Part shown: positions 1 to 64,000 of the stretch, one piece after another | Layout: the number at the start of each line of letters is the position of its first letter | Numbering within the stretch: position 1 is the stretch's first letter | Assembly (NCBI RefSeq): GCF_000244895.1 | Contig: NZ_CM001441.1 | Span: forward strand, 5,495,417-5,559,416 | DNA length: 64,000 nucleotides | Source of the DNA: Desulfosporosinus youngiae DSM 17734 | GTDB lineage: Bacteria; Bacillota; Desulfitobacteriia; Desulfitobacteriales; Desulfitobacteriaceae | Direction: 5' to 3' | Program-made: the position numbers and the translations under genes | Notes under the pieces: generated by a model | What the model was told of the DNA's origin: nothing | Seen by the model: the letters and a program-made list of their open reading frames with translations, nothing else | Databases searched by the model: none

Positions 1-1081
1 AATCCTGTATAGCAATTAATTTCCACTCCGGCGCATTCCCTTCCAACACCCAAGCTTTAGCAAGGGCCATGTTCGCCTGAGGAAAGACCCCTTTCTGGGC
101 TTCCGGACGTTTATAATAACTCATATTTGCCGGAAGGAGACTTCCCGCTTCCAGCAACGCACCCTCCGCTTCCGGAGTGAGCAGTGCTTTTTGAACGGTT
201 TGAATGGCTTCCTTCATATCTGGAGTCGTTTTAATGGCTGAATTTGCGATTCCCAGTGTCTTGCCTATAAGGGATTGCCCTTGGCCTGCCAACAAATCGG
301 AAAGAGGAATGCTCCCCCAAGGAACATTTAATTGGGTTAAGTGTCTGGCAGCACTGGCCCCGGCTATAACAAAAGGGGTTTCTCCATTGGTAAACGCAGT
401 AAGCGCCGCCGGGTCGATACGCAGGACCTGGGCACTCCGCCAAGCCGACAATTGTTGAAGAAAGGCAACATTGTTCGGATCATTTAGGCTTACATTTCCA
501 TTATTCATCAACCGCCCGCCCTGTCCATTCCACCATGCCGAAAGTGTGGCGGTATCAGCAGCGGGGATGGACAGCCCTTTGCCCGAGAACAGACCTGATA
601 AATTAACAGGCACTTCGGCTGTATCTGTTCTAAAATACAGCAAAGGAATATCTGTCAGCCAAGGAAGAGCATAACTTACCTCTCCAAATCGAAAGCAGGC
701 TAAGGCTGCAGGAAACCCTTCCTCATCGGTATAGGCGACAGGAGCCAATGCCCCTTGTCCATAAAGCTGATGAATAATCTCCCTTGAAGCTATAAAGATC
801 TCCGGCCCTTCCCCTCCCGCTTCCGCTTGGTAAGAAAAAGCCGCAAAGTTTTGTTCGGGAACATAGTTTAGTTTGACAATCACCTCAGGATGATTTTCGG
901 TGATCATTTGCATCTGGCCTTGTAAGGCCTCTGCCTCTGCACCCTGTAAAGAATGCCAGATATCCACTACGGCAGGAGCGGGTCCGCCTGGTTGTCCTGT
1001 CTGTGGTGCTGAGGAACACCCAGTGACAACAATAAAACAAATAGCTATATAAAAGCATCGCCATAGGATTTTGCTTAGCAT
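1..1081 (-). CDS. Extracellular solute-binding lipoprotein (C-terminus beyond window)
   Basis: The frame stays open to the left edge, so the gene is cut by the window; about 360 residues are visible. It starts MLSKILWRCFYIAIC and has a lipobox-like VTGCSS, so lipid anchoring at the cell surface is expected. The mature part begins VVDIWHSLQGAEAEALQGQ, the pattern of ABC-transporter sugar-type solute-binding proteins (family 1), and continues with WWNGQGGR-like and PEAQKGVF-like stretches typical of that fold. The ATG at 1081 follows a GGAGTG ribosome binding site and lies 15 bp after the stop of the radical SAM gene, so the two may be co-transcribed. The ligand cannot be told from the sequence. 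No permease or ATPase for it is visible in the window. Confidence 0.75.
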   Translation of the reverse strand, partial: MLSKILWRCFYIAICFIVVTGCSSAPQTGQPGGPAPAVVDIWHSLQGAEAEALQGQMQMITENHPEVIVKLNYVPEQNFAAFSYQAEAGGEGPEIFIASREIIHQLYGQGALAPVAYTDEEGFPAALACFRFGEVSYALPWLTDIPLLYFRTDTAEVPVNLSGLFSGKGLSIPAADTATLSAWWNGQGGRLMNNGNVSLNDPNNVAFLQQLSAWRSAQVLRIDPAALTAFTNGETPFVIAGASAARHLTQLNVPWGSIPLSDLLAGQGQSLIGKTLGIANSAIKTTPDMKEAIQTVQKALLTPEAEGALLEAGSLLPANMSYYKRPEAQKGVFPQANMALAKAWVLEGNAPEWKLIAIQD

Positions 1082-1096
1082 TTTACTGCACTCCAT

Positions 1097-2872
1097 TCAT
1101 GAGCCTTCATACCGATAGGCCTTTACATTCCCTTGTTGATAGTGAAAAAGATACCAACAAGGTCTGTCTGATCCATCAGCTTGTAATATATCTGTCGTAA
1201 AGTAAGCAACAGCTGTATTGCGGTGCCACTGTCGCCGGTCCATACCCTTGACCCCGGGAATTACCGTCTCCCAATAAGCCTGCTTGCGGATCATTTCCTG
1301 CTTTGCTTTCCACTGACCCGCTTTCTCCTCTCCCTTCAAGCTGACTTCATTCTGGAGAAAGTCCGGGATGATATTCGGACGCTCCCACATGTAATAATCA
1401 AACCTTAGGGCGTCACGGATTCTGTTCCAAGAGACAGTGTCTGTTCCCTCCTTTGTTTCAGGAGTATGAACCTTTTCGAGAAATTCCCACAGTTTATCAA
1501 AGAGGGCTTTGCCTTGCCATTGACGGTGAAACCAACCCTTTTCCTGCCAAAACTCCGCAAACCCATGGTAAAAATCAAACGGAGTTGGAAAAAGCTTAAG
1601 AACTTCACGTACAGCGTTCGTAAACTTCCCTGAATTATAGTATTTATCAAGAACATCTTCCATGCGGTGTAATTGGAGCAGTCCACAATGTGACATGACG
1701 TTAGTTTCTAAAATTGTATAGGGCGGATCAGGGTTGAACAGGAGGCCATAACGATTGCTTTGCAAACGCAGTCCCGATCCTTTAAGTACTTTTAGAAATC
1801 CCAACTGAAGCATATCCGGATTTACTCCGTATACATCGTTGAATGAGGTTCGGAAGTCTGCCCAGCTTTCCTCAGGTAACCCGGCGATTAAATCAAGGTG
1901 AAGCGGGATCCCAAATGACTGCATTTCGGGCACAAACTTTTTCCACTCTTCAAAATTTTGAGGTCGGGAAACGACTTTGAGGGTTGGCTGGTACGTCGAT
2001 TGTACTCCAATTTCCAATTGAATAAGTCCCTGAGGATAGCTTTTTAAATAGTCCATCCATTCTGCATCAAATAAATCCCCAGCCATTTCGCAGTGAACTC
2101 GTATCCGCTTAACATCTGGGTGTATAATACTTTCTTCCTTCACAATGTCCAGAATCTTTAGAGCGTGCCGCTTATTGGCATTGAAGGTTCGATCTACAAA
2201 CTTTATAGTACGGGCACCATTTTTCAGTAACTGACAAAATATCTTGCGAAACCTCTCCGGTTCTAAAAACCGAACCCCTTGAAAGGTTGAGGACAAGCAG
2301 TACTGACAGTTAAACGGGCATCCCCTGGTCGTCTCAACATAGACAATCCGTCCGGTAAAGTCTTCATCTTCAGCATAAGGGAAGCTCAGATCATTTAAAC
2401 TAAGGGCCTTTACCGGAGCAGGGTTAATCATGATTTTTCCGCCCTTTGTCCAAGCCAGACCCGGAACGTGAGCAGGGTCACGTCCATCCTGCCAGGTCTG
2501 CAGCAGTTCTAAAAAGGACTCTTCGCCCTCACCAATAACAAGAGCATCTACCTCTGAATGTTCCCGAAGAAACTCCTCTGCCTCAAAGGATACCTCAGGG
2601 CCCCCTATGACAAATCGTACCTTCGGGCAGACCGGGCGAAGCTGCCTGATAACCGCTATAACTTCTTTTAAGTTCCAAATATAACACGAGAAACCAACGA
2701 CGTCCGCCTTAGCTTCGTAGATCTCCGCAGCAATCCGATCCAAATGATCGTTAATGCTGAATTCCCTAAGTAAGACGTCCTGGTAAACCGTACGAACTCC
2801 TTCTCGCAAATAACGAAGAGCTAAATTAGTATGAACAAATTTTGCATTAAGAGCAACTAAAAGAACACGCAA
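1097..2872 (-). CDS. B12-binding radical SAM protein
   Basis: About 591 residues. The N-terminal part (about residues 1-140) has the Rossmann-like layout of a cobalamin-binding domain (RVLLVALNAKFVHTN, then VIGGPEVSF). A radical SAM domain follows, with the cluster motif CPFNCQYC (CxxxCxxC) preceded by VETTRG. The C-terminal third resembles the DUF4080-type extension found in Clostridia. Such proteins use a [4Fe-4S] cluster and S-adenosylmethionine, often for methyl transfer to unreactive carbons; the substrate here is unknown. I chose the TTG at 2872 because AGGGAG sits 9 bases upstream and it places the B12 domain at the N-terminus. An upstream start at 2950 is also open. It is immediately followed by a solute-binding lipoprotein gene. 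Confidence 0.85.
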   Translation of the reverse strand: MRVLLVALNAKFVHTNLALRYLREGVRTVYQDVLLREFSINDHLDRIAAEIYEAKADVVGFSCYIWNLKEVIAVIRQLRPVCPKVRFVIGGPEVSFEAEEFLREHSEVDALVIGEGEESFLELLQTWQDGRDPAHVPGLAWTKGGKIMINPAPVKALSLNDLSFPYAEDEDFTGRIVYVETTRGCPFNCQYCLSSTFQGVRFLEPERFRKIFCQLLKNGARTIKFVDRTFNANKRHALKILDIVKEESIIHPDVKRIRVHCEMAGDLFDAEWMDYLKSYPQGLIQLEIGVQSTYQPTLKVVSRPQNFEEWKKFVPEMQSFGIPLHLDLIAGLPEESWADFRTSFNDVYGVNPDMLQLGFLKVLKGSGLRLQSNRYGLLFNPDPPYTILETNVMSHCGLLQLHRMEDVLDKYYNSGKFTNAVREVLKLFPTPFDFYHGFAEFWQEKGWFHRQWQGKALFDKLWEFLEKVHTPETKEGTDTVSWNRIRDALRFDYYMWERPNIIPDFLQNEVSLKGEEKAGQWKAKQEMIRKQAYWETVIPGVKGMDRRQWHRNTAVAYFTTDILQADGSDRPCWYLFHYQQGNVKAYRYEGS

Positions 2873-3024
2873 GAATGACAACTCCCTTTGTCCTAAGTAT
2901 ATCTGTTTAACGTCCCTAATGCAATTGTTATGCCAGTTTGAGGGAACCATATGTATAGGTATTTCTGACTATTTCGTTTATTATTCGGAGAGTGTGTCGT
3001 TTAACTAAACAACAAGAAAACCTA

Positions 3025-3062
3025 CAGGGGTAGGGGCAATTCATGAATTACCCCTACCCCTG
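3025..3062. repeat. 38-bp near-perfect palindrome, REP-like or terminator
   Basis: The arms CAGGGGTAGGGG and CCCCTACCCCTG flank the self-complementary core AATTCATGAATT; only one C/A pair breaks the symmetry. It lies between the FMN oxidoreductase and the radical SAM gene, so it could end transcription of the former, but there is no long T-tract. A degenerate relative with the same core occurs at 42692-42713, which points to a dispersed repeat family. Confidence 0.7.
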
Positions 3063-3137
3063 CAATAGCTTGAACGACTTACTTTCTATTTTGAACTGCT
3101 CCGCTTTACCAGGCCAGTGTATCCCGGACGCATGCGG

Positions 3138-4136
3138 TTAAAATAACACGTCCATGCTAATATCCCCCAACGTTGAACATCCGGTTAAGACCATAGCCTG
3201 TTTTAATTCGTTCGTCATTCTCCTTATGGCTAAGGCAACCCCTTCTGCACCTCCACCGTAACCTGCAATGATCAGGGGTCTCCCAACCATAACAGCATCA
3301 GCACCAAGCGCCAACATTTTTAGGACATCAAGCCCCGTTCGAATTCCGCCATCAACGATCACCGGAATCCGTCCCTCCACCGCCGCAGCTATCTCCGGTA
3401 AAACCTCCGCCGTTCCTGGCGTATGATCAATCACCCTTCCGCCATGATTAGAAACGACAATAGCAGCAGCACCTGCTTCGACGGCTATTTCAGCTTCATC
3501 CAGGGTCATAACTCCTTTAACAATAAACGGCAATGAGGTGTTGCCGATAATCTCTTTCAGTTCCTCTTTACTCTTGGGACTGACCGGGATGGTTACCAGA
3601 CCCGCTGCATCGACATCCATACCCACAGCAATAACTCCTGCTTGCTCAGCTTGCCGCAGATAATTAACCACTTCCTCCCATTGACGGGGCTTCATAAAGG
3701 GAATGCCCCGGCCTTGAGCTTTAGCAACTACCTCAACACCAGCCTTATACATTGCCGGGTCCGTCGCATCTCCGGTGGATCCTAAGGCGCCTGAAGTAAG
3801 ACAGCCCTGAATTACGGCTTCAGCCCATTCTTCTTCATTCAAAGCTCCACCCATGTTAAAGTTATTCCCTGTAATAGGAGCACCGAGAATCGGAGTTTTC
3901 AGTTCCAGGCCGAAGAGTTTTAGGGTTGTATCGGGCTTTTTGACACTATGCAGTGTCCTCAGATTAATGCGATAGGCTGCTAATGCCTCCACATTGTTTT
4001 TAAAGGATGCCCCCGTTCCCATTCCGCCCATACCTGGAACTTCCCCGGCACAGGCCTTGCCATTACACTCCGGACAAACCCTGCAAAACCCTTTGAGCTT
4101 TTCCCGCGCTGTTTCGCGCACTGTTCTGATGTTCAT
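3138..4136 (-). CDS. FMN-dependent alpha-hydroxy-acid oxidizing protein
   Basis: About 332 residues, FMN-binding TIM-barrel family (lactate oxidase, glycolate oxidase and IPP isomerase type 2 relatives). Visible motifs are the active-site SNHGGRVIDH, the phosphate/FMN-binding VDGGIRTGLDVLKMLALGA, and GRPLIIAGYGGG near the end. The N-terminus carries a Cys-rich segment, CRVCPECNGKACAG, not found in classical lactate oxidases, which may bind a metal or FeS cluster (inference). The ATG at 4136 follows GTGGAGGTAGCT. The gene sits 21 bp after a HAD phosphatase gene and probably belongs to the uvrB-uvrA-HAD transcription unit. The substrate cannot be predicted. Confidence 0.85.
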   Translation of the reverse strand: MNIRTVRETAREKLKGFCRVCPECNGKACAGEVPGMGGMGTGASFKNNVEALAAYRINLRTLHSVKKPDTTLKLFGLELKTPILGAPITGNNFNMGGALNEEEWAEAVIQGCLTSGALGSTGDATDPAMYKAGVEVVAKAQGRGIPFMKPRQWEEVVNYLRQAEQAGVIAVGMDVDAAGLVTIPVSPKSKEELKEIIGNTSLPFIVKGVMTLDEAEIAVEAGAAAIVVSNHGGRVIDHTPGTAEVLPEIAAAVEGRIPVIVDGGIRTGLDVLKMLALGADAVMVGRPLIIAGYGGGAEGVALAIRRMTNELKQAMVLTGCSTLGDISMDVLF

Positions 4137-4157
4137 AGCTACCTCCACTTAAGCTTT

Positions 4158-4970
4158 TTAAACATTAATGTTTAGCACAAATCGTTCAATAGCCTCCGCC
4201 ACTCCGTCTTCTTCATTTGTGACAGTTACAATATCCGCTAATTCCTTTACTTCCGAACGGGCATTTCCCATGGCTACCCCAAGGCCGGCATATTGAATCA
4301 TTTCTAAATCGTTGAAGCTATCTCCAATGGCCATTACCTCTTGCTGCTGAATTCCAAAACGGTCCGCCAAAGCGGCCAAGGCAACTCCTTTATTCACAGA
4401 GCCTTCGATTATTTCGAGAAAATGGGGTTTGGACTTGGTAATATGCACCTTGTTTCCGTAATGCTGACGCAAGAAGGGGGCTAATTTATCCAGATCAGAC
4501 TCCGCCGCGATACAGAGGATTTTCTCCACCCCTTCCGGTTCCTGAGAAAGCAGCTTCGACAGGTCAGCTTCCTCAATTCGAACACTGGCGATCCGCGCGT
4601 ACTCCTGTGACCATTCATTGAATGTTTGCGTAATCACTCGATCCTTGAGATAAATCTGAGCATAAATTCCCTGCCGGCTGACATCCTGAATAATCTCAGA
4701 GGCTAGAGTGCTGGGAATTACACACCGAAAAATTATTTCTCCGCTGACAGCCTGCTGAGTCATCGCCCCATGATAGGTGATCACTGGAACATCCAGTCCC
4801 AATTGCTTGGCATAAGGTCGTGTCGATATAGGCATCCGCCCGGTGGCAATCGTCACTTTTACCCCCTGCGCCTTAGCCTTTTGAATTGCTTCCACCACTC
4901 GCGGAGAGATTGTCCAATCATCCCTCAGCAATGTGTCATCAAGATCCATAGCTACTAAACGAATCGTCAA
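4158..4970 (-). CDS. Cof-type HAD-IIB hydrolase
   Basis: About 270 residues. HAD motif I is MDLDDTLLRDD, motif II is TIATGRM, and motifs III and IV are seen as NKGVALAALADRFGI and AIGDSFNDLEMIQYAG. The central region fits the large C2B cap of Cof/YidA-type phosphatases, which act on sugar phosphates or flavin intermediates. The TTG at 4970 has GAGGGG 8 bases upstream; a GTG at 4979 is possible but too close to the ribosome binding site. It starts 28 bp after uvrA and is followed 21 bp later by the FMN oxidoreductase gene. The physiological substrate is unknown. Confidence 0.88.
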   Translation of the reverse strand: MTIRLVAMDLDDTLLRDDWTISPRVVEAIQKAKAQGVKVTIATGRMPISTRPYAKQLGLDVPVITYHGAMTQQAVSGEIIFRCVIPSTLASEIIQDVSRQGIYAQIYLKDRVITQTFNEWSQEYARIASVRIEEADLSKLLSQEPEGVEKILCIAAESDLDKLAPFLRQHYGNKVHITKSKPHFLEIIEGSVNKGVALAALADRFGIQQQEVMAIGDSFNDLEMIQYAGLGVAMGNARSEVKELADIVTVTNEEDGVAEAIERFVLNINV

Positions 4971-4998
4971 AGCCCTCACCCCTCCTCTGATTCAAACC

Positions 4999-7821
4999 CT
5001 ATTCGTTAAGCAAATAACGTTTTAGATACTGCCCTGTATAAGAGGCCGGAAAATCCGCAATGTCCTCCGGTCTCCCCGCAATCAGCACCTCTCCACCCCG
5101 ATTGCCGCCCTCAGGACCGAGGTCAACCAGCCAGTCCGCGGTTTTGATGACATCCAGATTATGTTCAATGACGAGAACGGTGTCTCCCCCATCCACTAGG
5201 CGGTGAAGCACCTGGAGAAGTTTATCAATATCTGCCGTGTGTAAACCTGTAGTCGGTTCATCGAGAATATAAATTGTTTTCCCTGTACTGCGCCGGCTCA
5301 ATTCTGTAGCCAGCTTAATGCGCTGAGCCTCTCCTCCCGACAAAGTGGTTGCGGGTTGACCGAGGCGTATATAGCCAAGCCCCACATCTTGAAGGGTCTG
5401 AAGTTTGCGCGCAATCTTTTGGACTGCCTGGAAGAAATCAACCGCTTCATCGACCGTCATATCGAGGACTTGAGAAATGTTTTTTCCTTTATAGCGCACT
5501 TCCAAGGTCTCCCGGTTATAGCGTTTTCCCTCACAAACTTCGCAGGGCACATAGACGTCAGGCAGGAAATGCATCTCGATCTTAATGATTCCATCTCCCT
5601 TACAAGCCTCACAGCGCCCCCCTTTGACGTTAAAGCTAAACCGTCCTTGTTTGTACCCCCTCATTTTTGCTTCCGGAGTTATCGAGAAAAGTTCGCGGAT
5701 AAAATCAAAAACGCCCGTATAGGTTGCAGGGTTTGAACGGGGGGTCCGTCCTATGGGAGACTGATCAATCTCAATTACCTTTTCCAGATGCTCCAGTCCC
5801 TTTAACTCCTCGTGTGCTCCAGGGCGGACCCGGGCCCGGCCAAATTTAGACGCTAATCCCTTAAATATAATCTCATTGACCAATGTGCTTTTTCCCGAAC
5901 CTGAAACTCCGGTCACACAGGTAAACATACCCAAAGGAATACGCACATCGACATTTTTTAAGTTGTTTTCCCGGGCGCCCAACACTTCGAGCCACTTACC
6001 ATTCGGCTGCCGCCGTTCCTTAGGTACAGTGATCTGCCTGGCACCGCTTAAATATTGACCCGTTACTGATTCCTGATTGGACTTAATCTCCTCGATCGGT
6101 CCTTCGGCCACCACTCGCCCGCCATGAGCCCCTGCACCGGGACCGATATCAATGATATGGTCGGCAGCAACCATCGTATCCTCATCATGCTCTACTACGA
6201 TCAGGGTATTTCCGAGGTCCCGCAACCGCTTAAGGGTTGCCAGCAACCGGGCATTATCCCGTTGGTGGAGGCCGATGCTCGGTTCATCCAGGACATATAG
6301 GACACCCATTAAACTTGAGCCAATCTGAGTTGCCAGGCGAATCCGCTGTGCTTCTCCGCCGGAAAGCGTGCCTGCGGCACGTGCCATGGTCAGGTAATCC
6401 AGTCCTACATTCATTAAGAAACCCAGCCGTTCTTTGATTTCTTTTAAAATCTGGTGGGCAATGGTTTCTTCTTTAGGCGTAAGCACAAGAGAATTCACAA
6501 AACTAATCGCCTCTGTAATGGAAAGACGGGACAAATCATCAATCGAGATTCCGCCAACCTTCACCGCCAAAGCTTCAGGTTTTAGTCGTTTTCCCTGACA
6601 TGCCGGGCAAAGATGTTCACTCATATACCCTTCTATTTCAGAGCGCACATAATCAGAGGTTGACTCACGATAACGGCGATCAAAAAAGGGAATCAGTCCT
6701 TCAAAATTGGTATTGTAGGTCTTTTCCTGATCAAATATATTTTGATACTGAAAGGTTATGGGGGTCTCTGTTCCATAGAGCAACCCCTTCCACTGGCTCT
6801 CATTGAGTTCCTGAATCGGAGTATCCATCCCGAAACCAAGGTTATGGGCCACGGCCTGCATCATTTTCGGGTAATAAACTGAGCTGGACTTGGCCCAGGG
6901 CGCTATTGCTCCTGCTTCTAAAGACAGGGAACGATCCGGAATGATCAGGTCAATATCCACCACCAGATTTGCCCCTAATCCTGTACACTTCGGGCAAGCT
7001 CCATAGGGACTATTGAAGGAAAAAAGACGCGGTGAGATTTCTTCGAGAGCAATCCCGCAATCCGGGCAGGCAAAGTTTTCGCTGAAACGCAGCTCGTCTC
7101 CATCAATGATATCTGCGATGACATTTCCCTCTCCAAGTTTAAGGGCTGTTTCTAAAGAATCCGCCAAACGTTCCGCAACTTCAGGTTTCAGAGAAATGCG
7201 ATCAATCACAATTTCAATAGAATGCTTTTTATTTTTTGCCAACAGGATTTCCTCACTAAGGTCCCGGGCCTCCCCGTCAACCCGCACCCGAACATACCCC
7301 GCTTTACGAGCATCTTCAAAGACCTTTTGATGTTCTCCTTTTTTCCCTTTAACCAGTGGGGCTAATATCTGCAGTCTTGTCCGTTCCGGGAAACTCATTA
7401 ATTGGTCCACCATCTGTTGAACTGTCTGCTGAGTAATCCCTTGACCACACTTTGGGCAATGGGGATGACCGATCCTTGCATAGAGCAAACGAAGATAATC
7501 TGAGACCTCAGTTGCCGTACCGACTGTGGAGCGGGGGTTGCGGTTGGTCGTTTTTTGGTCAATAGAAATCGCCGGGGAAAGCCCTTCGATAGAATCTACG
7601 TCCGGCTTGTCCATTTGACCCAAGAACTGCCGTGCATAGGCGGAAAGTGATTCTACATAACGCCGCTGTCCCTCAGCATAAATTGTATCGAAGGCCAGGG
7701 ATGATTTTCCCGAGCCGGACAACCCCGTGATAACGACTAGTTTATTACGGGGAATGTCAATATCAATGTTTTTTAAATTATGGGCACGTGCTCCACGCAC
7801 GCGTAGATAATCTTGGGTCAT
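4999..7821 (-). CDS. uvrA: Excinuclease ABC subunit A
   Basis: About 940 residues, the usual UvrA length. It is the ATP-dependent damage-sensing subunit of nucleotide excision repair and loads UvrB on DNA. Two ABC ATPase modules are seen: Walker [15 protein letters not shown] near residue 30 and [14 protein letters not shown] near residue 640, with signatures [13 protein letters not shown] and [13 protein letters not shown]. Zinc-binding CxxC pairs occur in each half (CPKC, CPDC, CEAC, CEVC). The start at 7821 is preceded by GAGG at a 6-base distance; an in-frame ATG four codons upstream lacks this. It lies 160 bp after uvrB, separated by an imperfect inverted repeat. Confidence 0.98.
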
Positions 7822-7856
7822 GTCTTGCCTCATTTCTTGCTATTATATGTTTAAGC

Positions 7857-7919
7857 TTGGGGACCGCTCTCTACTTGCACTTTCTTGCTTCTGATAAATG
7901 CAAGCGGAGACGGTTCTTA
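7857..7919. repeat. Imperfect inverted repeat between uvrB and uvrA
   Basis: The arms GGACCGCTCTCTACTTGCA and TGCAAGCGGAGACGGTTC are nearly complementary and would form a long stem around a loop of about 20 bases. The GACCGT/ACGGTT core is shared with the hairpin at 16338-16365. It could modulate uvrA expression or simply be a REP-type remnant. Confidence 0.5.
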
Positions 7920-7980
7920 ACTTGCTTAGCTTGTACTTTGTTTAATCCCCTAAGAGTACCATCCCTGTCCTTCCTTTTGG

Positions 7981-10035
7981 TCATCGTTTTCGGGCAGAGC
8001 CTTGTTTCCTGTGCGCTTTTTGGTCATAGCGGGTGTTTTTCCTGCCTTTTCCTTGTTGACTGGTCATTTTGTATTTGTTTTCTTCTCCTTTTAAATCAAT
8101 CATAGCATCCCGGATTTCGGCCGCCCGCTCAAAGTCTAAGTCCCGGGCCGCGAGGCGCATTTCGGCTTCTAAGTTCTCAATTAACTGAGCAAGCTCGTCC
8201 GGAGGTAATTTGTTCCCATAAGCCTTTTGCGCCTCGGCCACTTTCGTAGCCTCCGGCCCGGCATATACAGCCTTGCGGATGGTTTGCGGAGTAATTCCTG
8301 ATTTCTCGTTCCAAGCCATTTGAATTGCCCGGCGCCGGTTTGTCTCATTAAGAGCCTTCTGCATCGACTGAGTGATTTTATCTCCATACATAATAACTTT
8401 ACCTTCGGCATTTCGCGCCGCACGACCAATGGTCTGAATGAGGGAACGATCCGATCTAAGAAACCCTTCTTTATCCGCATCAAGAATCGCCACGAGAGAA
8501 ACCTCCGGCAGATCCAGTCCTTCCCGCAAAAGGTTAATCCCTACTACGACATCGATCTCGCCCAAGCGAAGTTCGCGGAGGATTTCCACCCGTTCAAGAG
8601 TCTTAATATCCGAATGAAGATACTTTACTTTGATATCCAAGTTGATAAAGTAATCCGTCAGATCCTCAGCCATTTTTTTGGTTAAGGTTGTGACCAGGAC
8701 ACGTTCATCGTTCTCGATCCGTTGGCGAATTTCTCCTAACAAGTCATCAATCTGACCTTTGGTCGGACGGAGAATAACTTCCGGGTCCAATAGCCCCGTG
8801 GGGCGAATGATCTGCTCGACAAGCATCGGACAATGTGCCAATTCATAGGGTCCTGGCGTGGCACTGACATAAACGCTTTGTTTAATTTTCCGTTCAAACT
8901 CAGCAAAGGTCAAGGGCCGGTTATCCAGAGCAGAGGGCAGGCGAAACCCGTAGTTCACTAAGGTGGTCTTTCGTGAGCGGTCCCCTTCGTACATCCCTCT
9001 TACCTGAGGAAGGGATACGTGGGATTCATCCACAAAAAGAATAAAATCCTCCGGGAAATAATCAAGTAAGGTGTAAGGAGTTTCTCCTGGTTCACGGAAG
9101 GTCAAGTGACGGGAATAGTTTTCAATACCATTACAAAAACCCATTTCTCTAAGCATTTCAAGGTCATAGCGGGTTCGTTGCTCCAGGCGCTGGGCTTCAA
9201 TAAGTTTGTTTTCGGAATTCAAGATTTTCAATTGTTCTTCGAGTTCTATCTCGATATTCTCTGCCGCCAGCATAATCTTTTCTTGAGCAGTGACATAGTG
9301 TGAATTCGGGAAAATGGAGACATGATACCGTTCCCCCAGGATCTCCCCTGTCAGCATATTAATTTCATAGATATGCTCAATTTCATCTCCGAACATATCG
9401 ACACGAATCACTCGTTCGCTGGAGGAAGCGGGGTAAATCTCCACAATATCTCCACGTACCCGAAAGGTTCCCCGGGTAAATGCTATATCATTGCGGTCAT
9501 ATTGGATCCCTATCAGCTTACGTAAAATCTCATTACGATCAATAACTTGTCCCTGTCTCAGGGAAAGGACAAGGTCTCGGTAATCCTCCGGAGAACCTAA
9601 ACCGTAAATACAGGAAACGCTGGCTACTACAATCACATCACGACGCTCCAGCAGCGCGGCAGTTGCGGAGTGACGCAATTTCTCAATTTCCTCATTAATG
9701 GAGGCATCTTTTTCGATGAAGGTATCACTCGAAGGAACATAAGCCTCGGGTTGGTAATAATCATAGTAGCTCACGAAGTACTCCACGGCATTCTCAGGAA
9801 AGTACTCTTTGAACTCACTGTAAAGTTGGGCAGCCAAGGTTTTGTTATGGGCCAGTATTAGGGTTGGCCTTTGCACCTTGGTAATAATATTTGCCATCGT
9901 AAATGTCTTACCCGACCCAGTAACTCCCAGCAATGTCTGGTGGTTACTGCCATTTTTTAGACCTGCGGCCAAGGCATCAATGGCCTGGGGCTGATCCCCA
10001 CCGGGTTGGTATGGGGCATGTATCCGAAATTCCAT
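7981..10035 (-). CDS. uvrB: Excinuclease ABC subunit B
   Basis: 684 residues. The helicase-like UvrB subunit receives damaged DNA from UvrA and forms the pre-incision complex with UvrC. Walker A is [14 protein letters not shown] near residue 40. The DNA-clamping beta-hairpin has the [17 protein letters not shown] signature near residue 95. The helicase motif DESHVSLPQ, the SATPGPYE motif and the GRAARN motif VI are present, and a UVR domain ([22 protein letters not shown]) sits near the C-terminus where UvrC or UvrA docks. The last 25 residues are basic and unconserved. The ATG at 10035 follows AAGAGCGGAGC. It leads the run uvrB-uvrA-HAD-FMN oxidoreductase. Confidence 0.98.
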
Positions 10036-10082
10036 GCTCCGCTCTTCCTTTCAATAATAAAAATCTCTTAAAATGGCTGGCT

Positions 10083-10111
10083 ATTATAAATGAGTTATGT
10101 ATAAGTATAAT
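10083..10111 (-). promoter_or_regulatory. Candidate uvrB promoter
   Basis: On the minus strand a perfect TATAAT occurs about 48 bases upstream of the uvrB ATG. The -35 position 17 bases further holds only ATTATA, a weak match. No clear LexA box overlaps it. The call rests on the -10 element alone. Confidence 0.35.
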
Positions 10112-10223
10112 CACTCAGTGTAATTGCTAAACTCCGATCTACTAAATGTATTTTACATCTACCCAAGCGCTTATACAAATCGAAAGAGACTTAGCTATTA
10201 AGTGTAATCTGACGAAAACAAAC

Positions 10224-10248
10224 AAAAAGCCGAACATATATTCGGCTT
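10224..10248 (-). terminator. Intrinsic terminator after the substrate-binding lipoprotein gene
   Basis: On the minus strand AAGCCGAA, loop TATATG, TTCGGCTT is followed by TTTTTG. It lies 67 bp after the stop of the gene ending at 10315 and before the uvrB promoter region. Confidence 0.85.
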
Positions 10249-10314
10249 AAGCAATATCATTTCTTTTTTAAACTGTGCTCAAACTAGTTTACACCCAGTA
10301 CTATAAATAAACCG

Positions 10315-11658
10315 TTATTTTCCCTCTTCTTTCCCTTTATCCTTAGCCTGATCCCCCTGTTCTTTCGAAGCGTCTTTAGATTGCTCTGCTTGTTGCTTTA
10401 ACATTTCCGGAGGAACCGTTTTAACTTGTTCATTTACGGTTTTCTCCGTGCCTAATACTTTCCCCTCAGCATCCAGATAATCTCGTGTTGTTTCTGTTTT
10501 CACCCGTTCCGTAACTTTTTCAACCCCCTGAGGAAGGCCGCCTTGCTGATCTCCGGACTGTCCCTCTTCCTTCTTTGTATCATTCTGCCCTTTTTCTTCG
10601 TCTTTGCTTTGCTCCTTTTCTTTAGAACCTTTATCCGAGGCTTGCTCCTTTTTCTTTTTATCTTGCTCTGCGCTTTGCATCGTTGTCGTATAACTTTTCT
10701 GAGTGACCGCCAGATTAGCTGGAGTAACTGCCTTAACCGCTACAACCTTAGCCGGTATTTCTCCTTGCTCGCTGGTAAGTGAATGCTCTACTTCCAGAGG
10801 TTCTTTCTTAATAACCTTCTGCGCCCATTGATAAGCATTAGCCCCCTGCAAATATGGAGCGGTATCAATATCCCCGCTTTGAGAGCCCTTGGACATCCTA
10901 TCCAACGATGGGATACTAGCTTGTCCGCCAATCAGACTTATTTTTTTGTCCAGCTGCATTTGTTTGAGGACTTCACTGGCCTGCACGGCTAACTTTTCAT
11001 TATGAGCCAAAATCCCTTGAACCGTATCCGGATTTTTCTGAAGAAAGTCTATCAGGCTTGTCCTGGCAACCGATTCGGAGCCTTTTGGAGTAGCGATGGT
11101 GTGTACTATGAGCTTGGGATACTTGCTCAGAACTGCCGTATTGCCTGCTAAGAGTTCTTGAGAGCCGGTTTCGTTCGGGTCTCCCTGTAGGACAATGACT
11201 TGACCTTCGCTCGTTTTACCTACCAATGTTTGGGCCATAAGCTCACCGGCTTTTTCTTGGTCCGGAATTATTATTCCTTCAGGCTTTACTCCGGACGGAA
11301 GCTGAGTTAAGGCTAAAACAGGTATCTCTTCGGCTTGGGATTTTTGTAAAATACTCGTATCTCCCCCTTGATAAATTAGAATCTTGGCGTCCTTCAAAGG
11401 GGATTCTTTTTCCGATTCGCTGTCCATATACTTTATTTGTACATCTTCTTTCTTGGCCAGATCTTCAATCCCTTTAGAAATAAGTAACTTATTAGGGTCC
11501 TCATTATTTAGCGAAACTGCAATAATGGTTTGATCCTGAGTCTTAGCTGAAGTTTTATTTTTATTTTTTCCTAAAAGGTCTTGTAGACCACAGCCACTTA
11601 TGGTTAAACTAAGACATAGAGGAAAAAAGATGAATAAGAATCGCAACTTCTTTGACAT
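10315..11658 (-). CDS. Periplasmic-binding-protein-like lipoprotein with charged C-terminal tail
   Basis: 447 residues. The signal peptide MSKKLRFLFIFFPLCLSLT leads to a lipobox (ISGCG), so a surface lipoprotein is expected. Residues of about 50-320 resemble type-1 periplasmic binding proteins (sugar/LacI-like): IIAVSLNNEDPN, EEIPVLALTQLPSG, VIVLQGDPNETGSQELLAG and ILAHNEKLAVQASEVL fit this fold. The last 110 residues are very rich in Lys, Glu, Asp, Gln and Ser and are probably disordered. The ATG at 11658 follows AAAGGAGTGTTGAC. The gene is single, divergent from the HDOD gene, with no permease or ATPase nearby, so a sensing or orphan binding role is as likely as transport. Confidence 0.75.
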   Translation of the reverse strand: MSKKLRFLFIFFPLCLSLTISGCGLQDLLGKNKNKTSAKTQDQTIIAVSLNNEDPNKLLISKGIEDLAKKEDVQIKYMDSESEKESPLKDAKILIYQGGDTSILQKSQAEEIPVLALTQLPSGVKPEGIIIPDQEKAGELMAQTLVGKTSEGQVIVLQGDPNETGSQELLAGNTAVLSKYPKLIVHTIATPKGSESVARTSLIDFLQKNPDTVQGILAHNEKLAVQASEVLKQMQLDKKISLIGGQASIPSLDRMSKGSQSGDIDTAPYLQGANAYQWAQKVIKKEPLEVEHSLTSEQGEIPAKVVAVKAVTPANLAVTQKSYTTTMQSAEQDKKKKEQASDKGSKEKEQSKDEEKGQNDTKKEEGQSGDQQGGLPQGVEKVTERVKTETTRDYLDAEGKVLGTEKTVNEQVKTVPPEMLKQQAEQSKDASKEQGDQAKDKGKEEGK

Positions 11659-11775
11659 GTCAACACTCCTTTCGGGGCTCTCACGCAATTCTTGAAATTA
11701 GTTTTCCCTCGTCGCCTTAAAAAATGCAGTATATAAATTCTTTACTGCTTCACAACTATTAAGGAGGGCTTTTAT

Positions 11776-12618
11776 TTGCCTATTAAATTGGAACACGTAT
11801 TAAAGCGTGTACAAGCTCTTCCTCCTCTGCCAACATCTGCTTTACGGGTTATTGCCTTAACTAAAAACCCTGACACAACTGTAAAAGATCTGGAAACCGT
11901 GATCAGTCAGGATCCCTCACTCGCTGCAGGGATCTTACGACAAGCTAACTCTGCGTATTACGGCTATGCAAGGCGAATCTCATCTCTCCAAGAAGCCATC
12001 GTCATGCTTGGTTTTCAGGTGACACAAGGGTTAGCAATGGCTTCTGCCGTCGCCCCGTTACTTAAAACCAATCTTTTAGGTTATGAGATCGAACAAGAGG
12101 GCCTCTGGAAGCATTCAATGCTGACTGCCATGACCGCCAAACGTCTTTGTCAATATAAGAAACTTCCTTATGGAGACACCGCCTTTACTGCAGGTTTGCT
12201 TCATGATATCGGAAAACTGGTGATCTCTGTTTATGTTCAGGAAGTAGGCAGTTTTCTGGTCGAGAAAGTAAAGGAGGTAAAGCTTTCCTATGTTGAACTT
12301 GAGGAAAAAGTTATAGGCTATAACCATGCTGCTGTCGGCGGCTTCCTGGCAAGAAGCTGGTTTCTGCCGGAAGATCTTGTTTCCCCAATTTCTTACCACC
12401 ATTCTCCTTCACTTGCCCCAAGTTATCCTGAACTTGCCAGTGTCGTTCATGTTGCTAATGGGCTGGCCAATTTACTGGGAATCGGCGGCGGCGTGGATAG
12501 TTTGCTAAATCCTATACAACAGGAAGCACTTGATCGACTATCCCTTGAGGAAACCGATCTGGAATATTTGCTGGCTGACCTTGGAGAATTTCTTGTCGAT
12601 CCGAGCCTATTTAGTTAA
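11776..12618 (+). CDS. HDOD domain signalling protein
   Basis: 280 residues, nearly all one HDOD domain (residues about 10-210), the catalytically degenerate relative of HD phosphohydrolases. Typical patterns are LPPLPTSALRVIALTKNP, ISQDPSLAAGILRQANSAYYG, the helix ISSLQEAIVMLGFQ, and the remaining HD-like GLLHDIGKLV. The latter keeps His-Asp, so some metal binding is possible. Such proteins act in signalling or stress and motility regulation, but no partner is visible here. The TTG at 11776 sits 7 bases after AAGGAGGG. It is one of only two plus-strand genes in the window and converges with the downstream P-loop ATPase gene, with a gap of only 12 bp. Confidence 0.88.
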   Translation: MPIKLEHVLKRVQALPPLPTSALRVIALTKNPDTTVKDLETVISQDPSLAAGILRQANSAYYGYARRISSLQEAIVMLGFQVTQGLAMASAVAPLLKTNLLGYEIEQEGLWKHSMLTAMTAKRLCQYKKLPYGDTAFTAGLLHDIGKLVISVYVQEVGSFLVEKVKEVKLSYVELEEKVIGYNHAAVGGFLARSWFLPEDLVSPISYHHSPSLAPSYPELASVVHVANGLANLLGIGGGVDSLLNPIQQEALDRLSLEETDLEYLLADLGEFLVDPSLFS

Positions 12619-12630
12619 GCTTAAATAGAA

Positions 12631-13665
12631 TCAACTTTTGATGTGTAAATCACATAAAATTTGATTAGTTAAGGTTTCCCTATAGCTATCCACTTGATCA
12701 AAATTTACGGCTTCCATATAAATCCCTTTAAGCTGAGACCTGTTCGTTTGCCAAGACGCCAAGGTCTCTTTTAATGTATTACTTAAAGGCCGATCCAAAC
12801 CTTGATCTTTCAAGTTCTCCGGATTTCCTTGCCAGATTGCTAAATGCCGCTCAGGAAAGGCAATCCCGATTACTTCATCTGGATTGAGGGGATGCAGAAC
12901 GATCTCAATCAGCTGTCCTAATTGCTGGGCTTCGCGCAGAACCCAATCTAAGGCGTCTAAGGTTTCATCCCCTTCCAGCCGGATTTGATCAAAATCCGTC
13001 AGGAAATGGGGCGCAAGATTCAACCACCCTTCTGCAGTTAAGCCGTGCAGGAAAAACGGGTTGATGACACTCTTTTGCAGCAGCTTCAGAGCATTTTCAG
13101 CCAGCGGCCAAGGGCCGCTATTTTCTTTCTTTACTTTTAACTGAGCTGAATTTCCCAATATCCAAGACATAGTTCCTTTTTCCCTAGACCGCTTTGAGCC
13201 CCTGGCGCCTATCACCGAGCTTAGTTCTGAAGCCAGCTCATCTTCCAACCTTATTTGCAAATCCAGCAACCGTTTCTCAATCTCTATTATTGACGCACGC
13301 TGCCTCTCTAATTTTAGTTCATTACAAAACAGACTGAAATCCGCGAATTTCTCAACGACACCCGGAGCTTGCCAACGAAGCGGAGAAACCTCCATGGCAT
13401 CCAGCATTGCTAAACCCATCCGGGGCATGACAAAACCTGCCATAGAATTCGGGTCGCGTACTGACCTTAAAAAATCAACGTCATATCCCCGATCCAACAA
13501 TTCTAAGCCAATAACTTTTATCATCGTCGATTTTCCTGTCCCGGGTCCTCCCACCAGAACATAAGCTCTTTGCCAATTCGGCATCATGTTGGGTAATAAG
13601 GATATGTACCCCCTTGTAGTTAGCCCCTCGGCAAAGTAATGTCGCACCCCGTTCTTATTTTTCAT
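12631..13665 (-). CDS. P-loop ATPase of the PRK06851 type, function unknown
   Basis: 344 residues. A clear Walker A, GGPGTGKSTMIK, lies near residue 38, followed by FLRSVRDPNSMAGFVMPRMGLAMLD, a pattern I associate with the PRK06851 family of Clostridia and Bacilli. A helical, probably coiled-coil segment rich in Glu, Arg and Leu spans about residues 120-155. A second part (from about 215) again reads like a core with FFLHGLTAEGWLNL, so the protein may be a duplicated ATPase in which the second Walker A is lost (inference). The ATG follows GGGGGTAATAAGC. Biological role unknown. Confidence 0.7.
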   Translation of the reverse strand: MKNKNGVRHYFAEGLTTRGYISLLPNMMPNWQRAYVLVGGPGTGKSTMIKVIGLELLDRGYDVDFLRSVRDPNSMAGFVMPRMGLAMLDAMEVSPLRWQAPGVVEKFADFSLFCNELKLERQRASIIEIEKRLLDLQIRLEDELASELSSVIGARGSKRSREKGTMSWILGNSAQLKVKKENSGPWPLAENALKLLQKSVINPFFLHGLTAEGWLNLAPHFLTDFDQIRLEGDETLDALDWVLREAQQLGQLIEIVLHPLNPDEVIGIAFPERHLAIWQGNPENLKDQGLDRPLSNTLKETLASWQTNRSQLKGIYMEAVNFDQVDSYRETLTNQILCDLHIKS

Positions 13666-13713
13666 GCTTATTACCCCCGTCGTTTTTTCAGTCAGCGTAG
13701 TCTATGCAAAATC

Positions 13714-13744
13714 GTGGTCCGAGGTTCTAGGCTCAGGGTTCGAA
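13714..13744. repeat. Degenerate TTCGAGG-type intergenic repeat
   Basis: The stretch holds the approximate tandem units CCGAGGTTC, TAGGCTC and AGGGTTCGAA. Similar low-complexity strings of TTCGA/CTCGA words occur at 26118-26150, 34543-34577, 60004-60027 and 61172-61260, always between genes. Confidence 0.45.
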
Positions 13745-13763
13745 CTAAAAATTTCAATTAATT

Positions 13764-13804
13764 AAAACAAAAGGATGTGCAACAACATTTAGTGTTACAC
13801 ATCC
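13764..13804 (-). terminator. Intrinsic terminator of ctpA
   Basis: On the minus strand the stem GGATGTGTAACA / TGTTGCACATCC (with one internal mismatch) is followed by TTTTGTTTT. It starts 13 bp after the ctpA stop codon. Confidence 0.85.
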
Positions 13805-13816
13805 ATAATATAAGTT

Positions 13817-14998
13817 CTATTTGAGTTTCTCTCGCAGAGTCTGCAGCGCCTTTTGAAGTTGAGGGTCAAAATTGGTGTCTTGAGGAGTAATAGTGGCTTG
13901 TTGTCCTTTGGGCAGCTCAGCCACGATATCGGGTTCGATTCCCTTCTTGTGGATATCCAACTTATTAGGGGTTAAATATTTAGCCGTTGTTAGTTTAACA
14001 CTGGTCCCTCCATCTAAAGGGAAGATCGTTTGCACAATCCCTTTCCCAAATGTTTTTACTCCCACCAGGTTTGCCGTTCCTTTGTCCTTGATCGCTCCGG
14101 CAACGATCTCGGCGGCAGAAGCGCTTTCCTCGTTTACAAGTACGACCATCGGCATTCCCAGATAGGTACCTGTTGCCATCTTTGTATCAACGTTCCCTTG
14201 TTTATCAACTATATAAACAACCGGACCGTCGGGAATGAAGTAACTGGCAACTTGTACGGCCGCATTAAGCTCTCCGCCGTGGTTATACCTCATATCCAGG
14301 ATGAGTCCTTTAAATTGCTTGATATTCATTGTATTAAAGGTGTCCTTAAGTTCCGTACCGGTATCGGAGCCAAACTGGGTAATACTGATATAGGCTATGT
14401 CCGGGTGCCCGGGCAAGGCCTGCCCGTCAACGGTCGGAACAGTGATGTTTTCCCTGGTTAAACTCACTGTGAAGGTCTTATTCGTGCTCTCTCTGTAGAC
14501 TGCCAGGTTTACCTTTGTGCCGGGCTCCCCACGCATCAACCCTACTGCTTTATCCTGGTCCATCCCAGCTGTATCGGCATCGTTAATCTTACTGACCACA
14601 TCACCCGATTGGATTCCAGCCTTGCTGGCCGGCGAATTCTTAATGGGGCGTAATACAACTAGCTTTTTGGGATCCTTGAGGCTCAGAACAATTCCTATCC
14701 CACCGAACTTTCCCTCAAGTATTTCAAACAATTCTTTGTTCTCTTGAGCATTCATGTATGTGGAGTATGGATCTCCTAAGATTTCTACAATCCCTTTTGT
14801 CGCACCTTCCACTAGCTGAGATGTCGATACATTTTCTAAGTAATCATGGCGGATAAGCTGTACAACATGCACTAGCCGCCCCACGTTATTGACGTTAGCA
14901 ATTACAATCCCACTTACCAACGTGGTCACCAGAACAGAAAAAATCAGGAAGATGACTCCAACACGTTTGGCAACTCGTTTCATGTTCCACTCTTGCAA
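13817..14998 (-). CDS. ctpA: S41 family carboxy-terminal processing protease
   Basis: 393 residues. A single N-terminal membrane segment (VGVIFLIFSVLVTTLVSGIV) anchors it with the protease outside. A PDZ domain spans about residues 95-180 (GGIGIVLSLKD, SPASKAGIQSGDVVSKI). The Ser-Lys dyad is visible: the serine in NEESASAAEIVAGA and the lysine in VKTFGKGIVQ, about 25 residues apart as usual. It degrades or matures envelope proteins. TTG at 14998 has GGAAGGGG 9 bases upstream; an ATG five codons later is possible. It follows an M23 hydrolase gene and the ftsEX pair, a common Firmicutes order linked to wall remodelling. Confidence 0.95.
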   Translation of the reverse strand: MQEWNMKRVAKRVGVIFLIFSVLVTTLVSGIVIANVNNVGRLVHVVQLIRHDYLENVSTSQLVEGATKGIVEILGDPYSTYMNAQENKELFEILEGKFGGIGIVLSLKDPKKLVVLRPIKNSPASKAGIQSGDVVSKINDADTAGMDQDKAVGLMRGEPGTKVNLAVYRESTNKTFTVSLTRENITVPTVDGQALPGHPDIAYISITQFGSDTGTELKDTFNTMNIKQFKGLILDMRYNHGGELNAAVQVASYFIPDGPVVYIVDKQGNVDTKMATGTYLGMPMVVLVNEESASAAEIVAGAIKDKGTANLVGVKTFGKGIVQTIFPLDGGTSVKLTTAKYLTPNKLDIHKKGIEPDIVAELPKGQQATITPQDTNFDPQLQKALQTLREKLK

Positions 14999-15098
14999 TC
15001 TATTAAACCCCTTCCCTTTCTTACACTGCCAGAAATATAACGTTCTTAGACCTGCTTCTATTATATGCTTATACTTATCCAGAAATACTGCTTATCCA

Positions 15099-16247
15099 TT
15101 AATTAGGAAAATACTGCAGAGGGTCAGTCGTGTTTCCGCCCACTCGGACTTCAAAATGCAAGTGTGCACCTGTGCTCCATCCTGTCGAGCCCACAGCCCC
15201 AATCACTTCATTGGCCTCAACGGCTTGACCTTCACTGACATCCAGGCGGGACTGATGCCCATAGAGTGTCGAGATCCCACTGCCATGGTCAATAATTGTC
15301 ATATTTCCGTAAGCCGTATTCCATCCGGCTACAATGACAACTCCTGCTCCGGCGGCATAAATCTTAGTCCCGGTCGGAGCGACAATATCCGTACCGGTAT
15401 GCAAACTGCGTTTTTTCGTAATCGGATGAGTCCGCCAGCCAAAGGGGCTGCTAATCTGATAATAGCCGGGTACCGGCCAAGTTGAAATTGTGCCATTCCC
15501 GCTCTTTCCTTTACCGGCCTGGGCCGCCTGCAATTTGCGAATCTTTTCTGACAGGGCTTTAGACTCGGCTTCCAGCCGATCAACCTCATCAAACGCCGCT
15601 TGTTGGGCTTTAAGATTCTGATCTAAAGCATCTCGCTGCTGGGATTTTTTCTTCTCCAGATCCATGCTGACTGCAGCCGCCTGGGCTTGAATCTTGGCAG
15701 CTTGATCCCTTTTGACTTGCAGCTCGCTCTTTTTCTGGTTAATCTGAACCTTTTGCTCTTCAATACCCGCCAACAATTGACGATCGTTGTCCACTAGTTT
15801 GGTGAAATATTCCATACGTGTAATGAAATCGCTAAGGTCTGAGGACTGGAAGAGCAGTTCCAAATGGCTAATCTGCCCACTCTCATAAATTCCCCGGGCT
15901 CGTTTTCCCAGGGCCAGCCGACGGTCTTCAAGTTCCGCTTGTTTTTGCTCCAATTCCTTTTGGGCTAAGGTGACCTGGTTTTGTGCTTGTGTATAAGCAA
16001 GCTTCTTCTGATTCAAATCTGTTTGAGCCTGTGCAACTTCAGTTTCTAATTTAGCCAGCTGATTTTTCATTATGTCGGACGTATAGGTAAGCTTGTTTAG
16101 CTTCCCTTGAGCTTGATCTTTCTTGTTTTGAATGTCCTGCTGCTGTTCAATACTTTCTCCAAGCTGATCGGCCCGGGAAGGCGATGCCATGTTCCCAAGC
16201 AAAAGAAGACTAACCAGCACGGTTGGTATGACTTTCTTCCCAAACAA
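15099..16247 (-). CDS. Murein hydrolase with coiled coil and M23 peptidase domain
   Basis: 382 residues. A signal peptide (KVIPTVLVSLLLLGNM) is followed by a long coiled coil (about residues 30-245, Gln/Glu/Lys/Leu rich) like that of EnvC or CwlO-type proteins. The C-terminal M23 domain is intact: HTGTD (zinc His and Asp), LYGH (catalytic His) and HLHFEV (HxH). The coiled coil of such proteins docks on FtsX, which activates cleavage of peptidoglycan peptides. Here ftsE and ftsX are directly upstream, which strongly supports that partnership. Start TTG at 16247 follows GGTGGAG. Some related proteins carry NlpC/P60 instead; this one does not. Confidence 0.93.
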   Translation of the reverse strand: MFGKKVIPTVLVSLLLLGNMASPSRADQLGESIEQQQDIQNKKDQAQGKLNKLTYTSDIMKNQLAKLETEVAQAQTDLNQKKLAYTQAQNQVTLAQKELEQKQAELEDRRLALGKRARGIYESGQISHLELLFQSSDLSDFITRMEYFTKLVDNDRQLLAGIEEQKVQINQKKSELQVKRDQAAKIQAQAAAVSMDLEKKKSQQRDALDQNLKAQQAAFDEVDRLEAESKALSEKIRKLQAAQAGKGKSGNGTISTWPVPGYYQISSPFGWRTHPITKKRSLHTGTDIVAPTGTKIYAAGAGVVIVAGWNTAYGNMTIIDHGSGISTLYGHQSRLDVSEGQAVEANEVIGAVGSTGWSTGAHLHFEVRVGGNTTDPLQYFPN

Positions 16248-16337
16248 ACTGCTCCACCATCCTTACCTAAAATTCTTGTCCCTTTAAACACGAGCTTCTA
16301 TGTGTCAAATACCTAAACCGTCATATGTAAGCTGCCT

Positions 16338-16365
16338 GCAAGTCGGGAACCGTCCCCCAACTTGC
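16338..16365. repeat. REP-like hairpin containing GGGAACCGTCCCC
   Basis: GCAAGT and ACTTGC form the outer stem and GGG/CCC the inner one around AACCGT. It lies just before the end of ftsX on the minus strand, in the gap to the M23 gene. The GACGGTT/AACCGTC core also appears at 7857-7919. Confidence 0.5.
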
Positions 16366-16374
16366 CTGCGCTTC

Positions 16375-17265
16375 CTAGGTACGAAGGAATTTCTGCAGAG
16401 AAAATCCGCTTCCTATTGCACCCATCGCCATGCCCGCCAGCAATAGACCAACCGAAACCTGACGAAAGAGAAGTTCATTCTGAACAACCGGCAAAAAAGT
16501 TAATGATGATTGGACATACATAACGATGGAATTGTAACCTAATCCAACAATGATCGCTGCCAGTGCACCTCCAACAAGACCTAATGCTAATCCTTCAATA
16601 AGGAACGGCCAACGGATAAAGCTATTACTTGCACCCACTAATTTCATGATCTGGATTTCCCGGCGGCGAGAAAAGACGTTCATTTTAACATTAATGGAAA
16701 TAAGCACAACCGCTGCAGCACCAAAGGCAGCGACTACACCAAAGCCAATCCATCTCAGCCATTGTGTAAATTTTAAGAGCTGCTCCACAAAATTCTGCCC
16801 ATAACGCACTCTCTCAACTCCAGGAAGGGCTTCCACAGATTCAGCCAAAGCTATAACATTCTGGGGATCGGCTGCCTTGACCGTCAACTTATCGGGAAAA
16901 GGGTTTGTTCCCCCTAAATCAGCCAGTATATCCTTTTCCTGCCCTCCCATTGTTTTGCCGAAATCCTCGAGGGCTTGCTCCTTGGTTACCCAGGTCACTG
17001 ATTCGACTCCCTGCATTGCCTGAATCTTACTTTGTAAAGCTTGGACTTCTTCCGGGGTCGCGCTCATTTGCACAAATGTGGCAATCTCTAACTCAGATTC
17101 AAAAGATCTTGCCATATTCGAAGCATTGGCTAAGAAAAAGATCGAATACCCCAGGATGACCAGTGAAACCATGACAGTAATCACGGAGGCAACACTAAGC
17201 CAAGGATTGCGTCTCATAGAGTTTAGTGTTTCACGAAGAATATAGCCAGAGGAATCAAGCATCAT
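16375..17265 (-). CDS. ftsX: Cell division protein FtsX
   Basis: About 296 residues with the FtsX plan: an N-terminal cytosolic stretch and membrane segment (VASVITVMVSLVILGYSIFF), a large extracellular loop (about residues 50-170), then three more membrane segments near the C-terminus (WIGFGVVAAFGAAAVVLI and later). FtsX forms a membrane complex with FtsE and activates an external murein hydrolase, here probably the coiled-coil M23 protein encoded next. The start overlaps the end of ftsE by 11 bp and has AAGGAGG nearby (inside ftsE), which fixes the ATG at 17265 or the adjacent ATG at 17262 rather than an upstream Met. Confidence 0.96.
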   Translation of the reverse strand: MMLDSSGYILRETLNSMRRNPWLSVASVITVMVSLVILGYSIFFLANASNMARSFESELEIATFVQMSATPEEVQALQSKIQAMQGVESVTWVTKEQALEDFGKTMGGQEKDILADLGGTNPFPDKLTVKAADPQNVIALAESVEALPGVERVRYGQNFVEQLLKFTQWLRWIGFGVVAAFGAAAVVLISINVKMNVFSRRREIQIMKLVGASNSFIRWPFLIEGLALGLVGGALAAIIVGLGYNSIVMYVQSSLTFLPVVQNELLFRQVSVGLLLAGMAMGAIGSGFSLQKFLRT

Positions 17266-17941
17266 AGCCGTAACCTCCTTTTTCTTCATCGCGAGCAACC
17301 CGGCCGTTTTCTATAGCGATAACTCGTTTTTGCATTTTATTGACAATCGCCCTGGCGTGAGTGGCCATGACGACGGTCGTTCCTCGTTTGTTGATATTAT
17401 AAAGTAAATCCATGATGTCCCATGCTGTCTCCGGATCAAGGTTGCCGGTAGGTTCATCTGCCACCAGCAAGGCCGGATTATTAATAACTGCTCTAGCTAC
17501 ACAGACGCGCTGCTGTTCCCCGCCGGATAGTTCATGGGGATAGGCATTTTCCTTGGCCTTAAGTCCAACCAGTTCTATGGTTGCAAGCGTACGGGTTCTA
17601 ACCTCACGCTTAGCCACTCCGATAACTTCAAGGGCAAAGGCAACGTTTTCAAAAACCGTTTTATTGGGAAGTAATTTAAAATCCTGGAAAATAACCCCAA
17701 TACCACGTCTCAAATAGGGCACTTCCCGTTCTCTCATTCGCACCAAATTTCTGCTATTGATCTGAACCTGTCCACGTGTCGGAGTCTCTTCACGGTATAA
17801 TAACTTTATTAGGGTCGATTTACCGGCCCCGCTGGGCCCCACCAGAAAAACGAAATCCCCTTTGCCAATTTTCAGATTGACATCGACAAGGGCCCTGGCA
17901 CCATTCGGATAAATCTTGGACACATTTGTCAATTGAATCAT
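17255..17941 (-). CDS. ftsE: Cell division ATP-binding protein FtsE
   Basis: 228 residues, a complete ABC ATPase: Walker A GPSGAGKSTLIKLLYRE, Q-loop region IGVIFQDFKLLPNKTVFENV, signature LSGGEQQRVCVARA, Walker B ALLVADEPTGNLD. FtsE drives FtsX to control peptidoglycan hydrolysis during division or elongation. The ATG follows AAGGAGGACAAG. Its stop codon overlaps ftsX, indicating translational coupling. The operon continues into the M23 and ctpA genes. Confidence 0.97.
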   Translation of the reverse strand: MIQLTNVSKIYPNGARALVDVNLKIGKGDFVFLVGPSGAGKSTLIKLLYREETPTRGQVQINSRNLVRMREREVPYLRRGIGVIFQDFKLLPNKTVFENVAFALEVIGVAKREVRTRTLATIELVGLKAKENAYPHELSGGEQQRVCVARAVINNPALLVADEPTGNLDPETAWDIMDLLYNINKRGTTVVMATHARAIVNKMQKRVIAIENGRVARDEEKGGYGYDA

Positions 17942-18073
17942 CTTGTCCTCCTTGATTTTCTTAAGCCACGCCCTTTTTCTCCATAACCCTTAGTTTATTC
18001 GACACCAGCTGTGGATTTCCTGTCTATATAGCTAAAACAATCCAACGTTTTCTCAGAGACAAAAAATAAGTTC

Positions 18074-18106
18074 AAAAAAGGGACCAGCCTAGGCTGATCC
18101 CTTTTT
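18074..18106 (-). terminator. Intrinsic terminator after the transketolase genes
   Basis: The stem AAAGGGATCAGCC / GGCTGGTCCCTTT (minus strand), with very small loop and one mismatch, is followed by TTTTTTG. It separates the transketolase pair from ftsE. Confidence 0.9.
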
Positions 18107-18145
18107 CCTGACAACATAATCCAGTTCTTAATTGCTTTGATATAG

Positions 18146-19090
18146 TTACCCCTGTTTTTTAGCAAGTACCTCATGAACCGCTTTCACCAGGTCACCTTTG
18201 GTTAACCCGTACTTTTCAAGAAGCTCCGAGGGTTTCCCTGATTCTCCGAAGGTATCTTTCAAACCAACACGGACGATCGGAGTAGGCTGTTTTTCTGCCA
18301 GAACTTCTGAGATTGCACTTCCCAATCCACCGATAACGTTATGTTCCTCTGCTGTCACTACAGCTTTGGTCGTTTTGGCAATACGCACAATTGTCTCTTC
18401 ATCCAGCGGCTTGACCGATGCCACATTAACCACACTGACGTTTATTCCTTCGGCGGCAAGTTCAGCAGCGGCTTCCAGGGCCATCGAAACCATAACCCCA
18501 TTAGCCATGATGGCTGCATCGGTTCCTTCTTTCAGGACATTTGCCTTCCCAATCTCAAACTGATAGTCATCGCCAAAAAGGAGCGGTACATCCAGGCGGC
18601 CCATACGAATGTAAACAGGGCCGTAATAGTTGGCAGCAGCTAAAATTACCTGACGGGTTTCTTCCCCATCAGCCGGAACCAGAACAACCATGTTGGGAAC
18701 AGCGCGCATAATCGCCACATCTTCAATAGCCTGATGGGAACCGCCGTCTTCTCCTACTGTAATTCCGGAATGTGTCGCTGCGATTTTCACATTTAGCTTA
18801 GGATAAGCAATCGAATTACGGATTTGCTCAAAGGCCCGTCCAACCGCAAAAATTGCAAAGGTGCTGGCAAAAGGGATTTTACCTGCGGCAGCTAACCCTG
18901 CGGCAGTCCCAAGCATGTTTGCCTCAGCAATCCCCATGTTAAAGAAACGTTCCGGATAGTTTTTACCAAAGTCAGCGGTCTTGGTTGACTTTGATAAATC
19001 GGCATCCAACACAACAACGTTGGGATTTTCGGCTCCTAAAATTAAGAGAGCCCTACCATATGCTTCACGTGTCGCTAAATTATCAGCCAA
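18146..19090 (-). CDS. Transketolase, C-terminal subunit
   Basis: 314 residues covering the pyrimidine-binding and C-terminal domains of transketolase. The conserved active-site block is THSGITVGEDGGSHQAIED, with the catalytic Glu of the cofactor-binding helix in FNMGIAEANM. The domain order continues with IMANGVMVSMALEAA and VTAEEHNVIGGLGSA. With the N-terminal subunit encoded just upstream it forms the thiamine-diphosphate enzyme that moves two-carbon units in the non-oxidative pentose phosphate path. The start is TTG, 9 bases after GGAGG, and lies inside the end of the preceding gene (8-bp overlap). Split transketolases are common in Clostridia and archaea. Confidence 0.95.
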   Translation of the reverse strand: MADNLATREAYGRALLILGAENPNVVVLDADLSKSTKTADFGKNYPERFFNMGIAEANMLGTAAGLAAAGKIPFASTFAIFAVGRAFEQIRNSIAYPKLNVKIAATHSGITVGEDGGSHQAIEDVAIMRAVPNMVVLVPADGEETRQVILAAANYYGPVYIRMGRLDVPLLFGDDYQFEIGKANVLKEGTDAAIMANGVMVSMALEAAAELAAEGINVSVVNVASVKPLDEETIVRIAKTTKAVVTAEEHNVIGGLGSAISEVLAEKQPTPIVRVGLKDTFGESGKPSELLEKYGLTKGDLVKAVHEVLAKKQG

Positions 19091-19913
19091 GGTTCGCCGC
19101 CTCCTCCCGCAGTTCTTTTAGGGCCTGGTCTGCTTGCTCAAGCGAAGGAGCATTCCCATGCCAGCCTGCTTGATCTTCCATGAAGGAAACTCCTTTCCCT
19201 TTCACTGTCTTGGCAATGATCATCGTAGGCCTTCCTTTCACTGTTTTTGCCTCAGCAAAGGCTGAGAGCAAAGCATCTATCTCATGCCCGTCAACTTCAA
19301 TCACATGCCAGCAAAATGCCTGCCATTTCTGGGCAAGGGGAGCGGAACACATGACGCTGTCCGTCTTGCCGTCTATTTGCAATCCGTTATAATCGATAAT
19401 CGCCGTGAGATTATCGAGCTTATAATGAGCTGCCGCCATAGCTGCTTCCCAAATTTGCCCTTCTGCCATTTCACCATCGCCCAACAAGGCATATACCCGG
19501 TAATCTTTGCCATCCAGCTTGCCTGCCAAGGCCATGCCATTAGCGGCTGATAGCCCCTGCCCTAATGAACCTGTCGACATATCGACTCCAGGGGTCTTTT
19601 TCATATCCGGATGTCCCTGTAAGGGATGGCCTGTTTTGCGAAGCCCCTGCAACTCCTCTTTGGGGAAATATCCCTTTTCCGCAAGAGCGGAATAAAGCAC
19701 GGGAGCTGCATGCCCTTTAGAGAGGACGAAGCGATCCCGATCCGCCCAATTAGGTTCTTGGGGATTAATTTTCATCTCATTGAAGAACAAGGTCGCCACG
19801 ATATCTGCAGCGGATAAGCTTCCGCCGGGATGTCCTGATTTTGCGGCGGCAAGCATGGATATGATGTCTTGACGAATAACATTTGCGACTCGCTTTAGTT
19901 CAGTTTTGATCAC
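19083..19913 (-). CDS. Transketolase, N-terminal subunit
   Basis: About 276 residues carrying the thiamine-diphosphate pyrophosphate-binding domain: SGHPGGSLSAADIVATL, SKGHAAPVLYSALAE, STGSLGQGLSAANGMALAG and the GDG motif LLGDGEMAEGQIWEAAMAA followed by DYNGLQIDG. It pairs with the C-terminal subunit, translated from an overlapping start. The GTG at 19913 stands 9 bases after GGAGG; a TTG at 19919 is closer to that site and less likely. It follows prfB by 28 bp, so the pair may share its transcript. Confidence 0.95.
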   Translation of the reverse strand: MIKTELKRVANVIRQDIISMLAAAKSGHPGGSLSAADIVATLFFNEMKINPQEPNWADRDRFVLSKGHAAPVLYSALAEKGYFPKEELQGLRKTGHPLQGHPDMKKTPGVDMSTGSLGQGLSAANGMALAGKLDGKDYRVYALLGDGEMAEGQIWEAAMAAAHYKLDNLTAIIDYNGLQIDGKTDSVMCSAPLAQKWQAFCWHVIEVDGHEIDALLSAFAEAKTVKGRPTMIIAKTVKGKGVSFMEDQAGWHGNAPSLEQADQALKELREEAANLG

Positions 19914-19940
19914 GCCCAATTCCCTCCTTTAACATTTGGC

Positions 19941-21048
19941 TCAATGCACTGTTTTAGTCTTCTGTAGAAACGCTGCGATGAATGCATCAATTTCCCCATC
20001 CATCACTGCCGAGACATTCCCTGTTTCCACATTGGTACGGTGGTCCTTGACCAGGCTGTAAGGATGGAAGACATAAGAACGTATTTGGCTGCCCCAGGCA
20101 ATCTCTTGCTGCTCGCCCCGGATTTCAGATATCTCCGCTTCTTGTTCCTTACGTTTAAGCTCCAACAACTTAGCCTGCAAAACCCGCATGGCCGCGGCTT
20201 TATTTTGAGTTTGCGAACGTTCACTCTGACACTGGACGACAATACCGGTGGGTAAGTGGGTAATTCTAATGGCAGAATCGGTTTTGTTAACATGCTGACC
20301 GCCTGCTCCGCCGGATCGATAAGTATCGATCCTTAAGTCTTCAGCATCAATGGGTATCTCATCATTGTCCTCAGCAACTTCGGGTATTACATCCACGGAG
20401 GCAAATGAAGTATGACGACGTCCGGATGCATCAAACGGGGAAATCCTCACTAAGCGATGCACACCTTTTTCCGATTTAGCATAGCCGTAGGCATTTTCCC
20501 CACTAAAGGACAAGGTTGCACTTTTAATACCTGCTTCCTCTCCATGCAGAAAGTCAAGGGTTTCGACTTTATATCCGTGGCGTTCTCCCCAACGAATATA
20601 AAGCCGGTAGAGCATTTGCACCCAATCTTGAGCTTCTGTCCCCCCTGCTCCCGCATGAAGGGTCAAAATAGCATTATTCCGGTCATAGGGCCCGGAAAGC
20701 AGCAATTCTAATTCCAAAGCTTCAAACCTTTGCTTAAGCGCCTCTATTCCTTGCTCGATGTCGGGTTCCAGGCTTACATCGTCTTCTTCTACCGCTAGTT
20801 GCCAAAGGGTGGAAGTTTCCTCAAGTTCCTGCTTCAGCTCTTCATAGGTTTTAACTTTGCCTTGATGCAAGGATAGCTCCTGCATGATCTTTTGGGCGTT
20901 CACAGGGTCATCCCATAAATCCGGTCTATGAAATTCTGTTTCTAAAGCACTGATTTTATCCCGACGCTTAGCAACGTCAAAGGGAAACCCTCAAATCTGC
21001 CAAAGACATTTCTAATGTTTCTAATTCCTTTTTCCAATCAGAAAGCAT
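19941..21048 (-). CDS. prfB: Peptide chain release factor 2 (programmed +1 frameshift)
   Basis: The short first frame starts at ATG 21048 (after AAAGGGTGAT) and ends after 23 codons at an in-frame UGA in CTTTGAC (20976-20982). A +1 shift there joins it to the main frame, giving about 368 residues. This is the classical autoregulatory site: when RF2 is scarce the ribosome shifts and makes more. RF2 recognises UAA and UGA. The codon-recognition motif SPF (VRISPFDASGRR) and the GGQ loop (SGGAGGQHVNKTDSA) are present. The position right after secA matches the secA-prfB order of Bacilli. Annotating only the downstream frame would truncate the N-terminus by about 48 residues. Confidence 0.95.
20976..20982 (-). 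other. prfB +1 programmed frameshift site
   Basis: The heptamer CTTTGAC reads CUU UGA C in the first frame. The upstream stretch AGGGTTTCC may act as the internal Shine-Dalgarno-like stimulator that helps the shift. After the shift the frame continues GAC GTT GCT AAG. Confidence 0.93.
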
Positions 21049-21123
21049 CCATTATCACCCTTTCCAATTCAGTTTGCTTTCTAGATTATTATCTATCTAT
21101 AAAGCAACAGCTCACTGAATTTA

Positions 21124-23631
21124 TCAGCGTTGCTTTTTCTTTGCTCCACAACACTTCTTATATTTCAATCCACTTCCACAAGGACAGAGGTCATTACGAC
21201 CGATTTGGTCTCCTGTGTGAATTGGTTTGCTAGGTTCACCCTCATAACGGTTTTCCGTCACATTACGCGGCTGCTCAGCGACTTCTTCCCTTACCTGTGG
21301 TGTGACCCGCATGACATAACGGATTATATCGTCCTGAATGGACTCAATCATCCCTTGGAACATTTCAAACCCTTCACGTCTATATTCAACGAGCGGGTTT
21401 TTCTGACCATAGGCACGTAAGCCGATGCCATCCCGCAGCATATCCATGGCATCAAGATGATCCATCCATTTGCTGTCGACAACTTGAAGCATCACAGCAC
21501 GCTCAACTTCCCGCATCAGGTCGGCACCAAACATCTCCTCGCGGCTCTTGTAAAGTTCTTTGGCCTTATCAATCAGCATTTCTTCAATTTCCTCGGCCGA
21601 AAGATCGGCTAATTCTTCGGGAGATAAATGAATTCCCGGCAGAAAGAAGCCTTCAACATAATCTGCTAAACTAGCCAAATCCCACTCTTCCGGAAAGGTG
21701 CTTTCTCCACTAAACATAGTGATACTGTTTTTGGCTGCTTTTTCTAACATGTCCATAATATTGTCATACAGGTTTTCTCCCATGAGCACTGCCCGGCGCT
21801 GGGCATAAATAACCTCACGTTGTTGATTCATGACATCATCATAGTCAAGAACATGTTTACGAATATCAAAGTTGCGGTTCTCAACCCGCCGTTGCGCGGT
21901 TTCAATAGAACGGGAAATCATTTTTGAGGTAATAGGTATGCTGTCATCCATTCCTAATTTATCCATGACTCCCATAATATTTTCCGCACCGAATAAGCGC
22001 ATCAAATCATCTTCTAACGAAATAAAAAACTGAGTTGATCCGGGGTCGCCTTGACGTCCGGCACGTCCCCGCAATTGATTATCAATCCGTCTGGATTCGT
22101 GCCGTTCTGTCCCAATAATATGTAAGCCGCCTATTTCTGCTATGCCCTCACCTAAAATAATATCGGTTCCCCGGCCTGCCATGTTTGTAGCGATCGTAAC
22201 CATGCCGTGTTGTCCGGCTTGCGCAACAATTTCAGCTTCTTTTTCATGGAATTTGGCATTAAGAACTTGGTGCGGAACTCCGCGTCGTTCTAAGAGTTTG
22301 CTTAAATGTTCGGATTTTTCGACCGAAACCGTTCCTACAAGAAGTGGTTGTCCTTTGGCATGCTTTTCAATGATACTATCGACAACCGCTAAGAACTTCC
22401 CTTCCTCAGTGCGATAAATAACATCTGGTTCATCTTTACGCAGCAAAGGTTTGTTGGTTGGGATCTCCACAACATCCAGTTTGTATATTTTCCGGAATTC
22501 CGGTTCTTCCGTCATAGCCGTTCCGGTCATACCTGAAAGTTTATCATACATTCTGAAGTAATTTTGGAAGGTGATCGTAGCCAGTGTTTGAGACTCTTTT
22601 TCAATCTTTACGCCCTCTTTGGCTTCAATGGCTTGATGCAGACCTTCACTGTAGCGACGCCCAAACATCAGACGTCCGGTAAACTCGTCAACAATAATGA
22701 CTTCTCCGTCTTTAACCACATAATCCCGATCCCGTTTGAAGAGGGTGTGCGCCTTCAGGGCTTGATTGACGTGATGGGCCAACTCGGTATGAATATCCTC
22801 ATAAAGGTTGTCGACTCCCAACATACTCTCAACTCGACTTACGCCTTTTTCTGTAAGGGTGACAACTCGTTCCTTTTCAATAACTTTGTAATCTTCCTCA
22901 GGTTTCAAGCGCGGAATAATCATAGCCACTCTGAAATATAACTCCGTCGGCTTGTCCGCTTCACCCGAAATAATAAGCGGGGTCCGTGCTTCGTCAATAA
23001 GAATCGAGTCTACCTCGTCCACGATAGCATAATGAAGCTCACGTTGAACTAAAGCCTCAGGCCGCGTAACCATATTATCCCTAAGGTAATCAAACCCGAA
23101 TTCATTATTCGTACCATAAACAATGTCTGAAGCATAACTGTTCCGACGTTCCTCATAGTTTAAGCCATGAACCACTAAACCCACAGATAGCCCTAAGAAT
23201 TTGTGAATTCGTCCCATCCATTCGCTGTCACGTCGGGCCAGGTAATCATTGACGGTAATAACATGGACTCCTTTTCCTGTTAAAGCATTCAAATAGGCCG
23301 GTAACGTAGCTACGAGGGTTTTTCCTTCCCCTGTACGCATCTCCGCAATCCGGCTGTCGTGGAGTACCATTCCTCCGATTAACTGGACATCATAGTGACG
23401 CTGTTCAATCACCCTGCGGCCGGCCTCCCGGACAACAGCAAAAGCCTCAGGCAATAGGCTGTTTAGATCTTCGCCCCGCTCTAAACGTCCTCGGAATTCA
23501 GCGGTTTTACCACGCAATTCGTCATCGCTCAAAGCTTGGATCGTCGGTTCCAGACTATTAATCACCGCAACGCGTTTTTTATATTTTCGTATTTCACGCG
23601 CATTGTCATCAAATAAATTTAAAAACCCCAT
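21124..23631 (-). CDS. secA: Protein translocase ATPase SecA
   Basis: About 835 residues. SecA is the motor that pushes unfolded preproteins through SecYEG. NBD1 has Walker [18 protein letters not shown] and Walker [21 protein letters not shown]; the preprotein cross-linking domain follows, NBD2 has [17 protein letters not shown]-like and [18 protein letters not shown] blocks, then helical scaffold and wing domains. The C-terminal SEC-C zinc motif [13 protein letters not shown] binds SecB or ribosomes. The ATG at 23631 follows AAAGGTGGACATA; upstream in-frame Met codons lack a site. Its upstream region was interrupted by an insertion sequence 80 bp before the start, but a promoter remains between them. 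Confidence 0.98.
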
Positions 23632-23663
23632 TATGTCCACCTTTCTCAATCCTATATTCATTA

Positions 23664-23692
23664 ATTCTAACATCCCTATGATACGACTGCAA
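23664..23692 (-). promoter_or_regulatory. Candidate secA promoter between IS and gene
   Basis: On the minus strand TTGCAG, a 17-base spacer and TAGAAT are found about 32 bases before the secA start. The -10 matches consensus in 5 of 6 positions, the -35 in 3. It lies wholly inside the short segment between the insertion sequence and secA. Confidence 0.5.
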
Positions 23693-23711
23693 CCAAGCTA
23701 GGGGATTTACT

Positions 23712-24953
23712 CACGTCAAACGCATGAAAGCATTCACTCTGATAAAACTTGTAACGTGAATTTCAAAAATTACATTTGCATGATTTGTTCAATGTACTTG
23801 ACTGGATCAGAACAAAAAGCAAATCGTTTCCCCTTTAACGAGGCCTTCATTCCTATGTCTAATCGTTTCAAAAGAGGCAGGCACATTTTGCGTAAGATGT
23901 TTAGGTTTAATGCCGCATTTTTATCCAACGTCGTGTTACCGTCTTCTCGAAAGGTCACATCCAACTGCCAATGCATACTTTCAATCGCCCAATGTCCTCT
24001 CACCGCTTTCGCCATCGTTTCCACATCCAGCGGCAAACTACTGATATAATATCTCGTCTCTTCCCTAATTCGACCTTTCTTTTCAATCGTTTTAACGACC
24101 ATTCCTATACTTTTTAGCCCTTTCCATCTTTGCCGATCCAGTAGCCACGATAGATCATCACTCTGATAATATTGGCGTTTCTCTAATTGACTTCGTGCTT
24201 TTTCTATCGTTTGGGTATAGGCTGCTTTTGTTCGGAATTCTTTATCTTCAAGATACAAGACCACATCTTTGTACAGATTCCCTTGATTCTCTTTGAGGGC
24301 TAACACATAATCTCCCTTTTGCTTGATGATTTGTTCGGCAATTTTAGTTTGTGTCCCCATCGCGTCTAGAGTGACAATAGATCCCTTGATCGTTAAGGTT
24401 TTAAGGAGTTCAGGAATGGCTATGATTTCATTCTCTTTCTCATGGACGACCGTTTGACCAAAACAGACTCCGTCTTCTTTGCACCAGGCTGAGACGACAT
24501 GCAGAGGGCGCTTTTCAATCACCGCAGTGCCACGCATCGTTTTTCCGTCAATATTGATGATCTTCTGAAGGCTTTTTCCTTCTTCTTGGCTTAGCATTTG
24601 GTTGAAAGCCATTTGGATCTGCCTCATAGCTTCCGGATGTATAAGCGCCATGACACGCTGAAGGGTATCATGCGAAGGAATGCCATGGGGAAGGTCCAGA
24701 TACTTCCTCAAAAGGGTCTGTTTAGAAACAGCGAAGATTTGGATTTCCTCCCAAGTATCCGCATTAGCTAACATTCCAATCAACACAATGACTACGATGT
24801 CAATCAGTTTGTGCTTGGTTTTATAGGCTTGCCTTGGGTCATTGATTCGTTCGATTTCTGCAAAGAGCTCTTTCATCATAAACTCCCCCTCTTCTCTTGG
24901 GGAAAGTTTACCATCCTTTCGCTCTTTTAGCTATTTCTCATGCGTTTGACGTG
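23712..24953. mobile_element. ISAs1-family insertion sequence, intact
   Basis: The element is 1242 bp long. Its ends are perfect 16-bp inverted repeats (CACGTCAAACGCATGA at 23712-23727 and its complement at 24938-24953). The 10-bp sequence GGGATTTACT is duplicated directly outside both ends (23702-23711 and 24954-24963), a target duplication of the size usual for this family. One full transposase gene fills it. Perfect ends and duplication point to a recent insertion. Confidence 0.96.
23770..24879 (-). CDS. ISAs1 family transposase
   Basis: 369 residues, full length for the family (related to the H-repeat-associated proteins). The N-terminal DUF4338/DDE-associated part reads INDPRQAYKTKHKLIDIVVIVL. 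The DDE catalytic residues can be placed in IDGKTMRG (first Asp), TLDAMGTQ (second Asp) and WAIESMHWQLDVTF (Glu). No stop or frameshift breaks the frame, so it could be active. Start ATG at 24879 or the next codon, behind GGGGGAG. Transcription runs in the same direction as hpf and secA. Confidence 0.96.
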   Translation of the reverse strand: MMKELFAEIERINDPRQAYKTKHKLIDIVVIVLIGMLANADTWEEIQIFAVSKQTLLRKYLDLPHGIPSHDTLQRVMALIHPEAMRQIQMAFNQMLSQEEGKSLQKIINIDGKTMRGTAVIEKRPLHVVSAWCKEDGVCFGQTVVHEKENEIIAIPELLKTLTIKGSIVTLDAMGTQTKIAEQIIKQKGDYVLALKENQGNLYKDVVLYLEDKEFRTKAAYTQTIEKARSQLEKRQYYQSDDLSWLLDRQRWKGLKSIGMVVKTIEKKGRIREETRYYISSLPLDVETMAKAVRGHWAIESMHWQLDVTFREDGNTTLDKNAALNLNILRKMCLPLLKRLDIGMKASLKGKRFAFCSDPVKYIEQIMQM

Positions 24954-25032
24954 GGGATTTACTTATAGGATACCCATTTCTGTTTCCGAAACGTTGTGGT
25001 AGAATCTATGATCATTCCTGATTACTTATGTA

Positions 25033-25058
25033 GAAAGGCCCGCATATGCGGGCCTTTC
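25033..25058 (-). terminator. Terminator downstream of hpf
   Basis: GAAAGGCCCGCATATGCGGGCCTTTC is a perfect 26-base palindrome (arms GAAAGGCCCGCAT on both strands) about 67 bp after the hpf stop. A T-tract is short, so it works in either direction at best moderately. Confidence 0.75.
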
Positions 25059-25124
25059 GCCTGATTATTAAAGCGAGGGCTCAGTCCGATTACGCCACGC
25101 AATTTGCCACGCTTCTTGACTGAA

Positions 25125-25655
25125 TTAAGTCTGGGGTTGAAGCAGCCCATAGTCGCCATTATTACGGAGGTAAACTACATTCATCTCTTGACTCTCTGAA
25201 TTGGTAAACACAAAGAACGAATGACCTACGAGATTCATCTGCATAATGGCTTCTTCTACTGACATGGGTTTCGCAGAGAACTTTTTATGCCGGACGACTT
25301 CCTCACGCGGTTCATCCGCCGCAGCAACCGGATGCTTAGAATCGTGATCTTTTAAGACCTTGGTACGCATCCGCTTATTAATCCGAGTCCGATATTTATC
25401 AATCTGACGTTCTAATTTCTCAACAACCATGTCAATGGACGAGTACATATCTTCAGTTTCTTCTTCGCCACGTAAGATCATGCCATTAAGCGGAGCCGTA
25501 ACCTCCACCCGATGCCGATCACGTTCGACAAGCAAGGTTACCTGAACGTCCATAAACTCATCTGAGTATTTAGCTAGCTTACCCACTCGTTTCATAACGT
25601 ACTCTTTAAGGGCGTCTGTAAGTTCGATATGTTTACCACGAATATTAATGTTCAT
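25125..25655 (-). CDS. hpf: Ribosome hibernation promoting factor, long form
   Basis: 176 residues. The N-terminal domain (MNINIRGKHIELTDALKEYV to about residue 100) binds the decoding centre of the 30S subunit, and the C-terminal domain (KKFSAKPMSVEEAIMQMNLVG, from about 128) dimerises it to make 100S ribosome pairs in resting cells. This two-domain length is the usual Firmicutes form. The ATG follows AAGGGGGTTGAATTA. The gene precedes secA and prfB, an order shared with Bacilli, but here the insertion sequence lies between hpf and secA. Confidence 0.96.
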   Translation of the reverse strand: MNINIRGKHIELTDALKEYVMKRVGKLAKYSDEFMDVQVTLLVERDRHRVEVTAPLNGMILRGEEETEDMYSSIDMVVEKLERQIDKYRTRINKRMRTKVLKDHDSKHPVAAADEPREEVVRHKKFSAKPMSVEEAIMQMNLVGHSFFVFTNSESQEMNVVYLRNNGDYGLLQPQT

Positions 25656-25768
25656 TAATTCAACCCCCTTCTATGCTGATATATAAGTAATATTCCCGAT
25701 TTACACAAAAAATCCTGCTTAATATTAATATAATGTTAAGGATCTTGATAGTTTCTCTTAAAATTCCC

Positions 25769-25805
25769 AAAAAGAGAATCGCTGATATAATACCAACAAT
25801 TCTCT
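25769..25805 (-). terminator. Terminator of the cold shock gene
   Basis: On the minus strand AGAGAATTG and CGATTCTCT form a stem with a loop of about 15 bases, followed by TTTTTGGG. It lies 24 bp after the csp stop. Confidence 0.75.
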
Positions 25806-25828
25806 CTCCAGCCGATTTGTGAATTAGA

Positions 25829-26026
25829 TTAACGGACCATCACATTAGAAGCCTGCTCTCCACGCGGACCTTGAATCACATCAAACTCCACATTCTGACC
25901 TTCTTCAAGAGTACGGAATCCGTCTCCAACGACTGATTGAAAATGCACAAAAATATCTTGCCCATTTTCTTGCTCAATAAATCCGTAACCTTTTTGTTTG
26001 CTAAACCATTTGACTTTGCCTACCAC
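25829..26026 (-). CDS. Cold shock protein (CspA family)
   Basis: 65 residues, a single five-stranded OB-fold cold shock domain. The RNA-binding motifs RNP1 (KGYGFIE) and RNP2 (DIFVHFQSV) are both intact. Such proteins bind single-stranded RNA as chaperones and stimulate translation at low temperature or in general growth. The start is GTG, 10 bases after GGAGG, with an A/T-rich spacer. A 159-bp leader-like gap separates it from the upstream ABC transporter gene, and a terminator follows it, so it is probably its own unit. Confidence 0.95.
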
Positions 26027-26117
26027 TTAAAAAAAACCTCCTTGAATTGTCCAAGTTCTGAAATTAATCCCAACTTGACTCATACTAAGGAGGATAACCA
26101 ACATCACCTAACTTTAA

Positions 26118-26150
26118 ACCTCACTCGAAGCTCAAAGCTCGATCCTCGAA
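26118..26150. repeat. Degenerate CTCGAAG-type intergenic repeat
   Basis: CTCACTCGAAG, CTCAAAG, CTCGATC and CTCGAAG follow one another with a 7-8 base rhythm. It is similar to the words at 13714, 60004 and 61172. Confidence 0.45.
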
Positions 26151-26185
26151 GTTGCTTGGGCAATGCTCAGCGAATGTACAAAGGC

Positions 26186-26905
26186 TTATAAGATTTTGCT
26201 CAAAAACGCCTGGGTCCTCGGGTTCTTAGGACTCTCGAAGACTTGGTTAGGTTTTCCCTCTTCTAAAATAATTCCTTCATCCATAAAGATCACCCGATCT
26301 CCAACTTCACGAGCAAATCCCATCTCATGAGTTACGACAACCATGGTCATTCCTTCACGTGCCAAGTCTTTCATGACGGATAATACCTCTCCCACCATTT
26401 CCGGATCAAGAGCGGAAGTAGCCTCATCGAAAAGCATTATTTTAGGTTTCATGGCTAAGGCCCGAGCAATAGCAACCCTTTGCTGCTGTCCTCCGGAAAG
26501 GCGGTCCGGATATTCATCAGCTTTATCAAATAACCCAACTTTAGCCAAAAGCTCCATGCCAATCTTTCGTGCTTCCTTCTTATTTGTCTTTCGCACAACT
26601 TCCGGAGCAAGTACAATATTTTCAATGGCTGTCATATGCGGAAAGAGATTGAAGCGCTGAAAAACCATTCCTACTTCCCGACGAATCGCGTTAACATTTA
26701 CGTCTGAGTTAAGAGGAATTCCGTCCACGATAATTTCTCCATTGGTTGGCTCTTCTAATTTATTCAAACAGCGCAAGAACGTACTCTTACCGGAACCACT
26801 CGGTCCGATAACGACAACTACTTCTTTTTCACTTATATGGCAATTGATCCCCTTGAGAACTTCGAGCTTGCCAAATGATTTGTGCAAATTCTTAACCAAG
26901 ATCAT
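26186..26905 (-). CDS. Polar amino acid ABC transporter, ATP-binding protein
   Basis: 239 residues, GlnQ/HisP-type ATPase. Walker [17 protein letters not shown]-loop [19 protein letters not shown], signature [15 protein letters not shown], Walker [15 protein letters not shown] and the switch His in VVTHEMGF are all present. It powers the importer whose permease overlaps it by 14 bp and whose binding protein lies upstream. The ATG follows AGGAGGCTAGGTAAGA, located inside the permease gene end, so the two are translationally coupled. Confidence 0.96.
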
Positions 26906-27569
26906 TCTTACCTAGCCTCCTCTCCATATAGGCAACCCATTGGGCAATCAATTGGGTCATTACTAGGTAATATAAAGCAACTGCCAGATACATGGGGAGC
27001 GGCTGATAGGTTCTTCCCACAATAATCTTTCCGGTATAAAAAAGCTCTTGTATCGCAATGATTGATAATAGCGAGGAATCCTTAAGCAAAGCAATAAATT
27101 CATTACCTAAAGGAGGAATCGTCCGTTTAAACGCTTGGGGAAGAACAATATACCGCAAAGCCTGAATCTGAGTCATACCCAATGACCGTGCTGCTTCTGT
27201 CTGACCCCGGTCTATTGACTGAATGCCCGCTCTGAATATCTCAGCAATGTAAGCACCCGAATTAAGGCCCATTGCTAATATTCCGGCGGTATACTGATAG
27301 TTGTCAGGCATAGTCTGCCATTTAAGAAGCATCGGAATTCCAAAATAGACTAAGAAGATTTGTACCAGTAGTGGAGTCCCTCTAAAGAAATCGATATAGG
27401 CAATCGCTCCAGCACGAACCAATTTGTGCTTGGATAGCCTTGCTAAGGCCATAAATAGACCGATAACGACTCCGATTGCAACAGCACCAGCCGTCAGCTC
27501 AAGAGTTAGCAGTGCCCCTTTGGCGAGAATAGGCATATTATCTATTACGACATGCCAGTTCATTCCCAC
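26892..27569 (-). CDS. Polar amino acid ABC transporter, permease
   Basis: 225 residues, HisMQ/GlnP type with about five membrane helices. The coupling loop is [32 protein letters not shown], quoted here in part as [18 protein letters not shown]. It probably works as a homodimer with the downstream ATPase. I chose the GTG at 27569 because a perfect AGGAGG stands 6 bases upstream; the ATG two codons later (27563) is the alternative. A hairpin separates it from the binding-protein gene. Confidence 0.95.
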
Positions 27570-27742
27570 AATATTCCTCCTATCGTTTATTCTTGTATAC
27601 CAACCCACAAATCAAGTAACGTGAGTGAAATCTCATTTTTCAGCTATTTCATAATATATCGCCCTAAAATTATATAGTTTACCGCAAATTTTTACAAGTA
27701 GAAAACATGTCCATAACTTTCCTGTAGTTCAAAGGTAACATT

Positions 27743-27777
27743 AAAGGAAGGCACTTTACATCTCAGTGCCTTCCTTT
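27743..27777 (-). terminator. Intercistronic hairpin between binding protein and permease genes
   Basis: AAAGGAAGGCACT and AGTGCCTTCCTTT form a perfect 13-bp stem with a 9-base loop. It sits after the binding-protein stop and before the permease gene. In such operons a hairpin here usually leaves the binding protein more highly expressed than the membrane parts. Confidence 0.75.
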
Positions 27778-27810
27778 AGTTAAACGCTCAAAGGTGTGTA
27801 AGAAAGAATC

Positions 27811-28605
27811 TTAAAATTTAGGAGCGTCTTCTTTGAACCACTTCTTATAAATCTCATTATATTTTCCATTATCCATGAGTTTTTTCAATGAAGCGTTCAT
27901 TTTATCCGATAATTCAGTATTTCCAAGTTTCATAGCTATTCCATAGTACTCTGCACCAGAGTCTGCATTGACGGATTCAATTTGAGCATCAGGATTTTGG
28001 GCCTGGAACCAAAGTACAACCGGAGAGTCAGCAACAACAGCATCTACTCCGCCGCTTATCAGGGCGTTCATAGCATCGGGTGTTGTATCATATTTCTTGG
28101 TGTCCATTCCTTTTGCCTCGACTGCATATTGCCCTGTTGTATTGAGCTGTACGCCAATTTTCTTGCCCTTTAAATCCTCTAATGATTTATAACCGGCACC
28201 TTTTTTCATAGCGATATATTGACCACTTAAGAAATACTTGTCACTAAATTGGACACTCTTAGCACGCTCCTCAGTGATTGTCATCGCCGAGATGACCGCA
28301 TCATATTTTCCGGCTTGCAAAGCAGGAATTAAGCCATCAAAGGCAGCTGTTTCAATATTCACCTTTGTGTATCCCATATCTGCCCCGAGAGCCTGAATAA
28401 GTTCGATATCAAACCCTGTTGCCTGCTGCTTTTCATCCATAAACTCAAACGGCGCATAGGCAATATCCGAGCCAACCCTCAGGACTTTTTCGGTAGGTGC
28501 GGAATCCGATTGTTTGGGCGCGTCGTTGCTGCCGCAGCCGGCAAGGGTCAAGAGACTTAAACTTAGTAGCCCGGCTAAAACAAAACGCAATTTTGATTTA
28601 AACAT
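27811..28605 (-). CDS. Polar (probably basic) amino acid-binding lipoprotein
   Basis: 264 residues. Signal peptide and lipobox FVLAGLLSLSLLTLAGCGS give a surface lipoprotein. The mature part is a family 3 solute-binding protein: VGSDIAYAPFEFMDEKQQ, GFDIELIQALGADMG, DGLIPALQAGKYDAVISAM, ITEERAKSVQFSDKYF, and the second-lobe LKGKKIGVQLNTTGQYAV. The overall pattern is closest to basic amino acid binding proteins, but the ligand is inferred. It heads the importer unit with permease and ATPase, and its promoter region carries a possible ARG box. Confidence 0.93.
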   Translation of the reverse strand: MFKSKLRFVLAGLLSLSLLTLAGCGSNDAPKQSDSAPTEKVLRVGSDIAYAPFEFMDEKQQATGFDIELIQALGADMGYTKVNIETAAFDGLIPALQAGKYDAVISAMTITEERAKSVQFSDKYFLSGQYIAMKKGAGYKSLEDLKGKKIGVQLNTTGQYAVEAKGMDTKKYDTTPDAMNALISGGVDAVVADSPVVLWFQAQNPDAQIESVNADSGAEYYGIAMKLGNTELSDKMNASLKKLMDNGKYNEIYKKWFKEDAPKF

Positions 28606-28693
28606 AGATATTCCCCTCTCTTTTGGACGTTATTAGCAAAAAACCTCCTGAAAACGCTATGGTTTCTTGCTTAAGCTTATCCTTTTGATTTCG

Positions 28694-28722
28694 ATTATAC
28701 TCATTCGCGAATAATTATACAA
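28694..28722 (-). promoter_or_regulatory. Promoter with ARG-box-like operator upstream of the amino acid transporter
   Basis: Minus strand: TTGTAT, 17 bases, TATAAT, about 90 bases before the binding-protein start. Within it TGTATAATTATTCG (28708-28721) matches the ArgR operator half-block TGAATAATTATTCA in 12 of 14 positions. The palindrome ATTCGCGAAT (28703-28712) overlaps its end. Confidence 0.5.
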
Positions 28723-28823
28723 CTTATTTTTTCAATTTTAGCACTTATTCTTCCTGAAGCTGCAAGAACCTCAATTTATCATTTTCTACTACTATTGGAT
28801 GAATTTTTTATCAAGTATTAAGG

Positions 28824-28912
28824 TTATCCCCTAAAGTTACACACAGGAGTATGTGTATAATGTGGATAAGTATCCTTTTTAGCCTGTTTTTTTGAAAAAA
28901 GACTGTGGATAA
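28824..28912. promoter_or_regulatory. DnaA-box cluster in a 400-bp intergenic region
   Basis: Two perfect DnaA boxes (TTATCCACA on the minus strand at 28861-28869 and 28904-28912) and a one-mismatch box TTATACACA at 28852-28860, directly abutting the first, share one orientation. TTATCCCCT at 28824-28832 is a weaker one in the opposite direction. The region is A/T rich and codes for nothing visible. No dnaA or dnaN is in the window, so it is not obviously oriC. Confidence 0.6.
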
Positions 28913-28935
28913 CCTTGTTGATTAATCTTCCAAAA

Positions 28936-28972
28936 TAAAAAGCATTGGCTGACGAACTGTCTACCAATGCTT
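28936..28972 (-). terminator. Terminator of the zinc-ribbon gene
   Basis: On the minus strand AAGCATTGG and CCAATGCTT form a 9-bp stem with a 15-base loop, followed by TTTTATTTTGG. It begins 36 bp after the gene's stop. Confidence 0.85.
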
Positions 28973-29008
28973 GTCAATGTCAAATTAATTAATTCAAAAA
29001 TCTTTGAA

Positions 29009-29311
29009 TTAGTATTGATCCCGAGCTGGACGATGGTGCTGATAGCACTCACGGCAGTATACTGGACGATCAGATGTAGGTTGGAAAGGAACTTGTGTTT
29101 CTACTCCGCAGTCCCCGCAAATAACCGTAAACATCTCACGTGATCTTCCTTCTTGGTTATTACGGTTTTGTTTGCGAATGTTGCGGCATTCACGGCAACG
29201 CTGAGGTTCATTTTCGAAACCTTTCTCAGCATAGAATTCCTGCTCCCCAACTGTGAAAATAAAAGTCACTCCGCAGTCTTTACACACTAGATCTTTGTCT
29301 TCAAAGGCCAT
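29009..29311 (-). CDS. Small double zinc-ribbon protein
   Basis: 100 residues. Two zinc-binding units are visible: CKDCG near residue 10 pairing with CRECRN near 39, and CGDCG near 65 pairing with CRECYQ near 88, about 17-22 residues apart. This is the CxxC-x17-CxxC zinc-ribbon pattern of small, widely conserved but poorly characterised Firmicutes proteins. The central stretch FTVGEQEFYAEKGFENEPQR is typical of that family. The ATG at 29311 follows AAGGGGAATATC. It comes right after comFC, but a common function is not established. A nucleic acid-binding role is plausible by fold only. Confidence 0.85.
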   Translation of the reverse strand: MAFEDKDLVCKDCGVTFIFTVGEQEFYAEKGFENEPQRCRECRNIRKQNRNNQEGRSREMFTVICGDCGVETQVPFQPTSDRPVYCRECYQHHRPARDQY

Positions 29312-29375
29312 GAAAGATATTCCCCTTACGTAAAAAAATGTAACAGGCGGTGCCCATCCACTTGTAATTATACCT

Positions 29376-30116
29376 CTAATACCCAAAAGGCACAAGTCTT
29401 TTTTCAATACCTGCTGCTAAACATAAACCATAAATTTCCTGAACTCCGCTTTCTCTCAGAGCTTCTGCAACTGCTTCAAGGGTTGCTCCGGTTGTCGTTA
29501 CATCATCTATTAACCAAACGCTTTTTCCTAGAAAATGTTCGGGCTGCCTCACTGCAAATACACCTTTCAGGTTATTTAACCGCTCCTGACGGGAAAGCAG
29601 GGCTTGGGGCGATCTTGCCTCAAGCCGTTCAACTCCGGAAAGAACCGGCAATCCCAACTCCCAGTGTAAGCCGGATGCGATAACCTCCGCTTGATTATAA
29701 CCCCTTTCTGCCAGCCGGCTCATATGCATGGGGACTGCCACAATACCGTCAACTGGGGGAAGCTGACCAATCGCCCAGTCTGAAAAGGGACGGGAGATCG
29801 TTTTGATCAGACGTGGATGTGCTTTGAATTTGACGGTTTGAATAAACTCCTTCAACCCTCCGGAGTAATGTCCCCAAGCCGTAACCCGATCCAGCTGCTT
29901 AGGGCCTCTGCCTGCGGCACAATCAAGACAATTTAGGTTCTCTGACTCGATTAATTTCCCGCACCCTTGACAGCGTCTCAACTCAGGGAGAAGGTATTTC
30001 AAGCTGCATATTGAGCAAATTGGACCTTGCTCCTCATTACAAAATACACAAACCTCTTCATTTTCATACCACAGCGCACCAGTGATCTTAAGTGCTTCTC
30101 TCCAGAACCTCTTCAA
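29376..30116 (-). CDS. comFC: ComF family phosphoribosyltransferase-like protein
   Basis: About 246 residues. An N-terminal zinc region with CVFC, CSIC, CQGC and CLDC pairs is followed by a phosphoribosyltransferase-like domain with the PRPP-loop motif VWLIDDVTTTGATLEA and the earlier VPMHMSRLAERGYNQAEVIA block. ComFC works with ComFA in DNA uptake for transformation, and the family is also linked to DNA recombination. The TTG at 30116 follows GGAG at 5 bases; an earlier TTG at 30149 overlaps comFA and lacks a site. Natural competence in this organism is not shown by these genes alone. Confidence 0.9.
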   Translation of the reverse strand: MKRFWREALKITGALWYENEEVCVFCNEEQGPICSICSLKYLLPELRRCQGCGKLIESENLNCLDCAAGRGPKQLDRVTAWGHYSGGLKEFIQTVKFKAHPRLIKTISRPFSDWAIGQLPPVDGIVAVPMHMSRLAERGYNQAEVIASGLHWELGLPVLSGVERLEARSPQALLSRQERLNNLKGVFAVRQPEHFLGKSVWLIDDVTTTGATLEAVAEALRESGVQEIYGLCLAAGIEKRLVPFGY

Positions 30117-30141
30117 GACGTCTCCCTTCTTTCTCCTTTGG

Positions 30142-31854
30142 TCAGTCAATAAGCCCTAATTCCAAAGCGCGCCTGTTCTGCTCCTTTATCCATTGTACTG
30201 CAGTCTTCATGGAGCAGGTCATTTGCTTGGACAAAAACAGAATTCCTCCCTCAGGGTTTTCTTTGGTTCGTCCTACTCGTCCAGCCATTTGCACCAAACT
30301 GCGTTCATCAAACATTGGGTGATCTGACCCAATGACCACTACTTGAATTCCTGGGAGCGTGATACCCCGCTCTAAGATGGTCGTACTCACAAAGATATCA
30401 TACACCCCCTTTTGTAAGTTCCTGATTTTGACCCCACGTTCCGAATCTGCACTGTAACTTCCCCCAACCTGCCAACCCGGAAATTCGTTGCTGAAACATT
30501 TAATCCAAGGGTCAACCCAAGAAATTTTCGGGACAAAGACCAGTACGGGTCCCTGTCGTCTTAATAATTCAATCTGTTTCGCCCATACCCCTGTACAGCC
30601 ATTAGGGTCCGGCGGATTACGGGACTTTATCCATATGGGAACCGGCAATGGCCTTCGATGATGCCGGGCAGGAAGCCGAATAAGCAGCATCTCCCCCTGT
30701 TGAACGGCCTTTAATCCGTCCCGGGAAGGAGTAGCAGTCAAGTAAAGGAGTTTCCCCCCTTGACGCAAAGCTTGGTGCAAACCCCATTCCAAGGCCCTGC
30801 TCCCATGATAGGGGAAGGCATCCATCTCATCCATGAAAACCACATCAAAGGACTGCCAAAATCTTAGAACTTGGTGAGTTGTTGCCAGTACCATGCCGCC
30901 CACTTGAAATTTAACCGAAGTGTTCCCAGTCAATACCTGAATCGGGTAATTTGGAAAGTCTCGTTTAAGTCTCGGGGCAATATCAAGAATCACGTCTTGA
31001 CGTGGTGCAGCAAAAAGAACCGATTTTCCCTCTTTCAATGCCCAGGCAGCGGCCGGAAAACACACCTCGGTTTTTCCGGCTCCACATGCTGCCCATAGAA
31101 GTGCTCTGTCTCTAGATGTACCCTTGATAAAGTCGGCTACTTGTTCGCTTGCCTGACGTTGTGCCTCTGTTAAGACCCAGCGAGGCTCAAATGAAACTAT
31201 AGAAGGACCGTCCAAAAGTGAACGCTTATCTCGATAAAGGGCCTTTAAAGATGTACTGGTGCCAATGCTCTCGCAAGTTCGGCAGGTTGCAGCCGGTCCA
31301 TAAAAACCGGACCATTCTTCTACATCCTTTTCTCCACAACGCTGACACTGCCACCCTCTTTTTGTCCGTTCCACTGAAGGAACCCATTGTGCCTTTCCTT
31401 GCTCTACATTATAATGGGCAAGTTTTATGATCTCATCCTCTTCAATCGTTAGTTCCTGGGCGAGTCCTTGAAAATCCCGAATTGAAAGCTGCCTTCCTAA
31501 GAGCCGCTGATTAATAGCCTGCCAAAATGCATTCCTCTTATCCCGACCCAAATCGAGTGGATTTTCACCAGAAGATGAACACCCCCTTACCTCCTTCCAG
31601 GTCATGTTCTTTGTATCCCAACTGAGATCTTCAACTATCTTCGTTATATGACGTTTAATGCTTTCCGACTTATCTTTTCTATTCCAGACGATCATTGGTT
31701 TCTTACCAGACAAACGATGCTGAACGTTATGAATCATTGATAAAGGGAGCGGGGCACTAAGATAGCCGATAACTCCCGCCCCCAACTTGTCCTGTTCCTG
31801 AAACGGAGAAAAACCGACGTCATGGTTTTCCTTTAACGTCAGATAAAAGAGCAC
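30142..31854 (-). CDS. comFA: ComFA-like DEAD/DEAH-box helicase
   Basis: About 570 residues. The zinc finger CQRCGE ... CRTCES near residue 185 precedes the helicase core, as in ComFA. Walker A is WAACGAGKTEVCFPAA, motif II is FMDEMDAF, motif III YLTATPS, and motif VI VQMAGRVGRTKENPEG. ComFA is the ATP-driven motor for single-stranded DNA import in competent Firmicutes. The N-terminal 170 residues are longer and less conserved than in Bacillus. GTG at 31854 is supported by GAGAGG upstream; other starts up to 31935 remain open. comFC follows with a short overlap or gap. Confidence 0.88.
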   Translation of the reverse strand: MLFYLTLKENHDVGFSPFQEQDKLGAGVIGYLSAPLPLSMIHNVQHRLSGKKPMIVWNRKDKSESIKRHITKIVEDLSWDTKNMTWKEVRGCSSSGENPLDLGRDKRNAFWQAINQRLLGRQLSIRDFQGLAQELTIEEDEIIKLAHYNVEQGKAQWVPSVERTKRGWQCQRCGEKDVEEWSGFYGPAATCRTCESIGTSTSLKALYRDKRSLLDGPSIVSFEPRWVLTEAQRQASEQVADFIKGTSRDRALLWAACGAGKTEVCFPAAAWALKEGKSVLFAAPRQDVILDIAPRLKRDFPNYPIQVLTGNTSVKFQVGGMVLATTHQVLRFWQSFDVVFMDEMDAFPYHGSRALEWGLHQALRQGGKLLYLTATPSRDGLKAVQQGEMLLIRLPARHHRRPLPVPIWIKSRNPPDPNGCTGVWAKQIELLRRQGPVLVFVPKISWVDPWIKCFSNEFPGWQVGGSYSADSERGVKIRNLQKGVYDIFVSTTILERGITLPGIQVVVIGSDHPMFDERSLVQMAGRVGRTKENPEGGILFLSKQMTCSMKTAVQWIKEQNRRALELGLID

Positions 31855-31888
31855 AACTATTCCTCTCTTTCTATGTGCCCCACTGGTC

Positions 31889-32275
31889 TTAGCAGGTTCC
31901 TCCATTGTCGCCCTTACTCTTGCACGGGCACACACAAATCGTTATTTCCGTGAACCGACGCTGCAGACAAGCTATGTATCTCTCCAAACGGCTAAGGGAC
32001 AAATCAGAACAGATCTGAACTTCGACGTTTAACGGGAGCCTGTTCATCTTCTGGAGGCCAGGCAGCTCTTTCCTCAGCAGCCAAACCCGCTTCTCCAGCT
32101 CCCCATTCTCCTGACTCAGCTTCCAAACGAAGTTTAAGCTGCAGGATCTCTTGCTAAACCTTTCCTTCCATCCCTCAATGGATGTTTGCCATTTTAGCGG
32201 GATTACCCACTCATAAGATGGGCCCACTGTCCAGGAAAGAATTGCTAAAACTATGACAAATCCCATCCAAAACAT
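31889..32275 (-). CDS. Unknown small membrane-anchored protein
   Basis: 128 residues; I do not recognise the family. The N-terminus MFWMGFVIVLAILSWTVG is one membrane helix. The rest is basic and soluble in appearance, with a possible coiled segment (LSQENGELEKRVWLLRKELP) and a C-terminal beta/alpha-looking part ending in CVCPCKSKG, where two of the four cysteines form CPC. The ATG at 32275 follows GGGGGTGAG by 6 bases, so the gene is translated. It lies between the O-antigen-ligase-like gene (30-bp gap) and comFA, probably in one transcript. Function not predicted. Confidence 0.6.
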   Translation of the reverse strand: MFWMGFVIVLAILSWTVGPSYEWVIPLKWQTSIEGWKERFSKRSCSLNFVWKLSQENGELEKRVWLLRKELPGLQKMNRLPLNVEVQICSDLSLSRLERYIACLQRRFTEITICVCPCKSKGDNGGTC

Positions 32276-32305
32276 CAAATTCTCACCCCCTGCTCACAAC
32301 TTATG

Positions 32306-34087
32306 TCAGGGCAAGAGTTGTGTGAGTTGTCTTTGCCGAGCATATTCTGCAAGAAGTTGTATATGTTGAGAGGGCAAAAAATTCTTGTGTCCCTGCCAAA
32401 GCCTTCGCTCCGAACTATTGAGGTTAACCAACCTCCCCTCAATCGTTCCGGGCACGTTTTCAACCCAGCGATAAAGGAGCATTACGGTTTCGGGATGCTC
32501 CTGACGATATACTTCCGCAGCATCCCAAACGACTGACTGGCCCCATTCATACGCTCCTAACTCGAAAGGCTGCCAGCTAAGAACTTCTTTGACGCTTTCT
32601 AATCCGGCCTCCAGGTTCCCTGTTTGAAGTAAGTACTCTGCAACCTCCCGACGCGCCTCAATTTGAGTTTGATCCCACTTCAAACTTCTGCCCCAAAGTT
32701 CGCTGCTTTTGTTAGGGTTCTGCTCGCCGTATTGAACGGCCTGTGCATTCCAAATTTGTGCACTCTTTAGGAGTGCCGGCTTCAAAAGGCCGGCCCCACA
32801 ACTTAGAAAGACGGTCAGACTCAGGCCTAAAATCCCCATCTTGCCAACTGAGTAGAGTAATTGGTTTGGTTTTGAAAAATTCGTTTTAAAAGGATCGTTT
32901 CCTATCTGCAGACTGCCGAAAAGCAGCCAAAACAAACTTCCTAAAGCACCAAAGGAAAAATCTGCATCGACCAAACTATGTAATACTAAAAAAATTAAAG
33001 CGCTGCATACTTGAAGACGAGTTTTAGATTCTTCCAATTCCAGCCTTGAGTTAGCCGGCATTCGATTATTTCTCCAGGTCATCCAAGCCTGAGCCAACAC
33101 AAGACCACCCCAGATCCCTACCCCCATAAGTCCGGGAACTCCCTGGTTCAGCAAAATATGGATAAAACCCGAATGGGGATCCGCTGTCCAATATGGAAAG
33201 GTTTGAACTGTAGGGAACGCCCACCATCCACCGGCTTGGGGAAGACCACCGGAATTCCAAGCCAGCTTAAGCCCATCTTTAAAATAAATAAGTCTTTCCT
33301 GCCAACTTGAAGTAGAAAAGCCCCAAGCAGTTAGATTCTCCCAAGCTGGTCTATAATAACAGAGCATAAGAGCTGTTCCTGCGCCCCCCACTAAAAGTCT
33401 GACCATCCCTTTAAAATAGTTTATCCTTCCTGTCACTTTACTCTGAAATGTCCGGCCAATCCACAATCGCCCAATAAAAACTATAAGGAACAAGCCAACT
33501 GCCCCGCGGGATCCTGTTCCTAAAAGAGAAATTGCCAGCCAGATAAAAATTAACCTTCTGCGTGGATGAATTAAGAGCACCGCTCCCAGGAATGCAGCAG
33601 CTGCATTGGGATAACCAAAGACAGAACTTAATCTGCCCCCTACTTTGCTCACCCAAGGCAGCCAGCCAATAAGAGCTATCCCAACAGCAAGCCACTCAAT
33701 ATATTGCATTAGCTGCTTCTTTACGGTTTCGTCGGAAGAAATTTGAATCCCCAAACGATAGACCAACCAAAGAATTCCCCACTGCAAGGCTTCAAGCAGT
33801 CCATCCACAAGTCTGACAGGATGAAGAATTCCCACTAACGAAAAAAAAAGCAGTCCTAAAAACAGATAATCTGTCTGGCCAAACGCAAACGGTTTCTTTA
33901 AGCCAAGATCTGACCTTTTAGGCAGATGAACCCATAGAGCGTAAGCCGATAGAACAAATCCAAATAAAAGCCATTCCTGGGGGTAATATAGGCCGTGTAT
34001 GAAAACACTAAATCCTAAAAAAAGAGCCAGGAGGCGTGCTTTACTGCTCCTAGCTCTGCTGTCATGTTGTAATGATAACCCAATCAC
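32306..34087 (-). CDS. O-antigen ligase family membrane protein
   Basis: 593 residues. About ten or more hydrophobic helices fill residues 20-430, with the Wzy_C/O-antigen-ligase style stretches [20 protein letters not shown] and [19 protein letters not shown]. The last 150 residues are soluble and alpha-helical ([23 protein letters not shown] and following), reminiscent of TPR helices. Such proteins link or polymerise surface glycans, but the acceptor in a Gram-positive cell is unclear. The GTG start overlaps the end of fabZ by 4 bp (GTGA), so it is coupled to a lipid gene. A plus-strand glycosyltransferase lies nearby. Confidence 0.85.
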
Positions 34088-34524
34088 TGGGCAGTCTTCT
34101 TCCTCTCCAGGAAGAATTTAAGGGTTCCTTCTGCCGCCAGCTCATCTCCGACATAGGCAACGCCTTTGGCGACTCCGTATGTCTTTCTTAACTTGACGAG
34201 TTCCACTTCTAAGCGAAGCTGATCTCCTGGAATGACTTGCCTTTTGAACTTAACATCATCTAAGCCGGCAAACAACCCTAAGCAGCCTTCGTATTCCGGT
34301 TGTTTAAGGATCGCGACAGATCCGACTTGAGCAAGTGCTTCCATAATCAAAACTCCTGGCATAATAGGATGACCCGGAAAGTGTCCCTGAAAGAACGAAT
34401 CATTTATGGTAACATTCTTAATTCCTACAGCCCTTTTACCTACTTCTATTTCTAGAATTCGATCGACCAATAGAAAGGGGTAACGATGTGGAATAATCTC
34501 CTGAATTTCTTGGTTTTCTAACAC
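34084..34524 (-). CDS. fabZ: 3-hydroxyacyl-[acyl-carrier-protein] dehydratase FabZ
   Basis: 146 residues, hot-dog fold. The catalytic His/Glu block [20 protein letters not shown] is intact, and the N-terminal [16 protein letters not shown] is typical. It removes water from beta-hydroxyacyl-ACP in fatty acid elongation. The GTG at 34524 stands 9 bases after AGGAGG; an in-frame upstream extension has no such site. The gene is away from other fab genes and is coupled to the O-antigen-ligase-like gene, an unusual pairing, but the sequence is canonical. Confidence 0.95.
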
Positions 34525-34542
34525 TGAAAAATTCCTCCTTAT

Positions 34543-34577
34543 TAACCTCAAACCTCAAGCCACGAGTACGGCTTGCA
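34543..34577. repeat. CCTCAA-type degenerate repeat
   Basis: AACCTCAAACCTCAAGC is followed by CACGAGTACGGCTTG in the fabZ upstream gap. It resembles the other degenerate TTCGAGG/CTCGA tracts only loosely. Confidence 0.3.
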
Positions 34578-34673
34578 GATATGGACCATTATGTCTTATG
34601 ATGATTGTATATACAAGGCATTTAACTCATGAAAACAGTATATCCAAGTTTTGGCCTGAAGGGAAGATAGCCG

Positions 34674-35798
34674 GTGTATGAAAAAAAATACAAGATTCTA
34701 CATATTATTGGCGGCGGAGAAATTGGTGGGGCGGAACAACATGTGTTATCTCTGCTTAATGGTATAGACCAAACTCGCTTTGATCCCTATCTTGTCTGCC
34801 TGACTCAAGGTCCTTTCTCTGACCTGGCCATTGATCATAAGATCCCAACCCATACGTTCCCGATGCGCTTCCCACTTGACATTTCTCCCATTCCCGCCCT
34901 CATTCGCTGGTCAAGGAGACAAGGCATAAACCTGATTCACACCCATGGCTCCCGGGCCAATCTTCTCGGGCGCCTGAGTGCTAAATGGTTAGGTATCCCC
35001 AGCTTAACCACCGTTCATAGTTCATTAGCTCACGATTACCTCTCTCTTTGGTCTGCTCAAATAGCTCTGCTTCTTGATCGTCTGACTCTCCCCTTAACAT
35101 CCGGGATTATCACTGTATCAGAGCACCTGGCAAAAGAAGTTGCTTTGAGAGGCGGGAGAAATCCATTAACCATTTATAATGGTCATCCCTCCCTTACCTT
35201 TGACGACCCCTCTTCTTCCCGACATCGTTTTCGCCGGCAATGGGGTATCCCGACGGATGCTCTTGTTCTGGGAACCATCGGCCGCCTTCATCCCACTAAA
35301 GGGCAACTATATCTGATCCAGGCCGCCGGTCAACTGCGCTTTAAATTTCCCAACCTCCACCTCTTGCTCATAGGAGATGGTCCCCTGCGCCAAAACTTAA
35401 CCCGGGCACTACAAGAGAGTAATCTTCCCCATACCATTACCGGCTATCTCCCTTCAGCCTATGAAGCACTACCCGCCATGGACCTTTTTGTTTTGCCTTC
35501 AGTTAGTGAAGGTATGGGGCTGGTTTTGCTCGAAGCAATGCAAGCCAGGGTCCCGATTGCAGCAAGTGCTGTCGGAGGAATTCCGGAGCTCATCCGCGAC
35601 GGCGTAGACGGGCTGCTCTTTCCCCCAGGGGACGTACCGAAATTAAGCGCAGCATGTGCTTCTATTCTTGAGAATCCTGCTTTGGCTGAGTCTCTTGTTC
35701 ATGGGGGGCAAAACCGCTGGCCTATGTTTTCTATAGATAGTATGGTCAGAGCAACAGAGCAAGTATACACTCGTATGCTTGCTAAGACAGCTCCCTGA
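34674..35798 (+). CDS. Family 4 glycosyltransferase
   Basis: 374 residues, GT-B fold of the GT4 family. The N-terminal Rossmann part has HIIGGGEIGGAEQHVLSLL, the linker GRLHPTKGQLYLIQAAG, and the nucleotide-sugar site region DLFVLPSVSEGMGLVLLEAM with the E-x7-E pair. It transfers an activated sugar to a lipid or glycan on the cytosolic face. The start is GTG at 34674 behind AAGGGAAG; the nearby ATG (34678) is in another frame. It is divergent from fabZ and convergent with rsgI. The sugar and acceptor are unknown; the neighbouring O-antigen-ligase-like and TagA/WecG genes suggest surface polysaccharide. Confidence 0.92.
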   Translation: MYEKKYKILHIIGGGEIGGAEQHVLSLLNGIDQTRFDPYLVCLTQGPFSDLAIDHKIPTHTFPMRFPLDISPIPALIRWSRRQGINLIHTHGSRANLLGRLSAKWLGIPSLTTVHSSLAHDYLSLWSAQIALLLDRLTLPLTSGIITVSEHLAKEVALRGGRNPLTIYNGHPSLTFDDPSSSRHRFRRQWGIPTDALVLGTIGRLHPTKGQLYLIQAAGQLRFKFPNLHLLLIGDGPLRQNLTRALQESNLPHTITGYLPSAYEALPAMDLFVLPSVSEGMGLVLLEAMQARVPIAASAVGGIPELIRDGVDGLLFPPGDVPKLSAACASILENPALAESLVHGGQNRWPMFSIDSMVRATEQVYTRMLAKTAP

Positions 35799-35847
35799 CC
35801 TGAGCACAGCCGGTCAGCTAAGAAGATTTCGGGGAGATGCTCTTAAA

Positions 35848-35886
35848 ATGTCAAAAGGTTGAGCTGTTTGCTCAACCTTTTGACAT
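35848..35886. terminator. Bidirectional terminator-like hairpin between GT4 and rsgI
   Basis: ATGTCAAAAGGTTGAGC and GCTCAACCTTTTGACAT form a perfect 17-bp stem with a 5-base loop. It lies between two convergent genes, so it can serve both strands, although neither side has a long T-tract outside the stem. Confidence 0.7.
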
Positions 35887-35946
35887 GCAGTCATATTCCT
35901 TCTGCTAAGGCCAATCCCATTGGCCATTCTCGGTTTGGGAGATAGT

Positions 35947-37242
35947 CTACCTGGTTTGACCGTAGGTCTTTTGGGATCTTGAAGTTTCCCATCTCAATTG
36001 AGAGTTTTTTCCAATGCTACCTTTCTTATCTGAAGTTTTAGGAACCGGGATTATGGGAGATACCCTCTCTCTAGAGAAGCTTTGATCATTAAGCCAAGGG
36101 TTTCTTGCTTTATCACCCGTGTTTATCAGAACGTCTTTTTTCTTGGATTCCTGCTCTCTTTTCATAGACTCCGGTTCTTTTCTCCTAGACTCCTGTCCTT
36201 TTTCCTTTCCTCTCTCTGAGTCTTCCCCCTTATTTTTGTTATCGTTTCTCTGGCTTCCCCTGGATCTTTGCTTATCCTCGTCGCTGTCTCTGTCCTTATC
36301 CCTGTCGGCTTTCTTATCTCTATTTATCCCGTTTCCTTTAGTTTCCTCTTTAGCTTTGTCACGTTTATTTCTTTGATCTATCCCCTGTTTGTATTTCTGC
36401 AATACTGCATCCTTAGACTTAGCCTTATCCTGCTCAGGAATCTGCTTTTTAGATAAAGCAGCATAGGCATCTGTCTCCTTCTTCTCTTTAACCTTAGCAC
36501 GAACTTTTGAGTCTTCAAGCAACCGGACCCGTTCTGTCGTCTCTTTTAATTTTTCCGGTTGAGTCTCTACTCCCGCTTCTACAGCAGTCTGCCATAATGC
36601 ATACTCACCTATGGTCAGATCTCCTTTTTCGGCAAGCTCCCGATCTTGAGTTGTTACAGAGAAGAAAGCAACCTGCGGGGTAAATCCATTTTCTTTAGTA
36701 TTTACTGACAGCCAAGAGATGATTTGATTCTCGTTAAGACCTTTAGCGGCTTGCTCTAAACCGTCATCAATCAGCGAAGAATAACCCACTACAACCCAAG
36801 GTTGTTCAGGCTTTAAAAACTTTTGATTGTAGGCCTCGGTTACAATCTGTCCCAAGACTTCATCAATGGGTTTTCCTTTTAGGTCAATCTTACTTATCAG
36901 GCGCTCAGCATCCTCGTTTTGAGTATTAATTTCAAGTACATTCCTCTTGCCATCTATCGTAAATTGCAAACTGGGATTAATATCGACTGAAAGCAAGGCT
37001 ACTGCAGTGGGCACTTGATACAAGTTCCAGCCAACTATTGTCGTTAAAACCATAAGAAAAATTGCCGCAACTCCAACCCAGGCACGCCATCCTTTAAAGC
37101 ACTCAAAGCCAAGTTTCAGTTCAATTTCTTCTCCTACCTCTGCATCTTGTTTTCTTTTAACATGACGAAATGTTCCATTTTTATCGAGGACTGTATAACG
37201 GGATCCGGATTTTTCTAAAACTACAGCTTTTATTTTACTCAT
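35947..37242 (-). CDS. rsgI: Anti-sigma-I factor RsgI family protein
   Basis: 431 residues. The N-terminal anti-sigma domain (MSKIKAVVLEKSGSRYTVL, to about residue 52) is cytosolic, a membrane helix follows (WVGVAAIFLMVLTTIVGWNLY, about 55-76), then a conserved extracellular domain beginning VDINPSLQFTIDGKRNVLEI. The last 190 residues are dominated by Lys, Asp, Glu, Arg and Ser (KDRDSDEDKQRSRG), likely disordered, with no carbohydrate-binding module as seen in the cellulolytic clostridia. RsgI holds SigI inactive until a signal arrives. It overlaps sigI by 4 bp (ATGA). Confidence 0.9.
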   Translation of the reverse strand: MSKIKAVVLEKSGSRYTVLDKNGTFRHVKRKQDAEVGEEIELKLGFECFKGWRAWVGVAAIFLMVLTTIVGWNLYQVPTAVALLSVDINPSLQFTIDGKRNVLEINTQNEDAERLISKIDLKGKPIDEVLGQIVTEAYNQKFLKPEQPWVVVGYSSLIDDGLEQAAKGLNENQIISWLSVNTKENGFTPQVAFFSVTTQDRELAEKGDLTIGEYALWQTAVEAGVETQPEKLKETTERVRLLEDSKVRAKVKEKKETDAYAALSKKQIPEQDKAKSKDAVLQKYKQGIDQRNKRDKAKEETKGNGINRDKKADRDKDRDSDEDKQRSRGSQRNDNKNKGEDSERGKEKGQESRRKEPESMKREQESKKKDVLINTGDKARNPWLNDQSFSRERVSPIIPVPKTSDKKGSIGKNSQLRWETSRSQKTYGQTR

Positions 37243-37952
37243 CCCATCGCCCCCTTTTCCCGCGGGAGGACATACTCCCGTAAATAGACATAATCATTTT
37301 GGTTCGCAAGAAGTAAGGCTACCGCTAAAATATACTTCCGCCCCCGTTCCAATACCTTATGATGAATTTGGGTTTTCAGCCCTAAGGCCTGCATAGGAAC
37401 TTTTCCTTTACGTTCCACCTGAAGCCACAGCTCAGGATCAAAGGCCAATTCTCTAGCTGCCCTCAGTAATGTCTCACGGGAATCTCGATGTTTAGGGGAT
37501 ACTTCTACTAAATCCTGAAAGTTAAGCTGAAAAACAGCCAATGCTTTAGAAAATTGTCGAATTTCTTCCGCTCGCTCAAAGTTTTGTTCTTGCTCTCGAA
37601 AATCATCTAAACCAAGATGAACATCGACCCGGCGCCCAATATCATCTTGATCGAGAGATATTGACTGCCGCAAACGCTGCCTTCGATAATAATCAATTAG
37701 CCTTCGCTTCATCAATACCCGTGCATAGGCTAAAAAGGGTACTCCTTTATCTTCTGCAAATAGGTCAATCGCTTCATTAAAAGCAATCAACGCTTCTGAT
37801 AATTCGTCATCTCGACCCCATTCCAGAGAGCGAAAACATGCTTGGCTAGCAACATGACGAATAAACGCTTGAGATTCGGCTAAGAAAGCCTCTCTGGCTT
37901 CTGAGTCCTCTTTCAAACGCTGCCAAGAACATCCATCTTCCCATTCTGGCAT
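37239..37952 (-). CDS. sigI: RNA polymerase sigma factor SigI
   Basis: About 237 residues. Region 2 reads WGRDDELSEALIAFNEAIDLF and VPFLAYARVLMKRRLIDYYRRQ, typical of SigI. The C-terminal SigI-specific domain (LWLQVERKGKVPMQALGLKT, ILAVALLLANQNDYVYLREYV) replaces a normal region 4. SigI answers heat or cell-envelope and polysaccharide signals through its anti-sigma partner RsgI, encoded next with an overlapping start. The ATG at 37952 lies 8-9 bases after AGGAGG; an in-frame GTG at 37973 lies upstream of that site. Confidence 0.95.
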   Translation of the reverse strand: MPEWEDGCSWQRLKEDSEAREAFLAESQAFIRHVASQACFRSLEWGRDDELSEALIAFNEAIDLFAEDKGVPFLAYARVLMKRRLIDYYRRQRLRQSISLDQDDIGRRVDVHLGLDDFREQEQNFERAEEIRQFSKALAVFQLNFQDLVEVSPKHRDSRETLLRAARELAFDPELWLQVERKGKVPMQALGLKTQIHHKVLERGRKYILAVALLLANQNDYVYLREYVLPREKGAMG

Positions 37953-37996
37953 GTTTTCTTTCCTCCTACTCACCTCTACGAAACAAATTCTCTCTT

Positions 37997-38722
37997 TTAG
38001 GGGGTCTTAGGCATCAACTTCTGCCAAAGTACTTTTATCACAAAGCGGGGTAACACGCTTTGACGTTTCCAGCGCCGGGGCTCTTTCCACAACCTATACA
38101 GCCATTCCAGCTTGTACTCTTGAACCCGTTCAGGTGCTCGAACAACATCCCCTGCCAGGGCATCCAAGCTGCCGCCGACCCCCACACTTACAGCTGCTAA
38201 TTCGAGATGCTCTGCAATCCAATATTCCTGACGCGGAGCACCTAATCCGACGAGAAGAATATCTGGTTGAAAGCATCGGATCTTTTCCAAGAGCTGCACT
38301 TCTTCTTTCAAGTTAAAATAACCGTGGAACTCCTCCCAAATGATTCCGGGATAGTTCCGGGCAACTTGGTTTCCTGCACGCTGAGCTACCCCCGGTTTCC
38401 CGCCTAAAAAGAAAATCCGCCATTTATGCTGATCCGCTGCGGGAAATAAAGCTTGAACCAGATCTATTCCAGTCACTCGTTCTTTTAGGGGGTTCCCTAA
38501 CCAGCCGGCAGCCCAAACGACACCTATCCCATCAGCTGTTACGATATCTGCCGAATTGATGACTTTCTTAAGCTGTTGATCCCGGCCGGCTGCATAGATC
38601 ATTTCAGGATTGGCGGTAACCACACGTATTGCAGCATGTTCCTCAACCGCCTTACTGATTTTCTCAATGGTTTCTTGCATAGAATAGTTATCTACGGTGA
38701 TACCAAGAATATCGACCCTCAC
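37997..38722 (-). CDS. tagA: WecG/TagA/CpsF family glycosyltransferase
   Basis: About 241 residues, family GT26. Signature stretches are VVTANPEMIYAAGRDQQL, TADGIGVVWAAGWLG, FFLGGKPGVAQRAG and VGLGAPRQEYWIAEH. Members transfer N-acetylmannosaminyl or related residues to lipid-linked sugars in teichoic acid or surface polysaccharide synthesis. The GTG at 38722 follows a GGAAAG-type site; an upstream ATG at 38752 is possible. wecB in the same window could supply UDP-ManNAc, but the genes are not adjacent. The symbol is given by family. Confidence 0.85.
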   Translation of the reverse strand: MRVDILGITVDNYSMQETIEKISKAVEEHAAIRVVTANPEMIYAAGRDQQLKKVINSADIVTADGIGVVWAAGWLGNPLKERVTGIDLVQALFPAADQHKWRIFFLGGKPGVAQRAGNQVARNYPGIIWEEFHGYFNLKEEVQLLEKIRCFQPDILLVGLGAPRQEYWIAEHLELAAVSVGVGGSLDALAGDVVRAPERVQEYKLEWLYRLWKEPRRWKRQSVLPRFVIKVLWQKLMPKTP

Positions 38723-38903
38723 GATAATTTCTTTCCTTTCCGCTTTACACATGATTCCCGATGTTCACCTGCACAAACTCCTTGGATCCCGGCTCTAATG
38801 TTAAAGTCCAAGGAAAGAGTCCACATCCGAAAGAATTGTATTCGGATTGACTAGTAACCTCGGACTGTTTAATTCATATCTGATTATTATCGTTTCACTG
38901 CAC

Positions 38904-39899
38904 CTAAAACTTTCCTGTTAATACCCTACCTGTTCCTAAGGCTACACAGGAAATTGGATCCTCAGCTAAGCTGACGGGCAGCCCTGTTTCGCGAGACAGA
39001 CGTGTGTCAAAGCCGTACATCATGGCTCCTCCGCCCGTCATAATAATTCCTTTGTCAAGAATATCTGAGGACAATTCCGGTGGTGTTCGTTCTAAAACTT
39101 CCTTAACTCCAGCGACGATCGCATCAATCGATTCTTCAAGGGCAACGAAACACTCATGGGAATTCACATTGATCGTTTTGGGCAAACCCGAGATCAGATC
39201 CCGTCCCCGGACATCAATGTATGCGGACGGCTTACCCTCAGAAACAGCGGAACCAACTGCTATCTTTATTTCTTCAGCAGTGCGTTCTCCAATCATAAGA
39301 TTATGCTCCCGCCGAATATAACGGCTAATAGCTTCATCAAACTTGTCTCCGCCAACTCGAAGACTGCGTTTTGCGACAATCCCGTTCAGGGACAGAACCG
39401 CGATATCTGTTGTTCCGCCACCTATATCAACCACCATGCTGCCAGTCGGCCCGGAAATATCCAAACCGGCACCCAGGGCGGCGGCATATGGTTCTTCGAC
39501 CACTTTTACATCTTTGGCTCCGGCTTGGTAGGCTGCCTGTTTAACTGCCCGCTGCTCTACTTCTGTTACTCCCGAAGGAATGCAAACAACAACACGCGTT
39601 CTGAAAAATGGCCATCTCTTAGCGCCTGCCTTCTCCAAGAAATATTTTAACATCAGCTCTGTCGTCTGATAGTCTGCAATGACCCCGTCACGCATTGGTC
39701 GTACGGCTACAATATTACCTGGAGTCCGGCCAATCATTAGCCTGGCTTCTTCTCCAACAGCAATTCGTTTATTCGTAATTCGGTCAATCGCAATTACGGA
39801 AGGTTCATGTAAAACAATCCCTTTTCCTTTTGCATAAACTAAAACACTCGCCGTACCTAAATCTATTCCTAAATCTATCCCAAAATCGATTCCAAACAT
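38904..39899 (-). CDS. mbl: MreB/Mbl family rod-shape protein
   Basis: About 331 residues, actin-like. Phosphate loop 1 is GIDLGTASVLVYAKGKGIV, phosphate 2 VVDIGGGTTDIAVLSL, the adenosine motif GIIMTGGGAMMYG. It makes membrane filaments that guide lateral wall synthesis. The position after spoIIID is that of mbl in Bacillus, so I prefer Mbl to MreB. The extreme N-terminus reads MFGIDFGIDLGIDLGTA, with the GID(F/L) unit repeated three times, one unit more than usual. The ATG at 39899 follows AAAGGGG at 11 bases; earlier Met at 39938 is unlikely. Confidence 0.95.
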   Translation of the reverse strand: MFGIDFGIDLGIDLGTASVLVYAKGKGIVLHEPSVIAIDRITNKRIAVGEEARLMIGRTPGNIVAVRPMRDGVIADYQTTELMLKYFLEKAGAKRWPFFRTRVVVCIPSGVTEVEQRAVKQAAYQAGAKDVKVVEEPYAAALGAGLDISGPTGSMVVDIGGGTTDIAVLSLNGIVAKRSLRVGGDKFDEAISRYIRREHNLMIGERTAEEIKIAVGSAVSEGKPSAYIDVRGRDLISGLPKTINVNSHECFVALEESIDAIVAGVKEVLERTPPELSSDILDKGIIMTGGGAMMYGFDTRLSRETGLPVSLAEDPISCVALGTGRVLTGKF

Positions 39900-39965
39900 T
39901 GCCGAAGATACCCCTTTCGTCATCAATAGCTTGTCCATTTATATAATACTATAAACAAATAGCAT

Positions 39966-39985
39966 AATCTCCCTCTCGGGAGATT
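39966..39985 (-). terminator. Hairpin between spoIIID and mbl
   Basis: AATCTCC and GGAGATT pair around CTCTCG-like bases. No clear T-tract follows, so its role (terminator or leader structure of mbl) is open. Confidence 0.4.
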
Positions 39986-40103
39986 CGCTACTTATCATCC
40001 GTATAGATTCATTCGTGATAAAATCCCTAATCCCTTTTGCTTTCTAAGTTTTTTTTGAAATACTTATCTTCTTCACCCTTTTTCAGCCAAGTTTTTCCTT
40101 TCT

Positions 40104-40352
40104 CTAGCTTTCTTGGTATTTTTTCCGAGTTGCTTCTCCTCCCCGAATATGCCTTTCTGCTTTGTTCGTCTCAAGGATATGCTTTACTTCCATGGATAAC
40201 TTTTCATTGACTAATGGTAAACGTTCTGTGACATCTTTATGAACTGTACTTTTTGATACTCCGAAGACATCAGCCGTTTGCCGAACGGTTGCACTCGATT
40301 CTAATATGTAAGTCCCAATATCGAGCACCCGTTTGCGTATGTATTCTTGCAC
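40104..40352 (-). CDS. spoIIID: Stage III sporulation transcriptional regulator SpoIIID
   Basis: About 82 residues. The helix-turn-helix ATVRQTADVFGVSKSTVHKD is the DNA-binding part, and the C-terminus is basic (AERHIRGGEATRKKY). SpoIIID is made in the mother cell and turns SigE genes on or off, switching to SigK. The GTG at 40352 stands 7 bases after GAAGGAGGG; the in-frame upstream extension would cross the terminator of the preceding non-coding locus. It precedes mbl as in Bacillus. Confidence 0.96.
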   Translation of the reverse strand: MQEYIRKRVLDIGTYILESSATVRQTADVFGVSKSTVHKDVTERLPLVNEKLSMEVKHILETNKAERHIRGGEATRKKYQES

Positions 40353-40403
40353 GCAGAGCCCTCCTTCGTCCACAACTGTAGTACATTTATATGCATTCTC
40401 AAC

Positions 40404-40430
40404 AAAAAAAGACATCCATAAAAGGATGTC
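40404..40430 (-). terminator. Intrinsic terminator closing the non-coding locus
   Basis: On the minus strand GACATCC, TTTTA, TGGATGTC, TTTTTTTG is a classical Rho-independent terminator. It lies 52 bp before the spoIIID start and directly after the repeat at 40460-40507, and no coding gene ends near it. Confidence 0.92.
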
Positions 40431-40459
40431 CTCACTTGGTAAATACTGTGTTGTTTTTT

Positions 40460-40507
40460 AGAGTGGTCGCTCATGCTGTTGCTATAGCACCAGCAGAGGA
40501 TGAAAAT
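40460..40507. repeat. 48-bp direct repeat, copy 1
   Basis: This copy and the one at 40757-40804 share 37 of 48 bases without gaps, both beginning AGAGTGG and ending GATGAAAAT or AATGAAAAT. On the minus strand it folds into GCTGGTGCTA / TAGCAACAGC with one mismatch. Confidence 0.85.
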
Positions 40508-40756
40508 AGGTCCCTCGGGTCGGGCAGTTTCGCCCACATCCGCTCACCGCAGCATTCCGAGGCTCACCCACTCGCCGGTGCGGGACTCCGCCAAACCTCC
40601 GGGTAATACCTGATGTGAACCCGTGTCTCCGTCTCCCCGCACCGTCTTGTGGGCTTTTACCGCCTCTCCATGCAATGGGTTCGCTTCTGTGGACGAAGCT
40701 GCCCTGCTTGCGGGTCTGGGGATTCTTCCGCGTGTTTTTAGGGGCTTTAATTTTTC

Positions 40757-40804
40757 AGAGTGGCCGCCCATGCCGCTAAGGTGGCACCACCAGAGAATGA
40801 AAAT
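40757..40804. repeat. 48-bp direct repeat, copy 2
   Basis: This is the partner of 40460-40507. Differences concentrate in the middle, where it would form GGTG-GTGC-CACC rather than the longer hairpin of copy 1. Both copies are bordered by T-runs on the plus strand. Confidence 0.85.
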
Positions 40805-40846
40805 GAGACTTTACTTTTTCAAAGTATGGTACTTCATCGACTGCTC

Positions 40847-41557
40847 CTAAGAAGGCCTTTGCACCTGTCCGTCGTGCCACACTTCGTAATGCAGCTGAGG
40901 CTGATCACTTTCTCCTTCAGACCCTGGGAAAAATCCAATCTGCCCCAGCGCATCCTGGCTTTCAACAACCTCACCTTCCTGTACACGAAGGTTATCTAAG
41001 CCTCCATACGTAACAAACCATCCCTCTCCGCAGTCTAAAGTCACCTTCTGACCCAGGAATGCATCCGGTCCGGCAAATACGACCTTCCCTCCCCGTGTTG
41101 CCCGGATCACGGTTCCTTCTGATAAGGCGTAATCTATGCCTGCATGAAAGATGTAATTCTTAAATGCTTTGGAGTAATAATTGCCAACATTTCTTATAAC
41201 CTTCCCCTCTACCGGGCTTGGAAAGTTCTTAAGCTCCAGAGACTCAGCGACTGGCTTATGCTGACCAAATACTAATTCGAGCTCTCTCTCAAATTGACGT
41301 TCTTGTGTAATTTTGTCCAAATGTGTTTCTTGCTGATTTGGCTTAATAACATTAACTATAGTACCTCCTGTGCTCTGAGGAGCAGGTACGGGTATTTCAT
41401 TAGCAGAATTAGCAGACTCATTCATTACACCTTGTGGAACATCTGAGGAACTATTCGATACTGTACCTCGATAACCACTATACACGATTAGACCTACCAA
41501 TACAGGAATAAAACTCCAGGCTAAAATTCGTCCCTTCGGTAATTGCCAACGGTTCAT
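40847..41557 (-). CDS. spoIIQ: SpoIIQ-like M23 family protein with altered active site
   Basis: 236 residues. One N-terminal membrane helix (ILAWSFIPVLVGLIVYSGY) and an external M23 (LytM) domain from about residue 110. The zinc ligands appear kept: HAGID (His and Asp) and the last His of QLHYEV. The first His of the usual HxH is Gln here, and the usual YGH before it reads YGG, so both catalytic histidines seem lost. In Bacilli and Clostridia SpoIIQ sits in the forespore membrane and pairs with SpoIIIAH to form a channel or zipper during engulfment. The place between spoIID and spoIIID fits spoIIQ. Confidence 0.9.
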   Translation of the reverse strand: MNRWQLPKGRILAWSFIPVLVGLIVYSGYRGTVSNSSSDVPQGVMNESANSANEIPVPAPQSTGGTIVNVIKPNQQETHLDKITQERQFERELELVFGQHKPVAESLELKNFPSPVEGKVIRNVGNYYSKAFKNYIFHAGIDYALSEGTVIRATRGGKVVFAGPDAFLGQKVTLDCGEGWFVTYGGLDNLRVQEGEVVESQDALGQIGFFPGSEGESDQPQLHYEVWHDGQVQRPS

Positions 41558-41634
41558 TCAACTCACCTCTAAGGATATTTTTGCCGAATGTCGATGGTTT
41601 TAGACTCAATAGATACGCCTGATCTATGAGTTCC

Positions 41635-42573
41635 TTACATATTCTCTATAGCTATAAGCTTTGTGCCCGGATAAAAGTGGGCTAAGATTTCTTCCACTTT
41701 GCTATTCTTTTTTGCCAGGTCATTAGCTCCCCATTGTGACATTCCGACCCCATGTCCGTTGCCATACATTGTTAATGTCAGGCGTTCGGGGGTAATATCC
41801 CATTCAATATCTGTTGAGGTAAGCCCTAATAATGTTCGGAGCTGGGGTGCTGTATACACCTTCCCCAATACTTGTACGCTTTTGGCTCTCCCGGCCGAAG
41901 TCCGTGCCAGTACTTGAAAATCCTTTGCAGTTAAGGCCCTTGGTGACTCTTTAAGCCCCAGCTTCTTATATAGTTCTTGAGGAGTATAGGAAATCTTTTT
42001 AACATACCGCTGAACATTTTCTTCTTCCGAACTTACATTTTGCAAATATGGCCGGGATGAACTCCATACTTCTTCTGATCGTTCAGTCGGTTTTCTTCCG
42101 CTGCTGCTATGATAGAACGCCTCGATATAATCTCCATTGAATACTATGACCATCCCTCGTGTTTCTTGGACTGCTTTTTGGATTTTGCTGTGATATCTCC
42201 AGTAATTAACCCATCCCCAGTTTTTCCTCATTTGTGCATCTGATAACCACGCTTGTGTCTGCACCGTTGTATCTACATCATACCCTACCTCTGAATGATT
42301 CTTTTGAGCCATTCGTTTTGCTGCATAGGTCCGGGATGCAATCGCCTGAGCCTTTAAGGCTTCAACTTCAAACGCTGCGGGCATTTCTGCCGCCACGACC
42401 CCCATCAGATAGTCTTCAAGGGGTAGCTTTTCTACGTTTCCGTTAGGCATCAATACTCTAATTTGAAGCTCATCCGTATTAACCTTTTCCTTTTGCCAAC
42501 GCATAACACTCCATGGAATCACAAATACAATGCAGAGTGATAATACAATAAGCCATAGCCAATCTTTTTTCAT
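41635..42573 (-). CDS. spoIID: Stage II sporulation protein D
   Basis: About 312 residues. A membrane helix (WLWLIVLSLCIVFVIPW) is followed by the SpoIID/LytB domain: LPLEDYLMGVVAAEMPA with the catalytic Glu, AFEVEALKAQAIASRTYA, then GHGVGMSQWGANDLAKK near the end. It is a lytic transglycosylase that trims the septal wall and drives engulfment with SpoIIM and SpoIIP. The ATG at 42573 follows AGGAGGTTTTCA. It follows murA across a terminator, so it probably has its own sporulation promoter. Confidence 0.96.
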   Translation of the reverse strand: MKKDWLWLIVLSLCIVFVIPWSVMRWQKEKVNTDELQIRVLMPNGNVEKLPLEDYLMGVVAAEMPAAFEVEALKAQAIASRTYAAKRMAQKNHSEVGYDVDTTVQTQAWLSDAQMRKNWGWVNYWRYHSKIQKAVQETRGMVIVFNGDYIEAFYHSSSGRKPTERSEEVWSSSRPYLQNVSSEEENVQRYVKKISYTPQELYKKLGLKESPRALTAKDFQVLARTSAGRAKSVQVLGKVYTAPQLRTLLGLTSTDIEWDITPERLTLTMYGNGHGVGMSQWGANDLAKKNSKVEEILAHFYPGTKLIAIENM

Positions 42574-42651
42574 TGAAAACCTCCTGCAGTACAAGCATTT
42601 TGCTTAAATCTATGCAAGAGGATTCTGGAATATGGCTGAGATTGAAATAAA

Positions 42652-42685
42652 GAAAAAAGAACAAGAGTTGTTCCTACTCTTGTTC
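42652..42685 (-). terminator. Intrinsic terminator of murA
   Basis: Minus strand: GAACAAGAG, loop TAGGAACAA, CTCTTGTTC, then TTTTTTC. It lies 55 bp after the murA stop. Confidence 0.9.
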
Positions 42686-42691
42686 CTTAGA

Positions 42692-42713
42692 GGGAGAAAT
42701 TCATGAATTGCCC
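42692..42713. repeat. Second copy of the AATTCATGAATT palindrome
   Basis: GGG-AGA-AATTCATGAATT-GCCC resembles the centre of the palindrome at 3025-3062 but has lost most of the outer arms. Confidence 0.45.
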
Positions 42714-42739
42714 TACGAGAATATTAAAAAAGAATCGTA

Positions 42740-44002
42740 CTATGAAACTTCCTCTTCCTCGCGAATGATATTAGCGCCCAATCGGGATAGTTTTTCTTCT
42801 ACCATTTCATAACCCCGATCAATGTGATGAATCCCCCGAATGGTTGTTGTACCTTCAGACGTCAAGGCTGCCAGGATTAAAGCTGCTCCGGCCCGTAAAT
42901 CTGTTGCGGTTACCGGCGCAGCGTTTAAACGTTGTATTCCTTGAACAATGGCACTTCGTCCTTCAATCTTAATATCCGCGCCCATGCGTTTTAACTCATC
43001 AACATGCATAAAGCGATTTTCAAAGACGGTCTCTGTAATCAAGCCCGTACCCTTTGCTCTGGTCAAAAACGCCATAAAGGGTGCTTGTAAATCCGTCGGG
43101 AATCCAGGGTGAACTTGAGTTTTGATATCCACCGCATTATAGATGCCGTCCCCAATGATCCGAATCCCATCGTCTTGTTCCATCATGCGGATTCCTGCTT
43201 CTTCCATTTTGGCAATCAAAGGCTTTAAATGGTCGGCAATGACATTCTGTACTGTGACATCCCCGCCGGTTGCCGCCGCTAAAAGCAAATAGCTTCCAGC
43301 CTCTATACGATCAGGAATCACTGTATGAGTCGTACCGTGAAATTCAGGAACTCCTTCAATATAAATAATACTGGTCCCTGCTCCGCGCACCTTACCGCCC
43401 ATCTCGTTCAGAAAGGTTGCCAGATCGACAATTTCCGGTTCTTGAGCCGCATTTTCTATAAGAGTTGTCCCTTGAGCCATTGAGGCAGCCATCATAATAT
43501 TTTCTGTAGCTCCAACGCTTGGATAGTCTAAGTAAATGCGTGCACCTTTTAAACCTTTCGTCGATACATCTAAAAAACCATGATCCATTTTGACTTCTGC
43601 ACCTAAGGCTTCTAAGCCTTTGAGATGCCAATTGATAGGCCTCGATCCGATAGCACATCCTCCGGGATGAGAAATCCTAACGTGTCCTTTTCGGGCTAGA
43701 AGCGGCCCCATAGTGACGATCGATGCTCTCATCTGAGAAACAAGATTATACGGAGCCTCAATACATTCTATTTCACGGGCATGAATGTTCAGGGTTGAGC
43801 CATTGCGCTCCACAGTTGCTCCCAACGCTGAAATAACCCGATTCATTACATTTACATCTAACAAGTCCGGAGCGTCATCTAGCCGTACTGGCTCTTTACA
43901 TAGCAAACTTGCTGCAATAATCGGAAGAACAGCATTCTTTGCCCCGCTTACTGTAATTGTCCCTTCCAGTGGTCTACCGCCTGTAACTGTAAGCTTACTC
44001 AA
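42740..44002 (-). CDS. murA: UDP-N-acetylglucosamine 1-carboxyvinyltransferase
   Basis: 420 residues. It adds enolpyruvate from PEP to UDP-GlcNAc, the first committed step of peptidoglycan synthesis. The substrate-binding SGAKNAVLPIIAASL and the catalytic Cys loop HPGGCAIGSRP (Cys near 117, target of fosfomycin) are present, as is the C-terminal GAALILAALTSEGTT. TTG at 44002 follows GGGGGTG. As in Bacillus murAA it lies between ywmB and spoIID. Confidence 0.97.
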   Translation of the reverse strand: MSKLTVTGGRPLEGTITVSGAKNAVLPIIAASLLCKEPVRLDDAPDLLDVNVMNRVISALGATVERNGSTLNIHAREIECIEAPYNLVSQMRASIVTMGPLLARKGHVRISHPGGCAIGSRPINWHLKGLEALGAEVKMDHGFLDVSTKGLKGARIYLDYPSVGATENIMMAASMAQGTTLIENAAQEPEIVDLATFLNEMGGKVRGAGTSIIYIEGVPEFHGTTHTVIPDRIEAGSYLLLAAATGGDVTVQNVIADHLKPLIAKMEEAGIRMMEQDDGIRIIGDGIYNAVDIKTQVHPGFPTDLQAPFMAFLTRAKGTGLITETVFENRFMHVDELKRMGADIKIEGRSAIVQGIQRLNAAPVTATDLRAGAALILAALTSEGTTTIRGIHHIDRGYEMVEEKLSRLGANIIREEEEVS

Positions 44003-44106
44003 ATTCTGGAGACACCCCCTATCCTAGGTTTTTTGTGACTTGTTATTATTCTCTTTACCCTATTACTATTCCTGCCTAATTCGACTTTTTTCTTATTCAA
44101 GATAAC

Positions 44107-44775
44107 TCAGAATTCCTCAAGCAAAGCAGGAATTGCCAGGACAGATTGTCCCTCTGAGCTTTTTCCCCGGCTTAATAGTTGAATGTTGATCTGGTCTTGA
44201 CCGGCAAGAACGCTCGTATCTATTTTGTCCTGATGAGCTGCTGTGGAAATCATAGTTCCTAAGAGAAGCCATTGTTTAGGAATTGCATTAATATGGCTCA
44301 GGTAGGCAGCTATATCGATTGTCTGCGGAATACGCTCATCCAAATAGATTCTCCCGCCTGCCTTTTCAATTTGCGGGACCATTGTAGTATACCATGCAAA
44401 CAGATTACTTTCCTCACTTTTATTGACTAAATGCTGACCTGTTAGTGTAGCTGAAACCTTTTCGCTATTCATCTGGGATTCTTTATATATCCATGTCCAC
44501 TCAGGTATAGGTCTGGTTGCCCGAATACTCTCCGGGATTTCTCGATCTTCAAACCAAAGAGTGAGGCTGAGTTCTGCTTTATCTGCCTCTACTAACTCTG
44601 AATTCAAGAGCAAGGGGACTCCCGATTTTTTCATCTGAACAGTCTCTTTGCTCTGTGCCAGCGCACTTAGAGCATGAACTGCAAAGCTGATCATTAATAT
44701 TATAGCTGCAACTATTATTATTTCCCGAATATACCTTATTCGATAACTATTATATCCTCTATTACCCTTGAACAT
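44107..44775 (-). CDS. ywmB: YwmB family protein
   Basis: 222 residues. An N-terminal membrane helix or signal (IIIVAAIILMISFAVHALSAL) precedes a soluble external domain that fits the YwmB/DUF1779 (TATA-box-binding-protein-like fold) family. Sequence identity cannot be judged by eye, but it has the right length, topology and the place between atpC and murA that ywmB holds in Bacillus. Function is unknown in all members. The ATG follows AGAGGCAAAAAT. Confidence 0.75.
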   Translation of the reverse strand: MFKGNRGYNSYRIRYIREIIIVAAIILMISFAVHALSALAQSKETVQMKKSGVPLLLNSELVEADKAELSLTLWFEDREIPESIRATRPIPEWTWIYKESQMNSEKVSATLTGQHLVNKSEESNLFAWYTTMVPQIEKAGGRIYLDERIPQTIDIAAYLSHINAIPKQWLLLGTMISTAAHQDKIDTSVLAGQDQINIQLLSRGKSSEGQSVLAIPALLEEF

Positions 44776-44897
44776 ATTTTTGCCTCTTTCTCTCTCTTGG
44801 TATTAATCTTAGTCTTGCCAAATAGTGAGAAAGCTAACATGCCTAAAGGTATTTTTAGCCAAGTATTCAAGTATTATTTAAAACTTTTTATCACATA

Positions 44898-44925
44898 GAA
44901 AAAAGCCCCCATTTAAGAGGGCCTT
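44898..44925 (-). terminator. Terminator of the atp operon
   Basis: On the minus strand AAGGCCCTC and GGGGGCTT pair (one mismatch) around TTAAAT and are followed by TTTTTTC. It starts 30 bp after atpC. Confidence 0.8.
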
Positions 44926-44954
44926 CATCATTCAACAATGAAGTTTGAGCTGTA

Positions 44955-45368
44955 TCAGCTTATTCGTTTATCACCTGAAGCACTGATCCGTGCTACAGCT
45001 CGTCGCAAGGCATATTCAGCGCGCCGCACATCAATTTCATTGGTACGAGCGGATAAGCGTTTCAAGGCACGTTCTTTTGCTTCCATGGCACGTTTAAGAT
45101 CGATTCCTTCGCCAAGCTCCGCGGTGTCTGCCAGGACAATAGCCGAATTATCAACAACTTCGACAAAACCTCCGGCTATAGCAGCATGTTTAACCGTACC
45201 TTTGAGGGTGTAACGTATAACGCCTATATCCAAGCCTGCAATTAAAGGCGCGTGGTTTGGCAATACACCTAACTCACCCATTGCGCCGGGGAAAACAACA
45301 AACTCAACATCTTCATTTAATAAGTTCCCCCCTGGGGAGACAATGCGTAGAGAGAATGTTCCCGCCAT
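44955..45368 (-). CDS. atpC: ATP synthase F1 subunit epsilon
   Basis: 137 residues. The N-terminal beta-sandwich (LRIVSPGGNLLNEDVEFVVFPGAMGELGVLPNH, in part) ends near residue 90 and the C-terminal helical hairpin (RAMEAKERALKRLSAR, EYALRRAVARIS) can act as a brake on ATP hydrolysis. Last gene of the operon, 3 bp after atpD; a terminator follows. Confidence 0.96.
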   Translation of the reverse strand: MAGTFSLRIVSPGGNLLNEDVEFVVFPGAMGELGVLPNHAPLIAGLDIGVIRYTLKGTVKHAAIAGGFVEVVDNSAIVLADTAELGEGIDLKRAMEAKERALKRLSARTNEIDVRRAEYALRRAVARISASGDKRIS

Positions 45369-45371
45369 GGC

Positions 45372-46805
<1,434 letters not shown>

Positions 46806-47660
46806 TTATTCTAAAGCAGCTGCTCCACCGACAATTTCAGATATTTCCTTAGTAATCGCCGCCTGCCGGGCCCTGTTCATGGCCAGCGACAATCGTTCAA
46901 TCACGTCCTTGGCATTATCTGTTGCCGAACTCATGGCCGTCATCCTAGCCCCTTGTTCGCTTGCTTTTCCTTCAAGGATTGATCGGAAGATCTGCGTTTC
47001 CACATACTTCGGTAACAAGCTTGCCAGGATCTCATCTGGAGACGGCTCAAAAATATACTGTTTACCTTGTTTGCCTTCAGGTTTTTCAATCGGAAGTAAT
47101 TTGACTCGTGTAGGTCTCTGAGTAATGGCGCTTACGAACTCTGTATACATGAGATAGACCTCATCAGCATCCCCTTGCTCATAGAGTCGCACTACTTCCT
47201 GGGCTATTTCTTTCGCTTGATTATAACTTGGTTCATCTCCAAGCGCTACAAACTCAGCCAAAAACTCGATTTTACCGCGTCGGAAGAAATCCCGACCTCT
47301 GCGGCCTACCGCCACCAACTTAACTTCTTGCGGTGTTTCGGCAATCAAACCGGAGGTCATGCGAATCAGGTTCGCATTATATCCTCCGCAAAGACCACGG
47401 TCTGACGTAATCAACACATAAACTACCTTTTGCACAGGCCGCTTGACTAAAAGCGGATGAACTGTATCTCCGGGAGCTTGTGCCAGACGTTCCAGAACCC
47501 CTTGTAATTGGTTGGCATATGGACGGGCAGCGCTAAGTTTTTGTTGGGCTTTTCTGAGTTTGGCTGCGGAAACCATTTTCATCGCCTTGGTGATCTGCTG
47601 CATATTGCGTACACCGCGGATCCGACGACGAATATCGCGTACTCCTGCCACCTCGTTCAC
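46806..47660 (-). CDS. atpG: ATP synthase F1 subunit gamma
   Basis: 284 residues; rotor shaft. The N-terminal helix VRDIRRRIRGVRNMQQITKAM and C-terminal helix ARQAAITKEISEIVGGAAAL are typical, and TSDRGLCGGYN lies in between. Two GTG starts, 47660 and 47651, are close: the first is only 3 bases after AGGAG, the second gives the more usual N-terminus MAGVRDI. The longer form is listed. Confidence 0.96.
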   Translation of the reverse strand: MNEVAGVRDIRRRIRGVRNMQQITKAMKMVSAAKLRKAQQKLSAARPYANQLQGVLERLAQAPGDTVHPLLVKRPVQKVVYVLITSDRGLCGGYNANLIRMTSGLIAETPQEVKLVAVGRRGRDFFRRGKIEFLAEFVALGDEPSYNQAKEIAQEVVRLYEQGDADEVYLMYTEFVSAITQRPTRVKLLPIEKPEGKQGKQYIFEPSPDEILASLLPKYVETQIFRSILEGKASEQGARMTAMSSATDNAKDVIERLSLAMNRARQAAITKEISEIVGGAAALE

Positions 47661-47675
47661 CTACTCCTTTTTAAT

Positions 47676-49751
<2,076 letters not shown>

Positions 49752-49755
<4 letters not shown>

Positions 49756-50249
49756 TGCATTTCCCCTACCTCTTGAATAAACTGCTCTACAAGTTTCCCT
49801 TGATTCTTCATATCAAGTTTTTGACGAATAATTTTCTCAGCCACTAAAACTGAGAGATCCGCTACTTGTGACTTAACGTCGGCAATGGCCCGATCTCGTT
49901 CACGTTCAATATCCACAAGGGCAGATTTTTTGATCTTCTCTGCTTCTTCCTGAGCCGCAGTTAAAATCTCAGCCGAACGAGCTTCGCTTACCTTAGTAGC
50001 CTTAGCGATTACTTCTTGGGCTTCCTGGCGAGCTTTACGCATTTCTTCCTGGTATTCGCGTTTTATTTGATCTGCCTGTTTCCGCTCGTTTTCTGCCTGA
50101 CTAAGCATATTCTCAATATTAGTCCGCCGTTCTTCCATCATTTTCATCAACGGACCCCAGGCATATTTACTAAGCAACCAAACGAGCAACAGGAAAGATA
50201 AGACCGTAGCGACTACCGTATAATCAAATTGAATAGGATTCCCACCCAA
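49752..50249 (-). CDS. atpF: ATP synthase F0 subunit b
   Basis: 165 residues. One N-terminal membrane helix (VVATVLSFLLLVWLLSKYAW) followed by a long charged helix (about residues 35-150) forming the peripheral stalk dimer. Start ATG at 50249, about 110 bp after atpE; the gap holds no gene. Confidence 0.96.
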
Positions 50250-50359
50250 TGGTCTACCCCCCTCTCGAGTCTAATTGACGTCGGGATGATTTTTTTCAAG
50301 GGAGAACTCTCGTTCCCCCTTGAATTAAGATGGGCTTAACCCTCTGCCCATCATACGAA

Positions 50360-50629
<270 letters not shown>

Positions 50630-50682
50630 TTATTCCCTCAGTGGTGTCGAGCATCACTGAAAACCAGCACATTGAGAAGTGC

Positions 50683-51426
50683 TTAATGAGCGTCTGAGGT
50701 AACAGCTTGAGAAACATAAGCTGTCGTCAAAACCACAAACACGTATGATTGAATTGCTCCGATGAAAATACTGAACGCCAGCCAAATAGTCGTCGGCAAA
50801 ATCCCCGGCAAAACCCAGATGCCGGGCAGCATTAAGATAACCCCTAATAAAATTTCACCCGCAAAGATGTTACCGAATAGACGAAAGGCGAGTGTCATTG
50901 GTTTGGCGAGCAAGTCGATGGCGTGAATGATCACGAACACTGGATTCGGCTCAATAAAGTGATGGAAATAATGGGCTCCTTTATGTTTGATACCTAAAGA
51001 GACAACCAAAATAATGGTTAACAGGGCTAAGGAAAATGTTGTGTTAATATCTGCGGTCGGTGACATCATGCCCGGTGTCTCGAAAATATGACCTAACTGG
51101 GCAAAATGAACATCATGCAATAGATTAAACGTGAAGTTTGGAATAAGGCCAAGCATATTGGAAAAGAAAACAAACATGAACAACGTCACCAAATAGCTCA
51201 GCAATGGACGTCCCTTTTCATATTCCATATTATCATTGATGATCCCACGAACGAAATCTATGATCCACTCTAAAACGTTCTGCATTTTACCAGGTTTGCC
51301 ACTGGTTAAATTGCGTACCCCCGCGAAAACGAAAATCATAACGGCAGCCATTGAAATCCAGGTCATGATTAAGGTTTTACCATGAAATGTCATACTCCCC
51401 CAATGCCACAATACTGTTTCATGCAC
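50683..51426 (-). CDS. atpB: ATP synthase F0 subunit a
   Basis: About 247 residues with five or six membrane helices. The half-channel region LAKPMTLAFRLFGNIFAGEI carries the essential Arg. GTG at 51426 stands 9 bases after AAAGGGGTGA; ATG codons at 51450 and further up have no site. The start lies just inside the end of the upstream atpI-like gene. Confidence 0.95.
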   Translation of the reverse strand: MHETVLWHWGSMTFHGKTLIMTWISMAAVMIFVFAGVRNLTSGKPGKMQNVLEWIIDFVRGIINDNMEYEKGRPLLSYLVTLFMFVFFSNMLGLIPNFTFNLLHDVHFAQLGHIFETPGMMSPTADINTTFSLALLTIILVVSLGIKHKGAHYFHHFIEPNPVFVIIHAIDLLAKPMTLAFRLFGNIFAGEILLGVILMLPGIWVLPGILPTTIWLAFSIFIGAIQSYVFVVLTTAYVSQAVTSDAH

Positions 51427-51790
51427 TTCTTTTATCACCCCTTTCTCCATAGTTTTTTTGTATTGCCACAATGATAAATGATATTATCACCCCTGTAACA
51501 ATCCCTAAAGCTAAATTGAACAACCAGCTTTGCTGAAAGCGAGCAACGGCAACAATAACGAGAGTAACCATTCCCAGCCGCGCCATTAGGTTCCTGCGCA
51601 TCCGTTTAATAGCTGAATGAACATCAAGTTCAGAACTAAGCAGTGCTTCGCGATAGAACCATAAAGTATAAGCAAACCCTACCCAGTAACCCAGCAAACT
51701 GCCCAAGAAAACTTGCTCACCCGTCAAAGCAATTCCAAAAAAAACACAAGCGGTCCCACTTAATAAAGCGATAAAGCTACTTCTTATCAT
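51419..51790 (-). CDS. atpI: ATP synthase subunit I
   Basis: About 123 residues, four hydrophobic helices (FIALLSGTACVFFGIALTG, FLGSLLGYWVGFAYTLWF, and two near the C-terminus). AtpI proteins help c-ring assembly or Mg2+ supply. The ATG at 51790 follows GGAG at 6 bases and overlaps the end of the preceding gene by 14 bp; its own end overlaps atpB. Sequence conservation in this family is low, so the call leans on place and topology. Confidence 0.8.
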   Translation of the reverse strand: MIRSSFIALLSGTACVFFGIALTGEQVFLGSLLGYWVGFAYTLWFYREALLSSELDVHSAIKRMRRNLMARLGMVTLVIVAVARFQQSWLFNLALGIVTGVIISFIIVAIQKNYGERGDKRSA

Positions 51791-52007
51791 CGGATGCTCC
51801 AAACTTCTTTAACGTGATCACTAAGTAGCTCCCTCCAAGTCCTAGTCCTGCCAACATTAAACCTATGGTGAACAAGGGTTCTGTTTTCCAGAGTCCATCA
51901 AGATATCTGCCTAAGTAGAATCCTCCCCCGACGACAATTGCCAGAGTTGACGATATACTCGTTCCGACTACAAAGGCTTTTTGCCATGACTTTCGTTCCC
52001 CAGCCAT
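51777..52007 (-). CDS. AtpZ/AtpI family protein
   Basis: 76 residues with two membrane helices (ISSTLAIVVGGGFYLGRYLD and IGLMLAGLGLGGSYLVITL) and the GRYLDGL motif of the AtpZ family. These small proteins open many bacterial atp operons and have been linked to Mg2+ or Ca2+ handling for the synthase. First gene of the operon. The 178-bp gap to wecB is A/T rich and probably holds the operon promoter, but I could not fix -35 and -10 with confidence. Confidence 0.85.
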   Translation of the reverse strand: MAGERKSWQKAFVVGTSISSTLAIVVGGGFYLGRYLDGLWKTEPLFTIGLMLAGLGLGGSYLVITLKKFGASDDKK

Positions 52008-52185
52008 ATCATTCTTTCCTTAATTATATGAATTTATTAAGACAGGCCAACTATGTAACTGAACTTAAGCATGAATATTGGTTAGCATGCTACATTTTAA
52101 CAGTTCATACTATATTTAATATATTAGCATACTTTGACAAGACTTTGTGCTTTTTTTTACAGCATTGAAGAATTTTATGTCCACT

Positions 52186-53307
52186 CTAATTCTCGTCAAT
52201 TATCTCGGTTATTCGCAAGGCTGCGGACCCGTCTCCATAAGGATTACTGGCCATTGTCATTTTTTGATACGCCTTCTCGTCCCCCAGCAAATTCTGCAGT
52301 TCCGAAAATACCCGTTCATACTCTGTCCCCACAAGTGATACAGTACCTGCCGCCACCGCTTCAGGACGTTCCGTGGTATCCCGGACAACCAGTACCGGTT
52401 TGCCTAAGGATGGAGCTTCTTCCTGAATCCCCCCGGAGTCGGTCAAAATCAAATGTGCCCGCGCCATAAGATTGACAAAGGGCTCATACTCTAAGGGTTC
52501 TATAAGATGGACCCTTGGGTGGGACCCGAGAACCTCTGTGACCACTTTCCGAACGTTGGGGTTTTTATGGACGGGAAAAATTATATAGGTATCCGGATAG
52601 GTCTCAAGAGTGCTTTTTAAGGCCTGATAAATCTGACGCATCGGCTCACCGAGATTCTCCCTGCGATGGGTCGTGACAAGAATCATCCGGAACCTCTCCC
52701 GCTGTTCAAAGATCGTCTGAAGTTCACTGCCGGCAAAACTAAACTCCGGGTTTACTGTAGCGAGCAAGGCATCAATCACCGTATTACCCGTAACAATAAT
52801 CCGTTCCGGCGGAACCCCTTCCTGCTCAAGATTCCTTTTGGCTGTTTCCGTTGGGGCAAAATGAAAATCCGTCAGAGCACTCGCCAGTTTTCGATTCATC
52901 TCTTCCGGATAAGGAGAATACTTATTGCCGGTTCTTAGTCCGGCTTCAACATGGCCCACCGCTATTTGCGCATAAAAAGCTGCCAGTGCCGCTGCAAATG
53001 TGGTGGTTGTGTCTCCATGTACTAAAACCAAATCAGGCCGTTCACGTTGGAAGATATCATGCAGCCCGCTTAAGGCCCGGGTTGTGATTTCCGTTAACGT
53101 TTGCCCCTGCTTCATAAGGTTTAGATCAAAATCAGGATCGATCTTGAATAACTGCAGAACCTGATCCAACATCTCACGATGCTGAGCTGTTACGATAACT
53201 TGACAGAGGATTGACTCTTTCTGTCGCAGTGCTTGGATCACAGGCGCCATTTTTATTGCCTCCGGACGTGTTCCAAACACGATCATCACTTTTTTGCGCT
53301 TAATCAC
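52186..53307 (-). CDS. wecB: UDP-N-acetylglucosamine 2-epimerase (non-hydrolysing)
   Basis: 373 residues, GT-B-like fold. VFGTRPEAIKMAPVIQAL opens it, VHGDTTTTFAAALAAFY and VGHVEAGLRTGNKYSPYPEE follow, and DSGGIQEEAPSLGKPVLVVR lies in the UDP-binding second half. It interconverts UDP-GlcNAc and UDP-ManNAc for surface polysaccharides. GTG at 53307 stands 7 bases after GGGAG. In many Firmicutes mnaA/wecB sits between upp/comEB and the atp operon, as here. Confidence 0.96.
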   Translation of the reverse strand: MIKRKKVMIVFGTRPEAIKMAPVIQALRQKESILCQVIVTAQHREMLDQVLQLFKIDPDFDLNLMKQGQTLTEITTRALSGLHDIFQRERPDLVLVHGDTTTTFAAALAAFYAQIAVGHVEAGLRTGNKYSPYPEEMNRKLASALTDFHFAPTETAKRNLEQEGVPPERIIVTGNTVIDALLATVNPEFSFAGSELQTIFEQRERFRMILVTTHRRENLGEPMRQIYQALKSTLETYPDTYIIFPVHKNPNVRKVVTEVLGSHPRVHLIEPLEYEPFVNLMARAHLILTDSGGIQEEAPSLGKPVLVVRDTTERPEAVAAGTVSLVGTEYERVFSELQNLLGDEKAYQKMTMASNPYGDGSAALRITEIIDEN

Positions 53308-53363
53308 TTTCTTACTCCCTTCGATTCAAAAAGCTCGAAGAAATTACCCGCTTGATTTAATAA

Positions 53364-53840
53364 TTACGAACTATCTTCTCTATCTTCTCCAAATTTCACC
53401 AGATCCAATCCCGCTTCTTCAGCCATACTTGCTGCAAGCTGGTCCGGATACAAATACGCGAAGACGACCCGCTTAATTCCAGCGTTAATTAATAGTTTTG
53501 TGCACAATACACAAGGCTGATGCGTGGTGTAGAGATCTGCTCCATTAATCGCCACCCCATGCTTTGCTGCCTGCACCAAAGCATTTTGTTCTGCATGCAC
53601 AGCACGGCAGATCTCATGGCGTTCCCCTGAAGGAACGCCTAAGCTCTGCCGTAAACAACCAATTTCATCACAATGTTGTAATCCTGAAGGACTCCCATTA
53701 TAACCTGTACTTAAAATTTGTTTATCCTTAACTATAACCGCCCCAACCTGGCGGCGAAGACAAGTTGAGCGTCCTGCTACCACTTGGGCCATTTGCATAA
53801 AGTAACTATCCCAGCTGGGGCGCTTTTCACGGCTCATCAT
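53364..53840 (-). CDS. dCMP deaminase (ComEB type)
   Basis: 158 residues, zinc-dependent cytidine/deoxycytidylate deaminase fold. The zinc site is AVHAEQNA (His and proton-shuttling Glu) and PCVLCTK (two Cys). It turns dCMP into dUMP for thymidylate synthesis. It overlaps upp by 4 bp, a nucleotide-salvage pairing. The ComEB name refers to its location in the Bacillus comE operon; no competence role follows from that. Confidence 0.94.
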
Positions 53841-54466
53841 TTCGTGCCGAACAGCCGGTCTCCGGCATCTCCGAGACCAGGCACAATATAGCCATGATCG
53901 TTCAAACGTTCATCCACTGCCGCGACAAAAATATCCACATCAGCATGGGCATCTTGTACGGCTTTAATTCCCTCCGGAGCTGCAATCAAGCACATCAATT
54001 TAATATTCTTTGCCCCACGGTCTTTTAAGAAGGTTATTGCTGCCGCCGCCGAGCCGCCTGTTGCCAGCATAGGATCAATTACGATAAGATCCCGTTCCGC
54101 AATGTCGGGGGGTAACTTACAATAGTATTCCACAGGCAAGAGGGTTTCCGGATCCCGATAAAGTCCGACATGCCCGACCTTTGCGGCCGGAATCAGACGG
54201 AGCATGCCATCAACCATCCCTAACCCCGCACGAAGAATTGGCACCAGTCCAACCTTCCGGCCGGCTAAAACCTTGCTCTTGGCTATTGCCACCGGAGTCT
54301 TAACCTCGATTTCCTGAAGGGGAAAGTCACGGGTTACCTCATAGGCCATCAACATGGAAACTTCTTCAACTAATTCCCTGAACTCCTTTGAGCCTGTTTC
54401 CTCATCCCGAATCAGAGACAACTTGTGTTGAATCAGGGGATGATCAAGTACTTGAAGCTTTGGCAT
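53837..54466 (-). CDS. upp: Uracil phosphoribosyltransferase
   Basis: 209 residues, normal length. The PRPP-binding motif is [16 protein letters not shown], and the uracil-binding [18 protein letters not shown] ends the protein. It salvages uracil to UMP. The ATG lies 12 bp after glyA, and the stop overlaps the dCMP deaminase start, so these are co-transcribed. Confidence 0.97.
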
Positions 54467-54478
54467 CGTTTGGCTCTC

Positions 54479-55735
54479 CTAATCTAAATTTGTATATAAG
54501 GGAAACTCAGCGCATAAAGAACTGACGATTTCCCGCGCTTTTGTAAGTTTATCAGGTTCATGATGTGAGGTCAAGGCAATGTCAATAGCTTCCGCAATCC
54601 GTTTCATGGCCTCAGGTGTCATACCACGGGATGTGACTGCAGGGGTTCCAAGCCGAATTCCGCTGGTCACGAAAGGACTTGCCGTATCAAAGGGAATCGT
54701 ATTTTTATTGACCGTAATTCCTGCTTCATGCAGGATACTTTCCGCTTCTTTACCGGTTAACTGTTTAGTTCTTACATCGACAAGCATGACATGGTTGTCC
54801 GTTCCTCCGGAAACAAGCCGGAATCCCCGGGCTGTCAACTCTTGAGCTAATGCTTTGGCATTTTCCACAATATTGGTTTGATAGGTTTTAAACTCCGGCT
54901 GAAGGGCTTCGCCAAAAGCAACTGCTTTAGCCGCGATGACATGCATCAGCGGTCCGCCCTGAATACCGGGGAAAATAGCCTTATCAATGGCTTGCGCATT
55001 CTCAGCCTTACAGAGAATTAAGCCACCGCGCGGTCCTCTCAATGTTTTATGGGTTGTAGAGGTCACAAAATCCGCATAGGGCACTGGCGATGGATGTAAT
55101 CCTGCGGCTACAAGCCCGGCGAAGTGTGCCATATCAACCATTAATAAGGCACCGGTTTCATCTGCGATTTCACGCATTTTAACAAAGTCGATGATTCTTG
55201 GATAGGCGCTTGCTCCGGCAACAATCATTTTCGGATGATGTTCCTTAGCCAGCTGCCGAACCTGATCATAGTCAATTCGTTCTGTTTTTGAATCCACTCC
55301 GTAAGGAACAACATTAAAATAAACACCCGAAATATTTACCGGGCTCCCATGAGTTAAGTGCCCTCCATGGGATAAATTCATGCCCAGTATGGTGTCTCCC
55401 GGTTTTAAAAATGAAAAATAGACAGCCATATTGGCTTGAGACCCTGAATGAGGCTGAACATTAGCATGCTCCGCGCCGAAAATCTTCTTAACACGTTCCC
55501 GGGCCAGATCCTCAACCACATCGACAAATTCACATCCGCCATAATATCGTTTGCCGGGATATCCTTCAGCATACTTATTGGTTAATACCGAACCTTGGGC
55601 AGCCATTACTGCCCGGCTGACGAAGTTTTCAGAGGCTATTAACTCGATGGTATTGGTTTGACGTTTTTCCTCTTGCTCGATGGCTTTAGCGACTTCGGGG
55701 TCTTGGTTTTTCACCCATTGATTAATATAATCCAT
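54479..55735 (-). CDS. glyA: Serine hydroxymethyltransferase
   Basis: 418 residues. PLP-lysine motif [16 protein letters not shown]-terminal [20 protein letters not shown], and the folate-related [17 protein letters not shown] near the end. It interconverts serine and glycine with tetrahydrofolate, supplying one-carbon units. It is followed by upp as in Bacillus, and preceded by the ywlG-like gene across a 44-bp gap. Confidence 0.98.
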
Positions 55736-55779
55736 TGGTTAAATTCACTCCTGTCAAAATTTTTAGGCAGATTATTATG

Positions 55780-56379
55780 TTATTTGTTTTCACTATACGC
55801 CGCTCTCGGACCGCCAATAAGACGCGGCCGTGTGCGTGCCATAGTCAAATGCGCCTCACCCAGCTCTTTGACATGAACACGTATAGGGATTGCCACCGGT
55901 CTGAGGTGCATACCAATAAATGTATCCCCAATATCGATTCCGGCATGCCCTTGAATTTGCTCTACCATGACTGGGGATGAAAACCTTTCCCACGCCTTTA
56001 CAGTCATGGCTCCCCCGGCATGCAGTGCCGGAAGTACGGTAACTTCCTCTAATCTATAATGGTCTAAACAAGCCTCTTCTATTACTAAGGCACGGTTAAT
56101 ATGTTCACATCCTTGAACAGCTAAGAAAATACCCTGCCGGCGAACCCGCTCCAGCAAAGGCGGAAGCAGCACCTCGGCGACTTCCAGACTGCTCCCTTGT
56201 CCAATTCGATGACCGATAACCTCGCTGGTACTGCACCCTAAAATCAGGATTTGCTTCGGACGTAAATCAGCCTTCAAAAAAAAGGAATCCAGTACACCAT
56301 TCCATACTTCAGCCATCTCCTGCAATTTGCCTGCAACATTTTTTTCCACGCGAAAAGCAGACCTCCTCTCCTTTGACAT
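55780..56379 (-). CDS. ywlG: TIGR01440/DUF436 family protein (YwlG-like)
   Basis: 199 residues. Characteristic stretches are LILGCSTSEVIGHRIGQGSS, GIFLAVQGCEHINRALVIEE and GIDIGDTFIGMHLRPVAIPI. The family is conserved in Firmicutes and sits between rpiB and glyA, as here, but has no proven function. Several conserved Cys and His could bind metal (inference). Confidence 0.9.
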   Translation of the reverse strand: MSKERRSAFRVEKNVAGKLQEMAEVWNGVLDSFFLKADLRPKQILILGCSTSEVIGHRIGQGSSLEVAEVLLPPLLERVRRQGIFLAVQGCEHINRALVIEEACLDHYRLEEVTVLPALHAGGAMTVKAWERFSSPVMVEQIQGHAGIDIGDTFIGMHLRPVAIPIRVHVKELGEAHLTMARTRPRLIGGPRAAYSENK

Positions 56380-56400
56380 TACTCGAACAGGCCCTTAACT

Positions 56401-56850
56401 CTAGATTTCCTCGCCTCGTTCAATATCTGAGATCAAATTTACACGGAGGGCATGCCGGCCGCCTGAGAACTCTGTTTTCAGGAAAATATCAACAATTTCA
56501 AGAGCAAGTCCTACACCAATCACCCGAGCACCCAGAGCTAAAATATTAGCATTATTATGTTCTCTAGCCATCCGTGCGGAAAACGTCTCCGTGCAAACTG
56601 CGGCACGAATTCCAGGGATTTTGTTAGCAGCCATGGAAATGCCCAATCCGGTTCCGCAGACAACAATTCCTAAATCTGCTTTTTCTTTTATAATCGCACT
56701 TCCCACGGCAAATCCATACTTTGGATAATCCACAGAGTCCTTGGAATGAGTTCCAAAGTCCTGGACCTCTATCCCTTGTTTTTCCAAATGACAAAGAATA
56801 GCTTCTTTTAGTTCATAACCACCGTGATCGGCTCCTAGTGCAACTCTCAC
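56401..56850 (-). CDS. rpiB: Ribose 5-phosphate isomerase B
   Basis: 149 residues, RpiB/LacAB fold. The substrate loop GADHGGYELKEA, the catalytic Cys in VVCGTGLGISMAAN and REHNNANILALGARVIG are present. It interconverts ribose 5-phosphate and ribulose 5-phosphate. It forms a run with ywlG-like and glyA; the ywlE-like gene lies upstream across 143 bp of non-coding sequence. Confidence 0.96.
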   Translation of the reverse strand: MRVALGADHGGYELKEAILCHLEKQGIEVQDFGTHSKDSVDYPKYGFAVGSAIIKEKADLGIVVCGTGLGISMAANKIPGIRAAVCTETFSARMAREHNNANILALGARVIGVGLALEIVDIFLKTEFSGGRHALRVNLISDIERGEEI

Positions 56851-56993
56851 TCCGTTACCTCCCTCTTCTATTTATTTCTTATTTCTATAGATAGCTGCAA
56901 AATTCCTGCAAAAACCAGAAAAAAGCGACATTTTACGCCGCTAGTTTAAACATTTTTCCATAATCTTATGCCTATTTGCCGCCTATTCACAAT

Positions 56994-57431
56994 TTAAATC
57001 AGCTGCTCTTTCAAACAATTCAGCAACTCTTTGATTTCCTGAGCGGTTTGGCGGTAAACTTCGAGAGAACCCATGTAGGGATCTTGGATATCCCGTTTTA
57101 CGTCTCCCCAATTTCCTAAGCATCGAATTTTATGTATATGGCGGGGGAATTGACGCTTTAAGACATCTTCCTGCATTTGGGTCATTGGGATAATCCAATC
57201 GGCATCCGCTATTAGCTCCTCTTTAATTCTTCGAGCGCGGTGCAAAGAACCATCAATTTTTTGATCTTTTAGAATCCTCACCACATGAGGGCTGGCATGT
57301 TCGCCCTCCCAGGCCGCTATTCCCGCTGAGCTGATCTGAGCCAAGTCTCCGAACATTGCCCGGGCCATTCCCTCCGCCAGCGGACTTCGACAGGTGTTTC
57401 CCGTACATACAAACAAAAGTTTCAGTCCCAA
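56994..57431 (-). CDS. ywlE: Low-molecular-weight protein (arginine) phosphatase
   Basis: About 145 residues. The P-loop VCTGNTCRSPLAEGMAR contains the Thr between Asn and Cys that marks YwlE-type protein arginine phosphatases rather than tyrosine phosphatases. The general-acid Asp lies in the DPYMGSLEVYR loop. It reverses McsB-type arginine phosphorylation in Bacilli; whether McsB exists here is not visible. TTG at 57431 is placed 6 bases after GAGGTG. It follows mntP by 16 bp. Confidence 0.92.
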   Translation of the reverse strand: MGLKLLFVCTGNTCRSPLAEGMARAMFGDLAQISSAGIAAWEGEHASPHVVRILKDQKIDGSLHRARRIKEELIADADWIIPMTQMQEDVLKRQFPRHIHKIRCLGNWGDVKRDIQDPYMGSLEVYRQTAQEIKELLNCLKEQLI

Positions 57432-57447
57432 TAATCTCACCTCATTT

Positions 57448-58032
57448 TTAAACAAGCAGTTTAACTCCAATTAGCACTAAGGCCAGTCCACCGAGCAATT
57501 CAGCTTTATCTCCCAGCCTTGTTCCCATGACACGTCCCAAAATCAGGCCCATTCCCGTCATTAACCCGGCAATCAAACCCATAATCATAACCGTCATAAC
57601 CATGTCTGCTCTGATCGTCCCTAATGTAAATCCTACACTCAAAGCATCTAAGCTTACGCTTGCCGCCAGGATATAAATACCATACCCATTTAAGGAAGGA
57701 TTGTTTGATACGTTCTTATGGAAAAGGGCTTCCCTGGCTTCCCTGAACGAGAAACTTTCAGTGGTTGGCCGATAGACCTTGTAGAGCATTCGTCCGCCCA
57801 AAACAATTAAAACTAAGGCCCCTATCAGACTTGCAAATTGACCCAGAATCGTCCCTAAAGCCTGACCCAGCAACATCCCGCCTAATGGCATAAAAACATG
57901 GAAAACAGCAACCACTAACGACAAACGTACCATCATGCTTTTCCTGATTCCAGCTAAACCAATTGCCAAAGCCAAGGAGAACGCATCTGCACCTAAAGCA
58001 GTTGCCACAGCCACAACCCACGCTAAATTCAT
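57448..58032 (-). CDS. mntP: Manganese efflux pump MntP
   Basis: 194 residues, six hydrophobic helices in two homologous halves. The conserved LGADAFSLALAIGLAG and the second-half VSLDALSVGFTLGT motifs carry the Asp residues important for Mn2+ export. The ATG has GGAGGTAAGGGT upstream. A small hairpin TTCCCC / GGGGAA lies before the ribosome binding site, but I see no full yybP-ykoY manganese riboswitch. Confidence 0.95.
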   Translation of the reverse strand: MNLAWVVAVATALGADAFSLALAIGLAGIRKSMMVRLSLVVAVFHVFMPLGGMLLGQALGTILGQFASLIGALVLIVLGGRMLYKVYRPTTESFSFREAREALFHKNVSNNPSLNGYGIYILAASVSLDALSVGFTLGTIRADMVMTVMIMGLIAGLMTGMGLILGRVMGTRLGDKAELLGGLALVLIGVKLLV

Positions 58033-58093
58033 ACCCTTACCTCCGTTCCCCTATATATATGCACGGGGAAGGGCGGATTAGACGGAATTACTG

Positions 58094-59149
58094 TCAGATG
58101 TGCCGGGTTCGCCGGTCGGCCGCTTTCTGCAGACGGTTCATAACGGCGCTCCCTAAACCTTCTTCTTCAATACCTTCAACTAAAATCAAATCCATTTTTC
58201 GTTCATCACACAACCGTAACCCTTCAAATAAGTTACTGGCTACTTCCTGGGGCCTGGCCTTCGAACCTAACACAAACAACAGTTCCGGAAAGCAGTTCTG
58301 CAAATAGGGTGCACTCTCTAAGGTACAAAGAACACCGACCCGTTTAAACCTGGCATGTCCTCTCTGAATTTCATGTCCGATCCGCTGTACGACTCTCTCT
58401 TGAAGTCCGCTCACCAGGAACAGCTCACCTTGCGGAGCATAGTGCCTGTATTTCATGCCCGGTGCTTTAGGCACCTGGTTTACCGAAGGAGTGTCTACAC
58501 GGACTTCCCCTAAAACCTCTTCCAATTGTTCTTTAGTCGTCCCCCCGGGACGAAGGATCGTGGGAATACCTTCGCTTACATCAAGCACGGTTGATTCTAA
58601 GCCGACTTCACATGCCCCTCCGTCTAAAATTAACGGGATCTTCCCCTTCATATCCCTCCAGACATGACTTCCCCTGGTTGGACTTGGTTTGCCTGAAAGA
58701 TTGGCACTAGGCGCGGCAACCGGAAATCCTGCTTCTTTGATCAAACCAAGGGCTACGGGATGACTGGGCATACGTATTGCCACATTGTCCAGCCCCGCCG
58801 TAACAATATCCGGAACCAAGGCTGTTTTGGGCAGGATCAGGGTTAAGGGCCCCGGCCAAAAATGTTCAACACAACGTTCTGCCGCCGGTGTCCAATTTCT
58901 AACCAAAGGGTTCGCCATAGCTTGGTCGCAGACATGGACAATTAAGGGATTATCCTGAGGCCTCCCTTTTGCTGCAAAGATCTTGGCACAAGCACCTGCA
59001 TCAAGAGCATTTGCTCCTAACCCATAGACGGTTTCTGTCGGAAAGGCTACCAACTCTCCTGCTTTCAGCCATTCAGCACCCTCTTTTAAGAGTTGAGCTT
59101 CAGGATGAACTCTATTGATAGAACTCCTTTTTGTCTGCATAATGCTCAC
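58094..59149 (-). CDS. L-threonylcarbamoyladenylate synthase (Sua5/YwlC type)
   Basis: 351 residues. The YrdC domain (AGELVAFPTETVYGLGANAL, KGRPQDNPLIVHV, ANLSGKPSPTRG) takes about 1-210 and the additional C-terminal Sua5 domain the rest, with the linker APGMKYRHYAPQGELFLV. It makes threonylcarbamoyl-AMP for the t6A37 tRNA modification. The start overlaps the stop of prmC by 4 bp. This order after prfA-prmC is common in Firmicutes. Confidence 0.96.
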   Translation of the reverse strand: MSIMQTKRSSINRVHPEAQLLKEGAEWLKAGELVAFPTETVYGLGANALDAGACAKIFAAKGRPQDNPLIVHVCDQAMANPLVRNWTPAAERCVEHFWPGPLTLILPKTALVPDIVTAGLDNVAIRMPSHPVALGLIKEAGFPVAAPSANLSGKPSPTRGSHVWRDMKGKIPLILDGGACEVGLESTVLDVSEGIPTILRPGGTTKEQLEEVLGEVRVDTPSVNQVPKAPGMKYRHYAPQGELFLVSGLQERVVQRIGHEIQRGHARFKRVGVLCTLESAPYLQNCFPELLFVLGSKARPQEVASNLFEGLRLCDERKMDLILVEGIEEEGLGSAVMNRLQKAADRRTRHI

Positions 59150-59991
59150 CTCGCTAAGATCACTCGGTCCCGGCCCGCTAAGTCCGGGAAAACCTGTGTT
59201 TCAAAACCCTTCATTCTAAACATAGTACAGACGGCTTCCGCCTGATCCCATCCAATTTCCATCAGAAGCTTACCTTGCGGGGTTAACAAAGGCCGTGCCT
59301 CTTCCGCTAAGCGGCGATAAAAATCCAACCCGTCCGGTCCTCCTAAAAAGGCTATAGAAGGTTCATGGAAAATCTCAGGAGCGCACTGCCCATAGTCTTC
59401 AGCAGAAACATAGGGAGGATTTGTAATAATATAGTCCCAATACTCGCCCTTAATAGGATCTGCAAAGTCACCTTCACGCCACTGAACCGGAACCCCTAAT
59501 CGTTCGGCATTTTGTCGGGCAACCTCTAACGCACCTGACGAAAGATCCGTTCCGACCACCTCCGCAGACGGACAATAATGAGCTATAGAAATGGCAAGAG
59601 CCCCGCTTCCGGTACACAAATCGGCAACCTTGATCAATCTGCCCTGCCCTTGTTCGTTTTCACTCTTGACAATTTCCAGCCACTTCTCAATCAGAATCTC
59701 GCTGTCTGCGCGCGGAATCAGCACCCTTTCATCAACATAAAATTCAAGCCCCATAAATTCCTGCCGTTTTAATATATATTGTAAGGGCTCATTCGCCGCA
59801 CGACGAAAAATAACCTTCCGGTAACTGGCTTCCTCTTGCTCTGACAAATTACGGTCCCACTCCAGGTAGAGCCGGTCCCGCCTTTTCTTTAAAACTTCAG
59901 CTAATAATAAGTCTGCGTCGAAGCGGGCATTTTCAATCCCTTTTTTTATAAGTTCACTCTCACCCCAACGCATACTGTCCCTTATCTTCAA
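59146..59991 (-). CDS. prmC: Release factor glutamine methyltransferase
   Basis: 281 residues. The N-terminal helical domain ends near 80; the methyltransferase domain has the SAM motif VADLCTGSGALAISIA and the catalytic NPPYVS. It methylates the Gln of the GGQ motif in RF1 and RF2, whose genes prfA (just upstream) and prfB are both in the window. Confidence 0.97.
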   Translation of the reverse strand: MKIRDSMRWGESELIKKGIENARFDADLLLAEVLKKRRDRLYLEWDRNLSEQEEASYRKVIFRRAANEPLQYILKRQEFMGLEFYVDERVLIPRADSEILIEKWLEIVKSENEQGQGRLIKVADLCTGSGALAISIAHYCPSAEVVGTDLSSGALEVARQNAERLGVPVQWREGDFADPIKGEYWDYIITNPPYVSAEDYGQCAPEIFHEPSIAFLGGPDGLDFYRRLAEEARPLLTPQGKLLMEIGWDQAEAVCTMFRMKGFETQVFPDLAGRDRVILAR

Positions 59992-60003
59992 CCCAAAAAA
60001 CCT

Positions 60004-60027
60004 CTATTCGATGTTCGAGATTCGTAC
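60004..60027. repeat. Short TTCGA-type repeat before prmC
   Basis: TATTCGATGTTCGAGATTCG contains three TTCG words with 7-8 base spacing, similar to the longer tract at 61172-61260. Confidence 0.35.
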
Positions 60028-60053
60028 TGTTAGTTTCTTTTATTCAGCAGGAG

Positions 60054-61124
60054 TTACTGAATCTCCTTTTTCAGCCGCTCTGCCTGGTCTGACGCACTGA
60101 GAGCCTGGATGATCTCTTCCAAATCCCCCGCCAGTATTGTCTCCAAGCGATGCAGGGTTAAGTTGATGCGATGGTCCGTCACCCTTCCCTGGGGAAAGTT
60201 GTAGGTTCGGATTCTCTCACTCCGGTCCCCTGTCCCTACTTGGCTTCGGCGTTCAGATGCCTGCTCACCGCTCGCTTCTTCTTGGGCCTTCTCTAAAATG
60301 CGGGCACGTAAAACGCGCAACGCCTTTTCTTTGTTCTTGAGCTGAGATTTTTCATCCTGGCAGGAGGCAATAATTCCGGTTGGCAGATGGGTAATACGCA
60401 CAGCCGATTGGGTCGTATTGACACACTGGCCGCCCGGCCCGCTCGAACAATAGATATCAATACGCAAATCGTTTGGATTGATGGTTACTTCCACCTCTTC
60501 TGCTTCAGGAAGAACAGCTACCGTGGCTGTAGAGGTATGAATCCTGCCTCCGGACTCCGTGGCCGGAATCCGCTGAACCCGGTGAACGCCGCTTTCAAAC
60601 TTTAATTTACTATAGGCTCCGTGCCCTTCCAGAAGGAAAATAATCTCCTTATATCCCCCTATATCAGAGTAACTGGCACTTAGCAGCTCGACTTTCCACC
60701 CCTGTCCTTCCGCGTAGCGGGTGTACATCTTATAAAGATCTCCAGCAAATAAGCCAGCCTCATCCCCGCCGGCTCCGGCTCGAATTTCCATAATGACGTT
60801 CTTCTCATCTAAAGGATCTTTAGGCAAGAGAAGAACCTGAATTTGAGCTTCTAATTCCTGAGACTGTTTTAATAATGCCTCCCGTTCCTGTTCAGCCATC
60901 TCCTGCAGATCAGAGTCCAATTTTTCCTTGAGCAGACTCTCCGTCTCCTCCAGTTCACGAAGTACTCCCTGATATTCTCTGAATGTTGTCACCAGATTGG
61001 TCATCCCAGCCTGAGCTTTAGCGTATTTTTGCCATTCACTCTGCTTAGCAATGATTTCAGGGTCACTGAGGAGCTCTGTTAATTCATCATATTTACGTTC
61101 TACTTCATAAAGTTTCTCTAACAT
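60054..61124 (-). CDS. prfA: Peptide chain release factor 1
   Basis: 356 residues. It ends translation at UAA and UAG. The recognition tripeptide PAT is in [10 protein letters not shown] and the GGQ loop is [16 protein letters not shown]. The ATG at 61124 lies 7 bases after GAGGTGTG; an upstream frame extension through the repeat tract is not likely coding. prmC follows 62 bp later. Confidence 0.98.
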
Positions 61125-61171
61125 TTTTTCACACCTCAAAATTGCGTAAGTTCTTGACCTGAATCCATTAT

Positions 61172-61260
61172 ATCGAGGCGCGATGCGCAAGGTTCGAGGT
61201 TCGATCATAAAATTCGCCCTTCACACTTCGTGCTTCGTGCATCGAACATCGTGCCTCGCC
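61172..61260. repeat. Long TTCGAGG/ATCGTGC degenerate repeat tract
   Basis: The tract contains GGTTCGAGGTTCGATC, CTTCGTGCTTCGTGC and CATCGAACATCGTGCC, with words of 7-8 bases repeated and mutated. It lies in the rpmE-prfA gap and is the longest of several such tracts in the window. Confidence 0.6.
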
Positions 61261-61270
61261 AGCATTACGT

Positions 61271-61297
61271 AAAAAGCAGAGCTTGCGCTCTGCTTTT
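61271..61297 (-). terminator. Intrinsic terminator of rpmE
   Basis: Minus strand: AAAAGCAGAGC, GCAA, GCTCTGC, TTTTTAC. It starts 28 bp after the rpmE stop. Confidence 0.9.
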
Positions 61298-61324
61298 CCA
61301 CCAGCAACGACCGCAGGCCGTTGT

Positions 61325-61522
61325 TTACATCCCGTATTTCCTTTTGAACCGATCAACCCGTCCGCCGGCATCGACAAACCGCTGTACCCCGGTATAGAAG
61401 GGATGGCATTTTGAACAAATTTCCACTTTGATGTTTGATCGTGTGCTTCCTGTCGGGATCACTTCTCCGCAAGCACATGTCACTGTGGTTTGTTCATATT
61501 TTGGGTGAATTTTTTCTTTCAT
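61325..61522 (-). CDS. rpmE: 50S ribosomal protein L31
   Basis: 65 residues, the zinc-binding (C+) form of L31: CAC near residue 16 and CSKC near 37 (VTCACGEV and [12 protein letters not shown]). It stabilises contact between the subunits. ATG at 61522 follows AAGGTGAAGAC. It is a single-gene unit with its own terminator. Confidence 0.97.
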
Positions 61523-61634
61523 GTCTTCACCTTCTTTCCCATTTGAATCGAGGCGCTCTTTTGTCGCACCTTGAATACAATTCCAGTCAACTCTTACTAT
61601 TTTAGCATAAAGAGCATTAAATGGTCAAGGATTG

Positions 61635-62606
61635 CTAGCAGCCTTTCATCGCATAACGAGGCTTTTTATCAAAACAGTGCCGTGCTTCGATAAAACGAAT
61701 GGTACCGGTCTTCCCCCGGGCTACCACGGTATGAGTCAATGCCCCTTTGGCTGTAAAGGTTACCCCTCGGACCAAGGGACCCTCTGTAATCCCAGTGGCA
61801 GCAAAAAAGACATCATCACCGCTTACCAGATCGTCCATCGTCAATAACTTATGAACGTCCTCAATCCCTAAGGCTTTGGCCCGAGCCACATCTTCCTCGT
61901 TTTCCGGCCAAAGACGCCCTTGCATTTCTCCCCCCATACAGCGGAGAGCCGCAGCGGCAAGAACTCCTTCAGGTGCCCCGCCAATTCCCATCATCATATC
62001 CACACCTGAATCTTCAAAGGCACAAGCCACTGCAGGAGAAACATCCCCATCTGTGATAAGACGGATTTTCGCCCCGCAAGCGCGCACATCCTGGATCAGC
62101 TTATGATGGCGCGGGCGGTCCATAATCACGACGGTTATATCTTCCATACGTTTGCCTAAGGCTTTGGCCACATTCGCTACGTTCTCGGCTACTGGCGCAT
62201 CTAAATTAATCTTTCCGACGGCAGCAGGGCCTACGGCAATCTTATCCATATACATATCGGGAGCATGAAGCAGGCAGCCCTTCTTGGCAATGGCCACAAC
62301 CGCTATTGCTCCTGCCATTCCTTTGGCAACAATATTTGTTCCTTCGAGAGGGTCAACCGCCACATCCAATTCAGGTTTATCTCCGTTTCCGACCCGTTCT
62401 CCAATGTAGAGCATGGGCGCCTCATCCATTTCCCCTTCACCAATGACCACCGTACCGTCCATATGAATGGTATCAAAAACGGCACGCATAGCTTCAACTG
62501 CCGCATTGTCTGCTGCTTCTTTATTCCCCATCCCTACCCAACGAGCTGAGGCCAGGGCCGCCGCTTCTGTTACCCGGGCAAATTCCATGGTAAGTTCTCT
62601 CTCCAA
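61635..62606 (-). CDS. glpX: Class II fructose-1,6-bisphosphatase
   Basis: 323 residues, GlpX family. Metal and phosphate motifs are VVIGEGEMDEAPMLYIGE and VDPLEGTNIVAKGMAGAI; YMDKIAVGP and GIGGAPEGVLAAAALRC follow. It hydrolyses fructose 1,6-bisphosphate in gluconeogenesis. TTG at 62606 is 8 bases after AAGGAGG. It follows fba and transaldolase genes. Confidence 0.97.
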   Translation of the reverse strand: MERELTMEFARVTEAAALASARWVGMGNKEAADNAAVEAMRAVFDTIHMDGTVVIGEGEMDEAPMLYIGERVGNGDKPELDVAVDPLEGTNIVAKGMAGAIAVVAIAKKGCLLHAPDMYMDKIAVGPAAVGKINLDAPVAENVANVAKALGKRMEDITVVIMDRPRHHKLIQDVRACGAKIRLITDGDVSPAVACAFEDSGVDMMMGIGGAPEGVLAAAALRCMGGEMQGRLWPENEEDVARAKALGIEDVHKLLTMDDLVSGDDVFFAATGITEGPLVRGVTFTAKGALTHTVVARGKTGTIRFIEARHCFDKKPRYAMKGC

Positions 62607-62813
62607 TTTCGTTTCCTCCTTAAAGTAAGCAAAACACTAAAACTATTTTTCCTTAATCATATAACACATTTAATCTCTATATATAACATTGTGACATACT
62701 TTTATGGGCTTTTCAACCATGGTTATACGCAAACTCTGTTGAATGCATAAAAGTTGGCATCAACTCATCTTATTCAGACAGGCTAATGCCAAATTATATC
62801 TTAAGAACAAAAT

Positions 62814-63452
62814 CTAACGTTTGTTCCAATCTGCTAAAAACTTTTCGATCCCCGTGTCTGTCAATGGGTGGCGAAAAAGTTGTCTTAATACCCCAAAAGG
62901 AACTGTCGCGAAATCTGCTCCTATTTTTGCTGATTCTGTTACATGAACCGGATTGCGAATACTTGCTGCAATCGTCATCGTTGAGATGTCATGAACTTGA
63001 AAAATCTCACATATGTCCGCCAATAAGTCCAGTCCATTCTCTCCGATATCATCTAACCGACCAAGAAAAGGACTGACATAAGTAGCACCTGCCCGCGCTG
63101 CCAGTAAAGCCTGGTTGGCAGTGAACACCAGGGTAACATTTGTTTTAATTCCTTCGGAACTCAACACTTTTGCAGTTTTCAGGCCGTCTTCAGTCATCGG
63201 AAGTTTAATGACGATATTTGAATGAATAGCAGCTAACACACGGGCTTCCTGCAGCATTCCTTTATGATCAAGCGCTATCACTTCGGCACTGATCGGGCCA
63301 TCGACAATCCCGGCCGCGATCCTAAGAAGTTCGTGAAAGTCCTTTCCTTCTTTAGCGACTAAACTGGGGTTTGTCGTCAAGCCGCCAATGACTCCCATAT
63401 CCCAAGCTTGCTTAATCTCTTCGATATTGGCAGAATCTAAAAAAAACTGCAT
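62814..63452 (-). CDS. Transaldolase / fructose-6-phosphate aldolase
   Basis: 212 residues, the short TalC/FSA type. [20 protein letters not shown], the [13 protein letters not shown] loop and the Schiff-base lysine in [16 protein letters not shown] are clear. Proteins of this length are mostly annotated as transaldolases in Firmicutes; the FSA reaction cannot be excluded. It follows fba by 22 bp. glpX comes after a 207-bp non-coding gap. Confidence 0.94.
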
Positions 63453-63474
63453 TCATCCACCTTCTTTCTAAAGT

Positions 63475-64000
63475 TTAGGCTTTCCCGTTACTGCCAAAAA
63501 TCCGGATTTTTTCACGGATTATTTCAGTCGCCGCCTCACGAGCCGGGCCTAACATTTTGCGCGGATCAATCTCTGCAGGGTTCCCGTCCAGTACCTGGCG
63601 CGCAGCTAATACAAAGGCTTCCCGGATATTTGTATCAATGTTGACTTTGCAGACGCCCCTGGAAATCGCTTCGCGAAGGGCATCCTCCGGTACTCCTGAA
63701 GAACCGTGCAGCACCAGCGGAGTTGAAACCCGTTCCCGGATTTGGGTTAGTCGTTCGAAGTCAAGTTTGGGAATTCCCTTGTATTGGCCATGGGCTGTTC
63801 CAATAGCAATCGCCAGGGCATCCACTTGAGTGGCTTTAACAAAGTACTCGGCTTCCGCAGGATCCGTGAACAATGCCTCCCGCTCACTGACCGTAATATC
63901 ATCTTCCGTCCCGCCGATTTTACCTAATTCAGCCTCTACGGAAACCCCTAAAAGCCGCACAGCTTCGATCACTTTGTTGGTTAAGGCAATATTTTCTTCC
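63475..64000 (-). CDS. fba: Class II fructose-bisphosphate aldolase (N-terminus beyond window)
   Basis: Only the C-terminal 174 residues are visible; the frame remains open to the right edge (ENIALTNKVIEA), so an apparent GTG start at 63972 is internal. Zinc and phosphate motifs are VEAELGKIGGTEDD, AIAIGTAHGQYKG, LVLHGSSGVPED and VCKVNIDTNIREAF. It cleaves fructose 1,6-bisphosphate into triose phosphates. It is followed by transaldolase and glpX. Confidence 0.95.
   Translation of the reverse strand, partial: EENIALTNKVIEAVRLLGVSVEAELGKIGGTEDDITVSEREALFTDPAEAEYFVKATQVDALAIAIGTAHGQYKGIPKLDFERLTQIRERVSTPLVLHGSSGVPEDALREAISRGVCKVNIDTNIREAFVLAARQVLDGNPAEIDPRKMLGPAREAATEIIREKIRIFGSNGKA

Follow-up and report, generated by a model that had tools for sequence, protein, structure and literature searches.

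A dispersed element with a conserved rod-like core, probably mobile, between a spoIIQ-like gene and its terminator in Desulfosporosinus youngiae

The window of the Desulfosporosinus youngiae DSM 17734 chromosome that we analysed (64 kb in all) contains, at 40454-40804, one copy of a dispersed element, a unit of ~350 nt in which a rod-like core of ~190 nt stands between a short left end and a right-end hairpin. In its own genome (5.66 Mb, one contig), at least 101 matches to a covariance model of the core were found at E up to 0.001 among the best 150 of 1,233 candidates, the last two of them near the threshold. We propose, with moderate confidence, that this is a non-autonomous mobile element whose core is under selection as a folded single strand, probably RNA, and that the window copy was inserted between the stop codon and the terminator of spoIIQ. 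The original prediction had placed a single structured non-coding locus here, a claim that does not survive the finding of about 100 dispersed copies. It mentioned neither this high copy number nor the 54-nt direct hairpin repeats at 40454-40507 and 40751-40804. A search of the genome with the window region itself gave at least 53 matches (best 40 of 123 candidates), about 41 of them long, and the hairpin-repeat pattern alone, with up to 3 mismatches, matched 70 times against 0 for a reversed control.

All parts of the window unit are described on the minus strand. The conserved core lies at 40521..40705 (covariance model R1 positions 1-185; cmsearch 202.7 bits, E 5.5e-44) and is the sole model copy in the 64 kb; the rod is nearly palindromic, and the opposite strand of this interval therefore matches the model as well, at 32.1 bits. 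Repeat finding and blast comparison of copies delimited the segment between the two hairpin repeats, with core, leader and trailer, at 40508..40750. The right-end hairpin of the unit (54 nt) occupies 40454..40507, with a right boundary placed from recent copies in the related genome G041, and it is 78% identical to the second repeat copy at 40751..40804, which would be the right end of a neighbouring unit. The left end of the window unit, CACTCTGAAAAA at 40751-40763, coincides with the core-adjoining end of this second repeat. A possible degenerate left-end remnant of a further unit lies at 40809..40825 (direct-repeat family D2, 88% over 17 nt), a short two-copy family that can be chance. Unit bounds were taken from an alignment of 41 own copies together with 20 of the 34 matches in G041; the left end reads CTGCCCTGAAAATAGA in the commoner G041 type and CTACYCTGAAAAA in the window copy.

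Those 20 G041 copies include many identical cores with the same or nearly the same ends and, by eye, different flanks; the core runs one way in 13 of them and the other way in 7, with outer ends that are identical or almost so. Similarly, the D. youngiae genome has a longer second module, flanked by the same hairpins, which contains the same kind of core in inverted direction (for example, the model match at 453919-454100 minus adjoins that at 454231-454474 plus). One locus (L011) is an array of hairpin, inverted module, hairpin, core and hairpin, and another (L014) has two cores with a hairpin between them. Inserts in the 3' half extend 24 of the 101 own matches to 240-251 bases, against about 185. 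In other lineages the core is kept and the ends are different. Several further arrangements were observed. A copy at L066 (414-605) has the lower rod without the apical core segment. Many flanks in G041 (L193-L212) are heptamer arrays such as CTGACTC / CTGAATT, which also occur away from the element, and by eye the element often seems placed at a CTG within them. In Heliobacterium mobile two copies stand in tandem (apex spacing 234) at a site whose H. chlorum orthologue carries one full and one truncated copy (L242 3985-4393, L221 3951-4480), the outcome of a local duplication or deletion.

DNA similarity detected the element in 20 of the 29 genomes of the genus, and the covariance model in 35 of 45 genomes of the family and 47 of 82 of the class. 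Of 398 genomes sampled across the phylum, each at least 90% complete, 10 carried it, all in the same class, and about 380 sampled phylum genomes yielded none outside this class (best six candidates of each genome in both cases). An exact core pattern, which misses diverged versions, occurred in 45 stretches among 84,980 species with the own genome left out, all labelled Desulfosporosinus, Heliobacterium, Heliorestis, Acididesulfobacillus or Peptococcaceae. Carriage by phages or plasmids was rejected, as blastn against 50,697 phage and 72,556 plasmid records found nothing, nor did a search of viral contigs with the exact core pattern. Iterated profile searches were contaminated by the reverse strand of the near-palindromic core; their matches do not enter the counts, and a single-sequence search keeping the best strand took their place.

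The GC content of the element (0.51-0.61 in 200-base steps) is higher than that to its left (0.35-0.42) and right (0.39-0.52), as originally noted, and this region folds better than expected by chance (MFE -141.8 kcal/mol, z -2.8; of 100 shuffles, one did as well). What is conserved is a single long rod. RNAalifold applied to an alignment of 39 genus cores, 16 of them from the own genome (A1), gave a rod of 44 pairs, 18 of which changed on both sides. The same rod was recovered from two sets of other lineages, A4 (15 sequences, 22 of 42 pairs changed on both sides) and A5 (10 sequences, 20 of 46 pairs), the members and bounds of which were taken from the model, whereas alignment and folding were done without it. 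A larger model-fitted alignment (A3), which leans towards structure and the 73 rows of which include seven reverse-strand self-matches, had 91.2% of cells pairing, against 66.0% when shuffled and 31-45% when slid, with 50 of 52 pairs changed on both sides. The self-matches are included in these figures; the helix, G-U/A-C, outer-stem and motif tests used the 66 forward rows. Covariation in the core is thus above controls, as in a structured non-coding RNA family. An apical GGTTNAC is kept in 62 of the 66 forward rows from across the class, the GGTTYGG stretch that follows it in 50, and each side of the lower internal loop in 61. The outer stems vary between lineages, yet they remain complementary.

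The helices originally listed fared unevenly. That at 40577-40584/40636-40643 covaries, whereas the other three of the four inside the modelled core do not; the remaining one, 40513-40518/40557-40562, lies partly outside the core. The helices 40522-40525/40532-40535 and 40683-40687/40695-40699 frequently lose their pairing in relatives, and the proposed pseudoknot was rejected because its arm 40617-40622/40677-40682 does not covary, being invariant or broken. The middle AACC/GGTT part of this arm is nearly invariant and may make a tertiary contact. The absence of a convincing gene from 40404-40846 was borne out. The cores of different copies differ by single-base gaps, so that no reading frame is kept, and a coding role was rejected on this ground.

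The core is also the best-kept part of the element. Mean pairwise identity among 37 of the 41 own copies, those with a recognisable right-end hairpin, was 94.2% for the core, 80.5% for the leader and 73.7% for the hairpin (69.1% when the four own copies without recognisable hairpin are included). In the 41 own copies, 115 of 188 core sites were unchanged against 42 expected. All these copies were picked for their resemblance to the window copy, a choice biased towards a conserved core. Four orthologous pairs of H. mobile and H. chlorum had core identities of 97, 84, 94 and 93%, with 68-90% in the near flanks and 86-99% further off. In three of them the core (93-97%) was better kept than the nearest flanks (68-90%); in the fourth (84%) it was no better kept than the flanks (81-89%), with genes further off at 86-99%, and the H. 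chlorum copy had its closest relative elsewhere than in its orthologue. Mean identity between paralogues was 83.7% within H. mobile and 81.9% within H. chlorum. Constraint in place is supported by three of the pairs and not by the fourth.

The neighbours of the window copy are two minus-strand ORFs, one at 40847..41557 and one at 40104..40352 (start codon set by eye), which we take, as the original prediction did, to be spoIIQ and spoIIID. A strong match to the spoIIQ-like protein (E 1.5e-48 or better) was present in 25 of the 29 genus genomes, own included, and the remaining 4 had just weak matches to other proteins. spoIIID followed downstream in 23 of the 25 loci, own included, and was missing within the stretch at L100 and L104. 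From the spoIIQ stop to the start of the spoIIID probe, the own spacer measures 503 nt; among the 22 relatives, 21 have spacers of 111-288 nt and one (L092) has a spacer of 498 nt. When the 25 spoIIQ loci were searched with the model, the element was found at the own locus alone and in none of the 22 relatives. The minus-strand terminator at the spoIIID side of the spacer (40404..40433) is present as predicted, with a hairpin at 40408-40433 in a terminator scan; since shuffles lead one to expect 0.6 such hairpins, its weight comes from conservation, a matching hairpin standing before spoIIID in 22 of 22 relatives (by eye, printed spacers). Because it is kept there without the element, it belongs to spoIIQ, contrary to the earlier statement that it closes no coding gene. 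It is not part of the element, which sits between the spoIIQ stop codon and this terminator and would have displaced it. Insertion in D. youngiae, rather than loss in all the relatives, would be the economical reading.

Other details of this region were noted by eye. The spacer directly upstream of spoIIID (window 40376-40450; L090-L113) is strikingly conserved in the 22 relatives, in the order ACACAGTATTTACC, terminator hairpin, GCATATAAATGTACTA, which exceeds what the terminator alone would seem to need. A second terminator-like hairpin lies right after spoIIQ at L090, L091 and L101, which hints that this place has undergone duplication or some other change. Elsewhere in the window, two adjoining minus-strand ORFs at 35947-37973 presumably encode a SigI-type sigma factor and an RsgI-like partner.

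A crude gene caller placed none of 64 own copies inside a called gene. Their upstream genes were sense in 19 cases and antisense in 16, and their downstream genes 21 and 21, the rest being uncalled. A bias with respect to the replication fork was rejected (47 of 87, the last 14 of the 101 own matches being dropped; the terminus was assumed and three values tried, with the same result). Among 27 distant loci, upstream genes were 16 sense, 9 antisense and 2 uncalled, and downstream genes 9 sense, 17 antisense and 1 uncalled, so that these loci lean towards the 3' ends of genes; four of the 27 overlap a small ORF call. At four loci from low-copy genomes (L134, L152, L158, L159) no common gene neighbours were seen by eye. 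Inside the window copy, a scan for sigma-70-type promoter-like and terminator-like sites (one copy, one promoter type) found none. The lack of orientation bias relative to genes or replication, together with that of own promoter and terminator signals, argues for a mobile element rather than a cis-regulator or a gene with its own signals, and the lack of orientation bias also argues against a function borne by mRNA.

Whether one strand folds can be judged from the ratio of G-U to A-C changes. When pairs were selected in the same way for either strand, four separate groups gave distinct changes of 17:12, 23:15, 18:3 and 6:5 (64:35 in sum), the third group alone being significant singly (p 0.0007). 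The ratio was 29:18 on A1, 43 to 29 for single changes in the own cores alone, and 230:24 in the model-fitted alignment, which leans to G-U. A pooled realignment of all 66 forward rows gave 37:28 (p 0.16), and in the 41 own copies with hairpins and flanks, a count that also takes in unrelated flanks, A-C exceeded G-U (106:93 distinct changes, 337:268 cells). The G-U excess leans in favour of one folding strand; as this evidence is mixed and single-stranded DNA possible, we lowered our estimate for the RNA reading. According to the mechanism that we propose, one strand of the core must fold into the long rod, whose internal loops are fixed and whose apical segment hardly varies. The folding form would most likely be RNA, arising when transcription of adjacent genes reads through into the element. 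Its apical segment and loops would be bound by a protein, supplied either by the element or by the host, and the complex of core and protein would be the form that is copied or that brings a benefit. The left and right ends would be faster-evolving insertion junctions.

Several other explanations have to be weighed against this one. The element might be REP-like or IS200/IS605-like, moved as single-stranded DNA by a Y1 (HUH) transposase through its right-end hairpin, with the core mattering as folded single-stranded DNA. We regard this as rather unlikely, although a simple pattern recognised the hairpin arm in 27 of the 41 own copies and in 13 of these CTAC, the complement of the REP GTAG tag, follows no more than 12 nt away (G041 copies end differently), no target duplication was noticed by eye, and the mixed G-U/A-C result is compatible with it. 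The own genome has three Y1 matches; however, by eye, Y1 genes do not track the element. Carriers G011 (58 element matches), G033 (7), G035 (21), G062 (7), G069 (5) and G073-G077 (12, 27, 9, 12 and 13) gave no Y1 match, whereas G008 has 4 Y1 matches and 1 element match. Moreover, replication-strand bias is absent, the core and not the hairpin is the best-kept part, and the printed flanks of the distant families seem, by eye, to be without the hairpin. Copying of the core RNA by a reverse transcriptase of the group II intron type appears very improbable to us. A structured core would suit an RNA intermediate, and RVT_1 matches are present in 67 of the 82 class genomes (three in the own genome), but carriers G074 (27 element matches), G075 (9), G077 (13), G058 (7), G061 (2) and G042 (3) have none. 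All these RVT_1-negative carriers are in many contigs, as are several of the Y1-negative ones, and a mover may have been lost after the spread. Both enzymes were rejected as partners, neither tracking the element by eye, and no mobilising partner was found among the Y1 and RVT_1 matches.

That the family is simply decaying, a functionless set of MITEs whose fold is a trace of terminal inverted repeats, we consider improbable. The many intergenic copies, the window copy without a promoter-like site, the lack of an orientation rule in the own genome and the outer stems that differ between lineages but stay complementary would all fit; the class-wide apical GGTTNAC, the excess of unchanged core sites and the core better kept than its nearest flanks in three of the four Heliobacterium pairs would not. 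We give hardly any credence to the original proposal of a free-standing regulatory RNA gene of sporulation time, which drew on the place between spoIIQ and spoIIID and on the terminator downstream: the element is missing here in 22 of 22 relatives, which keep the terminator without it, and about 100 matches lie elsewhere. A tentative possibility is a class-wide selfish RNA, SINE-like, in which an old structured RNA of ~190 nt multiplies to ~100 copies in a genome by means of a mover other than a Y1 transposase or a reverse transcriptase, with the core exchanged and inverted as a module between separate insertion ends. At the confidence given above, we retain the reading of a non-autonomous mobile element whose core is selected as a folded single strand. 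Should the core act as RNA, it would represent a large family of structured RNAs that matches nothing in Rfam 15 and is plentiful among sulfate-reducing and phototrophic Firmicutes, and the about 100 copies in one genome would offer a natural series for finding the partner protein and the mover. Should it act as DNA, it would define a mobile family that is best kept in its interior instead of at its ends, the opposite of the pattern expected for MITEs and REPs.

The original prediction had found no match to RNase P, tmRNA, SRP, 6S or a common riboswitch, and this agrees with the Rfam 15 search, which gave 0 matches at gathering score in the whole window. The best score in 551 bases (E up to 5) was that of ncr1241 on the terminator, at chance level (16.3 bits against 60 needed), and ten other element loci (E up to 1) gave three matches, all far below gathering. 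Of the large structured RNA first envisaged, there stand a conserved, covarying and RNA-like structure and the lack of an Rfam match, but not a single locus ended by its own terminator.

Bacterial MITEs are non-autonomous and intergenic and have complementary outer stems, and the element resembles them in all three respects; unlike them, it is best kept in its interior, the sequence of which is maintained across a class, and its core is also found inverted between the same ends. HEARO or omega RNA, like the element, reaches high copy numbers in some genomes. Around seven element loci, no nuclease ORFs of the type that accompanies it (IscB/IsrB/TnpB) were seen by eye among the printed ORFs. According to part of the published account (RF02033; PMC9755519), it is a structured RNA tied to mobile DNA, as the element probably is; the element differs by lacking an Rfam match. 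At the level of titles and abstract openings, the literature yielded no description of the element, but one of the 250 mobile/repeat sequence candidates (MRSC) from the GC-IGR pipeline (PMC11109978) could be this element, which in kind belongs with these structured motifs as a portion of that study presents them. Like the element, they are multi-copy, with a single long covarying stem, inconsistent gene orientation and an unsettled RNA or DNA form (PMC11109978, same portion); the at least 101 own matches and the orientations of 19:16 upstream and 21:21 downstream among the 64 copies agree with this. Identity with one of them, MRSC-65-2, was rejected: in the same portion of PMC11109978 it has a conserved UYCCGG repeat and occurs in diverse phyla, whereas element matches are confined to one class and, counting either strand, UYCCGG occurs once in 2 of 66 cores and never twice. 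RAYTs and GTAG-tagged REPs, as described in part of PMC3733652, share with the element a dispersed, intergenic distribution and, in about half of the recognised own copies, a short hairpin with a CTAC/GTAG end; they differ in that the element is a unit of ~350 nt with a conserved core and that many of its carriers gave no Y1 match. The element resembles REPs at its right end only, and it stands out by an interior that is the best-kept part, a spread through one class and a core found inverted between separate ends.
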